DNA of 64,000 nucleotides, from NCBI GenBank assembly GCA_950295325.1, contig OX485805.1, positions 37,809,501 to 37,873,500 of the forward strand, in the 5' to 3' direction. The notes beneath the pieces are model-generated. The model did no database searches. It was not told the origin of the DNA and worked only from the letters and a program-made list of their open reading frames with translations. The DNA comes from Polytrichum commune. Its lineage: Eukaryota; Streptophyta; Polytrichopsida; Polytrichales; Polytrichaceae. Position numbers and translations under genes: made by a program. Below are positions 1 through 64,000 of the stretch, piece after piece (position 1 is the stretch's first letter; each line of letters opens with the position of its first letter).

Positions 1-2873
1 TTATTACGATGCTATGTTTGAAACTCACAACAATTTGTGTTTGTGTAAAAAAAATTGATTTTACGTCCCTAGTTTTTTAGCATATAATACCATGGGCTCA
101 AAAAATGGCAAGGGTCAAGAAAAATTACATGAACCAAATTATTGTGGTATGACAAAATCATATCAGGGGACAATAATTGGTGTAGAAGGTGTAGTTAGGA
201 AATTTAAAAATCACAGTGATTGTCATTCCAAATTCCATAATCAAGTGCAAAACATGTCGGAGATAATAACATAATTTATCGTATTATGCATTGCAAGTGA
301 TCACTCCTATTCATGTTCACTATTGAACCCTATAATGGTGTTTGCATTTTGAGCACATACACTTCAACCTCTGTAATATCACCTTCTTTAATGTCACTTC
401 TTCTCTTATATCCCAAAACCCTATGGAACTCATGTTGTCAGTTCAAATCTCCCTCCTTGTTGTCACATTCCCCTCCCACATATCATGGGGTTTGACATTA
501 ATGTAAGCCACCAAATAATTCAAACCACACGCTCACACACATCATGTTGTTGTCATTGTAAGTATTGCCATTATTACAATGTTGACTTGGTGTTATTCCA
601 TAATGTCACATGCTACACTTTTTATTATTATCACACATCCATGTTGACACTGCATACCTCCTTAATATCACATGCACTCTGGTTGCCACATGTGTGATAT
701 TAGGAACAATAGAGTATAGTCCAACCTCATTGTAACACATGTCTTTTTTGTGCTTTTAACGACAACCTTGTTATGTACCACTAAAATAATATAGACATCC
801 AATTAAGAAGTATGGTAGTGACCGCATAAGATATCATATATAGCATATGATAAGGCCCACATACCTTAGTATATAACGCTTCATGATGGCTTGTTCGTTC
901 CATGGCTCAAGGATACTAGGTACATATCTCACTACCATATATACCAATCTCCAATCATTCCACCATGAATGTTGGTGTGACTTGGCAATGACATGTGGCA
1001 ACTTTAGAATGTTAAGCCCCCCCCCCAATCTCAAGAATGACAAACAAGTAAGTTAGCAAAGGGACTGCGTGGAATGGTGGATGGCTACCATCAATTCTCC
1101 TCTAGGACGTGTTGGATTTGTACTACCTTGTTGGGGGAGCCATGTTGTGGTAAGTACATGTGTTTTAATGGGATGGTCATGCTATTTTAAGGTGGGTTTG
1201 CATGTATGACATTCAAATCATCGCCAATATTAAATCCAATCTATTTTTTGGAATACAATTGACCACCGGATGAATAATAAAAAGCATTTAGATCAATCCA
1301 TAAATGCATGTAGAATAATTTGTATTTGGTTTGCGCATCTTGCTAAGACAATGAGTGTTTTGAGGTCGTGGTTTTTTTTCTCATAACGTAGATCGTAACA
1401 TTAAACCTAGATGTAGGCCATTACATCATGCGGCCAGGAAATTTCAAGTGTATTGTCCCATATACTTCTAACCTCCCTCACAAAATGACCAAATACTCGA
1501 ATTGAGTATTATTCACTTCGTCACTTTGAACTAGCAAGTAGTTAACCCTAGGTGCAACTTTGCCGGTAATGCAAACTCTAATCAATTAGAAAGTGATTTG
1601 TGAGCATTGAAGACAATGTGAAATTGAGGCCCCACACAACAATCAACACCTACTAGGCAAGTCAGCTAGGAATATTGCCGCCAAGTGGACATGAATTAAG
1701 TTATGGATAGTTGTTCATCCTTCACGTATTAAAAAGAGAGCAACAACTATAGGCTTAGTGTTGTTGTGCTGTTGAAATAGCCTACCACTTCCAAACGCAT
1801 GATCATGGAATCACATAGATGGTCATCATCTACGCCTCGTGAAATGCTCACATTTCAAGACGTTCATCACTTACAAATTCAAGGTTTCGAGATCATGTTT
1901 TGCAACTTTTCATCAATCTATTGTATGTGTGATTTCAACAAATCTAATCAAAGTTTTTTCACCAAAACATAACAAATATTGTTAAAATGATGAATTTCAC
2001 ATTATTACTTGTAATTCTTTATATAAATATCATTTAAAAAAATTATGGTATGGATGTGATGCTTGCATGGTGCCTCACAAAATCTCCTTTGTAAAAGATC
2101 ACAATAAATTAGTGGAGATGTTTATTAAGAGGGTATCTTAGAAAATAATTTACCCCTCAAGTTATCAAAGGCTAAGACAAAGATGTAGAGGCTTAGAATG
2201 GAAAATTGGAACTTGGGGCATTTGTTGTGCCCAACACATCACACTTTGTGATTTAGAGAAGCATATCAATAAGAATCGTTTAACTCGTGGTTTAGTCTCC
2301 TATTTTCTTGTAGCAATGCATCTCCCTATGATCGACTACTTTTTATCTAGATATTTGAACCTTTTTTTTTGGTTATAAATACTAAATAAATACCACGTCT
2401 CTCGAATGTTTGCAGATACCGAATTGTTAAAAGTGAGACTTTTCATGCATTTTTTGGGCACTCTCTCCCATGTATTGCTTTGCCATTTGCTTGCAAGAAG
2501 TCAACACATGAATTTCCAATCTCCCTTGTAAATCCAAGTTCCATCACACAAAAGTTGAAACAAATGAAGATTCTTATATTTTGGATGAGAAGCTTTGCTC
2601 CATTGGAGAACCAACAAATTGGTGCATTGTTGTTGATTGTGCAACAAGCAAATTGCTAGTTTATGTATGTATGTATGGATGTATGTTCCTTGCGAGCTTG
2701 GGTAGTATGTCTTCGAGTATAAGATAGTATCATCTAACAAGAAGTGTGACATAGATACAATGAAATGAACACCTTCAAGCCGCCAACGATACTCCAAGAA
2801 TGTGACAAAACTATGACGTCTTGTATACACCTCTTCTTCAAGTTTGTTTTATATATCATTGGTCTCTTCAATA
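1..2873. other. AT-rich intergenic DNA, no gene seen
   Basis: No reading frame here resembles a protein I know and none is supported by splice sites. The stretch holds a C10 run at 1017-1026 and a short TATG microsatellite near 2660-2690. Otherwise nothing stands out. Confidence 0.6.
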
Positions 2874-3156
2874 CACCCTCCGTCCCCAAATGATTGTCCT
2901 CCCCGGTTTCTTTTTGTCCCAAACTGATTGTCCTGTTTATCTGTCCAGCTAGAAATCTGAGGTTCAAAGTCAAAATAAATCGCGCCAAACTTTCTACATC
3001 AAGAAGTCTTTCAACACCGCAACTTCTGGGGACATTTCAGAGTAGTTGTTGTTTTTTAATTTTAAGAGTCATACTTGCAATTACTCAGTCAATGGTCAGC
3101 GGGCCTTAATCTTGCCAAAGTTAGAAACATGGACAATCATTTTGGGATGGAGGGAG
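2874..3156. mobile_element. Stowaway-like MITE
   Basis: The ends are inverted repeats: the left reads CACCCTCCGTCCCCAAATGA and the complement of the right reads CTCCCTCCATCCCAAAATGA, both continuing TTGTCC. A TA dinucleotide flanks each side (2872-2873 and 3157-3158). Length is 283 bp with no coding capacity. The CTCCCTCCGTCCC terminus and TA duplication are the signature of plant Stowaway elements, which are mobilised by Tc1/mariner-type transposases. Confidence 0.85.
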
Positions 3157-4094
3157 TACTATATATCTCACATACCTCATGCTTAATAAACGATACCGTA
3201 AAGACAATAAAACTTGTGTCTCCTTTAGACTAATCCTCCCCTCACCCCACCCTTAGCGTTGCATATACCTCTCCTTGGTCCATATGTCATAAGGCATGCA
3301 CTACTTACTACTTTGACCACACATGGATATGAGTTAAAGTTCATAATTAGTCAAAGGTCTCTCTCTCACAAAAAACAAAAAATCTCTTGTTTGAGGGTAA
3401 TCAAATCATTGCTTAGTTTTAGTAATATATGATGAGGCTTGTACTAAGGACAGACCCCCCCCCCAAAAAAAAAGAATGACAAAATTGAATTACGTGCTCA
3501 AATACATATTTAATCATTTTTAATTCAATACATGTTAATACATTTAGAATGGCTCATGTGATCACTTACAAAATGAAAACATGAAAAATTGACTTGACTA
3601 CCCTTATACTTTTTGCACCTCTTTTATGATTCCCAAACTTGAAATGAGAATCTTTGTGACTTGCAATTGCTGACTAGATGGAAGGATTTTCAAATCCAAT
3701 CCAATGGCTTAAATATTGCTTGGACATGGATTGCCCACAACTAGGCCTACATACCTTATACTTCAGATGGAGAACAATTCTAGTGTTCTCGTTCTTGACT
3801 CCATAATGTTACACAACTCCTTTGTTGCATTTCATGGGACCATGTAACACATGAGCATAGTTATCCTTTAATTCCGGATTCCCTATTTATGGGGAGCACT
3901 CATGCTATGAACATTTTGACAAGCGATTGTAAATCACCATATTTTCCTAATCAAAACTTCTTTCTTTGGGAAAGGCCATCATGTAGCTTAGTGATGTTGT
4001 GACACATCTTGAATGAAAGAATACACTTGTAAAGTGGCAAGTCCAATGATAATTTAACAATCCTCATGCATTTCAAGATTCAAGGTATTAAATA
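3157..4094. other. intergenic, no gene seen
   Basis: AT-rich sequence between two transposable elements. It contains a C10-A9 compound tract at 3455-3473. No coding signal is seen. Confidence 0.5.
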
Positions 4095-6517
4095 CATGCA
4101 ATGACTTCCAAAAGTAATGCAACACCTTTTACAAACATACAAAATTGACATTTTCTTGGAAATGGGAAAATCTTATAGCATGTGGTGCCAATATATTCTC
4201 AATATAGTGTGTAGCTAGCTAGCATCATGTCAACTGACATGGTGCTCATACTCACATGCCAACAATATATGGTAAAAACATGAATTTGGGGTTTTGCATT
4301 ATTTTTGGCACTTTTGACATTATTATGTTATGGGACATATGAAGCATGTGGGATGACATTAAAAACATTGCAAAACATACTAAAAATGTTGTTTATTTGT
4401 TGTTCATTTTGTATCAATGCTATGCTAGTTGGCTAGTATATGGTGTATCCTCCTTTCACCTTCAACAATGCCTACACTCTATTGGGCATTAATTTCACCA
4501 GCTTTTGTACAAGTTCCACCTCAATGATGTTCCATTCCTCTTGCAAGTTCTTCCAAAGGTCATCCTTCCTAGTGGGGAGGTCTTTACGGAGTCAAAGGCA
4601 CCGATCCACTTTTCATTCTAGAGGTGTTCAATAGGTTTCATGTTGAGGGATAGTAGATTCCATGATAGGACTATGATTGCATGGTTGTTGAACCGTTTGA
4701 TTGCTGACCTGTTGGTGTGCTTTGGGTCATTGTCATGCTGAAACACCCACTCCTCCGCTTTGTTTCCAAACCTCATAGTTGACATGGTCAAGCTATCATA
4801 GAAGGTGTTTTGATAATGGTTGCTATTAAAAAATTCTTCGATTATGGTAAGCTCCCCAACGTCCTCCCAACTCATACAACCCCAAACCATGATGCTCCCT
4901 CATGCGTGCTTCATAATTTTACTAACCACACGATTGTGCAAGGGTTCCCCAAGCCTCTTCCAACACCACTTTTGACCACCAGACCCCACAATGTTGACAT
5001 TATTTTCATATGAGAATACGACTTTCCTCCACTACTCCTCCGTCCAATCCTTATGTTTTTTGGTCCATTCATGCCTACAATGTTTATGGCGATCCAAAAT
5101 GAGAGGCTTCTTCTTATTCTTCTTAATGCAAATTATAGTCCTTGGCGTTTTAGTGCTCTTCTTATTGTGTTAGGCAACGATGTGATACTTCTCAAAGATT
5201 CCTTTGGTATTTTACTATATATATATATACTATATTTTGTCTATACCAATTGTGACAAATAGCGATCATCCCCTCACTAAGAATGCATTCTAACCTTCCA
5301 TTATCCTGAAACTTCCACAACTTGCATTATGAGTGAACATCTGTGAGCTGAATTAGTGTATCTCTAAATTGGATACTTTGTTAGGCCATTATGGGGTAGA
5401 CCGCTCACATGGAAGCTTCAAACTCCCTCCTCTAGTGGACCAGACAACATGTAAGCGTTAATTTTAGCCTTTAAACTCTAGGGCACTATAAAATGAGGGG
5501 ATAAGAATTTCAAGGATTTGTGGGGCATGATAACTTGGAATTATGCTTTGCAAACACGGTACCCCAACCTCCTCGTTCTTGCAAAGTTAGCTCATGTGTA
5601 ATGTGTTTTCATAGCAACGTGTGAGCGTGCATAATTTGATCAGAACTAAAATTATAAATAAGTTGGGCAGTATGAATCTTGAGGCAATCATAGCATTGAA
5701 AGGGCCAGATGAGGGGGTAGATGACATTATCAGTGACGTTGTCCCACTTTGGAAGAATGATAGTAAATACCATTTTTTTGTATGCTAATCCTTCTTATTA
5801 TTTGAATTCTCCTAATACATTGAGTGTGAGTGATGTGTCTTGTTTGTTTGGGGCAGTTGATACTAACGGCAATGGTACGCAAATTTTGTGACCTTCAATA
5901 CTAACAAGCCTCCAGAAAAATACTTGGACCCTTTATGGATCTTGTATTTTATGAAGGCTACATCCTTGGCCCTAAGATGACATGCGCTTTGCTAGTTTCA
6001 ACTCCTGCTAAGGATACCATTTAGACAAAAAAAATGGAGAGTGAATATCAACATTCTTTAACCCTGAACACTTGAAAAAAAGAAAGAAGGGAATGAATGA
6101 AAATGAAACTTAAAGGGGAAAAAATGGGGAGGGAATATCCACCATCAAAATACAAAACCGGCCCCATTTTAAACATTGAGGAAACTGGATAAATGAAAAA
6201 ATAAATGTCAGCTAATTGCCTAAATACATTAGGAAATGGGGGATATCAACTGATAAAATTTGCACTCTGTAGGCCCACTTCCGGGTAAAAATTGGAAAAT
6301 CCGAGCCACCTCCTAGAAGCTAGGAAATTATCTGTTTCTTTTACGAAACTCCCCGGACTCTGATGGGAATCACTTTCATTATGGAAATTAACATGAGGCT
6401 AGCTACATACTTTGTTTAGACTATGTTGGCACCATGTGACGTAAGCTTTTCATGTTTCCGACAAAATGCCAATTTTGTATGTTGTAAAGGGTGTTGCATT
6501 ACTTTTGGAAGTCATTG
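4095..6517 (-). mobile_element. Tc1/mariner-superfamily element with ~95-bp inverted repeats, decayed
   Basis: The segment 4095-4190 is repeated inverted at about 6425-6517. The outer ends share ATGACTTCCAAAAGTAATGC followed by AACACC, a Tc1-like terminus, and TA flanks both ends (4093-4094 and 6518-6519). A Tc1-type transposase remnant lies inside on the minus strand. At 2.4 kb the element is longer than the usual 1.3-1.8 kb. The extra DNA is in 5.35-6.4 kb, upstream of the transposase, and contains no recognisable gene. Confidence 0.8.
4440..5330 (-). pseudogene. Tc1-like transposase (DDE family) remnant
   Basis: Read on the minus strand, conserved blocks occur in the right order. HKDWTEE and VVFSYENNVNIVGSGG match the first catalytic block, with the usual Asp of FSDE replaced by Tyr. 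Then come MVWGCMSW, VFQHDNDPKHT with the second catalytic Asp, KPIEHL with the Glu, and a C-terminal GGYTIY near 4440. Several frameshifts and stops separate the blocks, for example before MVWGCMSW and after IEHL. The longest intact piece is 90 codons (4618-4890). It would have cut and joined the inverted repeats of its own element but cannot be functional now. The N-terminal DNA-binding region is poorly preserved. Confidence 0.85.
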
Positions 6518-7380
6518 TACTCCCATGAATTCATTGCATATCAAAGTCTTTAGTGAGTTCTACGACAATGGGAACCGCTTTCATTAACAAGTTGGCACCC
6601 CTTAAAAGCTATAAAAAGGAGGAAGACCTTCACAACCGGTGGATACCCAACCCACAACCGGACCAACAAGTGATCTGCACGTTGGTTGATCTCCGCCAAC
6701 GTGGAGATGACCAGGAGGACCAGTTACCTCTAGTGCGATGAGATAAGAGCTCAAGGAGAGTGTGAACCAAGCTTTTTTCACGACTAGTGCCTCTCACAGG
6801 AGGCTATAAAAAGGATATTGACCTCCGCAACCGGTGTCCACCCGACCCACAACCGGACCAGCGAGTGGCATACGCGTCGATTGGCCTCCGCCAACGCGAA
6901 GATGAGGAGGACACGTGGAGGTGACTTGGAGCACCGGTGACCTCCAGTTGCTTCGGGACGCCACAGCTCGCGTGGCCGTCATCCGGCTGGGGCGTCGCCA
7001 TGGGCCCGATGCTTCCGGAAGGATTCTACGTTGCAGGGTGGCGGATCGGAGCTCGCCGCACAGACATCGATGACGAGTGTCTGATTGCCGTTCCAACGAG
7101 CCATCATGGTGCGAAATCGGTGCAGAGACGACGCTCCAGCTTCAAGCTTTCGGGGACGCTCTCAGTACTGTCGCTTTTATTGATGGAGAAGGACGGGGGA
7201 GTAGTGCTACTTACTTACCTGCGCACTACAGGCAGGTAGTAGGGAGGTGTTTTTAAATTTTTTTTTGCTAGGGTTTGCATTTGAAGGTAGCAAGTAGTAG
7301 CGTCAGGCCATAGGGAGAGATATTTGGATTTTGAGTGCACGTGAACGGGGCAGTTAGGGCGGCGAGTGCGAGGGTTCTAG
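6517..7380. repeat. two diverged direct copies of a ~120-bp TATA-containing segment
   Basis: About 6608-6725 and 6807-6925 are similar. Each begins CTATAAAAAGGA, continues with a CAACCGG and CCCACAACCGGACCA stretch, then CTCCGCCAACG. The spacing is about 199 bp. The following DNA to 7.3 kb is unusually GC-rich for the window. No gene is recognised; overlapping reading frames on both strands look like composition effects. The TATA motif could be a promoter remnant, but nothing else supports that. Confidence 0.6.
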
Positions 7381-7383
7381 GAG

Positions 7384-8208
7384 TTGATTATTCGTTGTGT
7401 AGGTTTGCGTTTAATCCTCTGCTTAGTACCGGTGACTTCACAGAGATTCTTGAAAAAGGTCTTGGAAAAAAGGTGTGTGTCACAAGGATGTGGCAGCGGT
7501 TTCTGCCCGTCGCTGGAATTTGTCTTAAGCCCCACCTTAGCCACAGGGATTGATTACTCACTCAGGTGTGTAGGTTTGGTTTCTTTTATTCCCCTTCTTA
7601 TATGTGCCTCTGACCGGTTTGATTCGGAACTTTAAAGGTTTTGGACAAGGTGCCTGTCGCAAGGATATGGCAGAGGTGCTGCTGCTGCCCGTCGCAAATG
7701 CGTCTTATGAGTGTCACACGGGATTGATTACTTAGGTGCGTAGGTTTACTTTCTTTTGATCCTCTTCTTAGCGCCTGTGAACGAGATTCGGAACTTAAAT
7801 GGTCTTGGAAAAGGTGCCTGTCGCAAGGATATGGCAGAGGTGTCTGCCCTCTGCAATGCGCCTTATGCTTCACCTTAGCCACAGGGACTGATTACTTAAG
7901 GTGTAGGTTTGTTTTCTTTTAATCTTCTTAGCGCCAGGGAAGAGATTCTTGAAAAAGGCTCTTGCAAAAGGTGTGTGTCGCGAGGAGGTGGAATAATAGG
8001 TGCTGTCCGTCGCAATGCGTCTTAGGCTCCACCTTAGCCACAGGGACTGATCACTTTAAGTGTCTAGGTTTACTTTAAATCCTCGTCTTACCGCAGGTGA
8101 AGAGATTCTTGGAAACGGAGGAGGCGCTGCCCGTCGTGTAAGTAGATCAAAGTGGGCGTTAGTTCGTCGCCTAAGATGGTCGCAAAATGCGTCTTAGCCA
8201 CAGGGATT
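7384..8208. repeat. tandem array, five copies of ~165 bp
   Basis: Units start near 7384, 7551, 7726, 7889 and 8048. Each begins TGATTACT or a variant, contains GTGTAGGTTT, AGATTCTTGAAAAAGG and CCCGTCGC-like blocks, and ends CCTTAGCCACAGGGA. Copies are diverged by substitutions and small indels. The array lies about 0.9 kb upstream of the 5-phosphatase start codon. No copy carries a conserved reading frame. Confidence 0.85.
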
Positions 8209-9095
8209 GGGGTGGGAATGGGAGGATGTAGACATCGCTTAGCGAAAGAGCAGCAACATAGAAGGAGGGCTGCTAATACGGCTGGCGATGACGATCTCTG
8301 GCGCTGACGACGTCATGTGGAGACTCCTGGTGCGGGGAAGAGTTTTTGTCGTCGCTTTCTTGACCTGGACCGCCGCTGCAGACACGTGGTTTCAGCCAGT
8401 GACAACTAGTGATCTCCGCCTATTTGAACCAGCTCCAGGTATACTTCGTATCAAATATATACACACGATCATAGTCACTGAGATTGTATAGTTGTATTGC
8501 ACACTCGTTCTTGCAGTCTGAGATTGGTACACAAATGGGTGTAGAGAGCTCGGTGGCAGTCTGATGGTCAGGATTGCTGTCTTTATTTCAAAGGAGCTTT
8601 CGAAGTCCGAAGTCCAATGCTGCTGCCATTTTTGCTCTAGTTTGCGCTGGCTGGTCTGTATTATCTCCGAGTACTTATTGAGAGACCCATGTTTAGAGAA
8701 TTTTAAGAATTCAACATAGCATTTCCTACAACTTCTCCGTTGCCTGCAAGTGATGTATTATGTATCTTCACTGTTTACAGGAGACTCTGGTTTTTGTTGC
8801 TTGTGTGCTGCTAAGTTATATGTGCATTATCTAGAAAATTGGCGTTGTAGCAAGCGGTACGTTGATGATATATTTTCCTCCTTGTATCTGCAGGTTATAA
8901 GCACACAATTGCAGTGGAGTTTTGTAGCTTAGGTCTTAATCTGGATGTTCAATCATCTTATTCGCGTCTAGTGAAGCTTCAGTTCCCCCTGCAGCATGAA
9001 CGACAGGATCGCTGGACCCCTTCTAATTTCCTATTTGCACCTTTTTCTTTGCCTGAAGATATGTAAGACTTGTGCTTCAAGTTTGTAGCTGGAAA
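8209..9095 (+). other. leader region upstream of the 5-phosphatase gene
   Basis: No homologous coding sequence is seen. Possible untranslated exons exist: CAGCTCCAG followed by GTATAC near 8436 is a donor-like site, and TATCTGCAG near 8893 is an acceptor-like site. A 67-codon frame at 8288-8491 has a hydrophobic stretch but no recognisable family. Transcript data would be needed to place the real first exon. Confidence 0.4.
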
Positions 9096-12027
9096 ATGGA
9101 AGGATCCAAGCCTTTTCATATTGTAGAGTCTCGGAGTTTGCCCGTACAAAATGGGGAGAAGAATATGTCGAAGATAGAAGAATTAAAAACTTCACCATCA
9201 GGTTCGTTTAAAGTTGGTGTAGGATACAAAGTTGATCATCATAAAGAGAAAGTTCACAGATTAACCCATTCAGGAGGGAGCAATGGCCGAAGTTTCGATT
9301 TGGAGGATATAGCTTCAGGATCAAATGGCTCTCACGTTACAAGCACAGAAAGGGCTTGCCGAGTTACAGTGGCTATTCTTGCTGCAAAAGACTTGAAAAG
9401 AAATGCTGCTGGGCCTGATGTAAGAGACCCTATCTTCAAAGTGAAAGTGGAGCAAGTTCTGAGGAAGTCGACGGACACGAAGAACGTTGTCAATGAGGTG
9501 CTTTATATAACATAACAATCTTGAATAAGGATCAAGTAGTTACAAAAATTCTGCGTTGTTTGAGCTGATTGTCCTCACCAAATTGTTATGCCATGTTTTA
9601 ATCTATTGGAAGAATCTCTTGTTCTTTAGTATCTGGCGCTGGTCTTAGAGTGTCATATAGTGAATTGACCATGTAATTGGTTCATAGAATGCACTAGCTG
9701 TAATTAATTTACTGGTACTTTTGCAGGAGGGATTATTGAATGTGAATCAAAGCTTCACTTTCGATGTAAGGGAACTGAAGACTGCTCAAATATCAGTGCA
9801 AGTCGTGGCAAGGGGAGTGCTGGGAATTGAAGAGGCCCTTGGGCAGATCAACAGTCTGTGTGTTCTGAACTTGCTGGAGGTATGAAGTTGTGCAGTTCAT
9901 TCTATCCTTTCCTTCCCATGTTTATTATCATCGACCTCGAAACTAACTAGAGCGGGTTTTTCAGTAAGGAATATCTGGTTTTTAACACGTCTAGACAATG
10001 GCGCGTTGGAATACTGTGTCGAAAGGTGGATGGACTGCCATGGTTATTGTTGATGTCAAGGACTTCTGAACAGAAAGTTGTTTTAATAATAATATAGTAT
10101 TGTGGGGGTATGCTGTATAAACTGTTGATTATACAGGAGTCTTTATTTTATTTCTAGAAGATTGACCTTTTGTATTTAGAGCTGTTAATATGCTATTTAT
10201 CCATCTTCAGGTTTTTTTTAAATGACACAGTGGTTTAAATCTCAATTTTGCAGGAGCAAGGTGGACGGAAGGATGTAGATTCCAAATGGTACGATCTCCA
10301 TTCCAAGAGTGGGAATCGATTAATGCCTGGAAAGCTGCATATGCAGATCTTGGTTGGTATGGCAGAGCCAGAGCAGATTATATCAGCATTTGTGGGAACC
10401 TGGAATGTTGGAAATGCTCGGCCTCCAGCAGATTTGTCCCCTTGGATGCCAAATGACAACTCTCATGAGATTGTAGCAATAGGCACTCAGGAATGTGACT
10501 ATCAACCCCGGGCACCATTTACAGAGTGCAGCAAGGATTGGACACACACTTTGAAGACCCACCTTGGAGAGCGTTATAAGCTGCTTCATGCAACAACACG
10601 GGGACAGATGCGCCTTGTGATCTTTGTTCGTGATGATGCTGAGAAGGCGATCTCTGAGGTGAACAGTGATAGTGAGGCAACTGGGGTAGGCCATGTGATG
10701 GCTAATAAAGGAGGGGTTTGCATAGCATTTAAGTTCTGGGACACAGGGGTGTGCTTTGTAAATTGCCATTTTGCTGCTCATGTTGGGCAGTGTGAAACTC
10801 GCAACAGCAATTACAGAACGATTGCTTCTTCAATACGAGTAGGACTTCCGGGTATGGATCTACTCAGTCAGTTTCACCATGTGTTTTGGCTTGGAGATCT
10901 GAATTACCGGCTGGACTTTGGAAAGGTCCATGAAAAGCAGGAGTTGACTCCAGAACGCCAATTCTGGGCTACAATTGTGAAACAAATACATGCAAACAGG
11001 TGGAAGGATCTCCTCAAGTACGATGAGCTTCGGAAGGAGAAAGCGGCATCACGAGTGTTTGCAGGTTTCAGAGAGGGAGACATATCATTCCCCCCCACTT
11101 TCAAAATGCAGAGGGATTTTCTTGATCATTATGATGAGAAGCGAATGCCTGGGTGGTGTGATCGTGTGCTCTGGAAGACCTTGCAAGGGTGCCAATGCAG
11201 CATCAACTCTTATTTCTCTGCTCCTAGTATCCTGACAAGTGATCACAAACCTGTGGGATCAACGTTCAAATTGACGACATATGCCCTACCTTCAACAACT
11301 GCAATTTCTGATGGCACTGATGAAGATGATAAAAGGTGACTAGTCATCTTCTACCATGTCATTGTGACATTCCATGGGAATCGTCTAGTTAAAAGTTGTA
11401 TATGTTTGCCTTTGGTGTTCATTAAGAGGTTTTATGCTCTTGGTTTTCTATTTGTATTCTGATGTTACAAGTTCTTGACACCACTTGTCTGATTGTGGTT
11501 ACTTGCACAGGTGGCACATCCGTTTTACATCCTTACGAGCAAAGAAATTGCGAGCCTCAGACATCAATGGCTTTTCAGATCCATATGTTTCCTTTGTTGG
11601 TCCAAACTTAATCCAAGAATTCCATTCAAAAGTGAAGCACCAGACTTTGAATCCTGTGTGGAATCCTCTGCTGGAACTGCCTACACTGGTATTGAGTACA
11701 TTTCCACTGCAACGTGTAGACAAGGAGTACTTACTGATTCGGATTCTAGACCACAACTCAGATGAAGATGCACTGGGCTATGGAGTGATTCCTTTGGGGC
11801 AGGCTGTTACCTGCTTCAAGAAGGGTATTGCAGAGGTAGCACACTTTAAGGTGAACCTTTTCCACCACGGGTTACCAGCTGGCACATTAGAGGGGGGTAT
11901 GAAGCTTACCTGGGAGAAAAACGTCATCAAAAGGAAGGGGTTCTCAGGAGACTTTGTGGGCCGGACAAGCAGCATAAAAGACTCACTGAAGAAGAAAATG
12001 TTTGTCAGAAGACTCGGTACTATATGA
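9096..12027 (+). CDS. inositol-polyphosphate 5-phosphatase with N- and C-terminal C2 domains
   Basis: Four exons join in frame: 9096-9497, 9727-9879, 10254-11335 and 11511-12027, all with GT-AG introns, giving 717 aa. Residues about 90-185 form a C2-like domain, 229-525 the IPPc catalytic domain and about 548-690 a second C2 domain (SDPYVSF, LNPVWNP); the tail is basic. All catalytic motifs are present: WNVGN (235-239), QECDY with Glu265, a NKGGV block, WLGDLNYRL with Asp400, SFPPTFK (about 463), WCDRVLW (about 486) and SDHKPV (514-519). The family removes the 5-phosphate from phosphoinositides or soluble inositol phosphates. The two C2 domains suggest membrane recruitment. Start: the first ATG in frame; an in-frame GTG lies at 9072. 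Seed-plant 5-phosphatases I know of have WD40 repeats or no extra domain, so this layout is notable. Substrate preference cannot be read from sequence. Confidence 0.93.
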
Positions 12028-13700
12028 AGGATTAGTGACAAGGGTTATGCTCCGATCCCCTCCCATCACCCTGTAGCCTTACAGAGTGACCATGGAAACA
12101 CTTCAGAGTTGGTCATCAAACTGTTAGTAAACCACATTCCATTTACTCCTTCAGTATAACTGATTTGCCTTGCTCTTTTACATGTTTAAGAGTAGTTGAG
12201 CTGTCGGAATTCAGATATTGGAAACTTAGAGGTGGCATCTGCACCAGGCTATGAATCACACAGTGAAGACCAAGTGGGGAGGTTCGGCAGCTATGATCTG
12301 CATTGGTATCTTGAAGACAATTTTGGATGGTAGTAATGTGGCCAGATGCGAAAAGCTCTAGCAAGTGGATGGAGCCTGTGACAGCATATTTTCAAAAATC
12401 TGTTGAGGATTGGAGGCAACACCTTTGAGCAGCACAGCTTGGGAAGTCTACACATCAAGTGGCCTTAAGGAGCGAAACTTGAGAAGATGGGTACTTTCGA
12501 TAGTCTCGTTTGCAGTGTTCCATCAAATTCCTTAAATTTTTTTTAATGTACAGTAAGGCACTTGGACAGAGCAGAATCTGACTACTGTAGTTAAACAACG
12601 TCTAGGAGTACATCTGCCTGGTGCCAGATGTAGGGCCTATTGTAGTAGTAAGAAGTATGGAGATTCATAGGGAGTGTTGCGAGAAGTGAAATAGTTTCCA
12701 TTGCTGTGGCGATAACAATGGGGACTGAAAACCCATCAGATATTCTCACACGTCTTAAATTTGTTTTCCATGTCATACGTGTGTGAGAATCTTTCAGACG
12801 CCCTAGAGAATGACAAACGTTTCTGGACTCCCCATCGCTAGTTGAACTGAATTTGAAATTGTAAGTAGGGACACAGATTATAAGATGGAATTATTGCCTG
12901 TGGTAAGCAGGAAGCACCAATGTTATCTGTGTAGAAATTGTGTCATCTCTTCCTGCATTTTCTTCTTGGCTGTTTTATGTGCACATCTGAATGTTTTTAT
13001 TTCAAACAGAGCAGGTTGAATCTGTACAACCAATGTTTATATCAAGAATTGTTGTATCCTTTCCATTTATTTGTATCTGGCAGTTAATTCCACTGATCGC
13101 CTTTGAAATCTACTCTTCAGATCGGTTCTAGAGACTAATGGGATCTCGAATTCCTCGAACCCCTTCTAGACAGCAAAAAACAAACTTTGGGAGGATGTGG
13201 AATTTGCTCGTGTTGTGAAGGTGGAGATTGTTATACCTATGAGTCTCACTAGAATGTAGCTTCTACATTCGGGGGACTTGTGTTGAGAGTTGGGTCCCAA
13301 CTCTCAATACATCCTGAGACTCACCTCCAAAAAGTGCTGCTATGTAGGCATCCATGTCATACTTGGGACCTATGTGAAGTGGTAAGTCCCAACTTCCATG
13401 CTCTCAACAGCTAAGATTGCACAGATGGACCTCAAGTGAGTTGGGGCTTAGGAATTGGGACTCCGTGTGAACTTGCCCTCACTCAGATTTCATCTAGGTT
13501 CCAGTAACAACTAAACTTTACAAATAGCAGGTGCAGTTTGCTTTTTTATTCGCACGCATACAATCGGAAATCTCCTAACAAATACCTCTAGATCTAGACA
13601 AAGGCTTGCTCCTTTCTTCTCACCATCGAGAGATTGGGTGGTTGCATCAAACTCGTGGAAGGCTTGAATGTGGTGGTTCCCGTACGTACCCATGACCAGG
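12028..13700. other. 3' flank of the 5-phosphatase gene and intergenic DNA
   Basis: The first few hundred bases probably hold the 3' UTR, but I see no decisive polyadenylation signal. No further gene is recognised up to 13.7 kb. Confidence 0.5.
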
Positions 13701-13839
13701 TATTATGGTTCATATTAGAGTGAATGGAGGACGATGAGACTGGTGAAAGATCTGTGGATTCCAGAAAGTGGTATTACAATGCCACAATTGAGTGGCATAC
13801 AGTTAGAAGTGCATCTAAGAGCAACCACCAAAAAGGTCA

Positions 13840-14100
13840 CGTGTTTAAAAGAGATCGGACCGAATGCTCAAAATATACTAGTCATTCAAGGTTCAACAGT
13901 CAACACGGTTGAGGGGAACCTATGTGACCACTTCAATGAGCACGGGAATCTTCACTTTGATGATGAATGAGATATTCATATAAACTCCAAAAGAACTCCA
14001 AAAGTTATGCGGCAAATGGCTACAAGCAAAACCTAGACTTGCTAATCATCTCACACTGCTAGCTTGTTTATATATCCTACGAGAAATGGCTGCATAGGGA
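13840..14100. repeat. dispersed repeat, copy 1 of at least 3
   Basis: Shares an ordered series of blocks with copies near 42.78-43.04 kb and 45.15-45.37 kb: ATGCTC-AAAATAT-CTAGTCATTC, then GTGACCA-TT-AATGAGCA, then GAATCTTCACTTTGATGATG. No coding capacity or defined termini could be established. Confidence 0.6.
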
Positions 14101-14244
14101 AGAGTTTCCGAATAACACACGTCTACCTTGAATGCAAGTGACCAAGTTCCCAAAGACACAAGCTTAAGGATATTGTCCCACATCGTTTGTAGAAACAATG
14201 GAAGTCTGGGCCCTATATAGTCTCGGACTTTGCCCTTGAGAGTT

Positions 14245-14405
14245 ACACAGCCGGGTGCTCAGCACAGAGCGAACTATTCTTTCGCCTTTTACTAAAGAAT
14301 ACCGTGCGCTGGGTACGCCCACCGGCATACCCTATTTTTTGGACTGCCCCTCTATGGGGCCCAACCAATCAGAATCCAAAGAGCATTTGAATACAATGGA
14401 GTGCA
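14245..14405. repeat. dispersed foldback repeat, copy 1
   Basis: About 95% identical by eye to 16901-17050. The core contains a perfect 8-bp stem, TATTCTTT and AAAGAATA, around an 11-nt loop (CGCCTTTTACT). The flanks extend an imperfect stem outward (GCCGGGTGCTCAGCAC against GTGCGCTGGGTACGCCCACC), for a ~77-bp hairpin. Downstream both copies continue with GGACTGCCC, GGGGCCCAACCAA and CCAAAGAGCATTTGA. Confidence 0.75.
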
Positions 14406-14934
14406 TTGACTTCAAAGTCCAGGGACTATGAAGCCAAAAAGGATTATGATATGGGACTGTATAAGGGTATGCTTCCATGTAGGCCACTTGCCCACTAGAT
14501 TCTAGGTGATAAGCACAAGCCGCCAACCAACCACATTCTGGTGGCCTACTCGATGGGGAGGGCCGTAACCATTTGAATAAAATGGACTGCATTGATTTCA
14601 AAGTCCAAGGATTATGAAGCCAAAAAGGATTATGGGACTGTATAAGGGTATGCTTTCATGTAGGCCGCTCGCCCACTAGATTCTAGGTGACAAGCACAAG
14701 CCGCCAACCAATCACATTCTAGTGGCCTACTCGGATGGGGAGGGCCGTAACCATTTGAATAGAATGAACTGCATTGATTTCAAAGTCCAAGGATTATGAA
14801 GCCAAAAAGGATTATGGGATTATATAAGGGTATGCTTCCATGTAGGCCGCTTGCCCACTAGATTCTAGGTAATAAGCACAAGCCGCCAACCAACCACATT
14901 CTGGTGGCCTACTCGAATGGGGAGGGCCGTAACC
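14382..14934. repeat. tandem array, three copies of ~182 bp
   Basis: Units begin with CATTTGAATA near 14382, 14569 and 14751. Each contains TCAAAGTCCA, GAAGCCAAAAAGGATTATG, GTATAAGGGTATGCTT, CACTAGATTCTAGGT and GGCCTACTCG, and ends GGGGAGGGCCGTAACC. The units are highly similar, so the array is young. It begins inside the end of the foldback repeat copy. Confidence 0.85.
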
Positions 14935-15072
14935 ATGGGTTGTGCCCACTAAAGCACTTGGTAATTTATAAGTATTGATCACTGAAGGATTGAGTACTGG
15001 TTTTAGAAGGAGGTTTAACCTAGAAGAAGAGGTTAGTAGATGGGTCCGGATTTGAGAAGATGAGAGTAGCTA

Positions 15073-15277
15073 CATTAATTATGATATTTATTGTCACTTA
15101 CTATTTGGAAGTACGCAACGCTATATTTTTTTATTGTACATCTTTTTTTTTAACCAAAAAAGGTTGAATTGGTTGTTTGGACATTATAGAGCATTAACAT
15201 CTTTACTGGGTTAAAAAAACGTTAAAAATGTAAGATTGCGTAACTCCAAATAGTGACACTAAATGTCATATTTAGTG
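15073..15277. mobile_element. MITE, TA-flanked family with CACTA-like ends, copy 1
   Basis: The inverted ends carry TATTTAGTGTCACT, CTATTTGGAAGTACGCAAC and complementary sequence on the right (TGCGTAACTCCAAATAGTGA). TA flanks both sides (15071-15072 and 15278-15279). Length is 205 bp, non-coding. Relatives occur near 38.6, 40.2 and 43.8 kb. Confidence 0.75.
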
Positions 15278-16900
15278 TAGTTGGCACATACGAACCCTAT
15301 CCCACCAGGTTCCATCTACATTTGGGTGAGTTTGTCCATACTTCCACTAGACTCTGCGGAGCGAACGGCCTCACCCTAAGTACATCTAGATTAATGCCGA
15401 AAAATTGTGAAGGATAGGGGCTAATGTCAAATTGATGGTGCAATTGGATAACTTACTTGAGACTATCTAGCACTACATTTTGAAATAGGGAAGGGAGCCT
15501 ATCTCTACATAATGGAGTTGTAGAGGGGACGAGTGGATGGGTAGTCTATGTGTTATATTGTTTAGTATTATTGGGTGTTCAAGTACGTTCCAATCAATTT
15601 TTGTTGCATTGAACCATGGGGAGAGAGTGACACCTGCATGTGAAAATGAATCGACATGTGGATGGTTGTCCGTAGCAAGAGGGAAACATAACTCCCAAGT
15701 AGGGTACCTAGTCACCCACAACACTTGACTAATTGAGAATGAAAGGTGGCCCCCAAGTAGGTGAGTCATTGCAACACTTGGATGCTTGAGAAATGATGTG
15801 TGGTCGTGTGCATACTTAAAAGAGCAACCTTCCCCAAAATGACTTCTCCTTTGCCACTTGGTTTACACTCAAACCATGGAGTTGGGGAATACATAGTTCA
15901 CTTTTGCCATGATGTGGACCCTTTGTTTTCCTTTCCTTTCCTTTCCTTTTGGCACATCTTTTTGGGCAAGGGAAAGGGGAACTATAGTAGTAATCGAGTT
16001 TGGGTAGGGGACACAACAAACCTATTGTCTTACCAATCCCTTTACTCTCTTCCTGGGATATACACTTCGAATGCAATCATCATTTATGTTGGTTGTTCTT
16101 TGTTCACATCCCGTAAGAATTGGGTTTATTTTTCATGTTCTCCAACTTCTACTTTCTAGAATGTCACAATGAAACTTGTGTTGCGGTATCAAATTTGCGA
16201 TGAAACGTCAGCAAAAATCGGACCTCATGTGCTTTGATTATGGTTACATGAAGTGCATGTTTGTTGATTCCTTAATTGAATGAATATATATAGGCCCTCC
16301 CAATTGTGTTCTGTGGAGTAGTTAATAGAAATTGAAGACGTAGTCCAATCTCTTTTAAACATGTGTCTCTATGGTGTTTGTTTGGTGATCATCACCTACC
16401 CACATACCAACCAAATATAGGTGTGCGATCAAGACAAGTAACTAAATAAGACCCGCCATACTTTACATGGTGTGCGACAAACGGCGCTGCCATTGCCCAG
16501 CTTCTAATTACTGTCTCAACAACAATTTTGACCCATGATTCTCGTGCTTCATCTTTGCCACAGTTACCTTCCTTCTGGCTCATCTGGTGAGTGCCATACC
16601 AAGTTACTTTCATCACCTGGATCATGTTAGGGCTTGTTCAATCTCCAACCAGGATCTTTGTTGCTCTACCTATCTCAAGCTCATTCATATAGTCTTTCAT
16701 ACTCCAACAAACTCAGACACTTGTTTGAGATCTGGGATTCTCCAACTCCCTTAACTTAAATCTGCCACACAAAACTATGGAACATCCCACATTGACTCCA
16801 CCGCCCAGTTCTACCGAACGCAAACTAAAATCCCATATCGATCGTAGCAAAAGGGTAGGCACAGGTAGTATGAAATCCCTAACCTTCTGAGCTAAGATTC
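15278..16900. other. intergenic, no gene seen
   Basis: Contains a CCTTT pentanucleotide microsatellite near 15930-15948. A segment near 15.47-15.60 kb is similar to 32.40-32.57 kb, so it is another dispersed repeat. No coding homology is recognised. Confidence 0.5.
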
Positions 16901-17050
16901 ACACAGCCGGGTGCTCAGCACAGAGCGAACTATTCTTTCGCCTTTTACTAAAGAATACCGTGCGCTGGGTACACCTACCGGCATACCCCATTTTTTGGAC
17001 TGCCCTTCACGGGGCCCAACCAACCTAAAATCCAAAGAGCATTTGAGTCT
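16901..17050. repeat. dispersed foldback repeat, copy 2
   Basis: Second copy of the hairpin repeat seen at 14245-14405, same orientation, with the 8-bp stem and loop unchanged. Sequence after 17010 is in turn partly duplicated at about 17280-17370 (GGGGCCCAACC, GCATTTGA, CAGGT). Confidence 0.75.
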
Positions 17051-17099
17051 GTCTGCACAATTGTCAGACCTAATGTCCAGGTTTGCAATCCGTGATGCG

Positions 17100-17450
17100 A
17101 GTTAATGCCCTGAAGAAGGTTCAGGGTGCTCCCACCTTAACAAAGTGCGTTCCAAGCCTTATCATTTCTCTCATCTAGACTGAGACATTTTGGGAAGTGC
17201 TATCCTTGCAGTCATCAGCAATGCTGGACAAATGGTAAGCGGTGAAGACTGATGGTGTCATGCCTTGGAACAGAAGAGCACCTTCAACCACGGGGCCCAA
17301 CCTATCGAAAACGAAAGTGCATTTGAATCTGCCTGCATAGTTACCAGGTCTGATTTTCCAGCTTTGTGATGCAAGTAAGCGGTGGAGACTGATGGTGTCA
17401 TGGTACATGACCCTTGGTATGCCTTGGAATAGAAGAACACCTCCTATGGT
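17100..17450. repeat. local duplication
   Basis: The block TAAGCGGTG-AGACTGATGG followed by TGTCATG and CCTTGGAA-AGAAGA occurs near 17238-17280 and again near 17368-17440. It is non-coding. Confidence 0.55.
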
Positions 17451-17784
17451 CACTGTAAACAGCTATCTCATATTCGGGATTCACTTCTCAAGGATTTATG
17501 GGTGAATGTTGCATGCTTGTCAAACACATAGATCTTGATGTTCATTGTCTGTGAACAATCAGTAGGTGAGAAGGATTTGGAAAATATTTGAGCTGTTTGA
17601 GCTTTGTGGGTGGGGATGAACATGTGACCTTCGCCCCAAAAACCCTTGAAAGCCAGAGGCATTTTTTAGTGATCCCAAGGTTTTCTATTGAGAAAAAGGA
17701 ACGCAATAATAAGAGCAATGTTGCTTTGGCCTCTAGAGGGCCACCTTTAAGTTAGAAGTTGGCCCAATATGTGCATCAATTCAG

Positions 17785-17855
17785 GCACCGGTGGTCTAGT
17801 GGTAGAATAGTACCCTGCCACGGTACAGACCCGGGTTCGATTCCCGGCCGGTGCA
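17785..17855 (+). tRNA. tRNA-Gly(GCC)
   Basis: A 71-nt cloverleaf. The acceptor GCACCGG pairs with CCGGTGC plus discriminator A. The D arm starts GTCTAGTGGTAGAA. The anticodon stem GTACC/GGTAC holds loop CTGCCAC with anticodon GCC at 17817-17819, and the T arm contains GGTTCGATTCC. It reads GGC/GGT glycine codons. Internal A and B box sequences are intact and there is no intron, so it is probably functional. Confidence 0.97.
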
Positions 17856-17861
17856 AATATC

Positions 17862-17866
17862 TTTTT
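17862..17866 (+). terminator. RNA polymerase III terminator
   Basis: A TTTTT run begins 7 nt after the tRNA-Gly gene, the normal position and form for Pol III termination. Confidence 0.8.
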
Positions 17867-18454
17867 GAATTCCTGGGATGAACAAATTTTGAGGGAGATA
17901 TTTGTGCCGAATCGTTGACAAACTTTTTGTAGGCATGGAACTGGTGTATGTCACTGGATTTCGACATTTAAAGACGAATAAATTGTGAACATGGCCCAGG
18001 AACACATTGGAATATGAGTACATAAATCTGTGATCATCATTGTGATCTCATTGGGTCTGGACCAAAGTCTCCGCAAAACCTCACAATGTACATAACCACC
18101 AATGTCTTGTTGGTGGTAGGTGATGTAATTAGCAGATGTGTTGTTGCTGGTAACCAAATGATTTACGTAACAAAGCATTGAATGGGTCACCTCTAAACAA
18201 TACATCCTTTTAAATGTAGCACAGATTCCCTGTCCTAGCATCTGATAGGTCAGGCCTTACAAATGTTGCTATGCAGCAGACCTATATATTGGGGCCAGTG
18301 TGCCCCCATGCAAAACTTACAACATGCTTCTGCATTGAAAAAATTGAGGCTTTTGTTGGGTTATGGTCATCACACGGCTTGCTGGGTCCGAAATCAACAT
18401 TCCAAAATGGCAGTTCCATGTTGGACATCCACTGCTTTTTGAAAGAGAATTCAG

Positions 18455-20891
18455 CTATGACACAGACATAGCCATCACCTGACGTGCTAGAGCTGGCGAG
18501 TTCTGCAGGAGCTCCCGGAAGTTACTCTCCACCTCCTTCATTTGCCTCTCCAAATACTCCTTCTGAACCTGCACGACAAATTGAAGTTGAGTAAATTTTC
18601 AAAAATATGTTGCCAGTCTCCTACTACAATCCTAGTTACATTAAAGACACAAAATGCAATTCCTGTGTATTTTTCTACTGTGCAGGGAAATCACCAGTAA
18701 AGCAGCGATAGCATTATCACTCTCCTCTCCCTTGACCTGCTGCTCCTTGATGAGCTCAGCCTTGGGTTCTAAGACAAACCTGTAGAGACACAGGCAGGTG
18801 TCAGGAAAATTCATAACCTTAGTGATGCAAAGAATGCTTGCGTAAAGACTACTTTTCTGATGTTTATTTAGAATTTGCATTTAAGAATAATTTTTATACG
18901 TACTTCCTGACAAGATCAAGGGCGAAAATCAGCAACTCAAAACTAATATTCTGGACAGGGACGTGCAGTATCCAGCAACTACACACAATGAATATTTGCC
19001 ATGAAAAAATATCGAGAGCCATTGGTAGTAATCAGTAGATTTCATAACCTTAGTGATGTGGTGAACGCTTGATAAGCAACTATTATGTATTTCCAACAAG
19101 ATTGAAACTAATGTTTTGAACAGGATCATGCAGTATCTGGCAAACTAGATATAGTAAATAACTGCGATGAAATCAATAATAAGCAGCTGGTATTTGTTGG
19201 GGGTAAGGTAACATGTCAACCAACACACTTCCGAGGTCAGGCCAATGTGAACTTACGCTTTACCTGCACAGAGCCACAAAAAGACAAAAGTGCGAATTAT
19301 GTGATGCGCTTCTGAGGTAACTTGTGTTTCCTCACGAATGTTCATGCAGTATGATTCAACCAAATGCATGGTTAACAAGTTCAGAATTTCCTACATTGCA
19401 ACAAAGCTTGTGAAACACTTCCAATAGCATTGTTCTTCATGTGAAGGTCTAGGGAAATAGATAAAGGCTTACCAACAGAGCGATATGTGTTGGTACTTTC
19501 AGGCAGGCTCTCAAGCTCTTCCAAAGTGAGGAATGCACGCTTCTTTTCAGCCTCCTTGTTCCGGACCTGCATTTGTACCTGACCCCCAGACAGAAGCCAG
19601 CTTACATGATGCACAGGGAGCTAAAACTACAAAAATCAGAAACTGCTGACATCAGCTTGTAGAAGTGATCGAGATGCTTGTCTATAAACGAGGAACTTAG
19701 GTCGTGGTTTTCATCAACTTCACATGAATCACGAGGGTTATCATTCTGGAAGATAAATAATATCTCTGCCTTGGTTACAACTTCCAATCGCAAGACCTGC
19801 CACTGACCTGCTTAAGCTTTGAGGTTGTGTCTACCAGCCGACCTTGAAGCTCCACAAATGCCTGTCGATCAGTTTACAACGTCAGGAGACCATGCTAACA
19901 CAAGAAGATATAATATGAGTGTTTCAAGACTCAAAGAAGAAGAAGTGATAACTCCGATGTTGCCACCGGCATGAATTATGGTGTTGTTTCGTCTTCGAGT
20001 TTGTCTATGTCTATATGTGACCTCGAAATGGGCATCACAAGAATTAAAGAGCCCCAAAAAACTTCTGTCTTCGTTTTCAAAGGAGAACACTTGAACGGGG
20101 CAAGAACAAGCTGGCCCGCACTTATTCACCAGGATATCCCCACTATGATTGGGTGGCCCATAAGTGGTAAGGTGCACTGGAAATCAAGTGCTATGAAGGT
20201 CACCCATTCAAGTAGTACTCCAGCCTTACAGCGTAGATGGCTTACCCTCGGAATTCCCATGAGATCCGGGTTAAGGCCCTGGGTTTAAGCCACCCTTTCA
20301 AGACTCTCCTACGAGTGCACGATTACTTCATCATTCAAGAGCATTTCATCCCATAGGACGTATAAATACCAATCACCAGTATGTTCCAAGCAAGCAATTG
20401 TCTTCACATTTTAGCGTTAACAGACAGACATCTTCAACGCTATAAGTGAAGGTAAATATATAACTCTATCCATATGCACTTATCCAATGTAGACACTGCT
20501 GTAACTTTGATTATAAACTGAAAGATAAAGGCAGACATGAAGAAAGCGATCATAGATCTCTCTCCTCACATCATCACGTTATGTATCAATCAAAATGCAC
20601 AACAGAATCGCAATAAAACGAAACCTAAGAAGCCTTGATCACATCAACTACATCAGCACCAAATTCCCGATTCGATGCTATTCCACGAATGCGGAGGGAA
20701 ACATCTCAAACACTTCAAATTTAGCGAGTTCAAAAGGAACCGCTCCATGGAGGAACTCCAAGCCTGTAAACCCCAGCCCTAATTTCGATATTGTCCATTT
20801 GTGAGTTTTTTCCGCATGCAATATGCCAATTTCTTGCAACAAATCAGTGGGGCAGTGCTGAGAATACCTCTTTGTTGATTTCTGCGGCCAT
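18455..20891 (-). CDS. PFD1: prefoldin subunit 1, six exons including a 7-nt microexon
   Basis: Exons in transcript order: 20868-20891, 19808-19861, 19473-19578, 19257-19263, 18695-18779 and 18455-18568. All introns are GT-AG and the product is 129 aa (family about 128). Recognisable segments are AFVELQGRLVDTTSKLKQ, KKRAFLTLEEL, FVLEPKAEL, KEYLERQ and the end LARQVMAMSVS. It is a beta-type prefoldin subunit: two helices forming a coiled coil around a beta hairpin. In the hexameric prefoldin complex it captures unfolded actin and tubulin and passes them to the cytosolic CCT chaperonin. Exon 4 is only GTAAAGC, flanked by TGTGCAG and GTAAGT. Without it, exon 3 would join exon 5 into an immediate stop. 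Intron 1 is 1006 bp. All residues align with the family without gaps. Confidence 0.95.
18812..19165. repeat. diverged tandem duplication within PFD1 introns
   Basis: The block TTCATAACCTTAGTGATG at 18812 recurs at 19041. The following ~120 bp also correspond (AAACTAAT-TT-TG-ACAGG, TGCAGTATC, GATGAAAT). Both copies lie in the intron between exons 4 and 5. They do not touch the microexon at 19257. Confidence 0.6.
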
Positions 20892-23800
20892 TTTAGATGC
20901 TGAAGAGAGTAGTAGAGATCTTCGCGGCAGGAGACGACCAAACTGACGAAACAGCGTGTAAGGAGTCTTCCGTGAAGACTATGAGGCAAACCCCTAAACG
21001 GGGAGCCTCGACGAACGATAGCGTTCGTCGATAATTAACCATAGTTAGGGCAACTTCCCTTACTAAAGGTCCGAGGGGTAAAGCATTCTCTAAGATGTCC
21101 TATGATATAACATTTCCAAGTTTTTCTTGAGATCTGTTATAGAGGAGAAACTGTGAGGTTTCATCAAAGGATCAATCATACACTTAAGTTATAAAGTAAA
21201 GTGTATGTGGTCCTCTTATAATATATCTAGAGGTAAAGTATATGTAAGATTTCATCATAATTATCAAATAAAAACAAGAAAACATATAGTTTGTTGAAAT
21301 TGATTCGTGCATAACATTATTCAGATTCAAAACAATGTTTTGTGGAACTGACAATATTTCACATAGTATCCCCAAATATTTCCCACATACATACTGAATA
21401 TTGTCAATCCCATAAAACATTGTTATGGATATGAATAATGTTGTGTGGGAAATCACAAGCATAACATGATTTAATGTGATTAAAATGTTGAAAATCTTCT
21501 TGAGATGTGAACACTTCATGATTTACACAAGGTAACCATGATGCGTACAATCTCATGATCAATTTTTTTGGAGTTCATGGGCAGATTTCAATAGCTAAGT
21601 GTGAGAAAAATAGTTGGTTAAGTTAACAAATACTTAATATCATAGTTATATGTAAAGTGCCTCGAAGAGGGACAAAACCGTGGGCTTGATCCTTCTTCGA
21701 GAAAACTTTCTATGAAGAGCTTGTTAGCTCCTTGTATGTTGGAGCCTATTTTGAAAGTTAGGTGAAATTTTTGGACTAATATTTTAGGGAACCACTTGGG
21801 TATAGGTATTGTACTTGTTGCTGTTAGATCGAGAGTTTGGTTTGCATGTTGACTAAGCTTTTTGTGACATTGCTGCATTGATTATCCCATTTAGTGAGGG
21901 TGAGCTAATAGTGTGTGTAGGAAATTAAGGTGATACTAAATTCTTTATGCTATGAAATTAGTACCACTGTTATATGTAGGGTTTTGAGAGCCCAAAGTGT
22001 TTAAACACCGGAAACTCTCAATGCAAGCTCTCTTCAGTTTCTTAGTGTTAGGAGATGCCTCGTGATTGAGTGGCACCGACCAAGAAGAAGAAGAAGAAGA
22101 ACTCTTTAGCTCATCAACGCAAATTATGCAATTTACAAACACCTTAAAGCGCACACTAATTGTCTTGAAATGTATGGTGAATGTGCATGTATTCATGAAT
22201 TTAATACCACTTATTAAAAATTTAAGCCCTCATTAATGTTCAGATTTGGCAAAATAGTGTGTGTTCGGGAATTAGTATCACACACACAAAATGAGGTAAT
22301 CAATTGATGTAGTAGCTCCAAAAGATTGGTCAGTTCCAAAAATTAACATGGATTGAAGCAATGATTGGTCTTGAGCGTTAGTGTGGTTTGAATATTTATA
22401 GGAATTCGGTGTAGAAGTTTTTGGAGCTCGAGCATGCATTAGGTTTTCCTCTCTTATTAGCCATGGAAAATCAAGTATTAATCTTGCACATGGGTGAAAA
22501 AAGCCTATAATGACACTTAAGGTATCATTTGCTTAATTTGTTATTCCTTAAGTGGTACTTAGGGCACACTTTCATGTGCCACCCAATTCCAACCTAGTTA
22601 CTAGAAGTTAAGAAGTTTTAACCATGGCTCATTAAAGTGTGTCCTAATCTCTTCACGGAAAACTACGATTGGTGGCCAATACCATTCTCGTGAATGGCTT
22701 GTGTTTTGGGGAGGGCACTTGACAACGGTTGTTTTTGGGAGTTTATTCCGGACTTCCACATGTTGGGAGAGTCATCGTCCGGAGATGACTTAAAGAGGCA
22801 ATGTCATAAACCCTATTGGAAGTTGTCAACCTTTGTCAACCTTTGCAACAAGGGCATTGTAAGTGGTGCCAAAGTGGTGAAAGCATGCAAGCAAGTTTGG
22901 AACACATGAGAATGGAGAAATTTTACTAATGGAGTTGGAAGGTTGTGGACAATAGAGTTATCTATAAAGTCCCTTCAAAGAGGAATGAAACCGTGGGTTT
23001 GATGTTTCTTTGAGGTTTTTTTATTATCATGAGCTCGTTAGTTTGCCGAGTATTGAGCTTGTTTTGAAAGTTGGTGAAAATTTCAAACTCTTTTCACTTC
23101 TCAAACTAAATCGAGAGAATTTTAGGATCTTAAATAGGTTACGTGCATGGGACCTGATGCCCTAAATTATGGATCGGTATATGCAAGGCTAGCTTGGTCC
23201 ACCCATCCTAGTAGAACAAGATGGGAAGCTAGTTTTCAATAACATGACACCACTCTTTGTGTATAGTAAGTTAAGCATTAAGAAAAATTGAATGAATTTG
23301 TGTTAATTATCATAAACTCAAGGTTTGGGACTAAAGCCATGATTTCATCTCCTATACTTTACCAAAAAAAAAAAAATTGTAGCAGCTAATGTTAGGAAAT
23401 AGTCGGTCAACTTAAGGATTTATCTTCAAAATCAATTTACTAGGCATACACACACCTACCATTGTGAAATGTATATGGCTTTTTAGACTGGCATCTATAT
23501 ACCATGAAATACAAGAAACACCTCGAGTTGCTAGGGAAATTTGTTCATGATATTGAAATTTATGTTGCAAGTTTTCATGGTAGACGGTGTTGTCTTTCAT
23601 GTTTATCAATGTATTCATTAAAATTCTCCTGAATTTAATGATTTTCTATGTAAATAAGTAACGTGGAGGTAGATACTAAGATAACATCAACATCCAACCT
23701 TTGTCCTCCTTAATTCGCAATAAAAATTTCCACGTGTCTTATGCACATTGGTCAAAACTAGCCCAATCCAACGTGGACATCAGCACTCTACTTAAATGAC

Positions 23801-24053
23801 ATTTGAATAATAATAAATACACACCACACCAAAAGCTAAGTCCCCCTTCCTATTGGTCTAAATGATTCAATCGCCACATGCAGACCGAGTCTCTAGCGGG
23901 CCTGGCCGGAGCAATCATGCCAACCAGGGTTGGGTTACTTTCTAACCAAGGTTAAGTCGCCCCCCCCCCCCTTCCCTTAGTGAGAGAGTTCGGAGAGAGA
24001 CTCAGAGAAGAAAGACTCTCTCTCTGCATAATCGAGCTCTTCCTTTGCTGGCT
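20892..24053. other. AT-rich intergenic DNA with minor repeats
   Basis: No gene is recognised. Segments near 21655-21775 and 22967-23085 are similar (AAACCGTGGG-TTGAT, TTTTGAAAGTT), so they are copies of a dispersed repeat. A GAA microsatellite lies near 22083-22100 and a C12 tract at 23960-23971. Confidence 0.5.
21309..21440. repeat. inverted-repeat hairpin
   Basis: Arms of about 48 bp (ATAACATTATTCAGATTC and AAAACAATGTTTTGTGG on the left, mirrored by GAATAATGTTGTG and AAACATTGTTATGG on the right) surround a short centre. Possibly a small MITE. No target duplication was identified. Confidence 0.6.
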
Positions 24054-25800
24054 ATGGCGAAGCCCCTTAACACAGGTACCTACTTACCATCCCTCCCTCC
24101 ATCTCCTCCTTCCCGTCCTCGCATTCTCGCACCACTCTAATCTAATCTGTCCCCCCGAGGCCACCTTCCGAGCCATTTGGTGTCCCGTTTGACCCCCATT
24201 TGATCCTCTTCTGATCGCTACGGAATCGTATAACAACCTCATTGATTGATTGCTCTTCGTAGGCATGTTTCTGGTTGCCGTGTCCTTGGATTTTTGGATT
24301 TGTGTTTGGATCTCGAGCGAAGAGTATGGAATTGCATAGTGTAGGGGTTTTGGCGATCCCGATCTCGTGAGGTATGGACTTAGGGTTTGAGTTGATGATG
24401 GTAATGTGAGATCCCATGGTTGCGACATCGATGGTGTCCGGATGGATGTTCATTCGTTGGAACTTTTGTTTGGTTTGGTTGCAGAGCAACGACGGAGCGT
24501 GTTGGAGCAGCTGACGCAACTGGCGGGACTTAATATCTGAGAGTTGCCATTCTTTTGCCATTGTGAGTTCATGCCATGTGTGAAATAGATCGGTGGTTTT
24601 CTAGCTTCTATGCAGCCTCTGCAGCAGTTTGAACTTTGTGTATGCCTTTCTACATTATAAGTCGCCCGGCAGTGGAAGATTCAAGATACCACTCGGGATG
24701 GGGGGGGGGCATCAGAGAGAAATTGATTCATGGCCTGCATTATACACATGATTGAAAGCAAAGAATTTCCTTCTGTATAAATAACCTTGCCATCCCGACT
24801 TATTCGGTCTAGTGGGGATTGAATGCTCTGCAATGAGGTTATACGATTCTGTGAATTTGGTTTATTCCCTCACCTTGTAGTATGTCGAAGGTAATTAGCC
24901 CCATTAGAGGTTACCAGACAAGTGTAGTTCTCTAAAGACCTTGATCAATTTCATAGATTTAAGCATAATAAACAAATGATAATAATAATAATAATAACAA
25001 CGCATTACAGAAATAATTGTTCATTCTGTTAATTTTCTACTTGATGACATCGTGGGAAGCTCTTTCCATATCATCTCAGCTGATTTAGACAGCAGTTTAA
25101 GAAGTGGCCTTTCTTTTCCAAGCTTCTATAAGCAGTCATATGTCCCCATTGATTGTAGTGCATTCCTGAGGCCCTACTTTGAGAGTTTGAAGAACTGAGT
25201 GTATCTATTAGTGGTGGGTGTCTTGCTGCCTTTTATCTCACATGTGGCACTTTTACTGAAAGAACGATCATTTAAACCATCTCATGGAGGTTAGTTAGAG
25301 TAGCTGGGAAATCGAACTTTTTGTTTTTATTGTGGGCCGGAAACCAATGGCCTTCCAAGCATGACTTGGTTGGTCAGAAGGTTCTCCAACCATAGACTAA
25401 TATTCGCCTTTGGCTCAATTGAAAGCTTCTCTACTCAAGGGATTTCAATATCTCATGCATGTGTGCATGCTCATTTCTACCTGAGTAGTCAAAGCCAAGA
25501 GTGTGAGCTATTGTCTGAAGGAGGTATGACTAAAAAATATGTGAGAAAGATATATCGACTAGGTTTGTGCATATTAATATGAGGTCTTTATAACGGTGGA
25601 CCATCTATCCTCTCTTAGACTGCTAATTTTTCTGTGCTGGAGGACAGTTGTGGGAGTTGATGAAGACCAATGTTGCACCAATGCTGGTCTTGCAAGCTCT
25701 GATAAGCCTAGCATGTTTTCAGCCTGAAGCACCTGCATCGACAGAGAGAGGGACAGCTTCTGGACCTAGTGGCACTGGAGCACAATCCCACAGATGGTAG
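24054..25800 (+). CDS. possible short gene upstream of AP-1 mu (exons not fully resolved)
   Basis: Pieces of coding-like sequence lie here. An ATG at 24054 after a CT-rich leader is followed by a strong donor at 24075 (ACACAG then GTACCT). The exon 24485-24540 follows TTGCAG and reads in frame to a TGA, giving a 25-aa product that begins MAKPLNTEQRRSVLEQL. Separately, 25648-25800 follows an acceptor and reads LWELMKTNVAPMLVLQALI and then CFQPE, ending TAG 53 nt before the AP-1 mu start. The two parts look as if they belong together, but I find no donor that joins them in frame. I do not recognise the family. Alternatives are a pseudogene, a 5' leader exon of AP-1 mu, or chance. Confidence 0.35.
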
Positions 25801-25853
25801 TGTAGTTGTTTTCATTTGGAGGGGAGTCCCCTGTAGATTAGCAACTTGACATC

Positions 25854-28800
25854 ATGGCTGGAGCAGCGTCTGCTATTTTTCTGCTCGATATGAAGGGTCG
25901 GGTGCTTATTTGGAGAGATTATCGGGGTGATGTTTCTGCTCCTCAGGCTGAGCGTGCTTTTGCAAAGCTCATGGATGGAGAGGTTTGTATCTTTTCTACT
26001 GCCCTTATGGATGTAGTGCTGGTAGTTTTGCTGAGGATTTGTGTAGCCACATCCATCTCCATAGGGTATACAACATAAGCATACATGATATGTACAGCAC
26101 ACAGCACACAAGCTTCAAGCACAAGCATGTCCAAATTTGGTCCACAGTATCTAGATCTGTGTACAGGAGTTATCAACTGTTGAGATATATGGCGGTACTC
26201 ACCTTGATGGTTGATATCTGACACACCAACAATCTGGGAATAGAATGAAGTGTTCGTCAAGATTCTTAATTAAATTCTGAATGTCATTGGCTCCCTTTAT
26301 TTTCTGACAGTCCTCAATTTAGACTTTTATGACATGTAGGGTGACCTTTAGTATAGACGATTGTGTCGACCTAGTATAAATTCACGCTGCTCAAGAGCGG
26401 CCGTTTTATTTAAAAACCCACTGACCTGAAAAATGACGTTGCACACAGGGTGATCCAGGTTCTCATGAGCCAGTTTTGCTGGACAATGGAGTGACGTATC
26501 TCTTCATTCAACACAACAATGTCTATGTTATGACAGCTTCAAGGCAAAATTGCAATGCAGCTAGTCTACTTCTTTTCTTGCATCGACTTGTTGATGTGAG
26601 TTCTCTTTGTGCATCTGACTTATGTGCTGATTCTATATTATCATAGATAAGTTTACGGAAGAAGTGCTTAACTGAGCATACACCAAACTGGTGACTCCAT
26701 GCGCAGGTCTTCAAGCACTACTTTGAGGAGTTGGAAGAGGAGTCTTTACGTGACAACTTTGTTGTTGTTGTAAGTATTCAACATATCCTGACATTCTGTG
26801 TGATGAAGTGTATACAAAAGTGGAGATTTTACATGCAGAATTTGTCAAATGCAAATAACTTGGAATGTTTCAGTTATTGCAATTTTGTACTTTGATGGAT
26901 TGCACTTGGAGTGTATTTTCATGGTGACCTTCTCCTCCTTGCAGTATGAGCTTCTTGATGAGATGATGGATTTTGGGTACCCCCAATATACAGAAGCTAA
27001 AATCCTGAGCGAGTTCATCAAAACAGATGCATACAGAATGGAGGTCACACAACGCCCTCCTATGGCTGTGACCAATGCAGTGTCTTGGAGAATGGAGGGC
27101 ATTAAGTACAAAAAGAATGAGGTAGGTGTATCAACTCTCAGTTCTTTGCAACTAGACTGTAACTGTATAAAACCATACATTTTACTTGAGAGCATGTTCA
27201 CATGTTGACTTGTGGTAGTGGAACACATCCTGGACTCCCTCACTGAATCAGCCTCCACAATTTGTGCAGGTCTTCCTTGATGTAGTAGAAAGTGTGAACA
27301 TACTTGTCAACAGCAATGGTCAGCTGGTGCGCTCTGATGTTGTTGGTGCCTTGAAGATGCGCACATACTTGAGGTGACATTTCTTGATGTCAGTTAAAAT
27401 TTCTTCTGATTTGAGTATAGGCTGCTGCACAATTTTATTATTAGATCACTACATGTCAGGCTGTCAGATTTCTACTATATCTTAGTGAAGCTCTGATATC
27501 TGGATCTTGCTTAAGAACTCACTGTACATGGTACTTGTTGTATACAGTGGCATGCCAGAATGCAAGCTTGGCCTGAATGATAGAGTATTGTTAGAAGCTC
27601 AGGGTCGAGCCACAAAAGGAAAGGCAATTGACCTTGATGACATCAAATTTCACCAGTATGTGGCCCCATCTCATTATGCATTTTCCTGAATATGCATCTC
27701 TATATTGCTTTCTCAAGACAAAGTTGATGCGAGCTTATGATAAGATCAAAGTGAATTAATCTGTTTCAGCATGTAAATCTCTCATTCTTAATTTTGGAAG
27801 TACCTCAGGTATGTGATGTAGTCATTTATATAAGGATGCCACCCTGTTCATGAGGAGTTCAATGTGCAGGTGTGTTCGACTGGCTCGGTTTGAAAATGAT
27901 CGGACAATATCATTTATTCCCCCCGATGGTGCTTTTGACCTGATGACTTACCGCCTAAGTACACAGGTTTGTAAATCCAGACCCTGGATGCACCTCAACC
28001 TGCACTCTATGCAAATCAAACTCTTGCTTGCATATGATACTACTCTTTTATCAGGTTTCTCGAACCTTGGCATAGAGCAAACGAGTCTTGATGAAGTTGA
28101 TCCCTCTATTCTTGTTCATCTGCAACCTTGAGCCTCTAAATCATCCACTGTTCTCCTCTGTGGCCTTATTAGGAAGGGTTCACTAATAAGTAGTAAATGG
28201 CCATAATCATATTTTGCACATATTAGGGGCCTTATATGGAATGACTAAAAACACTTCCAATTACCCAATACAAGTATTCAGCAGCCAATTTTGTCTTTCC
28301 TATATTGGGATTTGTGATCGTTCAGAAGGGAAAGATTGACTGCTTGCTGTAGCAAATGAAAGAGTGTTCTTCACAACCAAGATATTTAGACTGCACGATG
28401 GGCATCCATTTTAAAACCAAAATCAAGGCAGGACCTGGCACTGGGGTGGTGGTGAAATATGGCCCTTCTCAAGAGTTTGTCGAAATGTTACTAATTTGGT
28501 GCAACTAGGTCCCAGTAGAGAAAATTTGATGTTGAATCTTTTATCTGAGTTCTAGAAAATTTACTGCATTCTGCCCCCCTCCCTTTGATAGCTAGAGAGG
28601 CTAAGATTAAGCCTTTCAGCAAAAGATTTAATTCCAGCAAAAGCCTTTCAGATTTAATTTTGTCTATGTGTCTCCAAGCAGTGAAGTATTATGCTTTCTT
28701 GGTTTTTATTTTGATCAACTTTTCTTGGTTCACAGGTAAGGCCTTTGATATGGGTGGAGGCTCAAGTAGAAAGACATTCCAGAAGTCGTGTAGAATTTAT

Positions 28801-29873
28801 GATCAAAGCACGGAGTCAGTTCAAGGAACGCAGGTATGTATAGGATCTCTTTACTCTGTTCCTGCTCCTCATATTAGTCCTGTATATAAATAGGCAATGT
28901 GGAAAGCCACTTTGTCAATTTATGTATTCTGTTCTAGCTCAGCAAAATGAGCAGTTGTCAATAGCTTACCTTCAACAACTAGCCTAGAAGTCTATTATTG
29001 TCTGTAGATGGCATATTTCATTTAAAGTTCTACTGGTTCTTAGATTATGCTATTGACTGGGTTCTTTCTCTGGTACAGTACGGCTTCCAATGTGGAGATT
29101 GAACTGCCAGTGCCAGCGGATGCCTCAACACCCACTGTGCGGACTTCCATGGGGACTGCAGTATATGCCCCTGAGAAGGAGGCTCTGATATGGAAAATCA
29201 AATCCTTCCCAGGAGGAAAGGTATGTTGTCTGTCGCCTGGTTATCATATTTTGGAGTTCTCAACTTCCGTTGTTAAGCTACGTCTAAGATTAGTTATATC
29301 TGTGTGATCTGATGTATTTCTGCTATTCAGTTCTTGCTATGCAATATTGATTCTCTGGATTCTCATGAAAGAGGTTATCTACTCGACTGGCATCTCACAG
29401 GAGTACATGATGAGAGCAAAGTTTGGACTACCAAGCATTGAAGCTGAGGAAACTGTGGTTGAGAAGCGACCACCAATCCGAGTCAAGTTTGAAATACCTT
29501 ATTTCACTGTCTCAGGGATTCAGGTCAGCATCCTTTTGTTGTTTGGGATGCATGCATTGCCACATCACCTTGGTATGAGCGGAGGTCATATTTGTGGCAC
29601 AATGTGTACTGTCAAGTCATTAGAGTGTATCCATGCCTTTTTTGGGTAAGAGTTTTTTGGTCAATATAACTGTGTGCAAATACTCAATGCGGCGAAAATA
29701 GTTGTGGTTGCTGGTCATGCTTAGATAGATGGTGGGCATGAACATTGAACTTATGCCTTTTCTTTTGCATTTTGAAGGTACGGTACTTGAAGATCATTGA
29801 GAAGAGTGGATACCAGGCTTTGCCATGGGTCCGCTACATAACCACAGCAGGTGAATACGAGTTGCGTATTTAG
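25854..29873 (+). CDS. AP1M: AP-1 complex subunit mu (medium adaptin)
   Basis: Eleven exons: 25854-25982, 26449-26595, 26707-26769, 26945-27121, 27270-27373, 27548-27655, 27870-27966, 28736-28833, 29079-29220, 29401-29523 and 29778-29873. All have GT-AG borders and consistent phases; the product is 427 aa, the normal family length. Residues 1-140 are the longin-like domain (MAGAASAIFLLDMKG, RDYRGDV, ASRQNCNAA). From about 165 to 427 lies the mu-homology domain (RSDVVGALKMRTYLSGMPEC, SFIPPDG, KFEIPYFTVSGIQVRYLKI, PWVRYIT). AP-1 mu sits in the clathrin adaptor of the trans-Golgi network and endosomes and binds YxxPhi sorting signals of cargo. The gene looks intact, with no stop or frameshift. 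Plants usually have one or two copies; which one this is cannot be told here. Confidence 0.97.
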
Positions 29874-32639
29874 GTGTACATTCCACCCTGCATATTTTTC
29901 CTCTTCTGCTGTTTAGTAGGAGCCTTGATTACATTCCTTTGCTCTAGGCTCACATTCAGATGGTGAGTAGCTTTCATTTAGAGTAAATGAGCAACCAGGG
30001 GGCACTAATTGGTGGTATTGTCAAAATGAGCCTTGTCTCCAGCTTTTCGCATCTTGTAGTATTCAATTTCAATTTAGAACTGTTTTATCATTTCTCACTT
30101 CCCTTGTTCTGGTAGTGTGTTCTCCCTTATTTGCAGATGTACCATATGTGTCCTGCTCAACACTACCCTTCCTTTGCATGGCAATAGCATGGTATTCTCT
30201 ATTTTGGTATGGATTCTCTGGTTGTTCCCAGAAGAAATCGCTCACATGTGTATGTGCTCCTCCTGTCTTGATGAAAGTTGACAGCAGGGGAGACCTATCC
30301 TTTGTGATTCACATCGGTCAGGAAGATGCCATTAAAGAAAATCATTGAACAAAACCTAATCAGTAGTCCAACCCAAAACCCAGTCAAGGATGCAAACTCT
30401 TGAGGGGAGTTGTGCTCACATTGCTTCCCTCGAGGAGTCTTTTCGGTACATAATTGATTTATGACACTTCCGCACAGCCCAGGATCCTCTGGAAGGTGTG
30501 ATGCATTGTTGAAAGTCTTGTGTGCTTGTTGGAAGATTTTTCACCTTGTTGGTCGTTGAAAGAAACATTGAAGGTGGACGAAGACTGGAGAGATGCCAAA
30601 TGGATAAAATTAAACTTATGAGATTATTTCTATCTAGTTATAAGGTTTCTAGTCCTGTAAGATTTGTCTCAAGACCATATGGGATCTCCATTGCTAGATA
30701 AGATCGAATACTTACCATGAGTTCTGCAAGGCTTTGGGGGATCTTACCTGTAAGATGATTTGTCGAGGTTATGGTTCTAATTAAGGGGCTGTTTACATTA
30801 TGCACCATGAAGTCGTCCCTTGCTCCCCTAAAATGTGTAAATGGCCGTTGAACCCGCCCTGGTTACATCAATGAAAAAAAAATGCAAGAGTGACCATGGA
30901 ACTTGAGGTCCCTAAAAGGTCTTTCTTTCAGGCCTTCAACATGTTTTGTGGTGAGAGGCAAACGAAGTTCTCACTGCAGAAGCCAGGGGACCATAATAGA
31001 GAAACGCCGTTTTAATTCTTCTTATTTTATTTTTTTAAAATTTGGGTGCAAAACGTTATTCAGTAAAGAGGACATAAGGGGAGAAGGTAAAACGTGATTT
31101 AATATTTAATATTTTTAAATGTTTTTTTTCTTCTTCCAAAACTGCCCTCCCTTGGGCATACTTGCACATTTGCATATCAACACATTGCATTTTGGTGTAT
31201 GGTCAGTCCTCTTGGTCCATGTTTGGTTTACACTAAAGACTTCAAAAATTGCTTTTCCAAAAACTTAACCATGGAAAAGGTGTATATGGTTCCTACTAAG
31301 ATCAATAAGTACACGGTTATAATTGGTGATAGCAAATGCTTTTCTTGTTGTGATCTTGTGATATTGTTTGAAGGAGTTGAAATGTATTTGAGGGATGTTA
31401 GTTTGGTAAGCTTTAATTCCAATTGTCCAAAGAATTGGTTATCTCCAAGCCTATGAGTTTCCAACTTTGGGCATATCGTGCAATTAGGGCTACTTCACAC
31501 ATGAGCCAAGGACCGTGACCAAGTGATTGTGAGGGCCCTTGATTCTCATCCAAAGACCACACCGCTGTCATGGTTATCATAATTTGCGTCAGACCATGAA
31601 ACATTATTTATAGTTTGACATATAGGAATCCATGTAGACTTTTCATCTATGCTAATTTCTTTGGGCCTTACGCCTTCACCTTTTGGTGTGAAGTGAACTT
31701 GGAAGGTCTCGGCCTTTTCGGTCAATAAGAGATCTTGGAATGCAATGGTCATGGGCCTTCAGTCTTGTGTGTGAAGTGGCCCTAATACTACCATAATGTT
31801 CTGTGACAGATCCAAAGAAATCGAGTCGGTCAAATTTCCCATACTATTTCCTAGATATTTCATAACCAGATTAAAACAAGACACTACCTCCATCCATACA
31901 TGATTCCACTCAAAATATTCATGCAATCTCAACAATTCATACAGAAATAGAACAATCAATGAATGCACATGAATATAAAGTCTAACAAGCAAATTGTTGA
32001 TTTTATGACCCTGCTATAACTACTCTAACTGCCGTGCAATCGGACCATTAGAGTCCGCAGTATGCACACCTTTCAAGTAGTTCTTGCAAGCATTTGTCCT
32101 TAGATTTGAGAGACATGAAGATACAGTTTGTGTATCAGAAAATTTATGCCACCACCTTGCCTAATTATGGAATTCTTTAAATTGACTGTCGAATGTAAGA
32201 CTATGAATTCTGAAACATTCTGACTTGGTGTTTTGAAATGAAGTTGATTTTAAAGTTTGGGAAATCAAAAAGGCCTATGGCACTACAAGTTGCCCTCACA
32301 AAGGCCGATTCCTTAGTAACTGAGTGAAATGGCCTCTATGAGATAGAAGCAAAAAATCAACTTGATGATCCAATTGGAAGAAAGACTTGAGACTGCTTCG
32401 TGTCATATTTTGAAATTGGGAAGGGGAACCTATCTCTAATGGAGTTGAAGAGGGGACACTCCAACAAAGTGTGTCTGATTTTTTTATATTTTAAGAGCGA
32501 AAGTGACATAATCTATTATCTAAAACATTGGGATATTCAACTACGGACCAAATTCAATGCAAAGTGCATGATTTGAGGTGCATTAAACAACATATTTTGC
32601 ATTGAGGTGGGGTCAATGGTTGCTTCAAGTATGATTCAC
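29874..32639. other. 3' flank of AP-1 mu and intergenic DNA
   Basis: The 3' UTR is expected within the first few hundred bases. No further coding sequence is recognised. A segment at 32.40-32.57 kb resembles 15.47-15.60 kb. Confidence 0.5.
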
Positions 32640-34230
32640 ATTCATGATCGAGAAGGTCCTTGAGGTGTACGGGTAATTCAAATTGTTGCTTGTGAGGTGG
32701 AAAGAGTTCCACTCTTTACTAAGAAAGGCCTACTTAAGAGCATCAAATGTAGATTTTGGTGGTGTTGGGATGTCATGGGTTTTCCAATATGATAGACCTC
32801 ATGATGCTTTCCAGGTTGTTGTTGTATCGTGCCACGTGTCAGAACCTTGTTTAGCTAGGTGTCGAGAAACTTAGTGAGGCTTCTTGATTAACAAACCAAG
32901 AGGAGGGTCGATGAGCAAGTCGTTGTCGGAAACCTACAGCTAGCTTAAGTGCATATAAGTCTATGGATAGTTCTCAAATTACACCAACAATGGATGTTAA
33001 AGAACGCGCTTTGACGTGAGTCATCATATGTAAAGGTTGGGAGCACTGAAGCTTTGAATAGACGAATTTGAATTCCGAAAATGTGATATTGACTACTACT
33101 TATTTTTTCAAATTGGCCATCAAAGCTTTCACACCTACAAGTCATTGCCTTTTACTTGATGGCTCAAAGTAGTCATGTGAGTAGATATCAACCCCAATGT
33201 AAAGGATATAAGGTTAGCTCTATTTGGTCCTTATGTAAGTAAAATTCCTCTTGGTTGAGTTTCCTTTTGTTACGGTTAAAGATCATAATTTTTCTCTTAG
33301 ATAAATCAACATCAAGGCTAGAAGAAATGAAACATTTAAGTAACTTGTTGAAGAGTCTTTGTAAAGTTTCTCCTGGTTTGGAGAGTAAGACAACATGTTG
33401 GCGTAAAGGAGAATGGCAACCACTATGTTGAACAAACCACGGGGAGGTCACTTCATTGTCAAGTTGACACCACGTGCGGACAAAGTTTGCTACCCCTATA
33501 TTACATGCCATATATAGTTTTAAAATTTATGATATTTTTTCTACATATACATAACCAGTGATAGTATCTTTTGTATATTTTTTTGAAATGTTTAGTCATC
33601 TTTATCTTTTTTTAGTAATTGTTTTAGTTCAATTATCTGTCATTCTAGTTAGAAACGGTATGTTTTATGAAAAAAAAAAATCATCAAATTTAGTTACCAC
33701 TTTTAACTATGTCATAGGTACTGTGCATATCTACTCATGATAAAATTTTGATAAAATTTTGACCCATTTTGGTGGTGTAACTTACCAAAAGAAGATTTTT
33801 TTTGGTCGCACGTGGTGTTCAACTTGACAATGGAGTGATCTCCCCGTGGAACAAACACGGCAAATCCCTATCAATCTCATCCAAACATGTTTCAAGTTTG
33901 TCAATGTTTAGACCAAAATAATGGAGGAGAAAGGGGGCATCCTTGTTGAACATCAATGTTGGGCATGACTTCAACATGTGTGTCCCCATCAATTTGAACT
34001 CTTATACCAACTGTGGTAAAGACAACTTTCACAACTTGATATAAAGAAAGTGGGACGCTCAAGTGTTGGAGGCGCTTCTAAAATTTGTCACATGGAACTG
34101 TGTCAAAGACTTTGAAATCAATAAAGCAATTATAGAGACATCGATTGGAAACATAGACTGATTTGTGGTCTAGTAACATGCTTTTCAAGTTTGCAAAGGT
34201 AGACATGTTGCTTTTGATCATTGTATGACT
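32640..34230 (-). pseudogene. degenerate non-LTR retrotransposon reverse transcriptase, split by a TIR element
   Basis: On the minus strand conserved RT blocks appear in order, with frameshifts and stops between them. CFIDFKVFDTVP (34.13 kb) corresponds to the first catalytic block. QIDGDTHVEVM and QQGCPLSPPLF follow near 33.92-34.0 kb. Beyond the insertion come a corrupted Y-A-D-D region near 33.40 kb, LNKLLKCFISSSLDVDLSK, a YIGVDI-like block near 33.2 kb and LMANLKK further on. C-terminal sequence including KLAVGFRQRLAH runs to about 32.65 kb. It is a remnant of a LINE-type element that would copy its own RNA at a nicked target. The endonuclease is not visible, so the clade is unresolved. 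A 411-bp TIR element interrupts it. Confidence 0.8.
33438..33848. mobile_element. Mutator-like TIR element inside the LINE remnant
   Basis: Inverted ends of about 45 bp start CACGGGGAGGTCACT and contain TTGTCAAGTTGACACCACG on the left; the right end is the complement, closing ATCTCCCCGTG. The target duplication GAACAAAC is exact (33430-33437 and 33849-33856). Length is 411 bp, no transposase. Its ends resemble those of the 35.2 and 36.5 kb elements, including the CACCACGTGCG block, so they form one superfamily. Confidence 0.85.
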
Positions 34231-35170
34231 TCAAGTTGCTTTAGCTTATGTATGACAAGTTGTGACATCAATTAATATTGACAAATGCTTTTCATAGAAG
34301 TTGACATCAAATTTTATGTGAAATGGACCCCAATTGACTCGCACATGTTGGTTATGCACTTCAAGATAGTTTTATTTATTTATTCATTTGAAAGGTTTGT
34401 TTGTATGGTTGTTTATTTTTTTTGAGACAAAAGGCTAAGTGGCCAATACCAAGATGCATAAAAAAAAAAGGAAGACATGCCCACTCCGAGGAGAAGCGGG
34501 GCCCTTCAGTTGCGCCACATCACCACGTAAAAGATAGGGGTTTACATTTGGGTCCAACATAACATTAAGTAGCAATGTTAGGAGGGTACCCTTTGAGTAC
34601 CCATAAATTTACCTCAACAAGAAGGAAAAAGTTTGCAAAGCAAGGGTGAATGAATGGATAATTAATCAAATACAGAAGCTATAAAAAGGTATCAAAGAGG
34701 TTTCCAATGCAGGTGTTGGTAGACTTTTCCAAAAAAGGCAACTATCTTTTTGACCTCACCAACTTTACCGTTTGCTTTATAGCTATCTAGATTTGTTTAG
34801 ATTGTAATTTTGCCTAGATTCGAACCTTTACCACCACTTGGCATTGGTTTTGTCTTAGAAACCAAGATAACTATTTCTAAGCATTGAAAGTAATTGCCCA
34901 AATAGATTAAAAATAGCCTAAGTAAAACTCAAACTTAGTGCTACCTTTGCTCTTGAAAGAGCATCTAACCAGCATGCACCAGTTTGATGCTCTTTTGAGA
35001 AGGTCAATCCGGGCTTGCCACTTAATGTTATGAATACCATTCAAATTTGGAGGTATTTCTAGATTATAGTTTTTTTTAAATAATTTCATTTTTGGTTGGT
35101 TGGTAGTTCTTTTAACTTTGGAGGTGAATGAGCCAAATATTTCACTTACAATGACAAAAAAATGTAGTAC
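34231..35170. other. intergenic, no gene seen
   Basis: Contains a segment near 34.42-34.53 kb (GAGACAAAAGGCTAAGTGGC, CCGAGGAGAAGCGG) loosely similar to 43.13-43.22 kb, so probably a dispersed repeat. No coding homology. Confidence 0.45.
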
Positions 35171-35693
35171 ACGGGTAGATCACTTAGTGCATTTTAAAAA
35201 CGACGTGAGGCATAATATAGAGAGGATTAAAATCATTTGAAATAAAAATTATAAAGGAATTCCAAATAATGAAGGGGCCATTAAATGTAGACAATCCCAT
35301 TATAAGTAAGTTAGATGGACATAAAACGTGGGCCATTATTTTTTGTAAAATTAATATAAGGGCTGAAGATAAGGATCCTAGAAGGTATGTTTAGTATATT
35401 TGCTATGGTCTCCTATGTGTTTTCTTCATAACTCTGTTTGCAATGGTATTACTGTTTGCATCCTTCTTTGTTTTCATGCTTTCCCTAAACACTCATCAAT
35501 TGCGTTAGGAAGTAGATTAGCTTTTATTACTTAAAACAAATATAGAGTACAAAAAATTGCAGTGACTTGGATAATATAAGTAATGGAAGGGTGCAAACAA
35601 ATGGGCCATTTTTGAGATTTAAGTAATTATAGGAAACAAAAAACCCGCCGCCGCACGTGGTGCACAAAAATGCCTTAGAGTGATCTACCCGTG
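35171..35693. mobile_element. Mutator-like TIR element, copy A
   Basis: Starts ACGGGTAGATCACTTAGTGC and ends with the complement AGTGATCTACCCGTG. A perfect 9-bp target duplication, ATGTAGTAC, lies at 35162-35170 and 35694-35702. Nine-base duplications are diagnostic of the Mutator superfamily. It is 523 bp with no coding capacity and very similar to copy B at 36508-37023. Confidence 0.9.
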
Positions 35694-36019
35694 ATGTAGT
35701 ACTGTATCGAGAACTTCAATTTTGGCAAGCAATCTCTGGCGATTGAAATTTGATATCATTGAAGTAATTAAGCAGAGTATGTGTACAAAGTAGTCTTCTT
35801 CATATATGTAAAAATTTAAATTTAAAAATTAGGGTTTTTGACAATAGCCATGTCAAAGCGGCTAGGGTTCACAGACCCAATTTTGTTTGGAGCCACCATC
35901 CAAACTTCGATTTTCATTTGCATACTGATTTGTGGTCAATTTTGTTAGATCATTAGTGCATTGTGACGCTCTACAATTGGGGATTGTGTAGTAGTGAGCA
36001 TTCGTGCAATTGCTTCTGT

Positions 36020-37561
36020 ATGCCTCGTTCATTTGTGTCGCAAAAGCTCCAAGCGCTGGAGCAACTTCGGAATGGTAATTCAACACGAAAAGTTGCAGAT
36101 GCAATTGGGATGAGTCAATCTTGGGTAGTTAGGCTTAGAAAGGATATTGCGGGGGAGCTTGAGAGGCAAAAAGGAGGGCGCCCAAGATACCTTTCTGCGA
36201 GAGAGAGGTGGAGATGTGTCACCTTGCTTACGGAAGGGCGTTTGGGAGTTGCTTCAAAGGTGGCAGCAGAGATTCGAAATGAATAAGGTAAAAATGTGTT
36301 TGATGTAATTGTGAGACGTGCTTTGCGATGGGAAGGTTTCGCTGCATATGTGCAACGGAAGAAGCCGTTGTTGACAAGAAGACATGTCTAGGCATGGGTG
36401 AGGTTTGCTCGCAGGTATGCAAATTGGACTGTTCATGATTGGAAACGTGTTATTTTTAGTGATGGGACGAAGATAAACAAGTTTAATTCCGATGGTAGGT
36501 CCTGGTCACGGGTAGATCACTTAGTGCATTTAAAAAACGACGTGCGGTATAATATAAAGAGGATTAAAATCATTTGAAATAAAAATTATAAAGGAATTCC
36601 AAATAATGAAGGGGCCATTAAATGTAGACAATCCCATTATAAGTAAGTTAGATGGACATAAAACGTGGGCCATTGTTTTTTGTAAAATTAATATAGGGGC
36701 TGAAGATATGGATCCTAGAAGGTATGTTTAGTATGGTATGTAAATGGGTTTAGGACTCACAGGGATGGATGATAATTGGGATTTCCGTCTGTCCAAAAAT
36801 GGATGAGAAGAGAACGCGCCGTCGTTAAAGAAATATAGAGTACAAAAAATTGCAGAGACTTGGACAATATAACTAATGGAAGGGTGCAGATAAATTGGCC
36901 ATTTTTTAAATTTAAGTATTTATAGGGAGGCTTTAATTCAACCCTTGAAGGTAAATAGCCCCAAAACAAAAAATCCCCAGCCGCACGTGGTGCACAAAAA
37001 TGCCTTCGAGTGATCTACCCGTGGTCGTGGTGTTGGATAACAGATGGAGAACATGTACAACCGCAACATGTTCAACAAACAGTGAAACATGGTGGTGGAC
37101 ATATCATGAATTGGGGTTGTATGACATCTTTTGGACCTGGAACTTGGCATAAAATTGAAGGTATAATGGATCAGAACCTGTACAAATTTATTTTGAAAAA
37201 CTTCTTGTGGTTTACAATCAGGCATTACAATTTAGTTCCAAGCAATGTTGTGTTTCAATAGGATATTGATCCAAAACACACAAGTAAGAGGGTGCAAGAA
37301 TGGCTGAAATTGCAGCTATTCCAGCTTCTCCTATGGCTTGCTCAATCATCATATTTGAATCGCATGGAGCATTTTTGGGTTCTTCTCAAACAATGTTTGA
37401 ATGAATTTTCTACACCTCCACGAGGAATTGAAGAATTGTGGGAGCATGTGTGCATTGTTTATTCTAATTTCAGTGAAGAGGATTGTATGGCACTATATGA
37501 GAGTATGCCATGAAGAATTGCTGCTATATTGGCTGCTAAAGGCTACTGGACAAATTATTGA
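36020..37561 (+). pseudogene. Tc1-like DD34E transposase, interrupted by a TIR element
   Basis: Starts MPRSFVSQKLQALEQL. A helix-turn-helix region follows (STRKVADAIGMSQSWVVRLR), then GGRPRYLSARER. The first catalytic block is DWKRVIFSDG near 36.44-36.47 kb. After a 516-bp insertion the frame resumes near 37024: VKHGGGHIMNWGCM, DIDPKHTSKRV and MEHFWVLLK. Exactly 34 residues separate the second Asp from the Glu, the DD34E spacing of Tc1-type enzymes. The protein ends GYWTNY. In-frame stops after EIRNE, after RRHV and before DIDPKH make it inactive. Terminal inverted repeats were not located. It differs clearly from the 4.4-5.3 kb transposase, so two Tc1 lineages are present. Confidence 0.88.
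36508..37023. mobile_element. Mutator-like TIR element, copy B (inside the Tc1 transposase)
   Basis: 516 bp with the same ends and interior as copy A, in the same orientation. The flanking 9-mers GTCCTGGTC (36499-36507) and GTCGTGGTG (37024-37032) match at 7 of 9 bases, a decayed target duplication. It splits the Tc1-like transposase just after the first catalytic block. Confidence 0.85.
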
Positions 37562-38048
37562 AGTTCAAAGAAGTAGATTGAACAATACTGAGTACTTGTA
37601 TATGGTTGGTGATTGTAAATTATAGTTATCTAGTTTTCAATATGATGTATAAATGTGCATATATATACAAAGCTTTATTTGTTTTTAAAACTCATTTTTT
37701 AGCTTTGCAAAAAAAATATCTACATTGTTTGTAATGGCTTGTCGAAGTTGGCTTCTTCAACAAAGTACTCAGTTTCATTCATCACTGTACCTCTTGATGC
37801 TTCAAATATGGAGGTGTTTCTTGATTATAGTTCTTTGTGGTGAGCACCAACTTCACTGAAAGAAAGCCACTTATTGATTACTTAACAATACATTGGTACT
37901 TTAGAGAAGCATCCACACCGTATGTGGGCTTCGATCATGGAGGATTTCTTCAAAGTTGAGCAAGTAGATTACAAAATAAGAGAATGTTTTTCTTTGAAGT
38001 CATCTTACAATCACTTTATATGTACTACGTTTAAAGGTCATACCATGA
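37562..38048. other. intergenic, no gene seen
   Basis: Presumably the 3' part of the Tc1-like element plus flanking DNA. No inverted terminal repeat was identified and no gene is recognised. Confidence 0.4.
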
Positions 38049-38125
38049 TGGGCATCGGGTTGTTGGCATTACGAACGGACACTCTATTCACGCCGGCCCC
38101 TAAAAGGGACCGGAGTTTCTATCTA
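38049..38125 (+). mobile_element. 77-bp 5'-truncated LINE 3' end
   Basis: By eye identical over 77 bp to the complement of the 3' end of the nested LINE at 49124-50618. It ends in TTTCTATCTA, the start of the CTAT tail. An exact 11-bp target duplication, TCATACCATGA, flanks it (38038-38048 and 38126-38136). This is a typical severely truncated product of target-primed reverse transcription. Confidence 0.92.
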
Positions 38126-38635
38126 TCATACCATGAAAGATTGACTTCAATCTAGTGTCGTCACCAAATTCTTAACGTAAGGTATACACCCCCAATTTTG
38201 AGGGGGCTACCTGATATCGAGCACTAGGGAAAAAATTAGAAGATAGGTTCATAGGGTTCCCAAAGTTCTCAATGCATTGAACTAACAAGGAGGGGAAAGG
38301 TGTCAGAGTTAGGTGGAGCCCATTTCCATGCACGATATTTAGAAGCACTTACATAGGAGAGGCAATTTGCTAAAAATAAGAACCCTAATCTCTCTAATTA
38401 TGACAAGGTAAGCATGCTTTCAAGGACAAGATGATTTCTTCCTAGTCCTTTGTTATGATTGGTTGCTAGGGTGCCAGATTCAAGACACATGGTGGGGGTA
38501 TTTAGAACTAAGTTAGTGTGTAGTTAGGCTCACTCGCCTGTTAGAAATCTCCTATATGAATTGGGCTATTGCAAACTCTTAAAATTTTATATTGACAAGG
38601 CTAGCATGAGGCATGGCATAAGGTAAGTGGAACTA

Positions 38636-38855
38636 CATTGTTTATGGTAATTAGTGTTACTAACTATTTGGAATTATGCAATGCTATATATATATATTAT
38701 TTATTTATTTTCCCCTCTCCTTCCAACAACAACAATCAAATAGGTATATTTGGACATCCCATACTTAAATGACTTTTACTTGGTAAATGTTTGTATTCTT
38801 AGTAAAAAGATATAGCATGGTGTAATCTCAAGTACTACGTGATATGAGCAGTCTA
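38636..38855. mobile_element. MITE, TA-flanked CACTA-end family, copy 2 (diverged)
   Basis: The left end TTTATGGTAATTAGTGTTAC with CTATTTGGAATTATGCAATG matches the family. The right end (ATAGCATGGTGTAATCTCAA) is a diverged complement. The borders are approximate. Confidence 0.55.
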
Positions 38856-40179
38856 GATCATTTACTTATGATCTATACCAAACATCTTTATTTTTTGGGA
38901 CATGGATGGTGTGTGGAATAATGGATTTATAAGAACGGATGTTGGACATGGCAAATGATATGTCAAGATCTTCTTGATTGTACTAGAATTGCCTAGAAAA
39001 AACCTCTCAAAGTCTCAAAGAGGAAGGACATTTATGATGATGTCCTTGCCACTTTCCACGTTACGTGGGCGGTTGCAACTACTCCATGTTTTAAAATCAC
39101 GGAAACAATCATGAACCCGATGTTGACTTAGGTTGTTCACCCCTCTATGAGGTTTTGTGGGTCCACCAAGCTTATCCAAGAGAGTTTCCGAAACTTTTTC
39201 GAAACTTGGTGGCCTTGTTTATTTTCCGACAATAAGATAAAATCTTGTTTCATTCTCAGGGAGTGCACTATTCATTAAAACCAAGTATCACGTGCGTGCA
39301 TGTTCCTTATTAAAATACCCCTGTATACATTTTATTTTTGCTAAAATCAAGCAATATACTTACAAATCTCATTGCTTCAAAATACATTTCCATACGTACA
39401 CAAGGGTCCAAAAACAAATACAGAAATTGTATATAACATGTGTACAAATGTTTGGAAATGCAAAAATATGGCCCTATTATATGTATACTATCAAATCATG
39501 GATCTTTAGTTATAAAGTTGTTAAAGACTTTTTCATCACTTGGATGAAGTTCGTACATGTCTGTTTCAGCATCATACGTTAAATTGGCCAAAGCAATAAC
39601 CGTATCCAATTCTACCATAATATGATCTGTGAGATCATAACTCCAAATAAGGTTGTTACTTAGTGGATGAAAAAACGCATGATTCTTGGTCTAGGTCTAA
39701 CTTGAACACGTAAACCCGTACTTTACATATATTTTTCTATAGCCTTATCTCCAGCCTCATGTAAATCTACTTCCTGCTTAATAGCAATATGTCTCTTGTA
39801 CGTACATTTTGTACATGCTTGTTCGAAATAATACCCCTTTTGTGCACGCACGTGTATATTTACAGTACTTGAACAGTGCACTCCCTGGGGTTTCATTCAT
39901 CTACAGAAGAAGAAGAAGAAGAAGAAGAAGAAGAACGGACATCAGACACCAAAATAAGTGTTTAAAAAATAAATTGGAGTATTTGCTAAAAATCTAGTAA
40001 TTAAAATGGGTGCCTATTTTAATTTGGCAACAACATTAAGGAGGCCTACATGATCAACTGAGAACAAAAAGTGTCTTCATTGTGATATTGAATACGATGT
40101 TATTCCTATGAGCTTCAAACTTATGAGGAAGGTGCTACAACTTTGATTTATATTTCTAATTGATAGTCTTGTAGTACTA
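38856..40179. other. intergenic, no gene seen
   Basis: Contains a perfect GAA microsatellite, ten units, at 39906-39935. A diverged relative of the 13.84-kb dispersed repeat may lie near 40.02-40.14 kb (AGGCCTACATGATCA, ATGAGCTTCAAACTTATGAG). No coding homology. Confidence 0.45.
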
Positions 40180-40398
40180 CACTATTTATGGTATTTAGTG
40201 TCACTTACTTTTTTGGAAGTTACGCAATGCTATAACTTCTTACAGTTAATGTAAAATTTTACCAAGTTAAGATGTTAATGTTCTATAATATCCAAGCAAC
40301 CACTTTGACCTTTGTTTGTGAAAAAGGATATGTACAATAATTAGTTATAGCACTGCGTAATCACAAATGGTAAGTCACACCAAATACCATAAATAGTG
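40180..40398. mobile_element. MITE, TA-flanked CACTA-end family, copy 3
   Basis: 219 bp, with the best-preserved ends of the family. The left is CACTATTTATGGTATTTAGT and the right is its complement, ATACCATAAATAGTG. TA flanks both ends (40178-40179 and 40399-40400). The sub-terminal TTACGCAATGCTATAAC is mirrored by GTTATAGCACTGCGTAA. Confidence 0.85.
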
Positions 40399-40848
40399 TA
40401 ATAGAGTGTTTGATACCCTAGAGGAAATGGGCTAGTAGTTAAATTTGTAAATTGTACTACACCACCGTACATGATATTTAAGCTTAGTGTCACATGCGTA
40501 ATAGTGTCACTTACCCTATTTTGAGGCGTATCTTAGGTTAGACTAGCAATCAACAATTTCATCGTTAATGTCACCTCATGACACTTGGAGTTCAAGTGCA
40601 CCTACTAATATCTTGGCATGAGTATGTTCAATAGTGTTATGAGTTGTATGCCTATGTGACACAATGTTCTACAAGTTCACTAAAGTGTACACAAATGACA
40701 CTTGACATTAGTATGCTCAAAAATATCTTCCTCTTGCATATTAAAATGTAAAAAATTGACACTTGCCATTGGTATGCACAATAATATCTTCCCCTTGCAT
40801 ACTAGAATGCAAAACTATCATCTCAAGTATTCCAATGTACTACACTAA

Positions 40849-41357
40849 TGTCCCCTTCCCACTTGACTTTAGCTAAGCCTAAAAGTTGGTTCTAAAAACA
40901 TAGCCTTCACACCATTGACACTATCTAGTCCCAAGCCTAGTTGGCAAAAGATGTGGCATGGTTTAAGTCTCAAGCACCGACCCTCCCATCGGTACCTAGA
41001 CATGAGGCAAGAATGTAGGACCTTTAAGAGTGTCGCCTCCCGCCCTTGTGATTGGTTGCTCTCAGTCTTTGCTATGAAGGCATGAGGAGCTCCATTAACA
41101 AAAACCGATCGTAAGATAGATGAGTAGTAAGGCATTTGGGGATGGGGCAAAAACTATCCAACGTGTCATTGCTTGGTAGATAAAACAACAATGAACATGT
41201 GTGAAAACTACTAAACCTAAACCTACTCAAAAATCTCCTAAGTGAGTTCTTCTTGGTGTATCGGGATAGCCAGATGCCTCCCCTATAAACAAGAGCGCTC
41301 TACCCAATTTTTAGGAAAGACTTTGGTTATTTGATAAAGTCAGGTGAGAAGGGAGCA
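40849..41357 (-). mobile_element. Tourist-like MITE with TAA target duplication, copy 1
   Basis: 509 bp. The left end TGTCCCCTTCCCACTTGACT and right end AAGTCAGGTGAGAAGGGAGCA form diverged inverted repeats. TAA flanks both sides (40846-40848 and 41358-41360), the PIF/Harbinger signature. The interior matches, in reverse orientation, the element at 45544-46054. Confidence 0.85.
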
Positions 41358-42216
41358 TAAATGTCTCAATGTAGATAAATTTTTGCTTAAAAAAAGTTAC
41401 TTATGTTGATACATACATAATATCATATTGACACTTTAGCGGGCGTGACACTTTGAGACCTATAGACATCTAGTTTAGGCCCTTTGCAACATGGCAATAA
41501 ATACCATAAGTGGTGTATAATACCATTAAAGGGCTTTTTGCCTTAATGCGGCCACCGCCATCTTCGGATGGGTGGGCTCTATGAATGCCCAAGTCATTGG
41601 GCTAGGACCATAAGACTCGGACACACACAAAATACATAGTTATGTCGTGTAAATAGCGATCGTGTGTCACTGCAGCTCGAGCACCAACCACCACTGACAA
41701 ACAACACTAAAACATAGCAAAGTCACACATATACAACACACCTCGACAGAGAAGGAAGAGAATCAAACCCTTGCAAGAGCTCTAATTCTCTCTTCAAAAT
41801 GCACACAATGAGTCAAGTTATCTCTCACTCCACCATAGGAGAATCCAATAGTGTAAGAAAGGGGAGAAGAACTCAAGATTTATTGCAAAAACATGCAATC
41901 TTCACCTCACACAAACTCTGTCCACACACTTACTCACAAGACTTGACTTGGCAAGAATGCCAAGTCAAGGAGGATGCTCCTCACTTAGGAGCCTTCCTCT
42001 CCACATTTAAGATTCATCCATCCAAATCTAAATGGATGAAGCCCAACGGATAAGGTGGGGCCACCGACGCCGCATACCGTGATAATTTCTAATTTTGAGG
42101 TGTATGGTCATTCCACCATAAATCATGGGATCTACAAGAGTCTTTGGGTCAACAACGTTGGACATTCAAGTCCAAGTCCAAGTCCACATAACATTACTAA
42201 ATTTGACTTTGTACTA
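41358..42216. other. intergenic, no gene seen
   Basis: An 84-codon frame at 41799-42053 has no recognisable family and no splice context. Nothing else is supported. Confidence 0.45.
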
Positions 42217-42526
42217 CACTAAATAAGATATTTAGTGTTTGATTATATTTAGTGTTGTTACCACCCTACACTGCTCAACACTAATTTTCAATTTCTTGAT
42301 AATTAGTGTTAGACGTAATTATGCCGCTACCTTCCATATTGCCACCTCCTTTATCATATCATTTTTTTCATATCCTTACTAACACTAAATTTAAACATGT
42401 TACTTCCACATATTACCATAGTTGTGTTTGAGTTTACATTTAATGTTACTTACTTTCATAGGGTTATTGATATTTAGTGTATGCGTTTGTATTGAATGTA
42501 TCAAACACTAAATATCCTATTTAGTG
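42217..42526. mobile_element. MITE with CACTAAATA ends
   Basis: 310 bp. The left end CACTAAATAAGATATTTAGT continuing GTTTGAT is mirrored by ATCAAACACTAAATATCCTA and TTTAGTG on the right. TA flanks both sides (42215-42216 and 42527-42528). Related in its tip to the 40180 family but with a different interior. Confidence 0.8.
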
Positions 42527-42774
42527 TAGTTGTGGCATCCCATGGTTATATTCTCAGGGTTCACATGGACGAACGCATACTGCTTAGTAACGTCGCGCAC
42601 GTGCATGGAAGAATGAAAAGAGTATGTCATGCTTTTGAGGATGGAGGGCCCCAACATGCAAGTCCATTATAACTACACTAAGGCAAACATGCCTTATTCA
42701 ACTACTTCTCTTAATTGAATGCCTATGTTTGCGTGGTATACATTTGTTGTGCCTCCAAGGATGGACCCCAACAA

Positions 42775-43040
42775 TAGATGTAATAAAAAGAAATTGGACT
42801 GCATGCTCAAAATTTGATAGTTATTCTAGGTTTAAAAATCATTTTTTAGGGGGGGGGGGGAGCTTGTATGACCATTTAATAAGCACAAGAATCTTCACTT
42901 TGATAATGAATAAGATATTACTATGAGCTTTGAAAATTATGATGAAGGTGACTATGGCCTCCTATGGTCTTGGTTTAGATTTGTTAACCATGTTGTACTA
43001 ATTGCGTATTTTGTATCCTAGGAGAAGTGGGCTCGTCAAA
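42775..43040. repeat. dispersed repeat, copy 2 of at least 3
   Basis: Corresponds to 13840-14100: TGCATGCTCAAAATTTGATA, CTTGTATGACCATTTAATAA and GAATCTTCACTTTGATAATG. In this copy a GAGGGAGG-like stretch has become a run of 12 Gs (42849-42860). Confidence 0.6.
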
Positions 43041-43829
43041 AAAAGTAACCATTTAATACCCATCTACCTTATACATGTTACTCAGTGTGGTGTACCTTTT
43101 TTTCCTCTTTTATGTTTGGATTCTAATAATCAAGACAAAATGCCAAACAACCAACACCAAACATGGCTTTAAATGAAGGAAGACACCCACTTTGAGGGGA
43201 GGCGGAGGTCCTCAAGCATGCCAAAATGTTGGCCCACACTATGCATATCATCGACGTCACACAAAATATCTTGCAATCACAACTCAATCACAGGGTGACA
43301 ACTAGAGAAGGTGGGCATAGGACACTTGTTGCTTCATGATAAGTCATAGGGGTCACTCTAATTAATATAGCACATTGATTTTATGCCACACCAAATCAAA
43401 TACATAGAATACTTTTTTCTTGGAAACTAGCCTAGACAAGTTATTGCGAATTAGAGTAGAGGTGCCTATTCCCGACTAGGACCCCATCGGTAATCTATAC
43501 AATACCTGAATTTTGATCAGGCTAGAACAAATAGTGCCATGACACATGTCCTGGTTTTGAGTGCTAAAGTGAGGAGGAATGCGTGGATATGGCAGAATCT
43601 AAACATTGTTAATATGATCGGGCCAGCTTTTGACTTCAAAAATTCACCATAATTTTAATTTAAGGAATATAATTTCCAATAAAATTGCAATCCTCCTAGA
43701 TACTATCTTCCTACACGGGAAAATTTCGCACTGCCTTATACTTTTTTAGGTATGGCACAAAATGTCTTAAGTTATGGGCACCTCTACTCTATATATGTCA
43801 AGATTATGAATATAGGAAATGATCACTAC

Positions 43830-44046
43830 ATGTCCATTTATATTGTTCGATGTCACTTACTATTCACAATTACGTGGTGCTATAACTTTTATGCTAAAAA
43901 TGTTATGTCTTACCAAGCAAAGTCATTTATGTTGTAGAATATCCGTACAACCTATTTAATCTTTGTTAATAAAAAAAATGAAAATCTATAATAAGAAGTC
44001 ATAAGATTGTGTAATTTCAAACAAGTACTAAATACCATATTTGGTG
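43830..44046. mobile_element. MITE, TA-flanked CACTA-end family, copy 4
   Basis: Shares GATGTCACTTAC, AATTACGTGGTGCTATAAC and the right end TACTAAATACCATATTTGGTG with copies 1 and 3. The left terminus is diverged, so the start is approximate. Confidence 0.65.
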
Positions 44047-45543
44047 TAGCACTAAATACCATAAATGCTATAGGTGTATCATGTGGCCTCACCACTGGTT
44101 CTTGACCACTATTCAGTCCCAAATTCATGGATGTGGATCTAGAATCTATTACATTCATAAATCATACATCCATCTAATGACTAAAGTACTACGTTGTGAT
44201 TTTAAATTAATGTAGCATAACATTAAAAAACGATATGTCACATTGAGTAGAGTGACCAACATGACCTGTCATGGAACAACAAGTGTCCCATGCCACCTTC
44301 TTTGGTTGCCACCCTATGATTGCAAGATCATTTGCATGGATGGATGGATGGATAGATCGACGACAAATAGTGTGGGCCACACTAAATGACCACAGTGTCT
44401 AAGTAGTACAACCACACGATCCCTGGCACTTGACAGGATAGTGCCTTGGATTGGAAACTTATGGGAAGTAAGTTCAGAGCCGGACTATACATTCCTAAGT
44501 GGTGCAGCACCTGTGAAGCAATGTCCTGGACCTTGGGAATTTCTGTTTCATAAAAGAATGATGAATTAACGTAGACAAACGGAAAATTGGTGAAAATCAG
44601 CTTGATTCAGCCAGAAATTTTTGTACTGCTATATTTCCTGGAGATGGGGTAGAGGAAATGATGAGGAATGCAAGTTGTTTTGTAATTTTATTCCTCGTAA
44701 ATGATCAGTTATATTTATCCGAAGAGGCAGGTAAGTCAAACCACGTTCTTGTGCAGTAGAGTCTCCCTGATTTGAGCACCAAAACATGATCTTCTTTGCA
44801 TGCGAATGCACACAAAATGGTTAACTCAATGACACCCAAAAGTGACCCCATGTGGTGTGAAACATGACCTATCTAGCCAATCATTGCGTCCTTTTTGGAT
44901 CACCACTTTTTAGCCATTTTGGGTCCACATAGGATTCATTCGACTCCTAGTCTAATGAACAATAGTGGTCATTCAATGTTCTTCGTTTATCTACAGTACT
45001 ATATATATATATATAGAGGAGCCCCTTCACCACAACCCAAACTTAAGGTCATGTTTGAACTCCATACAAGACAAACATGCCCAACTCGGCTACTTATCTT
45101 CATTGGGCACCTATATATGAGTGATGTGCATGTGAGAATGGGCACCTTAAAGACACGTGTTGAAAAGACACTGGACTACATGCTCGGAATATGCTAACCA
45201 TTCTAAATTCAATATTCAACATAGTTGAGGGAGGCCTATATGACCATTTAACAAACATGAGAATCTTCACTTTGACAATGAACAATATATCGATATGTGC
45301 TCCCAAAAACTAGGAGGAAAGTTCCAAAGTTGCTATGACCGGAATTTAGATTTGCTGAGCATGCATGGCGTACTGAGATAACCACGTGGATTGACATGTC
45401 CTAAGACAAGTAGGCTAGCCAGAAATAAACTAACCATCGAAGACCCATTGACCATACAATTTCAGAAATCGTCTGCTCAGTCTCCTAGCCTCCTCCTCAT
45501 TTGTATCTCTTCTACTCTACTGAAGCTTAATTATGAGTTATAA
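44047..45543. other. intergenic, no gene seen
   Basis: Short tandem motifs (GGATGGATGGATGG near 44336, TA repeats near 44999). Copy 3 of the dispersed repeat lies near 45.15-45.37 kb (GAATCTTCACTTTGACAATG). No coding homology. Confidence 0.45.
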
Positions 45544-46054
45544 TGCCCCCTCCCCACTTGACATTAGCAAATAACCAAAGACTTCCCTAAAACCCGGGTC
45601 AAGCTCCCTTGGTTATAGCGGACACGTCCGGCCATCCCAATGCTCCTACAAGAACTTGCTCCGGAGATTTCCAAGTAGGTTTTAGTTAAGTAGCTTTCAC
45701 ACATGTTCATTGCTTTATCTACCAACCAATGAATGTTGGATAGTTTTTGTCCCATCCCCAAATGCCTTAATACTTACCATCGGTTTTTGTTAATGGAGCT
45801 CCTCGTGCCCTCATAGCTAAGACTAAAAGCAACCAATCACAAGGGCGGGAGGCAACACTTTTAGAGGTCCTACATTCTTGCCTCATGTCTAGGTACCGAT
45901 GGGAGGGTCGGTAGTTTTAGCTTAAAACCTCCACTTTTAAGCCATGCCACATCATTTGCCAACTAGGCTCGGCACTAGATAATGTCGATGGTGTGAACGC
46001 TCATTTTTAAGAACCCACTTTTAGGCTTAGCTAATGTCAAGTGGGGAGGGGGCA
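45544..46054 (+). mobile_element. Tourist-like MITE with TAA target duplication, copy 2
   Basis: 511 bp with perfect inverted repeats of 25 bp starting TGCCCCCTCCCCACTTGACA. TAA flanks both ends (45541-45543 and 46055-46057). The interior is non-coding and matches 40849-41357 in inverse orientation. PIF/Harbinger-type by its 3-bp duplication. Confidence 0.9.
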
Positions 46055-46056
46055 TA

Positions 46057-46195
46057 AGAGTGTTGTGGGCTGGGCTGCTGGAGCATTTTGGAGGTGTCGG
46101 CCCCGTGTTGGCATAGACAACAGCCTGTAGTATGTTTTGCTGCCCATTCTGTGATACATCAGAAAGCAAACTGAGCGATTCTATCTAAGGTAGAA
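46057..46195. repeat. dispersed repeat shared with 63.4 kb
   Basis: GGGCTGCTGGAGCATTTTGG, ACAGCCTGTAGTATGTTT, TTCTGTGATACATCAGAAAG and GAGCG-TT-TATCTA recur in order at about 63393-63500. The unit may be an intron or flank of a repeated gene, or part of an element. Confidence 0.6.
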
Positions 46196-47953
46196 ATACC
46201 ATAACCCGTTAACCACCTTCTAGTCGTGCACTAAACCGCTGTCATAATGGTGAAGTGCCATTTCGAAAACCGATCATGGTTCGGCGACAACTTTAATGCG
46301 TGTACACTTAGTGTACCCAATGGGAGTCAAGTGTTAATGTACTCATGAGGTAACCGATTTAGGCGATGTTCTGTATGGAAATGCATATTACCGTGTTCGG
46401 TGTAGGGAGAATCTAGTGAACGAGTAGGGGTTTGGATAACTTTCCACTTTGAAAAATTGTAGCATTTTTTTGTATAGGGCAAGAAAATATGAAACAACTC
46501 GCATTCTTCATGAATCCTTCTCGTCTATCTTGGAAAATCATCTCATGATTGTCAGACCAGATCTTTGTTCTTCGTAGGGGAGAAGGTGTGATGACATACC
46601 AAATGCCATGAGTTCCAAAAGGGGGATCTCTCTGGTATTCCACGATTGCACTCGCAAACTTGCGGCTCAAATTACAACTTTTGTCCATACCTGTGCAATT
46701 TTTTACTTGTTCCGCATGTTGCACCTATGAGGCTGTTGTTGCGCCATGCATCCCATAGTTGGCATGGCTGTCTTGTTCGGACAATCTGGTACACTCAAAT
46801 ATCAACAAGTTAAACATTTCAATAAAACATTGGGATCCCACACTGTTTTGTAGAAGCCTGCAAACAACACATGGCACACATGGGCAATAGAATGCCTTGC
46901 CATGTGTAGCAAATTACTAGTGCAATACAAGGGGAAAACACATGAGTATGGTGCACCGTAGTCATTTCAAAACAAAAAAATTAGCACATATGGTGGGCCC
47001 TTGCTGCATGGAGTTGCATGCGTACCTCGCACACCCGCAGAGCATTGCATTTCGCTTTTCCCAGGATGGTGGCCCCCCATAATATGTGTTTCGCAATCTC
47101 CTCTACTTTCCACATATTCCCAAAGATGATATGGAACACAAACATTTGGTGTTATTATGCACACCTCCCAGATTTGCATCAACTGGTGTCACCCAGGTCT
47201 AGTTGGGCCTACTTTTAGGCGTTGCTACTTCAGGTGTGTGATATACCTGAATTTTGAGATGTGGTTAGTGTTGTTGTTGGGGCTCACCATGAGGGTTGTG
47301 TATCAATGTCCCTAATATTGCCAAAGCAGGACTGAGGAGAATCCGCCACCTCTGTGTTTGCACAAGGTGGCCCCCAAAACCAAGAGTCCAGCCATGGACA
47401 ACCCATATTCTCTATACGGCCATAGATTTCCACAATTCACACAAAAAACCAATACTAATTAGATATAAAACACAGAACTTCAATGACAAATATATGTCAC
47501 ATTCAAACTAGACTCGTTGAGACAACTAGTATGTAATCATGTGCTCCTCCCTCGGGGGGGGGGGGGGGGGCAGTGTGTTAAAAAGTTAAGGATATAGGTG
47601 CGAACAACCACTATTTTATAGGGGGTATTACTTTCAATTTATTTTTTTCACATGCTATCATTATGTAAATTTCTACTTTGGGTTAATAGAAAAATGGCTT
47701 GCATTACTTATAATTCCAAATTACCTATTATTCTATACCCTATAGTACTTTAAAGATGTCAAGTGCCATTTTTGATACCCTATATTACTCTTAAGTCCAT
47801 TTATAATTTTTTGCCCCCATGTTTTTAAAATACCCTATCATTTGTTCGCACATATATTACTACTCCAACCAATGACTACCCCCCCCCCCCCAAGGCTACT
47901 CCACCACCTATACTACAATCTGGAAGAACAATAGTCCCAATACATATATCATT
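46196..47953. other. intergenic, no gene seen
   Basis: Holds a G17 tract (47554-47570) and a C13 tract (47879-47891). No coding homology. The last 12 bases, 47942-47953, are the presumed left target duplication of the LINE. Confidence 0.5.
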
Positions 47954-49123
47954 GAACATCCTCGTCTCCTTTGAAGCTCTCGGGGTCTTGGTTCCTATGG
48001 CATTGGGTCTACACTATCGAGGACAATTGATAATCCCAAACATGGAGTAGCTCCAAAAACTAAGTTCTAGGGGCACAGGAACTAGGCCGGTGGCACAATG
48101 AGGAAACGTAGGCGGAGCCCTGGGCAAATAGGGATCTGTGCCATGAAGGGTGTTAGGAAAGTGATTAGCTTAGCAGAAGCGTAGTTTTGAGATTAGCTGG
48201 AGGTTTTTAGAGACAAGGACGTATTGGATCTGTATACAGAGCCTAGATCTAGAAGATTACGAATGCAGGTGGAAGTTAGGCGATTGCAGACGCACTGAGA
48301 TACCTAATCGGACGGATGCAGGCGACGCACAAGGAAGGGTGGAGATAACACAACCAAAACCAATGGGGGAGGGGCGACAGATGGCGACGTTCGTGGATAA
48401 AGTGCGGTCTGGTGGAGGGATGAGATTCGACCCCCTCCTCGAAGAAAAAGGGGATGGATAGCGGGGGAGGATCCGAAGCGTGATGAAGAAATGACGGAAG
48501 CTGTGATCGAAGCCCTTGCCGAAGTAAGTCAACAGATCTGGGAAGGCCAACTCAACCCTTTCAAAGAACAAGTTGGTGAGATTCTCCCAACAAACATGGA
48601 AAGAAACTTTAGTGGCTTCTTGGTTAGAAAGGATGCCATTGCCTTTAAAGTAGATTCGGTGAAAGTAAAAGCCCGCATTGCACTTTTGAAAGAACAACTT
48701 TTGATTGCAAAGTTTGTAGGCCCAAAACCTTCCTCCCAAGATCTGGAAAGATGGCTGCAAGATCTAAACCAAAAACTAAGAGGAAGTGAGTTAGACTTTT
48801 GTATGAATGTGGGTAAGGGGTTTTTCTTCCTCAAAGGACAAGATTCGGATGCACTTAACAATGCCTTGATGTTATCACCATACAAATCGAAATGGGGAAC
48901 ATGCATGATTTAAAGTTGGGTACCGGGATTCAATCCGGACAACCCTAGCAACCTTGCCTTCCCCACATGGGTTGCCTTGAGGAAACTCCCCTTTGAACAT
49001 CATGATCAAGCACTTGCCATAGCGGCAACATTAGGAGAGGTCATAGGCATAGACACAATGAATGAAACCGCCAAGGATCCTAGATTTTGTGTGAATCTCA
49101 TGGTTACCAAGGGGTGGGTGACA

Positions 49124-50618
49124 GATAGATAGATAGAAACTCCGGTCCCTTTTAGGGGCCGGCGTGAATAGAGTGTCCGTTCGTAATGCCAACAACCCGA
49201 TGCCCACAGGACATGGGGAAGTTGGGACAAAACTACTCTCCTCTTTCGAGGATGGACACTATAGTAACCGAGAAACAAATAACGTGGGCCGATCATGGCC
49301 CACGGCGGTGCATGCCTTTTAGGTATAATTAGTGTTTTTGTTATGAGAGTGAACGCCAAGTCATGATTCCTCGGTTGGTTGTGGGAGGATGTTTGAGTTA
49401 AGACGTTCCGGGTTCGATTTCAGTCGAGTCCGTATGATCGTCTAAAATGTAACGCGTGACTTGGTGCTGCAAGTGAGTAAAAGGCAGGAAATTTGTACCA
49501 ACCAACCGGCACCAATCCCTCATTCTGAGCTGTAAATATATACTAAATATTATATAAGTTTTTTGGGTTTTATGGAGGGTCTAAGTTTTGGGGGAGCGGT
49601 TGGTGGTTCTCAATTCCCCTCTTATGGAGGAGGATGGACATGGCATATTGTATTGCAATGGTATTAATGTTTTTAAAGGTATTTTTGATGGTAACCAGGG
49701 GTATTTTGAGATTTTCTTCTAGTATTTTCATAGATGGGATGTGGGCCGTAGCTCGGGCCCCAGCTGTGATGACAATAAGTGGTTCGATTTTCCATCCTCT
49801 GGAAGCGATACTCTCAATCAAAGGTTTGTATTTGTTGTTTTTTGCTTCTATTGTTTCTGGGGAAAATCTGTCGTTACAATATGTGAATTCAATAAATTGT
49901 ATGGTGAGGTTAGGGTCAATGTCAATGGGAGGGTCATTTTGATATGGTAATCCTTTAACGCAAAGTATATCAGGTCGAAATCTTGCGTTGCAATGACATC
50001 TTTGTGTGTTACATGTGCAGGGGAGTAGCCATTTGGGGACTGTATTTTCTTGGGGGTTATTATTGAAGGTACCGGCATTCATGAGAGTAAAACATCGGGA
50101 TTTTTTGGACGAGATTAGAAGCTTCCTAATTTCTCCGACTGCTTTGTTATGTCTTTTAATTCGTAGTGAGTGTATATGTTGTTGGTTGCATTTCAGTAGA
50201 ACATGTAGCCAAGTGTCTGGATCGTTTGAATTGCATATAGGGCATGTGATAGAGGGGTACCTCTGGTGACCGAAGAACATTTGTTTTCTAGCATTACCCA
50301 TGTATGTTCCTGTGCGGAATTTAATAAGGCAAGATTTTTGTTTGTCTGTGATTAAGGGATTTGTCCAGAATTCGTTGGACAGTTCTTTGTCAATGTCTAT
50401 ATTTTCTGTCCATTTACACGTGTTGGGGGTTTGTGTGGCCATGATTGCTATATTGGTTTCCCTATCATATTTTTTAATTTGTTTTTCTAAGAATCTTACT
50501 GGGCCTTTGTCTGGGACGTCTGCCATCGAGGCCCAGACGTCCTTTTGGTAATAGTACGGGATGGCGTGGGCATGTTCGTATGGGTGGATGGCAATTCTGT
50601 GTTCTAATTCTAACCCGT
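49124..50618 (-). mobile_element. 5'-truncated RLE-type LINE nested in ORF1
   Basis: Inserted on the minus strand with an exact 11-bp target duplication, GGTGGGTGACA (49113-49123 and 50619-50629). The 3' end (49124) is a CTAT microsatellite tail, GATAGATAGATAG on the plus strand. Next to it CCGGTCCCTTTTAGGGGCCGG forms, apart from one wobble pair, a stem-loop. The 5' end is cut inside the coding region. A 77-bp copy of the same 3' end lies at 38049. Confidence 0.92.
49570..50526 (-). CDS. C-terminal part of a reverse transcriptase: zinc finger and restriction-like endonuclease
   Basis: This 318-codon frame has no stops. It stays open upstream to the truncation point at 50618, so about 348 residues remain of a larger polyprotein. 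Features in order: C-X2-C-X9-H-X4-C (CPICNSNDPDTWLH then VLLKC), the RHN motif (RIKRHNKAVGEIRKLL), and RPDIL. These are followed by FIEFTYCNDRF and EAKNNKYKPLIESIASRGWK. This CCHC, RHN, RPD, D/E and K order is characteristic of the endonuclease of R2, CRE, NeSL and Dualen-type LINEs, which nicks the target DNA. It is not the APE type used by the surrounding LINE. The RT domain was lost by truncation. The first ATG is arbitrary. The intact frame implies a recent insertion. Confidence 0.82.
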   Translation of the reverse strand: MADVPDKGPVRFLEKQIKKYDRETNIAIMATQTPNTCKWTENIDIDKELSNEFWTNPLITDKQKSCLIKFRTGTYMGNARKQMFFGHQRYPSITCPICNSNDPDTWLHVLLKCNQQHIHSLRIKRHNKAVGEIRKLLISSKKSRCFTLMNAGTFNNNPQENTVPKWLLPCTCNTQRCHCNARFRPDILCVKGLPYQNDPPIDIDPNLTIQFIEFTYCNDRFSPETIEAKNNKYKPLIESIASRGWKIEPLIVITAGARATAHIPSMKILEENLKIPLVTIKNTFKNINTIAIQYAMSILLHKRGIENHQPLPQNLDPP

Positions 50619-52462
50619 GGTGGGTGACAAGTATAGATCTGGAATCGGAGGATGGAACACTCCCACTCCAAAAAGTTTTAGTGGATTATGATAGGCTTCC
50701 GATGAGATGCAAAGCTTGTCAAAGCTGGAAGCATAGAGTTAGAGATTGTAATGAGACCCAAAAGAGGTATGGAAGGGGTGGAAGGAAACCAATGCATGCA
50801 CCGTACACATTCCAACAAGAAAAAGGGAAAAACATAGTTGTTGATGAAGACGGCTTTCAACAAGTTAAAAATAGAAAAAACACAAGAAGGAACATCTTCG
50901 ATATGGTTAATGATGAAGCGAGATCCAACGCTTATGCATTGGTGGAGGAAGTTCGGGCAGCCAGGCGTAGAAGCAAGCCACAGATGGGAGAGGGGAGCAG
51001 AAGAGGAGACGGCCAGGAAGACCGAGAGGAAGGAATCAGGCCGTATGAACAAGCTATAGACACGGTGATGCGACGAATGAGTGAGGAGCTGGCCGAATCT
51101 CCTCGGAGGGTAGAAGCAAATGCCTCTGCAGAAAGAGGCCGGGAGGGCCAGACAAAACTCACATCGGGAGAAAATGGTCGGGAGGCAAGGCCGGAAGAAA
51201 AAGAGCAGGGCGGGGAACCAAACATGGCAGGAGATTCGGTGAACTATGAGACGGAGGAAGGTGAGCTGATGCTGGATCGGAGAGAAGAACATCAAGAAAG
51301 GCCATTACCAGGAGGTAGAGGCGATCCAGCATCAGCAATGATGTGGTCACCCAGGAAAGTTGCAGGCAACAAAAGACCACTAGAAACAACTGAAGCGGAA
51401 CTCTCGGAAGAAGAGGGGGAAGAAACCGGCAGTGAAGAGGCCAAGGCCGAAATAGGAACAGAGAGATTGATGAGTGAGGCGGGGACCGACACAGTCCTAG
51501 ACCAGGAATTAGAAGAGCAGCAAGAGGTTGCGAACGCCGAAGAACAGGTGGGAGAAGCAGCACCAAACCTGCAACCAACATACACGGATGGAGCTCAGCC
51601 GCAAACAGATAGGGAGAAGACAGGGGAGGAGGCGGTCGAGCGAGGTCGGAGAACCGGCGGCGAGGTCAGACCGCTGGAGGGCAGTGAGAGGGGCTGGGAG
51701 GTGACTGGGAGGGGAGGAAGTAGCGAGAGAGAGGACGAGGCTGAGGCAGAGGCAGAACCAGCAACCCGAGAAGAGCGGTCGCCCTCCCAGAACCTAGAAG
51801 GCCAACGGCCACCTCGGGGACCCCGCTCACAAAGCAACCTAGGGGGAGCTGTACCAGCCAAGGAAGCGGACAACGGCAACCCAGCCGACACAACAAAGGA
51901 ACTAAGGGGCAAGGGGTCAACAGAAAACTCTAAGGGGCAGAGGCAGGGGAGATGGAATGGAGAATCCCACAGCAAACTGACCTACACGGAGGCGAGTATC
52001 TGGGAAAAACAAATGTGGGAGATCGAACCAACCAACTACCGTGCCATCAACAAGGCCCCGAGACTTGGTAAGTGGTCGGACTCCTACCCCAACAACGACA
52101 TAGACCGTATTGGTAGTTCATACCCGGATGCCGAGGGTCCACATACTAATAGACCAATGGATGTAGTTTGGGAGACACAACCAATCCCCAAAACCACTCA
52201 TAAGGGAAGCATGTATATAGATATAATGGCAAGCATTGGCCTAGATAGCCCCAACACATCCACAAAGACTAGAGGAGGGGAGAATAAAGAGCATGTCCAA
52301 GGTGCATCATTGACTAATACACCTATCCGGAATAATGCATCTAGCCTTATAGCCCTTGGGAAGCACATTATCACCCCAAGACAAGGAAAACTATGGGGGT
52401 AGATACCAATCCTCACTAAAGGGTGAAAGGAGGACGATCACATTTCTTCAAAATCTTGGTCT

Positions 52463-55400
52463 ATGAAGTGGAATCTAATTACACACAATATTAGGGGTCT
52501 AAATGATCCGGAGAGTATTGCAAAAGAGAGAGGTTTCCTTAGCATGATAGTACCAAAAGTGGACGTGGTAATGATCCAAGAGCACAAACTTAGAGGAAGA
52601 GCATTGGAGAATATAGGATCAAGGCTTTTGCCCGGATGTGCTAGTTGGGTTTTGGAAGCCGCTCCGGGGGAAAGGAGTTGGCTTAACCCTAATGCCGCCG
52701 GGAAAGGTGGAGTAGGCATTTTACTAGCTAACAAATACGCTAAGCTTGTTACGGCCACCGGGGCCCTATATGAAAATAGGATAGTGTGGATCAAATTGGA
52801 AGGAGTGGAAGGGGGGAATATTGGGCTAGCTTGTGTATATGCACCTAATATACCTACGGAAAGGAGACATTTATGGCATATATTATTAGACGCGTTCCCC
52901 AAAGATTGCGAATGGATTATTGGGGGAGACTTCAACATGACCGAAAGACCGGAGGACAAGTCACACGGATGTGGGAGAACCATTAGTGACTTGGAGAGTG
53001 ACACTTGGAAGGAATTTTTAAATTCCCTACAAGTAAGGGATGAATTCCTACACCAAGGGGGCCCGCGATTTACTTGGGACAACGGGCAAAAGGGAGTAAG
53101 AAGGAGACTAGCTAGGCTAGATAGATTCTACACACCATCCCAAAGTCAACTCAATACTCATATTACCTCCTACTTTATCCACGGATATACCGTAGGATTG
53201 GACCATGCTCCGGTTCACTTAGAGGTAAATATTGGTAGTGGAGAAGAACGGAAAGGGGCATTTAAGTGGAATACGGCATACCTTAAAGGAGAGCTAAGGG
53301 GGAAACTAGAGGATAGGTGGGTGAGCTTACCGGAGGATGCCAACTTCTTCCACAAACTAAGAAACATCTCAAGATTCTATAAACAAGCGTGCAAACAAAA
53401 AACAAAGGAGAATAGGAGACTAGAGCTAGACACAAAGGCCAAGCTAGAAGTAGCTATAGCCAACCTACATGAGGATGTCAATAGCTTTGAGAAACAAGGG
53501 GAGGTAAATAGACTTAAGAATACCATAGATAGCATAGAAACTAGGAAAGCTATAGGGGCCGCCATTAGGTCTAGGGTAAAATGGCAACAAGTAGGTGATA
53601 GATGCTCCAAAGAGTTTTTTAAGTCCGTACGTCAAAAAAACACACATATGGTAATTACGGAACTCAAGGATAAGCATGGACGGATTTTTACCAAAAAGGA
53701 GGACCTAGGTAGAATTTGCCAAGACTTTTACCAAGACCTATATAGACATAGGGACATTGAGGAGGAGGCACTTCTAGAAGTAATGGAGGGGGTACCGGCT
53801 ACATTTACCCCCGCCATGAACGAGGAGCTAGTTAAGGAGGTTACGGAAAGGGAGCTACGGGGTGCGGTAAATTCAATGGCTAAGGGAAAGGCGCCGGGAC
53901 ATGACGGCATCCCGGTAGAGTTCTACCAAAAGATGTGGCCAACTATTGGTAAGGACTTCCACCGAATGATTATGCAAAGCATGGATGAGGGGAAACTATA
54001 TGAGGGGGTTACAAGAGGGTTGATTAGTCTAATACCTAAGGAGGGGGACGCCAAAGACCTCAACTATTGGAGGCCAATCACCCTCCTTATGGTGATCTAT
54101 AAAATCTTTGCCAAGACTCTTCAAATTAGACTCCAACCCATGTTAAGGGACGTCATTAGCCCGGAGCAAACGGCGTTCTTACCTCTTAGGTTTATACTAG
54201 ATAATATTGTTCTTACCCAAGAGACCCTTCATTGGGCCAAAACTTCTAAGCAACCCTCAATCTTTCTAAAACTAGACTTCTCTAAAGCATATGACAAGGT
54301 GTCTTGGCGCTTTCTCTTTTGTGTAATGAAGGCTATGAATATTGATGAGGTGTTCATAAGATGGGTAAAACTACTTTTTACCCATGCATCCGCGGCGGTT
54401 AACCTTAATGGTAACCCCGGGGGGAACTTCAAAATTGAAAGGGGAGTGAAACAAGGGTGTCCACTAGCCCCCTACCTTATCCTAATTGTGGGTGAGATTC
54501 TTACCCACGTAATAAAAAAGGCGGTGGCGGAGGGTAGGCTCAAAGGAGTTTACCTACCCGGGGGGAAAAAGCAACAAAGCATATCCCAATATGCGGATGA
54601 TTCCTCATTCATGGTAAGAGGCACCAAAGAGGACGTAGACGAGCTTGTGAGGTTGCTTGAAACATTTAGCAAGGCGTCCGGAATGGAGATCAATTGGGAG
54701 AAGTCGAGCGCTTATTGGTTCGACAAATACACTCACAAGCCGGATTGGCTTCTCGGCTACAATTGGAAATGGGCGGAGGAAGGCGACCTCTCCAAATTGC
54801 TAGGTACACCTTTTGGCCTAAATCTCAACACTAGAAATATTGACCAATTTCTTTATAACAAAATAAAAAAGAAGTTAGAGTATTGGAGTGGCATGAAGTT
54901 AACCCTAGCCGGTAGAATTGTAATATGTAACCAAATGCTACTCTCAACACTAATATGGTTCTTTATCACGGTATGGGGAGGGTCCAACAAGATCTTAAGG
55001 AAAATTCGGGGGGCAATTAGGAATTACATGTGGTCCGGCAAGGAGCAACTAATCCGGACTAGGGTTAGTTGGCAAGAGTGTTGTAGAAAGAAGAAATATG
55101 GAGGGTTGGGCCTTGTAGACCCGGAAGAAGCTAAAACTAGCCTCTTGTGCAAGTGGATAGTCAAAGCAATGGAACCCGGAGAATCCAACCTCCAAATCAT
55201 GCTAAGGTATAGGCTTGCAAGATTTAACCCACAAAGAGGACGGAGTTGGGGAGTGGACCTTGAATGGTTCACTAGCAAACAACATCAAGGGTTCTCCGGG
55301 TCTAAAGTGTGGGGCCACATTAGTAAGGCATGGAAATGCATGTCAAAGAGCATTTACCAACTCCCGCCACGCACTAGGATGGAGCTTCTACACTCTAACA

Positions 55401-56731
55401 TTTGGTGGTTGGACGGGGTCGAGCTACTCAAAAAGGGCTTCCCATATACTAAGGGCTTGGAGCTCTACCGCCAAGGCATTAGGAGCGTGGACGATGTGTG
55501 GGACAACGGTAAAAAATAATTCCTAACTTGGGCCGAAGCACAAGAGAAGTTCCAACTCAAACCAACCGACGAGCGTGATTGGGAGGGAATTACGAGTAAG
55601 CTCTCGGAGGAGTGGAGAGGGAAGCTTGAAGATGACTCGGACGACACCCACCCCGGAATGTGGCTTGGACTATATGAGATGGGCAAGGAGGACCCCACGC
55701 TAGTGGTAAGATGCGAGTCGGAGTTTACCCCCCCTTGCTTCCAACTCTATACTTTGACCTTACCCATTCCATCCAAATGTTTTACCGTAGGCACCTACTC
55801 TAGATGCCTTAGAGAATGGGAACATCCGGAAGGAGAGATTGAAGGTCACTTCCATGAGGTCAAAATTATTTACACCAATAGAGGAGCTAAAAAAGAAGGA
55901 GAAGAAGTGAGGGAAGAGGTTATTTTCTTCTACGGGAAAGTGGCCACTCTTTCTTGGGACCCGGATAGGTGGAGGTGGGGAGATGGTGGCCGGTTTCTAG
56001 ATTACACCACAAAGAAAGGAAGAGACATTCTTACTAGTAGAAGTCAAGGCTCCTCACGGGTGGCGGACAAGTGGCAAGGATATCTACCGGGCAACTATAG
56101 ATTCCAATGGTCTCAAGTGTGGGACTCGAACCGCTCCGGCAAGGAAGCGGCTTTCACTTGGTCGATTTGGCATAAGGCGGTCGCGGTTAATGAATGGAGG
56201 GCACGGATTGCCCCGGCATCCATTTCAAAACAATGCATTTTTTACCTCCCCAATACTAGTGAATCGGTTAAACACAAGTTTTGGGATTGCATCCAAGCTA
56301 GGAGAGCGTGGAGGTGGGCCACCTACATTATGCAAGAACTTTGTGGGGTGAGAACGGGCAACTATGATTGTTTTAATTGGAAACAAACTCTCTTTGGGGA
56401 AAGACTTCCCAAGAAGTATGGCCCCAAAATTAAAATTTGGCACCTTCTTAGGGGCATCACGCTTTGGGCCATTTGGATTGAACGGAATGATAGGGTCTTC
56501 AACCAAGAACAATGGCATGAAACACGACTCAAACACCACGTTTGGGACGAACTTATCCTCTACGCCAAGACGGCGTGGGAACGGGTGCTCAAGAATATCA
56601 AGATTAGTGCTTTCTCGGCTTTGGCGTTGCTCCAAGGGTTTGACAAGACTTGGGGGGCTAGGAATGTTCTTTGTAGAAGAAACAACCTCCACATTGAGTG
56701 GAATTGGAAAAAAAGTAGCTATTTTAGGTAG
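52463..56731 (+). pseudogene. LINE ORF2: AP-endonuclease, reverse transcriptase, zf-RVT; one in-frame stop
   Basis: A 1018-codon frame to 55519, then the same frame continues to 56731 after a single TAA (55517-55519). Residues 1-240 are the AP-like endonuclease (HNIRGLND, QEHK, CVYAPN, GGDFNM, LDHAPV). About 490-780 is the RT: LISLIPKEGDAKDLNYWRPI, KLDFSKAYDKVSW, GVKQGCPLAP and YADD at 710-713. LLGTPFGLNL, KKLEYWSGMKLTLAGR and YGGLGL follow. Past the stop lies the zf-RVT domain (FTWSIWHKAV, KHKFWDC). The catalytic residues are intact; the lone stop removes the last ~400 residues. It would nick DNA and reverse transcribe element RNA. The copy is young but probably dead. Confidence 0.93.
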
Positions 56732-57010
56732 GGGTTAGGGGGGCCTCTCCTTGTGAGGTGGAGGCCTTCTTTGGTGACTTTCATGTGGTTTGGGGGTTGT
56801 CCTTGGTCGGTGGGGAGGGGGTGGTCCTTGGTTGGGTGGGTGTCCTTGGTGGTTCTTTGTGCGGGTCGTTGTCTCGGTCGTGGCGGTGTTCTCACGCCCG
56901 AGGGGCCCGCTCCCCCTCGGTGTGGGCATGGGGGTTCTTTTTCTCTTGGTTTTATTCATTTTGGCGTTGGCGGTTGGCCTTCTGTCTCAAGGGGGGGGGG
57001 GGGGGGGGGA

Positions 57011-59093
57011 ACATATATCATTCAATACTGTGCGCAAGGTGTTTATGGAAAATGAGGAGACAATTGACTTTCCTAGGATGTAATCAACACGGCGTGTCAT
57101 ATTTGGCGTCGGCTCATATTTGAAGTGACGCGATTCTATGTCTTCTTACAGGAGATATAAGTTTTTCCCATGTGGAGTCCCTATTCTTGTATATTGTCCA
57201 AACAACCAACTTTAGATTTGTTGATGACATAAGGATTATGTGTCAAGTACATGTTGCATGGAATGAATCATTGCTGCTCAAATGTGTGCACATACAGATT
57301 CATAAGCCCATGCATTTCACATGTGTTTTTCATGGACCACTGAACTTGGAGATTGTAGAGTGTGGGACCAGAGTTCGGGAAGTTTATGAAGCCTTAGTGG
57401 CTAATTGCCGGTAGTTGCTACGAAGGGTCGGATTTTTTCCAATTTACATCGGCAAGAGCCGGTCTTTTGTAAAATCAATCGGCCAATTGCCTATAGTTTC
57501 ATATTTTCATTGGCCAATATCCGATTAAATGGAATTCATATCGGCACTAATTGTTTACAAAATGTATGAAAAGTTATTAGAAATCATTTCTTAGTACAAA
57601 ATCTTGAATAAGTGAAAAGAAAAGGCATGTTCAAGACTTTAAATTTGAAGAGTCAATATCCTTGGCAGGAATTGAACCTAGCAATGCCTTCACCGCTTGA
57701 AGGCCAAGGGTCCCCCAATTCTTCATAGAAGCAATTGGATTTGGTCATGGAAAGGTTGCATAGTTCAAAAAGTTTAAGGTTTAGGGTGCTTCCTCAAGTG
57801 CATCATCAGATGCCCCAAACAAATAGCGCTCCGGATGCTTCCGGCTGAAATCCAGTAACTCACAAGAAGAATCGGCTACATTTCCGGGACATTTTCTGGT
57901 CCATCGGCGAATTGCCGGAGGATTGAAATTACAGTCGGATTGCCATCCGATGGTTGGAAATTTGGACCGGCCATGAGGGGAAATCCATCGGCTGATAATG
58001 AACTAGCCGTCGGTTTTCCCTGAACATAGTGTGGGACATAAAAAATAAATTAGTATAGTACTATTTATGGATACATTTGTTCAAACTCCCTTTGTTATTT
58101 TAACATATTTTTGGGTTCCGTACATTTTGACAGAAGTCTGGTAAGAGGTAGTCTATTCACTCCTAAGATGCATGTGGTCGTGTTGGACTATGAATTTCAT
58201 ACATACCTGTCACATGGGGAGGCAGGTGGAACAACTGTCTCTTATTTGTTGTCATATTTGCAATGCGGTGTCCCTAGAGGTGGTTGTCACCACGTCTTCT
58301 GCTCCCTCCTTCAATGTTGTTGTCCATCGTCCCTGCTGCACACCAGGAGCAGATGGGCAAAACCTAGAGCACAAGATAACATAATATGTTCTAGCAAAAC
58401 CCCATCACAATGTAATGGAAACTGCAGTCCACAATAAGACCCTCCTGAATATTGTTTATACGCTCACCTGGGAGCATCCTTCTTCCTTCATGTTATTGGG
58501 TCCCCCCTGCCTACAGTGTGTGCGGCTACTGGCGGCAAACCATATGGAAACCTATGGTCCACCTATCTGCCGACAATATTCAAGAAAATGGCAATTATGG
58601 GAATAACAATTTCCAACTGCAAATGGCCTTGCCGCTCCATGTCATTCAGCTAGCACTGGACATATATTGAACATTACAAAATACAAGCAACAACCATGAA
58701 AGTTCATTCTACAACTTCAGCGACATGTTCTTGTTGTGAGAAATGGCTGGACCTGTATGGCAAGATTGCAATTGGTCGAGCTGTGTATTTGAATTTCAAA
58801 TTTCATATGATGGATTCAAAACAATGATCAAATACCCATAAAGGCATTGGATTATCAAAATCAACTCGATAATCTTTCTATTCCAGAATTTCCCTTGGAG
58901 CTTGAAGTGTGCACAGTGACATGTGCAATATTCCCGGTTAAACTCCACACATGCTACTTGTTGTCCGCCAGCGTATGTCCCTTCTGTTTCCCACACGAGT
59001 GTTTTGTTGACCCACACAATTTTGGCTCCTCCCCCCATTCGTTTGTTGTTGTGTTGCATCGGGATAGAGATGTTCGTTTCTTCTTGCCCTTCT
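57011..59093. other. intergenic, with clustered CGGC/GCCG motifs
   Basis: Between about 57395 and 58015 short motifs recur in both orientations: TTGCCGGTAG, CATCGGCAAGAGCCGG, AATCGGCCAATTGCC, CATCGGCACTA, CATCGGCGAATTGCCGG, TTGCCATCCGATGG and CATCGGCTGATA. Such clusters are typical of the sub-terminal region of CACTA transposons. An 80-codon frame at 57172-57414 and a 108-codon frame at 58111-58437 resemble nothing I know. Confidence 0.5.
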
Positions 59094-60605
59094 CTAATGG
59101 CCTCCTTCCGATAAGGCCTCTCGGTCGCCTCTGGACTCCTCTTGCCCAAGCCCGTGTTCCATTTTTGTCGAGGTGATTCGCCTGCCCCGAGCCTCCTTTT
59201 TTAGCACAACACGCCATCCGGGCATGGCCTCGTCATCAATGAAAAACACCTGCACAACAAGGCAGTATGGTTAACATGGTTCATGATGTGAAGCCGCCTC
59301 TTTCATCAACACACATATGACCATGGAATGGATATCAAGGGTAAACCTGCGAGGCAAGAGCAGGAAGCAGATATGATTCAGCCGTATCGCACAGCCTTGC
59401 TGCCATGTTGGCAAGCCAAAACCCATACGCATCTCGGCGCAGTCTTGGTTGTTGTTTAGTATCTTTTGCCACCCAGGACACCACCATCAACACAATGTTC
59501 AAGTGGGCATAGTTCAACACTAGGATGTCCTTCAATATGCCCACTCTCACCAATTCCACCATCACGCCATTGTTTGAAGTGTCCCCACAAACTGCAGCAT
59601 TTTTGAGCTCAGCCATTCCGGAGTCAAACGTCACATGTTGCACCCCGGCCTCCTCCAACTCCACTTTGTAGTGAGAGCCAAAAGAGGTCATGCTCCTAAA
59701 TGAGCATGCCCTTCTGGATGGAGGGCACAACATCGCCTTCAACCCCTCTCCAATGTGCCCAACAGTGTTTGGCACCGCTTTTACCCTTGTCCGTAGCCAC
59801 ATGGAGAAGGGCATTATGGTGAAGCTAGCTGCTACCTCCTGCTCATACTCTCTGTCCGCCAACATATGTGACACACTGTCAATCAACCAGGCGGGGGGAT
59901 TGTGTTGGGCAAATACAAAGTAGGCAACACAATAAATGCACACAAGGGGTGTGCGTTTTCATACGGCCTCATGTCTTCTGTATGCCCATGGTGCATGATG
60001 ACGTAGTTGTGTGCCCTTTCCAACTCTACCGTTGACATATTGAAGACTCGTCCACGGCCCTCTACTACTGACGCCCGTATGAATTCCTCCTCTTTGGACT
60101 CCCATATGTGCCGCTTGGTGTGTTCTTGCAAGTTAAAATACTCTGTGCAAAAGCCGAATGCCTCTTCTGCCGCATACCCATTGGCCATTGATGCCTCTAG
60201 GTGCGTCTTGTTTCTGACAAACAATTTTAGAGTTCCCAAATACCGTTCACATGGATACATCCACCTGCCGCCTACCGGGCCACACAACTCGAGCTCGTCC
60301 ACCAAATGCACAAGTGTATGCTCCATAATATCAAAGAAGGCTGGCGGAAAGCAAACCTCCAAAAAACACATTGATTCTGCGACGTACAGTCTGAGTGCTA
60401 CGATGTTTGCCTTGTCTACAACCCTCGCACAAATTCGGGACAAGCACTTCCCCAACCGTATCAATGTGTTCTTTGAAGCGGTTGTAGCAATGTTCGGCAA
60501 ACTACATGTATGATTTGTTGAACTAAACAATGGTAATCGTGGGACTTCAAACCCATAAATTTTGTTTTCCTTAGATGCTTCCCCAAAGTACTGTTGTCAG
60601 GGTTG
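59094..60605 (-). pseudogene. CACTA (En/Spm) transposase C-terminal remnant, DUF4218 and DUF4216
   Basis: On the minus strand the DUF4218 region covers about 60600-59890: FMGLKSHDYHCLVQQI, LEVCFPPAFFDIMEHTLVHL, ELCGPVGGRWMYPCERYLGT, VRNKTHLEASMANGYAAEE. A frameshift near 59.9 kb precedes DUF4216 (59.89-59.35 kb): FRSMTSFGSHYKVELEE, GDTSNNGVMVELVRVGILKD, FWLANMAARLCDT and PALASQ. A 97-nt GT-AG intron (59250-59346) joins it to VFFIDDEAMPGWRVVLK, ending TAG at 59094. Plant TNP2-type transposases excise CACTA elements. Here the catalytic N-terminal domain is absent and frameshifts occur (also near 60.53 kb), so it is a dead fragment. Confidence 0.88.
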
Positions 60606-60950
60606 TCTATCGCGACGTCCTGCCACTGTCATGACGTCATGACGTGTCGTGTCGGGGCGGACCCCTCCGTCACGACATAATAGGGTCCACGTAGGGTCAT
60701 ACTAGGGGGAAGCTAGTAGGGTGGGTAAAATACTTACCTTCTTGCCAAGGTGGCATCCAATGTGGCAGAAAAATCCGACGTGGATGTGCATATTTCCCTT
60801 GCCAGGTAAATCATTTTGCCTTTGTGTTTATCATTCTGTTAAAATCAAAGTAGTAAAATATGACAAATGAGGGTGTGGGGGGGAGGGGAACGGAGTGGAC
60901 GGGGACGGGAAGGGGGGCGGGAACGGATGCGGACGGGGGGAATGCCGGAT
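60606..60950. other. GC-rich flank, no gene seen
   Basis: Near 60.64 kb the palindrome GTCATGACGTCATGAC contains TGACGTCA, a bZIP-type core. No gene or TATA box lies at a convincing distance, so function is not claimed. Confidence 0.35.
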
Positions 60951-60954
60951 GGAG

Positions 60955-61230
60955 GGCCAGATGGGGGCCGGATGGAGGCCGGATGGGGGCCGGATGGAGG
61001 CCGGATGGGGTACGGATGGGGGCCGGATTGGGGTTCGGATTGGGGGGGGAGGGGGTTCGGATTAGGGGGGACCGGGTTCGGATGGGGGGGGCGGGTTCGG
61101 ATTAGGGGGGGCCGGGTCGGATAGGGGGGGGAGGGGGTTCGGATTAGGGGGGGCCGGGTTCGGATGGGGGGGGGAGGGGGTTCGGATTAGGGGGGGCCGG
61201 GTTCGGATGGGGGGGGGGAGGGGGTTCGGA
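60955..61230. repeat. G-rich minisatellite
   Basis: First part: about seven 11-bp units GATGG(A/G)GGCCG. Second part: alternating GGGGTTCGGATTAGGGGGG and CCGGGTTCGGATGGGGGG units, about 41-61 bp per period, four or more copies. Strong strand asymmetry (G on plus) and many runs of 6-9 Gs give G-quadruplex potential. Overlapping ORFs are composition artefacts. Confidence 0.85.
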
Positions 61231-61264
61231 TGGGGAACCGTTCTTGGGAACGGGGACTGGATGG

Positions 61265-61296
61265 GGTATATAAGTGGAGGGGACCACTTATATACC
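61265..61296. repeat. perfect inverted repeat containing TATATAAG
   Basis: GGTATATAAGTGG (61265-61277) is mirrored exactly by CCACTTATATACC (61284-61296) around a 6-nt loop. Each arm carries a TATA-box-like core, so TATA elements point both ways. It lies 35 bp after the G-rich minisatellite. Confidence 0.8.
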
Positions 61297-61641
61297 TCAC
61301 TCCACTCCTTGTGCGTGCCCGGACGGCCCTCCTCTTAAAGAGAGCGCGGGGCACGCGGGGCATTCGGGGGAGTTTAGGGTCCCTTTTTTCACATTTGGAT
61401 TTACTCACGTGTTTTGTGGGTGTGTTTTTGGTGGTTTTTTTTTTTACTTTATTTTTTTAACAAAAATTCGAACTCATTCCACAGCAACACTATTTTGAAG
61501 TGTATGCTTGGATATTTTTGTAGCACTATTATGAAGTGCAATTAGTATTTAAATAATTAAAGTTATAGATTAGGCTTAGAAACTACAATTGGGGTGGATA
61601 CATGGCAAGTGGAGGATCCAGCGACATGACAAGTGGAGGAC

Positions 61642-62041
61642 ATTATGGTGTGGGAAAGGACCCCCATTCCTAGTGGTGATTGCTCCTTATTCACACTAGA
61701 ATATGGCGGGCAACTGACCTACATGGAAAGGCACCTTTAGCGTCCCGACTTTAGCCCTGGCCTGTACTAGCATCTCTTACAAGTGCTTTCGGAGCTTTTT
61801 AAAGCTGAGTACATAGGTGGTCCAATCCATGACATATGTTGTGGGTGATAGCAATTGTCATATCACTGTCATTATGGTGTGGGAAAGGACCCCCATTCCT
61901 AGTAGTGGTTATTTACACTAGAATATGGCGGGCAACTGACCCACATGGAAAGGCACCTTTAGCGTCCCGGCTTTAGCCCTAGCCAATACTATCACCTCTT
62001 ACAAGTGCTTTCGGAGCTTTTTAAAGCTAAGTACATGGGTG
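61642..62041. repeat. direct duplication, two copies of ~175 bp
   Basis: 61642-61820 and 61872-62041 share ATTATGGTGTGGGAAAGGAC, CACTAGAATATGGCGGGCAA, GCACCTTTAGCGTCCC and CAAGTGCTTTCGGAGCTTTT. The second copy is cut off exactly where the 1.13-kb palindrome begins. Confidence 0.85.
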
Positions 62042-62042
62042 G

Positions 62043-63171
62043 ACATTAAGTTCCCCCATACGAACTATAGGGCGTGTCAGATCCGGGCGGGGGCAGCCTC
62101 CAGTGAAATTTCTGAACCCGACAGAAAACTATTGCCCGCCCCGCCCAACTTCGAAAAAAATATTGCCCTTGCATTCTTGAAGGCCGCTTGACTAAAAATC
62201 CCATATTGAGTGCACTTCACCTTCAAGGTCTAAAATCCAATATATATCTGCACTTCCAAATAGTAAATAAGCAATTCATTGGGATTTCATTTTGGAATTG
62301 AAACCATCAATGAAGCATATAATTAACTTGGAGGTCAAATAAAATTATAAATTCCTTATTAACATTGAGGTTATAATTTTTATGACTTGCCATTTGAAAT
62401 TGTCTTTGTCATTCTAAAATGACACTTAAATTTAGTGTGTTGATTTAGTATGTATATTTTATAATATTTTAGTAATGCCGTCTACTTTCACAAGTATTCA
62501 TACACATTCAAACCAATTAAGTGTGATTTAATGTAATTAAGTCTAATTAATTCTGATTAATCCTAATTAAGCCCAAATAAATCAGAAAGTATGCTTACCA
62601 AATTAAGTAAGACTAATTAATTATAAAATATAATTACTGGAATTAAATATAATTAAATCCAGTGATTAAATGAATGAATTAATTAATTCCAGTAATTACA
62701 TTTTATAATTAATAAATTAATTACTGTGATTACATTAATTAATTGTGTATGAATACTTGTGAAAGTAGATGGCATTACTAAAATATTATAAAATATACAT
62801 ACTAAATAAACACACTAAATTTAAATGTCATTTTAGAATGACAAAGACAATTTCAAATGGTAAGTCATAAAAATTATAACATCCAAATTAATTACGTGCT
62901 TCAATGATGGTTTCACTTCCAGAATGAAATCCCAATGAATTGCTTATTTAATAGCTGGAAGTGCACACATATATTGGATTTTAGACCTTGAAGGTGAAGT
63001 GCACTCAATATGGGATTTGTAGTCAAGCGGCCTTCAAGAATGCAAGGGCAATAATTTTTTCGAAGTTGAACGGGGCGGGCAGCAGTTTTCAGTCGGGTTC
63101 AGAAATTTCACTAGAGGCTGCCCCCGCCCGGATCTGACACGCCCTATAGTTCGTATGGGGGAACTTAATGT
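62043..63171. mobile_element. 1.13-kb foldback element (long palindrome)
   Basis: Starts ACATTAAGTTCCCCCATACG and ends with the exact complement. The arms run about 550 bp each to a centre near 62.6 kb, with only scattered mismatches; the inner part is AT-rich (TAATTAATT repeats). No ORF is present. The left border coincides with truncation of the adjacent direct repeat, confirming an insertion. An exact target duplication was not found; AGTACAT lies near both ends but offset. Confidence 0.85.
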
Positions 63172-63563
63172 TCGCAGAGTACATATTTCTCACTTCCTGT
63201 GAAGTTCCATACAATGTGGGATTACTTGCAAGATTTAGAGGAGGGCCCTGTCACAACTCCAGCACGATGATCCAAGGCCAGGTTTGTTCTCGAATCTCAA
63301 AAGTTTGATCCAGACATCCCAATCTCTTCTCTTCATCTCCTGCATCAATATTTCATTCTAGTCGATGAGTTTAAGAGAGTATTTTGGACTGTGCTGCTGG
63401 AGTATTTTGGACGTGTCGGTGAAGACAGCAGCCTGTAACATGTTTGCTACCCGTTCTGTGATGCATCAGAAAGTGAACCGAGCGGTTGTATCTACATTGC
63501 ATAATCTGCGAGGAATGCTTATGTGAACCTCATAGACTAAAACTTATTGCTTTGGTTTTGCAG
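63172..63563. other. flank with copy of the 46.1-kb repeat
   Basis: 63393-63500 matches 46073-46185. A pyrimidine-rich acceptor (TATTGCTTTGGTTTTGCAG) ends at 63563. No coding sequence is assigned. Confidence 0.5.
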
Positions 63564-64000
63564 GCAAGCAGGCACTCGCCCCTGAAATCAGACTCTGAGC
63601 CTCATGTTCAAATGGCCCTCACAATCATGCCTCCCCGAAGTAGACCAATGTCTTTCATGTGTGCGTGCCAGATGCATGGGATTACACCTGTGGTAGCACT
63701 TCTCGTGATTACTACACTGCTTGTCGATGTGGTACTCTTGGCGGATGCGCTTCCACCGGCCCTTGATGTGCACTTGACGGAGTGGAAGACCTTACCCACT
63801 GGCGAAACAGTAAGCTGCCCAGAACGGAGACGCCGACTGCGAATGGAGGCTTGGGAGAAGAAAAGAGAAAAGGATATTATCGATCAACACTGGAGGCAAG
63901 AAGTTGGTGGTGCAAAATTTCATGCAACTTCTAGTGCACTGGACCTTCAAGTGCAAGCGGCCTCTGATACCCGGTCGACCCAGCAAGAAAGGTCTCATCC
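63564..64000 (+). CDS. partial exon of an unidentified protein, runs off the window
   Basis: From the acceptor at 63563 one plus-strand frame stays open for about 145 codons to the edge. It includes a hydrophobic stretch ITPVVALLVITTLLVDVVLL, which could be a membrane segment, and then a charged region CPERRRRLRMEAWEKKREKD. I do not recognise the family. A repeat lies just upstream, so it could belong to a transposable element. Minus-strand frames over the same bases look less convincing. The start of the gene and its true end are not in the window. Confidence 0.35.

Follow-up and report, generated by a model that had tools for sequence, protein, structure and literature searches.

The window, a stretch of 64,000 nucleotides from the moss Polytrichum commune, contains a LINE fragment of 1,495 bp (49124–50618, minus strand) that lies inside ORF1 of an L1-type LINE on the plus strand. 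The host element comprises ORF1 sequence to the left of the insertion (48401–49123) and, in an unchanged frame, to its right (50630–52399), an ORF2 with APE and RT (52427–55516), and a 3′ part (55520–56728) with a zf-RVT-like match of 3.3e-5 (24.9 bits, below the cut-off of 27.5 bits). Host ORF2 matches RVT_1 (3.6e-36) and Exo_endo_phos (1.5e-9) in Pfam, its best PDB match is LINE-1 ORF2p (7.8e-48), and a Pfam scan of the host element gives no RLE or PCIF1-like match. With two ORFs, APE and RT, it is one of the plant L1 LINEs. When the flanks are joined, host ORF1 reads through the junction in frame. A genome search with this joined flank gave 28 matches, two of them the window's own halves. 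Among the others are host copies without the insertion, one 97% identical over 292 of 294 bases (C3:2934756–2935047) and one 91% identical over 269 bases. An older stop stands in the same frame at codon 171 (48911–48913), so host ORF1 was already broken upstream of the insertion. The longest word common to both junctions, GGTGGGTGACA (11 bp), is exact on the left (49113–49123) and on the right (50619–50629). The initial annotation had proposed an APE-type host, host codons continuing in frame on either side of the insert and an exact 11-bp target-site duplication, and all three proposals hold.

On the minus strand, the fragment consists of the restriction-like endonuclease (RLE) region of an ORF2, cut just after RNase H (49570–50618; frame open over 49573–50618, stop at 49570–49572), followed by the 3′ UTR and tail of a 5′-truncated copy (49124–49569). 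The latter is 97.8–100% identical to the 3′ ends of loci L001–L010, of which L001 is the window copy itself, and terminates in a (CTAT)n tail (49124–49136) whose unit number varies between copies. Because the truncation point lies just after RNase H, the window cannot show the parent element's APE, RT and RNase H. Antisense to the 3′ UTR, stretches resembling tRNA A and B boxes (cctcggttgg, gggttcgatttc) can be seen by eye at 49365–49430 (plus strand). This segment could be a tRNA-derived piece within the LINE 3′ UTR; ARAGORN finds no tRNA in this UTR. The 3′-terminal 97 bases fold no more stably than shuffled sequences (z −0.42).

The minus-strand frame carries a CCHC zinc knuckle of the form C-x2-C-x9-H-x4-C (codons 123–141 in the first row of alignment A2; 50188–50244), followed by RHN (codons 153–155; 50146–50154), RPD (codons 212–214; 49969–49977) and KxxKY (codons 257–261; 49828–49842) motifs, all placed by motif alignment. 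The acidic E of the PD-(D/E)xK-type core, within FIEF, is placed at codon 241 (49888–49890) by alignment and model. A2 comprises 16 sequences, namely the window and 15 of 19 loci (L044, L046, L048 and L052 were left out for stops or broken frames), and across their 63–98% identity the equivalents of CCHC, RHN, RPD, E and K..KY are invariant, except for the R/K preceding PD. CCHC, HN, PD and K..KY are found in all 19 loci searched and the E motif in 17, the exceptions being L044 and L048, both frame-broken near the E position. The predicted RLE structure has a mean pLDDT of 56.7, with blocks 151–180 at 68–88 and 211–320 at 66–91 and the remainder mostly below 50, and its secondary structure follows a helix-strand-strand-strand-helix-strand order. 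R2 proteins make up the top six Foldseek matches (best 6.2e-5; query TM-score 0.32–0.34) and the top seven VIA rows (Z 9.2–10.3). The best VIA match outside R2 is to bunyavirus polymerases with a cap-snatching endonuclease (Z 8.4), which we take to belong to the same nuclease superfamily as RLE. Since the RLE profile matches no PDB sequence at E ≤ 10, the assignment rests on motifs and fold. Together these bear out the proposal that the intact frame and its motifs encode an RLE, and the structure prediction suggested as a check of the PD-(D/E)XK fold points the same way. All NCBIfam matches fall far below curated cut-offs; ORF2 hits only the group II intron RT and exonuclease III families, and the window frame only two families that are unrelated. 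No relatives were found with the RLE alignment in viral_contigs and genome_contigs, or with the PCIF1-like alignment in viral_contigs; these are viral, bacterial and archaeal collections, and their silence therefore says little.

The assembly (408 Mb in 64 contigs, seven of them of 42–78 Mb) holds many relatives of the window frame. A genome search gave 5,751 first-look candidates, and all 119 scored copies match at 89–100% identity. Of these, 118 lie on the seven large contigs and one on C36, so contamination of the assembly, which had been named as a potential refutation, is rejected. As relatives with 99% identical protein exist, the insertion can be considered recent. Copies of the window's family end in (CTAT)n tails of variable n. 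The 3′ flanks of all nine distinct copies among L001–L010 (L004 is the same copy as L009) differ from one another, and those of seven further copies, one of which (C2:1244312) equals L002, are likewise unrelated. Insertion is thus not site-specific, and nothing like the fixed single-gene site of R2 or Utopia is seen in the copies examined; recency and freedom from an rDNA-type site were both anticipated by the initial annotation. Six copies are flanked by duplications of 11–13 bp (window, 11; full-length copies, 12 and 12; further copies, 12, 11 and 13), although one or two bases in some of these words may be tail. Three of the seven further copies have such a duplication, one has an ambiguous 11-bp word and three have none; in the mismatched-pair control for the permissive search, 2 of 42 reached at least 10 bp.

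The recommended search for full-length copies succeeded, with 3 of the 119 scored copies lying within 2,625-codon open frames. One copy (L010+L036) measures 11,965 bp between 12-bp duplications, TCCATTCTTAAC, and another (L009+L035) is flanked on each side by the 12-bp word TTTGAATTAGGA and extends further at its 5′ end. Upstream of ORF1, L035 contains tandem repeats of 18/54 bp and 48 bp (1187–1369 and 1878–1976). Intact elements are ∼12–12.5 kb long with two overlapping open frames: ORF1 has 747 codons from stop to stop, with its first Met at codon 15, and ORF2, which overlaps it by 22 bp and has its first Met at codon 50, has 2,625–2,924 codons. ORF2 is unbroken in three of four copies from other families (L013, 2,663 codons; L011, 2,919; L012, 2,924) and broken in L014. 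L012 and L013 form a single family (99%), and ORF2 identity between families is 57–87%.

ORF2 opens with a variable leader and a 2A-like motif. A conserved N-terminal segment comes next, then APE and RT, then a PCIF1-like domain, and finally RNase H and RLE; the 3′ UTR that follows ends in the (CTAT)n tail. In each of the four copies scanned for APE (L009, L011, L012 and L013, from three families), Exo_endo_phos_2 (best 6.3e-8) and Exo_endo_phos (best 4e-7) match upstream of RT among hits listed at E ≤ 10, those of L009 (0.00019 and 0.0037, respectively) falling below both cut-offs. L010 also carries APE motifs. Neither family is listed in a Pfam scan of whole ORF2, and the APE profile finds only weak exonuclease III matches in the PDB (E 0.0057). 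The RT matches RVT_1 at 1.1e-29; R2 is its best PDB match (1e-29), and L1 does not appear there at E ≤ 1. RNase H is recognized as PF00075 (7.3e-13). Between RT and the PCIF1-like domain, a chromo-like stretch (L009:2913–3503 and its equivalents in L012 and L013) remains sub-threshold (E 0.07–0.17) in these three of five copies scanned and is not listed in L011 and L014; we do not claim it as a domain. For families 1 and 3, dN/dS is 0.58 in the leader, 0.08 in APE, 0.08 in RT, 0.09 in the PCIF1-like domain, 0.06 in RNase H and 0.11 in RLE, and only this pair gives precise values because synonymous sites are near saturation in all others. Over family pairs, RT ranges from 0.06 to 0.09, RLE from 0.11 to 0.15 (one pair was not computable) and the leader before the 2A motif from 0.51 to 0.58 (three pairs). 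APE, RT, the PCIF1-like domain, RNase H and RLE are all under purifying selection.

The 2A-like motif is GDIEPNPGP at ORF2 codon 277, GDIETNPGP in family 2 and GDIKPNPGP in family 3. ORF2 thereby carries the form D(V/I)ExNPGP, which we take to be the 2A-like consensus, and family 3 deviates from it by an E-to-K replacement that may weaken skipping there. This lysine, together with the Met directly after the motif (NPGP-M), would suit an incidental motif, with ORF2 made as one polyprotein or via reinitiation at the internal ATG that follows. Such a reading has some merit but is the less probable one: amino-acid identity between families 1 and 2 rises sharply from 25% before the motif to 52% directly after it, and the coding pattern G-D-I-E-x-N-P-G-P has 255 exact sites against none for a reversed-pattern control, in a genome-wide count over all element kinds in which sites related by descent are not independent. 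Two 2A coding sites lie 800 bp apart (C2:36080494 and C2:36081295) upstream of an RVT_1 frame of 2,131 codons (C2:36083800), and further LINE families of the moss may likewise carry 2A motifs. 2A-bearing LINEs such as trypanosome L1Tc are APE-type, whereas the present element has two endonucleases. What they have in common is a 2A-like motif in frame with LINE proteins, as described for L1Tc and others (PMC4981915).

The domain between RT and RNase H matches PF12237 (PCIF1) at 3.6e-10 in the first ORF2 and is listed at E ≤ 1 in all 17 members of alignment A1 (best 1.3e-13), the first of which scores 44.1 bits (cut-off, 31.1). A1 represents 17 of 25 loci (L009 and L011–L034), those with stops or frame breaks having been left out. 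A genome search for PF12237 placed 150 of 150 scored places above the curated cut-off (697 first-look candidates), and the same family is absent from 14 control genomes. The two best entries in a PDB profile search are PCIF1, both of them weak matches (0.0079 and 0.054). The AlphaFold model of the domain is poor (mean pLDDT 48), but Foldseek places human and zebrafish PCIF1 on top (5.6e-4 each), and the first six VIA matches are PCIF1 entries (Z 7.1–7.5, rmsd ∼8, 189–207 residues aligned), followed by RlmJ at Z 6.1; VIA scores below 8 would not stand alone as fold evidence. FxSP and FGS stretches are common to the domain and PCIF1. The domain is a homologue of PCIF1 (CAPAM), the cap-adenosine N6-methyltransferase, differing from it in being fused within a LINE polyprotein and in its catalytic motif. 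In the 35 loci aligned to PCIF1 (34 distinct copies, L004 being L009), the equivalent of NPPF is AHPHN in 21, AHPHT in 8 and another close variant in 6, such that the catalytic Asn is His in every locus and NPPF occurs in none. Because of this replacement, the domain is probably a repurposed methyltransferase fold. Its core has a dN/dS of 0.09–0.18 in five family pairs, like RLE and near RT, and these low values imply that the domain is maintained for some role, which is probably not PCIF1 chemistry.

A piece of zebrafish PCIF1 searched against the genome matched 123 of 125 candidate places (27.7 bits at best, 30–42% identity), in a search that could miss intron-split exons. Two of these 123, L058 and L059, were examined as loci and both have the His variant, and a host PCIF1 gene is rejected as the source of the matches, which does not imply that the moss has no such gene. 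The domain might instead still be catalytically active, as an N6-adenosine methyltransferase whose motif IV is altered and which marks element RNA, cap-adjacent or internal, or target DNA. Purifying selection, the shared FxSP and FGS stretches and the order of fold matches would agree with this, with PCIF1 first and RlmJ, an N6-adenine methyltransferase, next in the VIA results and Foldseek giving the same order apart from one unrelated row among those of RlmJ; yet the substitution of the NPPF Asn by His throughout the 35 loci makes continued catalysis unlikely. Returning to a repurposed fold, we tentatively suggest, at somewhat less than even odds, that land-plant dual-endonuclease LINEs captured a PCIF1-type fold as a cap- or RNA-recognition module, or as an altered-motif RNA methyltransferase, by which their own RNA could be told from host mRNA. 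If true, a recognition module of this kind would be an alternative to poly(A) or 3′-UTR recognition, and a retrotransposon would have a host epitranscriptome writer domain built into its integration enzyme. A paper on N6-adenosine methyltransferases places PCIF1 in LECA, and the passages of it that were available do not mention transposons (PMC8868631).

The combination of APE and RLE in a single element defines Dualen (PMC4640811; PMC3636483), and the moss element combines both with RT and RNase H, as do Dualen/RandI elements of Chlamydomonas and its relatives. We assign it to the Dualen/RandI type because its full-length relatives carry an N-terminal APE besides the RLE, and it would be expected to work like Dualen; the class is domain-based, and the RT tree was built without a Dualen reference. 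This unrooted nine-sequence tree, comprising three R2 sequences, LINE-1, the window L1 and four of the moss elements, separates the elements, R2 and L1 into three groups, with element RTs about equally distant from R2 (22–26% identity) and L1 (20–26%). In contrast to plant L1 LINEs, the dual-endonuclease element thus has an RT of a separate lineage, in addition to the RLE and PCIF1-like domain that the host L1 lacks in the Pfam scan. A cysteine protease was reportedly described in Chlamydomonas Dualen by Kojima and Fujiwara in 2005 and is not known to define the group; Pfam scans of the moss ORF2 and ORF1 (two pieces) list no peptidase family. The moss element also differs in its land-plant host and, when set beside algal Dualen by descriptions only, in its PCIF1-like domain between RT and RNase H and its 2A-like motif. 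Considered together, these data are best explained by a Dualen/RandI-type non-LTR retrotransposon of ∼12–12.5 kb, present in the window as a copy that would have been 5′-truncated during target-primed reverse transcription, a reading to which we give a probability of about 0.82.

Whether the lineage descended within plants is a separate matter. Its record is patchy, with Dualen reported in volvocine green algae (PMC8226300) and only L1 and RTE given for land plants in a 2022 review (PMC9033089), a pattern that would fit horizontal acquisition from another eukaryote, such as an alga. We consider transfer distinctly improbable, since the presence in one genome of several families that are 57–87% identical suggests long residence, and the viral, bacterial and archaeal collections offer no outside relatives for comparison. 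Far weaker is the APE-free RLE-type LINE (R2, NeSL, HERO or Utopia-like) of the initial annotation, which agrees with a window copy showing only the RLE end and with an RT closest to R2 in the PDB and an RLE fold that is closest to R2 as well, but is effectively eliminated, for the window family by the APE of L009 (whose RLE is 98% identical to the window's) and beyond it by the APE upstream of RT in L011, L012 and L013 and the APE motifs of L010. What survives of that annotation is the presence of an RLE, and what falls is its status as sole endonuclease, APE being found in four of four copies from three families. It had also held that full-length copies with an N-terminal APE and no RLE would overturn it; the APE is there, but so is the RLE. 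Among the clades it listed, Dualen, named in passing, fits, and R2, CRE, NeSL and Utopia do not.

R2 elements insert at a single rDNA site and, to our knowledge, have no APE, RNase H or PCIF1-like domain. The moss element resembles R2Bm and R2Tg in its RLE fold, its CCHC-RHNK block and its RT, for which R2 is closest in the PDB, but it has all three of these domains, and the flanks differ between its copies. Dualen has been cited as evidence that APE-type LINEs arose via replacement of RLE by APE (PMC4640811). In the open-licence literature we found neither a LINE described with a PCIF1 domain nor a land plant described with Dualen elements, a scope that does not extend to the Repbase and RepeatMasker libraries, where prior annotation of the element is possible. 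The elements of a further source, whose available part does not give their domains, could be related to the present ones (PMC7466625).

LINEs integrate via target-primed reverse transcription. We infer transposition, 2A activity and a function for the PCIF1-like domain along the following lines. Ribosome skipping at the 2A-like motif would free the enzyme from its unconserved leader. The PCIF1-like domain would no longer methylate but bind element RNA, perhaps at a capped 5′ end. Of the two endonucleases, APE and RLE, one would nick first while the tail pairs with the target, and the second nick would fall to the other. As the genome holds numerous recent copies with both endonucleases, some of which retain unbroken frames, one can ask directly which nuclease makes which cut, and a conserved PCIF1-like domain without the catalytic Asn raises a testable question about how a LINE uses a cap-methyltransferase fold. 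Both kinds of LINE endonuclease together with a PCIF1-like domain form a combination for which we found no published land-plant description in the open-licence literature. The element would also widen the land-plant LINE repertoire past the L1 and RTE types recorded in the 2022 review (PMC9033089).

Elsewhere in the window, a plus-strand frame at 10239–12024 matches Exo_endo_phos2 (1.1e-67), presumably of the inositol phosphatase kind, followed by a C2 domain (7.9e-11), and is probably a host gene. On the minus strand, 59338–60596 matches DUF4218 (6.9e-30) and, weakly, DUF4216, families that we take to be linked to CACTA-type transposons, and is probably a CACTA-type remnant. In the genome, one contig with an intact rbcL frame is probably plastid. 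A LEAFY fragment (L040) has 4bhk as its nearest PDB entry (173 bits), followed by 2vy1 (156 bits), which we take to be LEAFY of the moss Physcomitrium and of Arabidopsis, respectively. Where 4bhk has Asp, this fragment has His (MRHYVHC versus MRDYVHC), at what is presumably the residue that sets the DNA-binding type.
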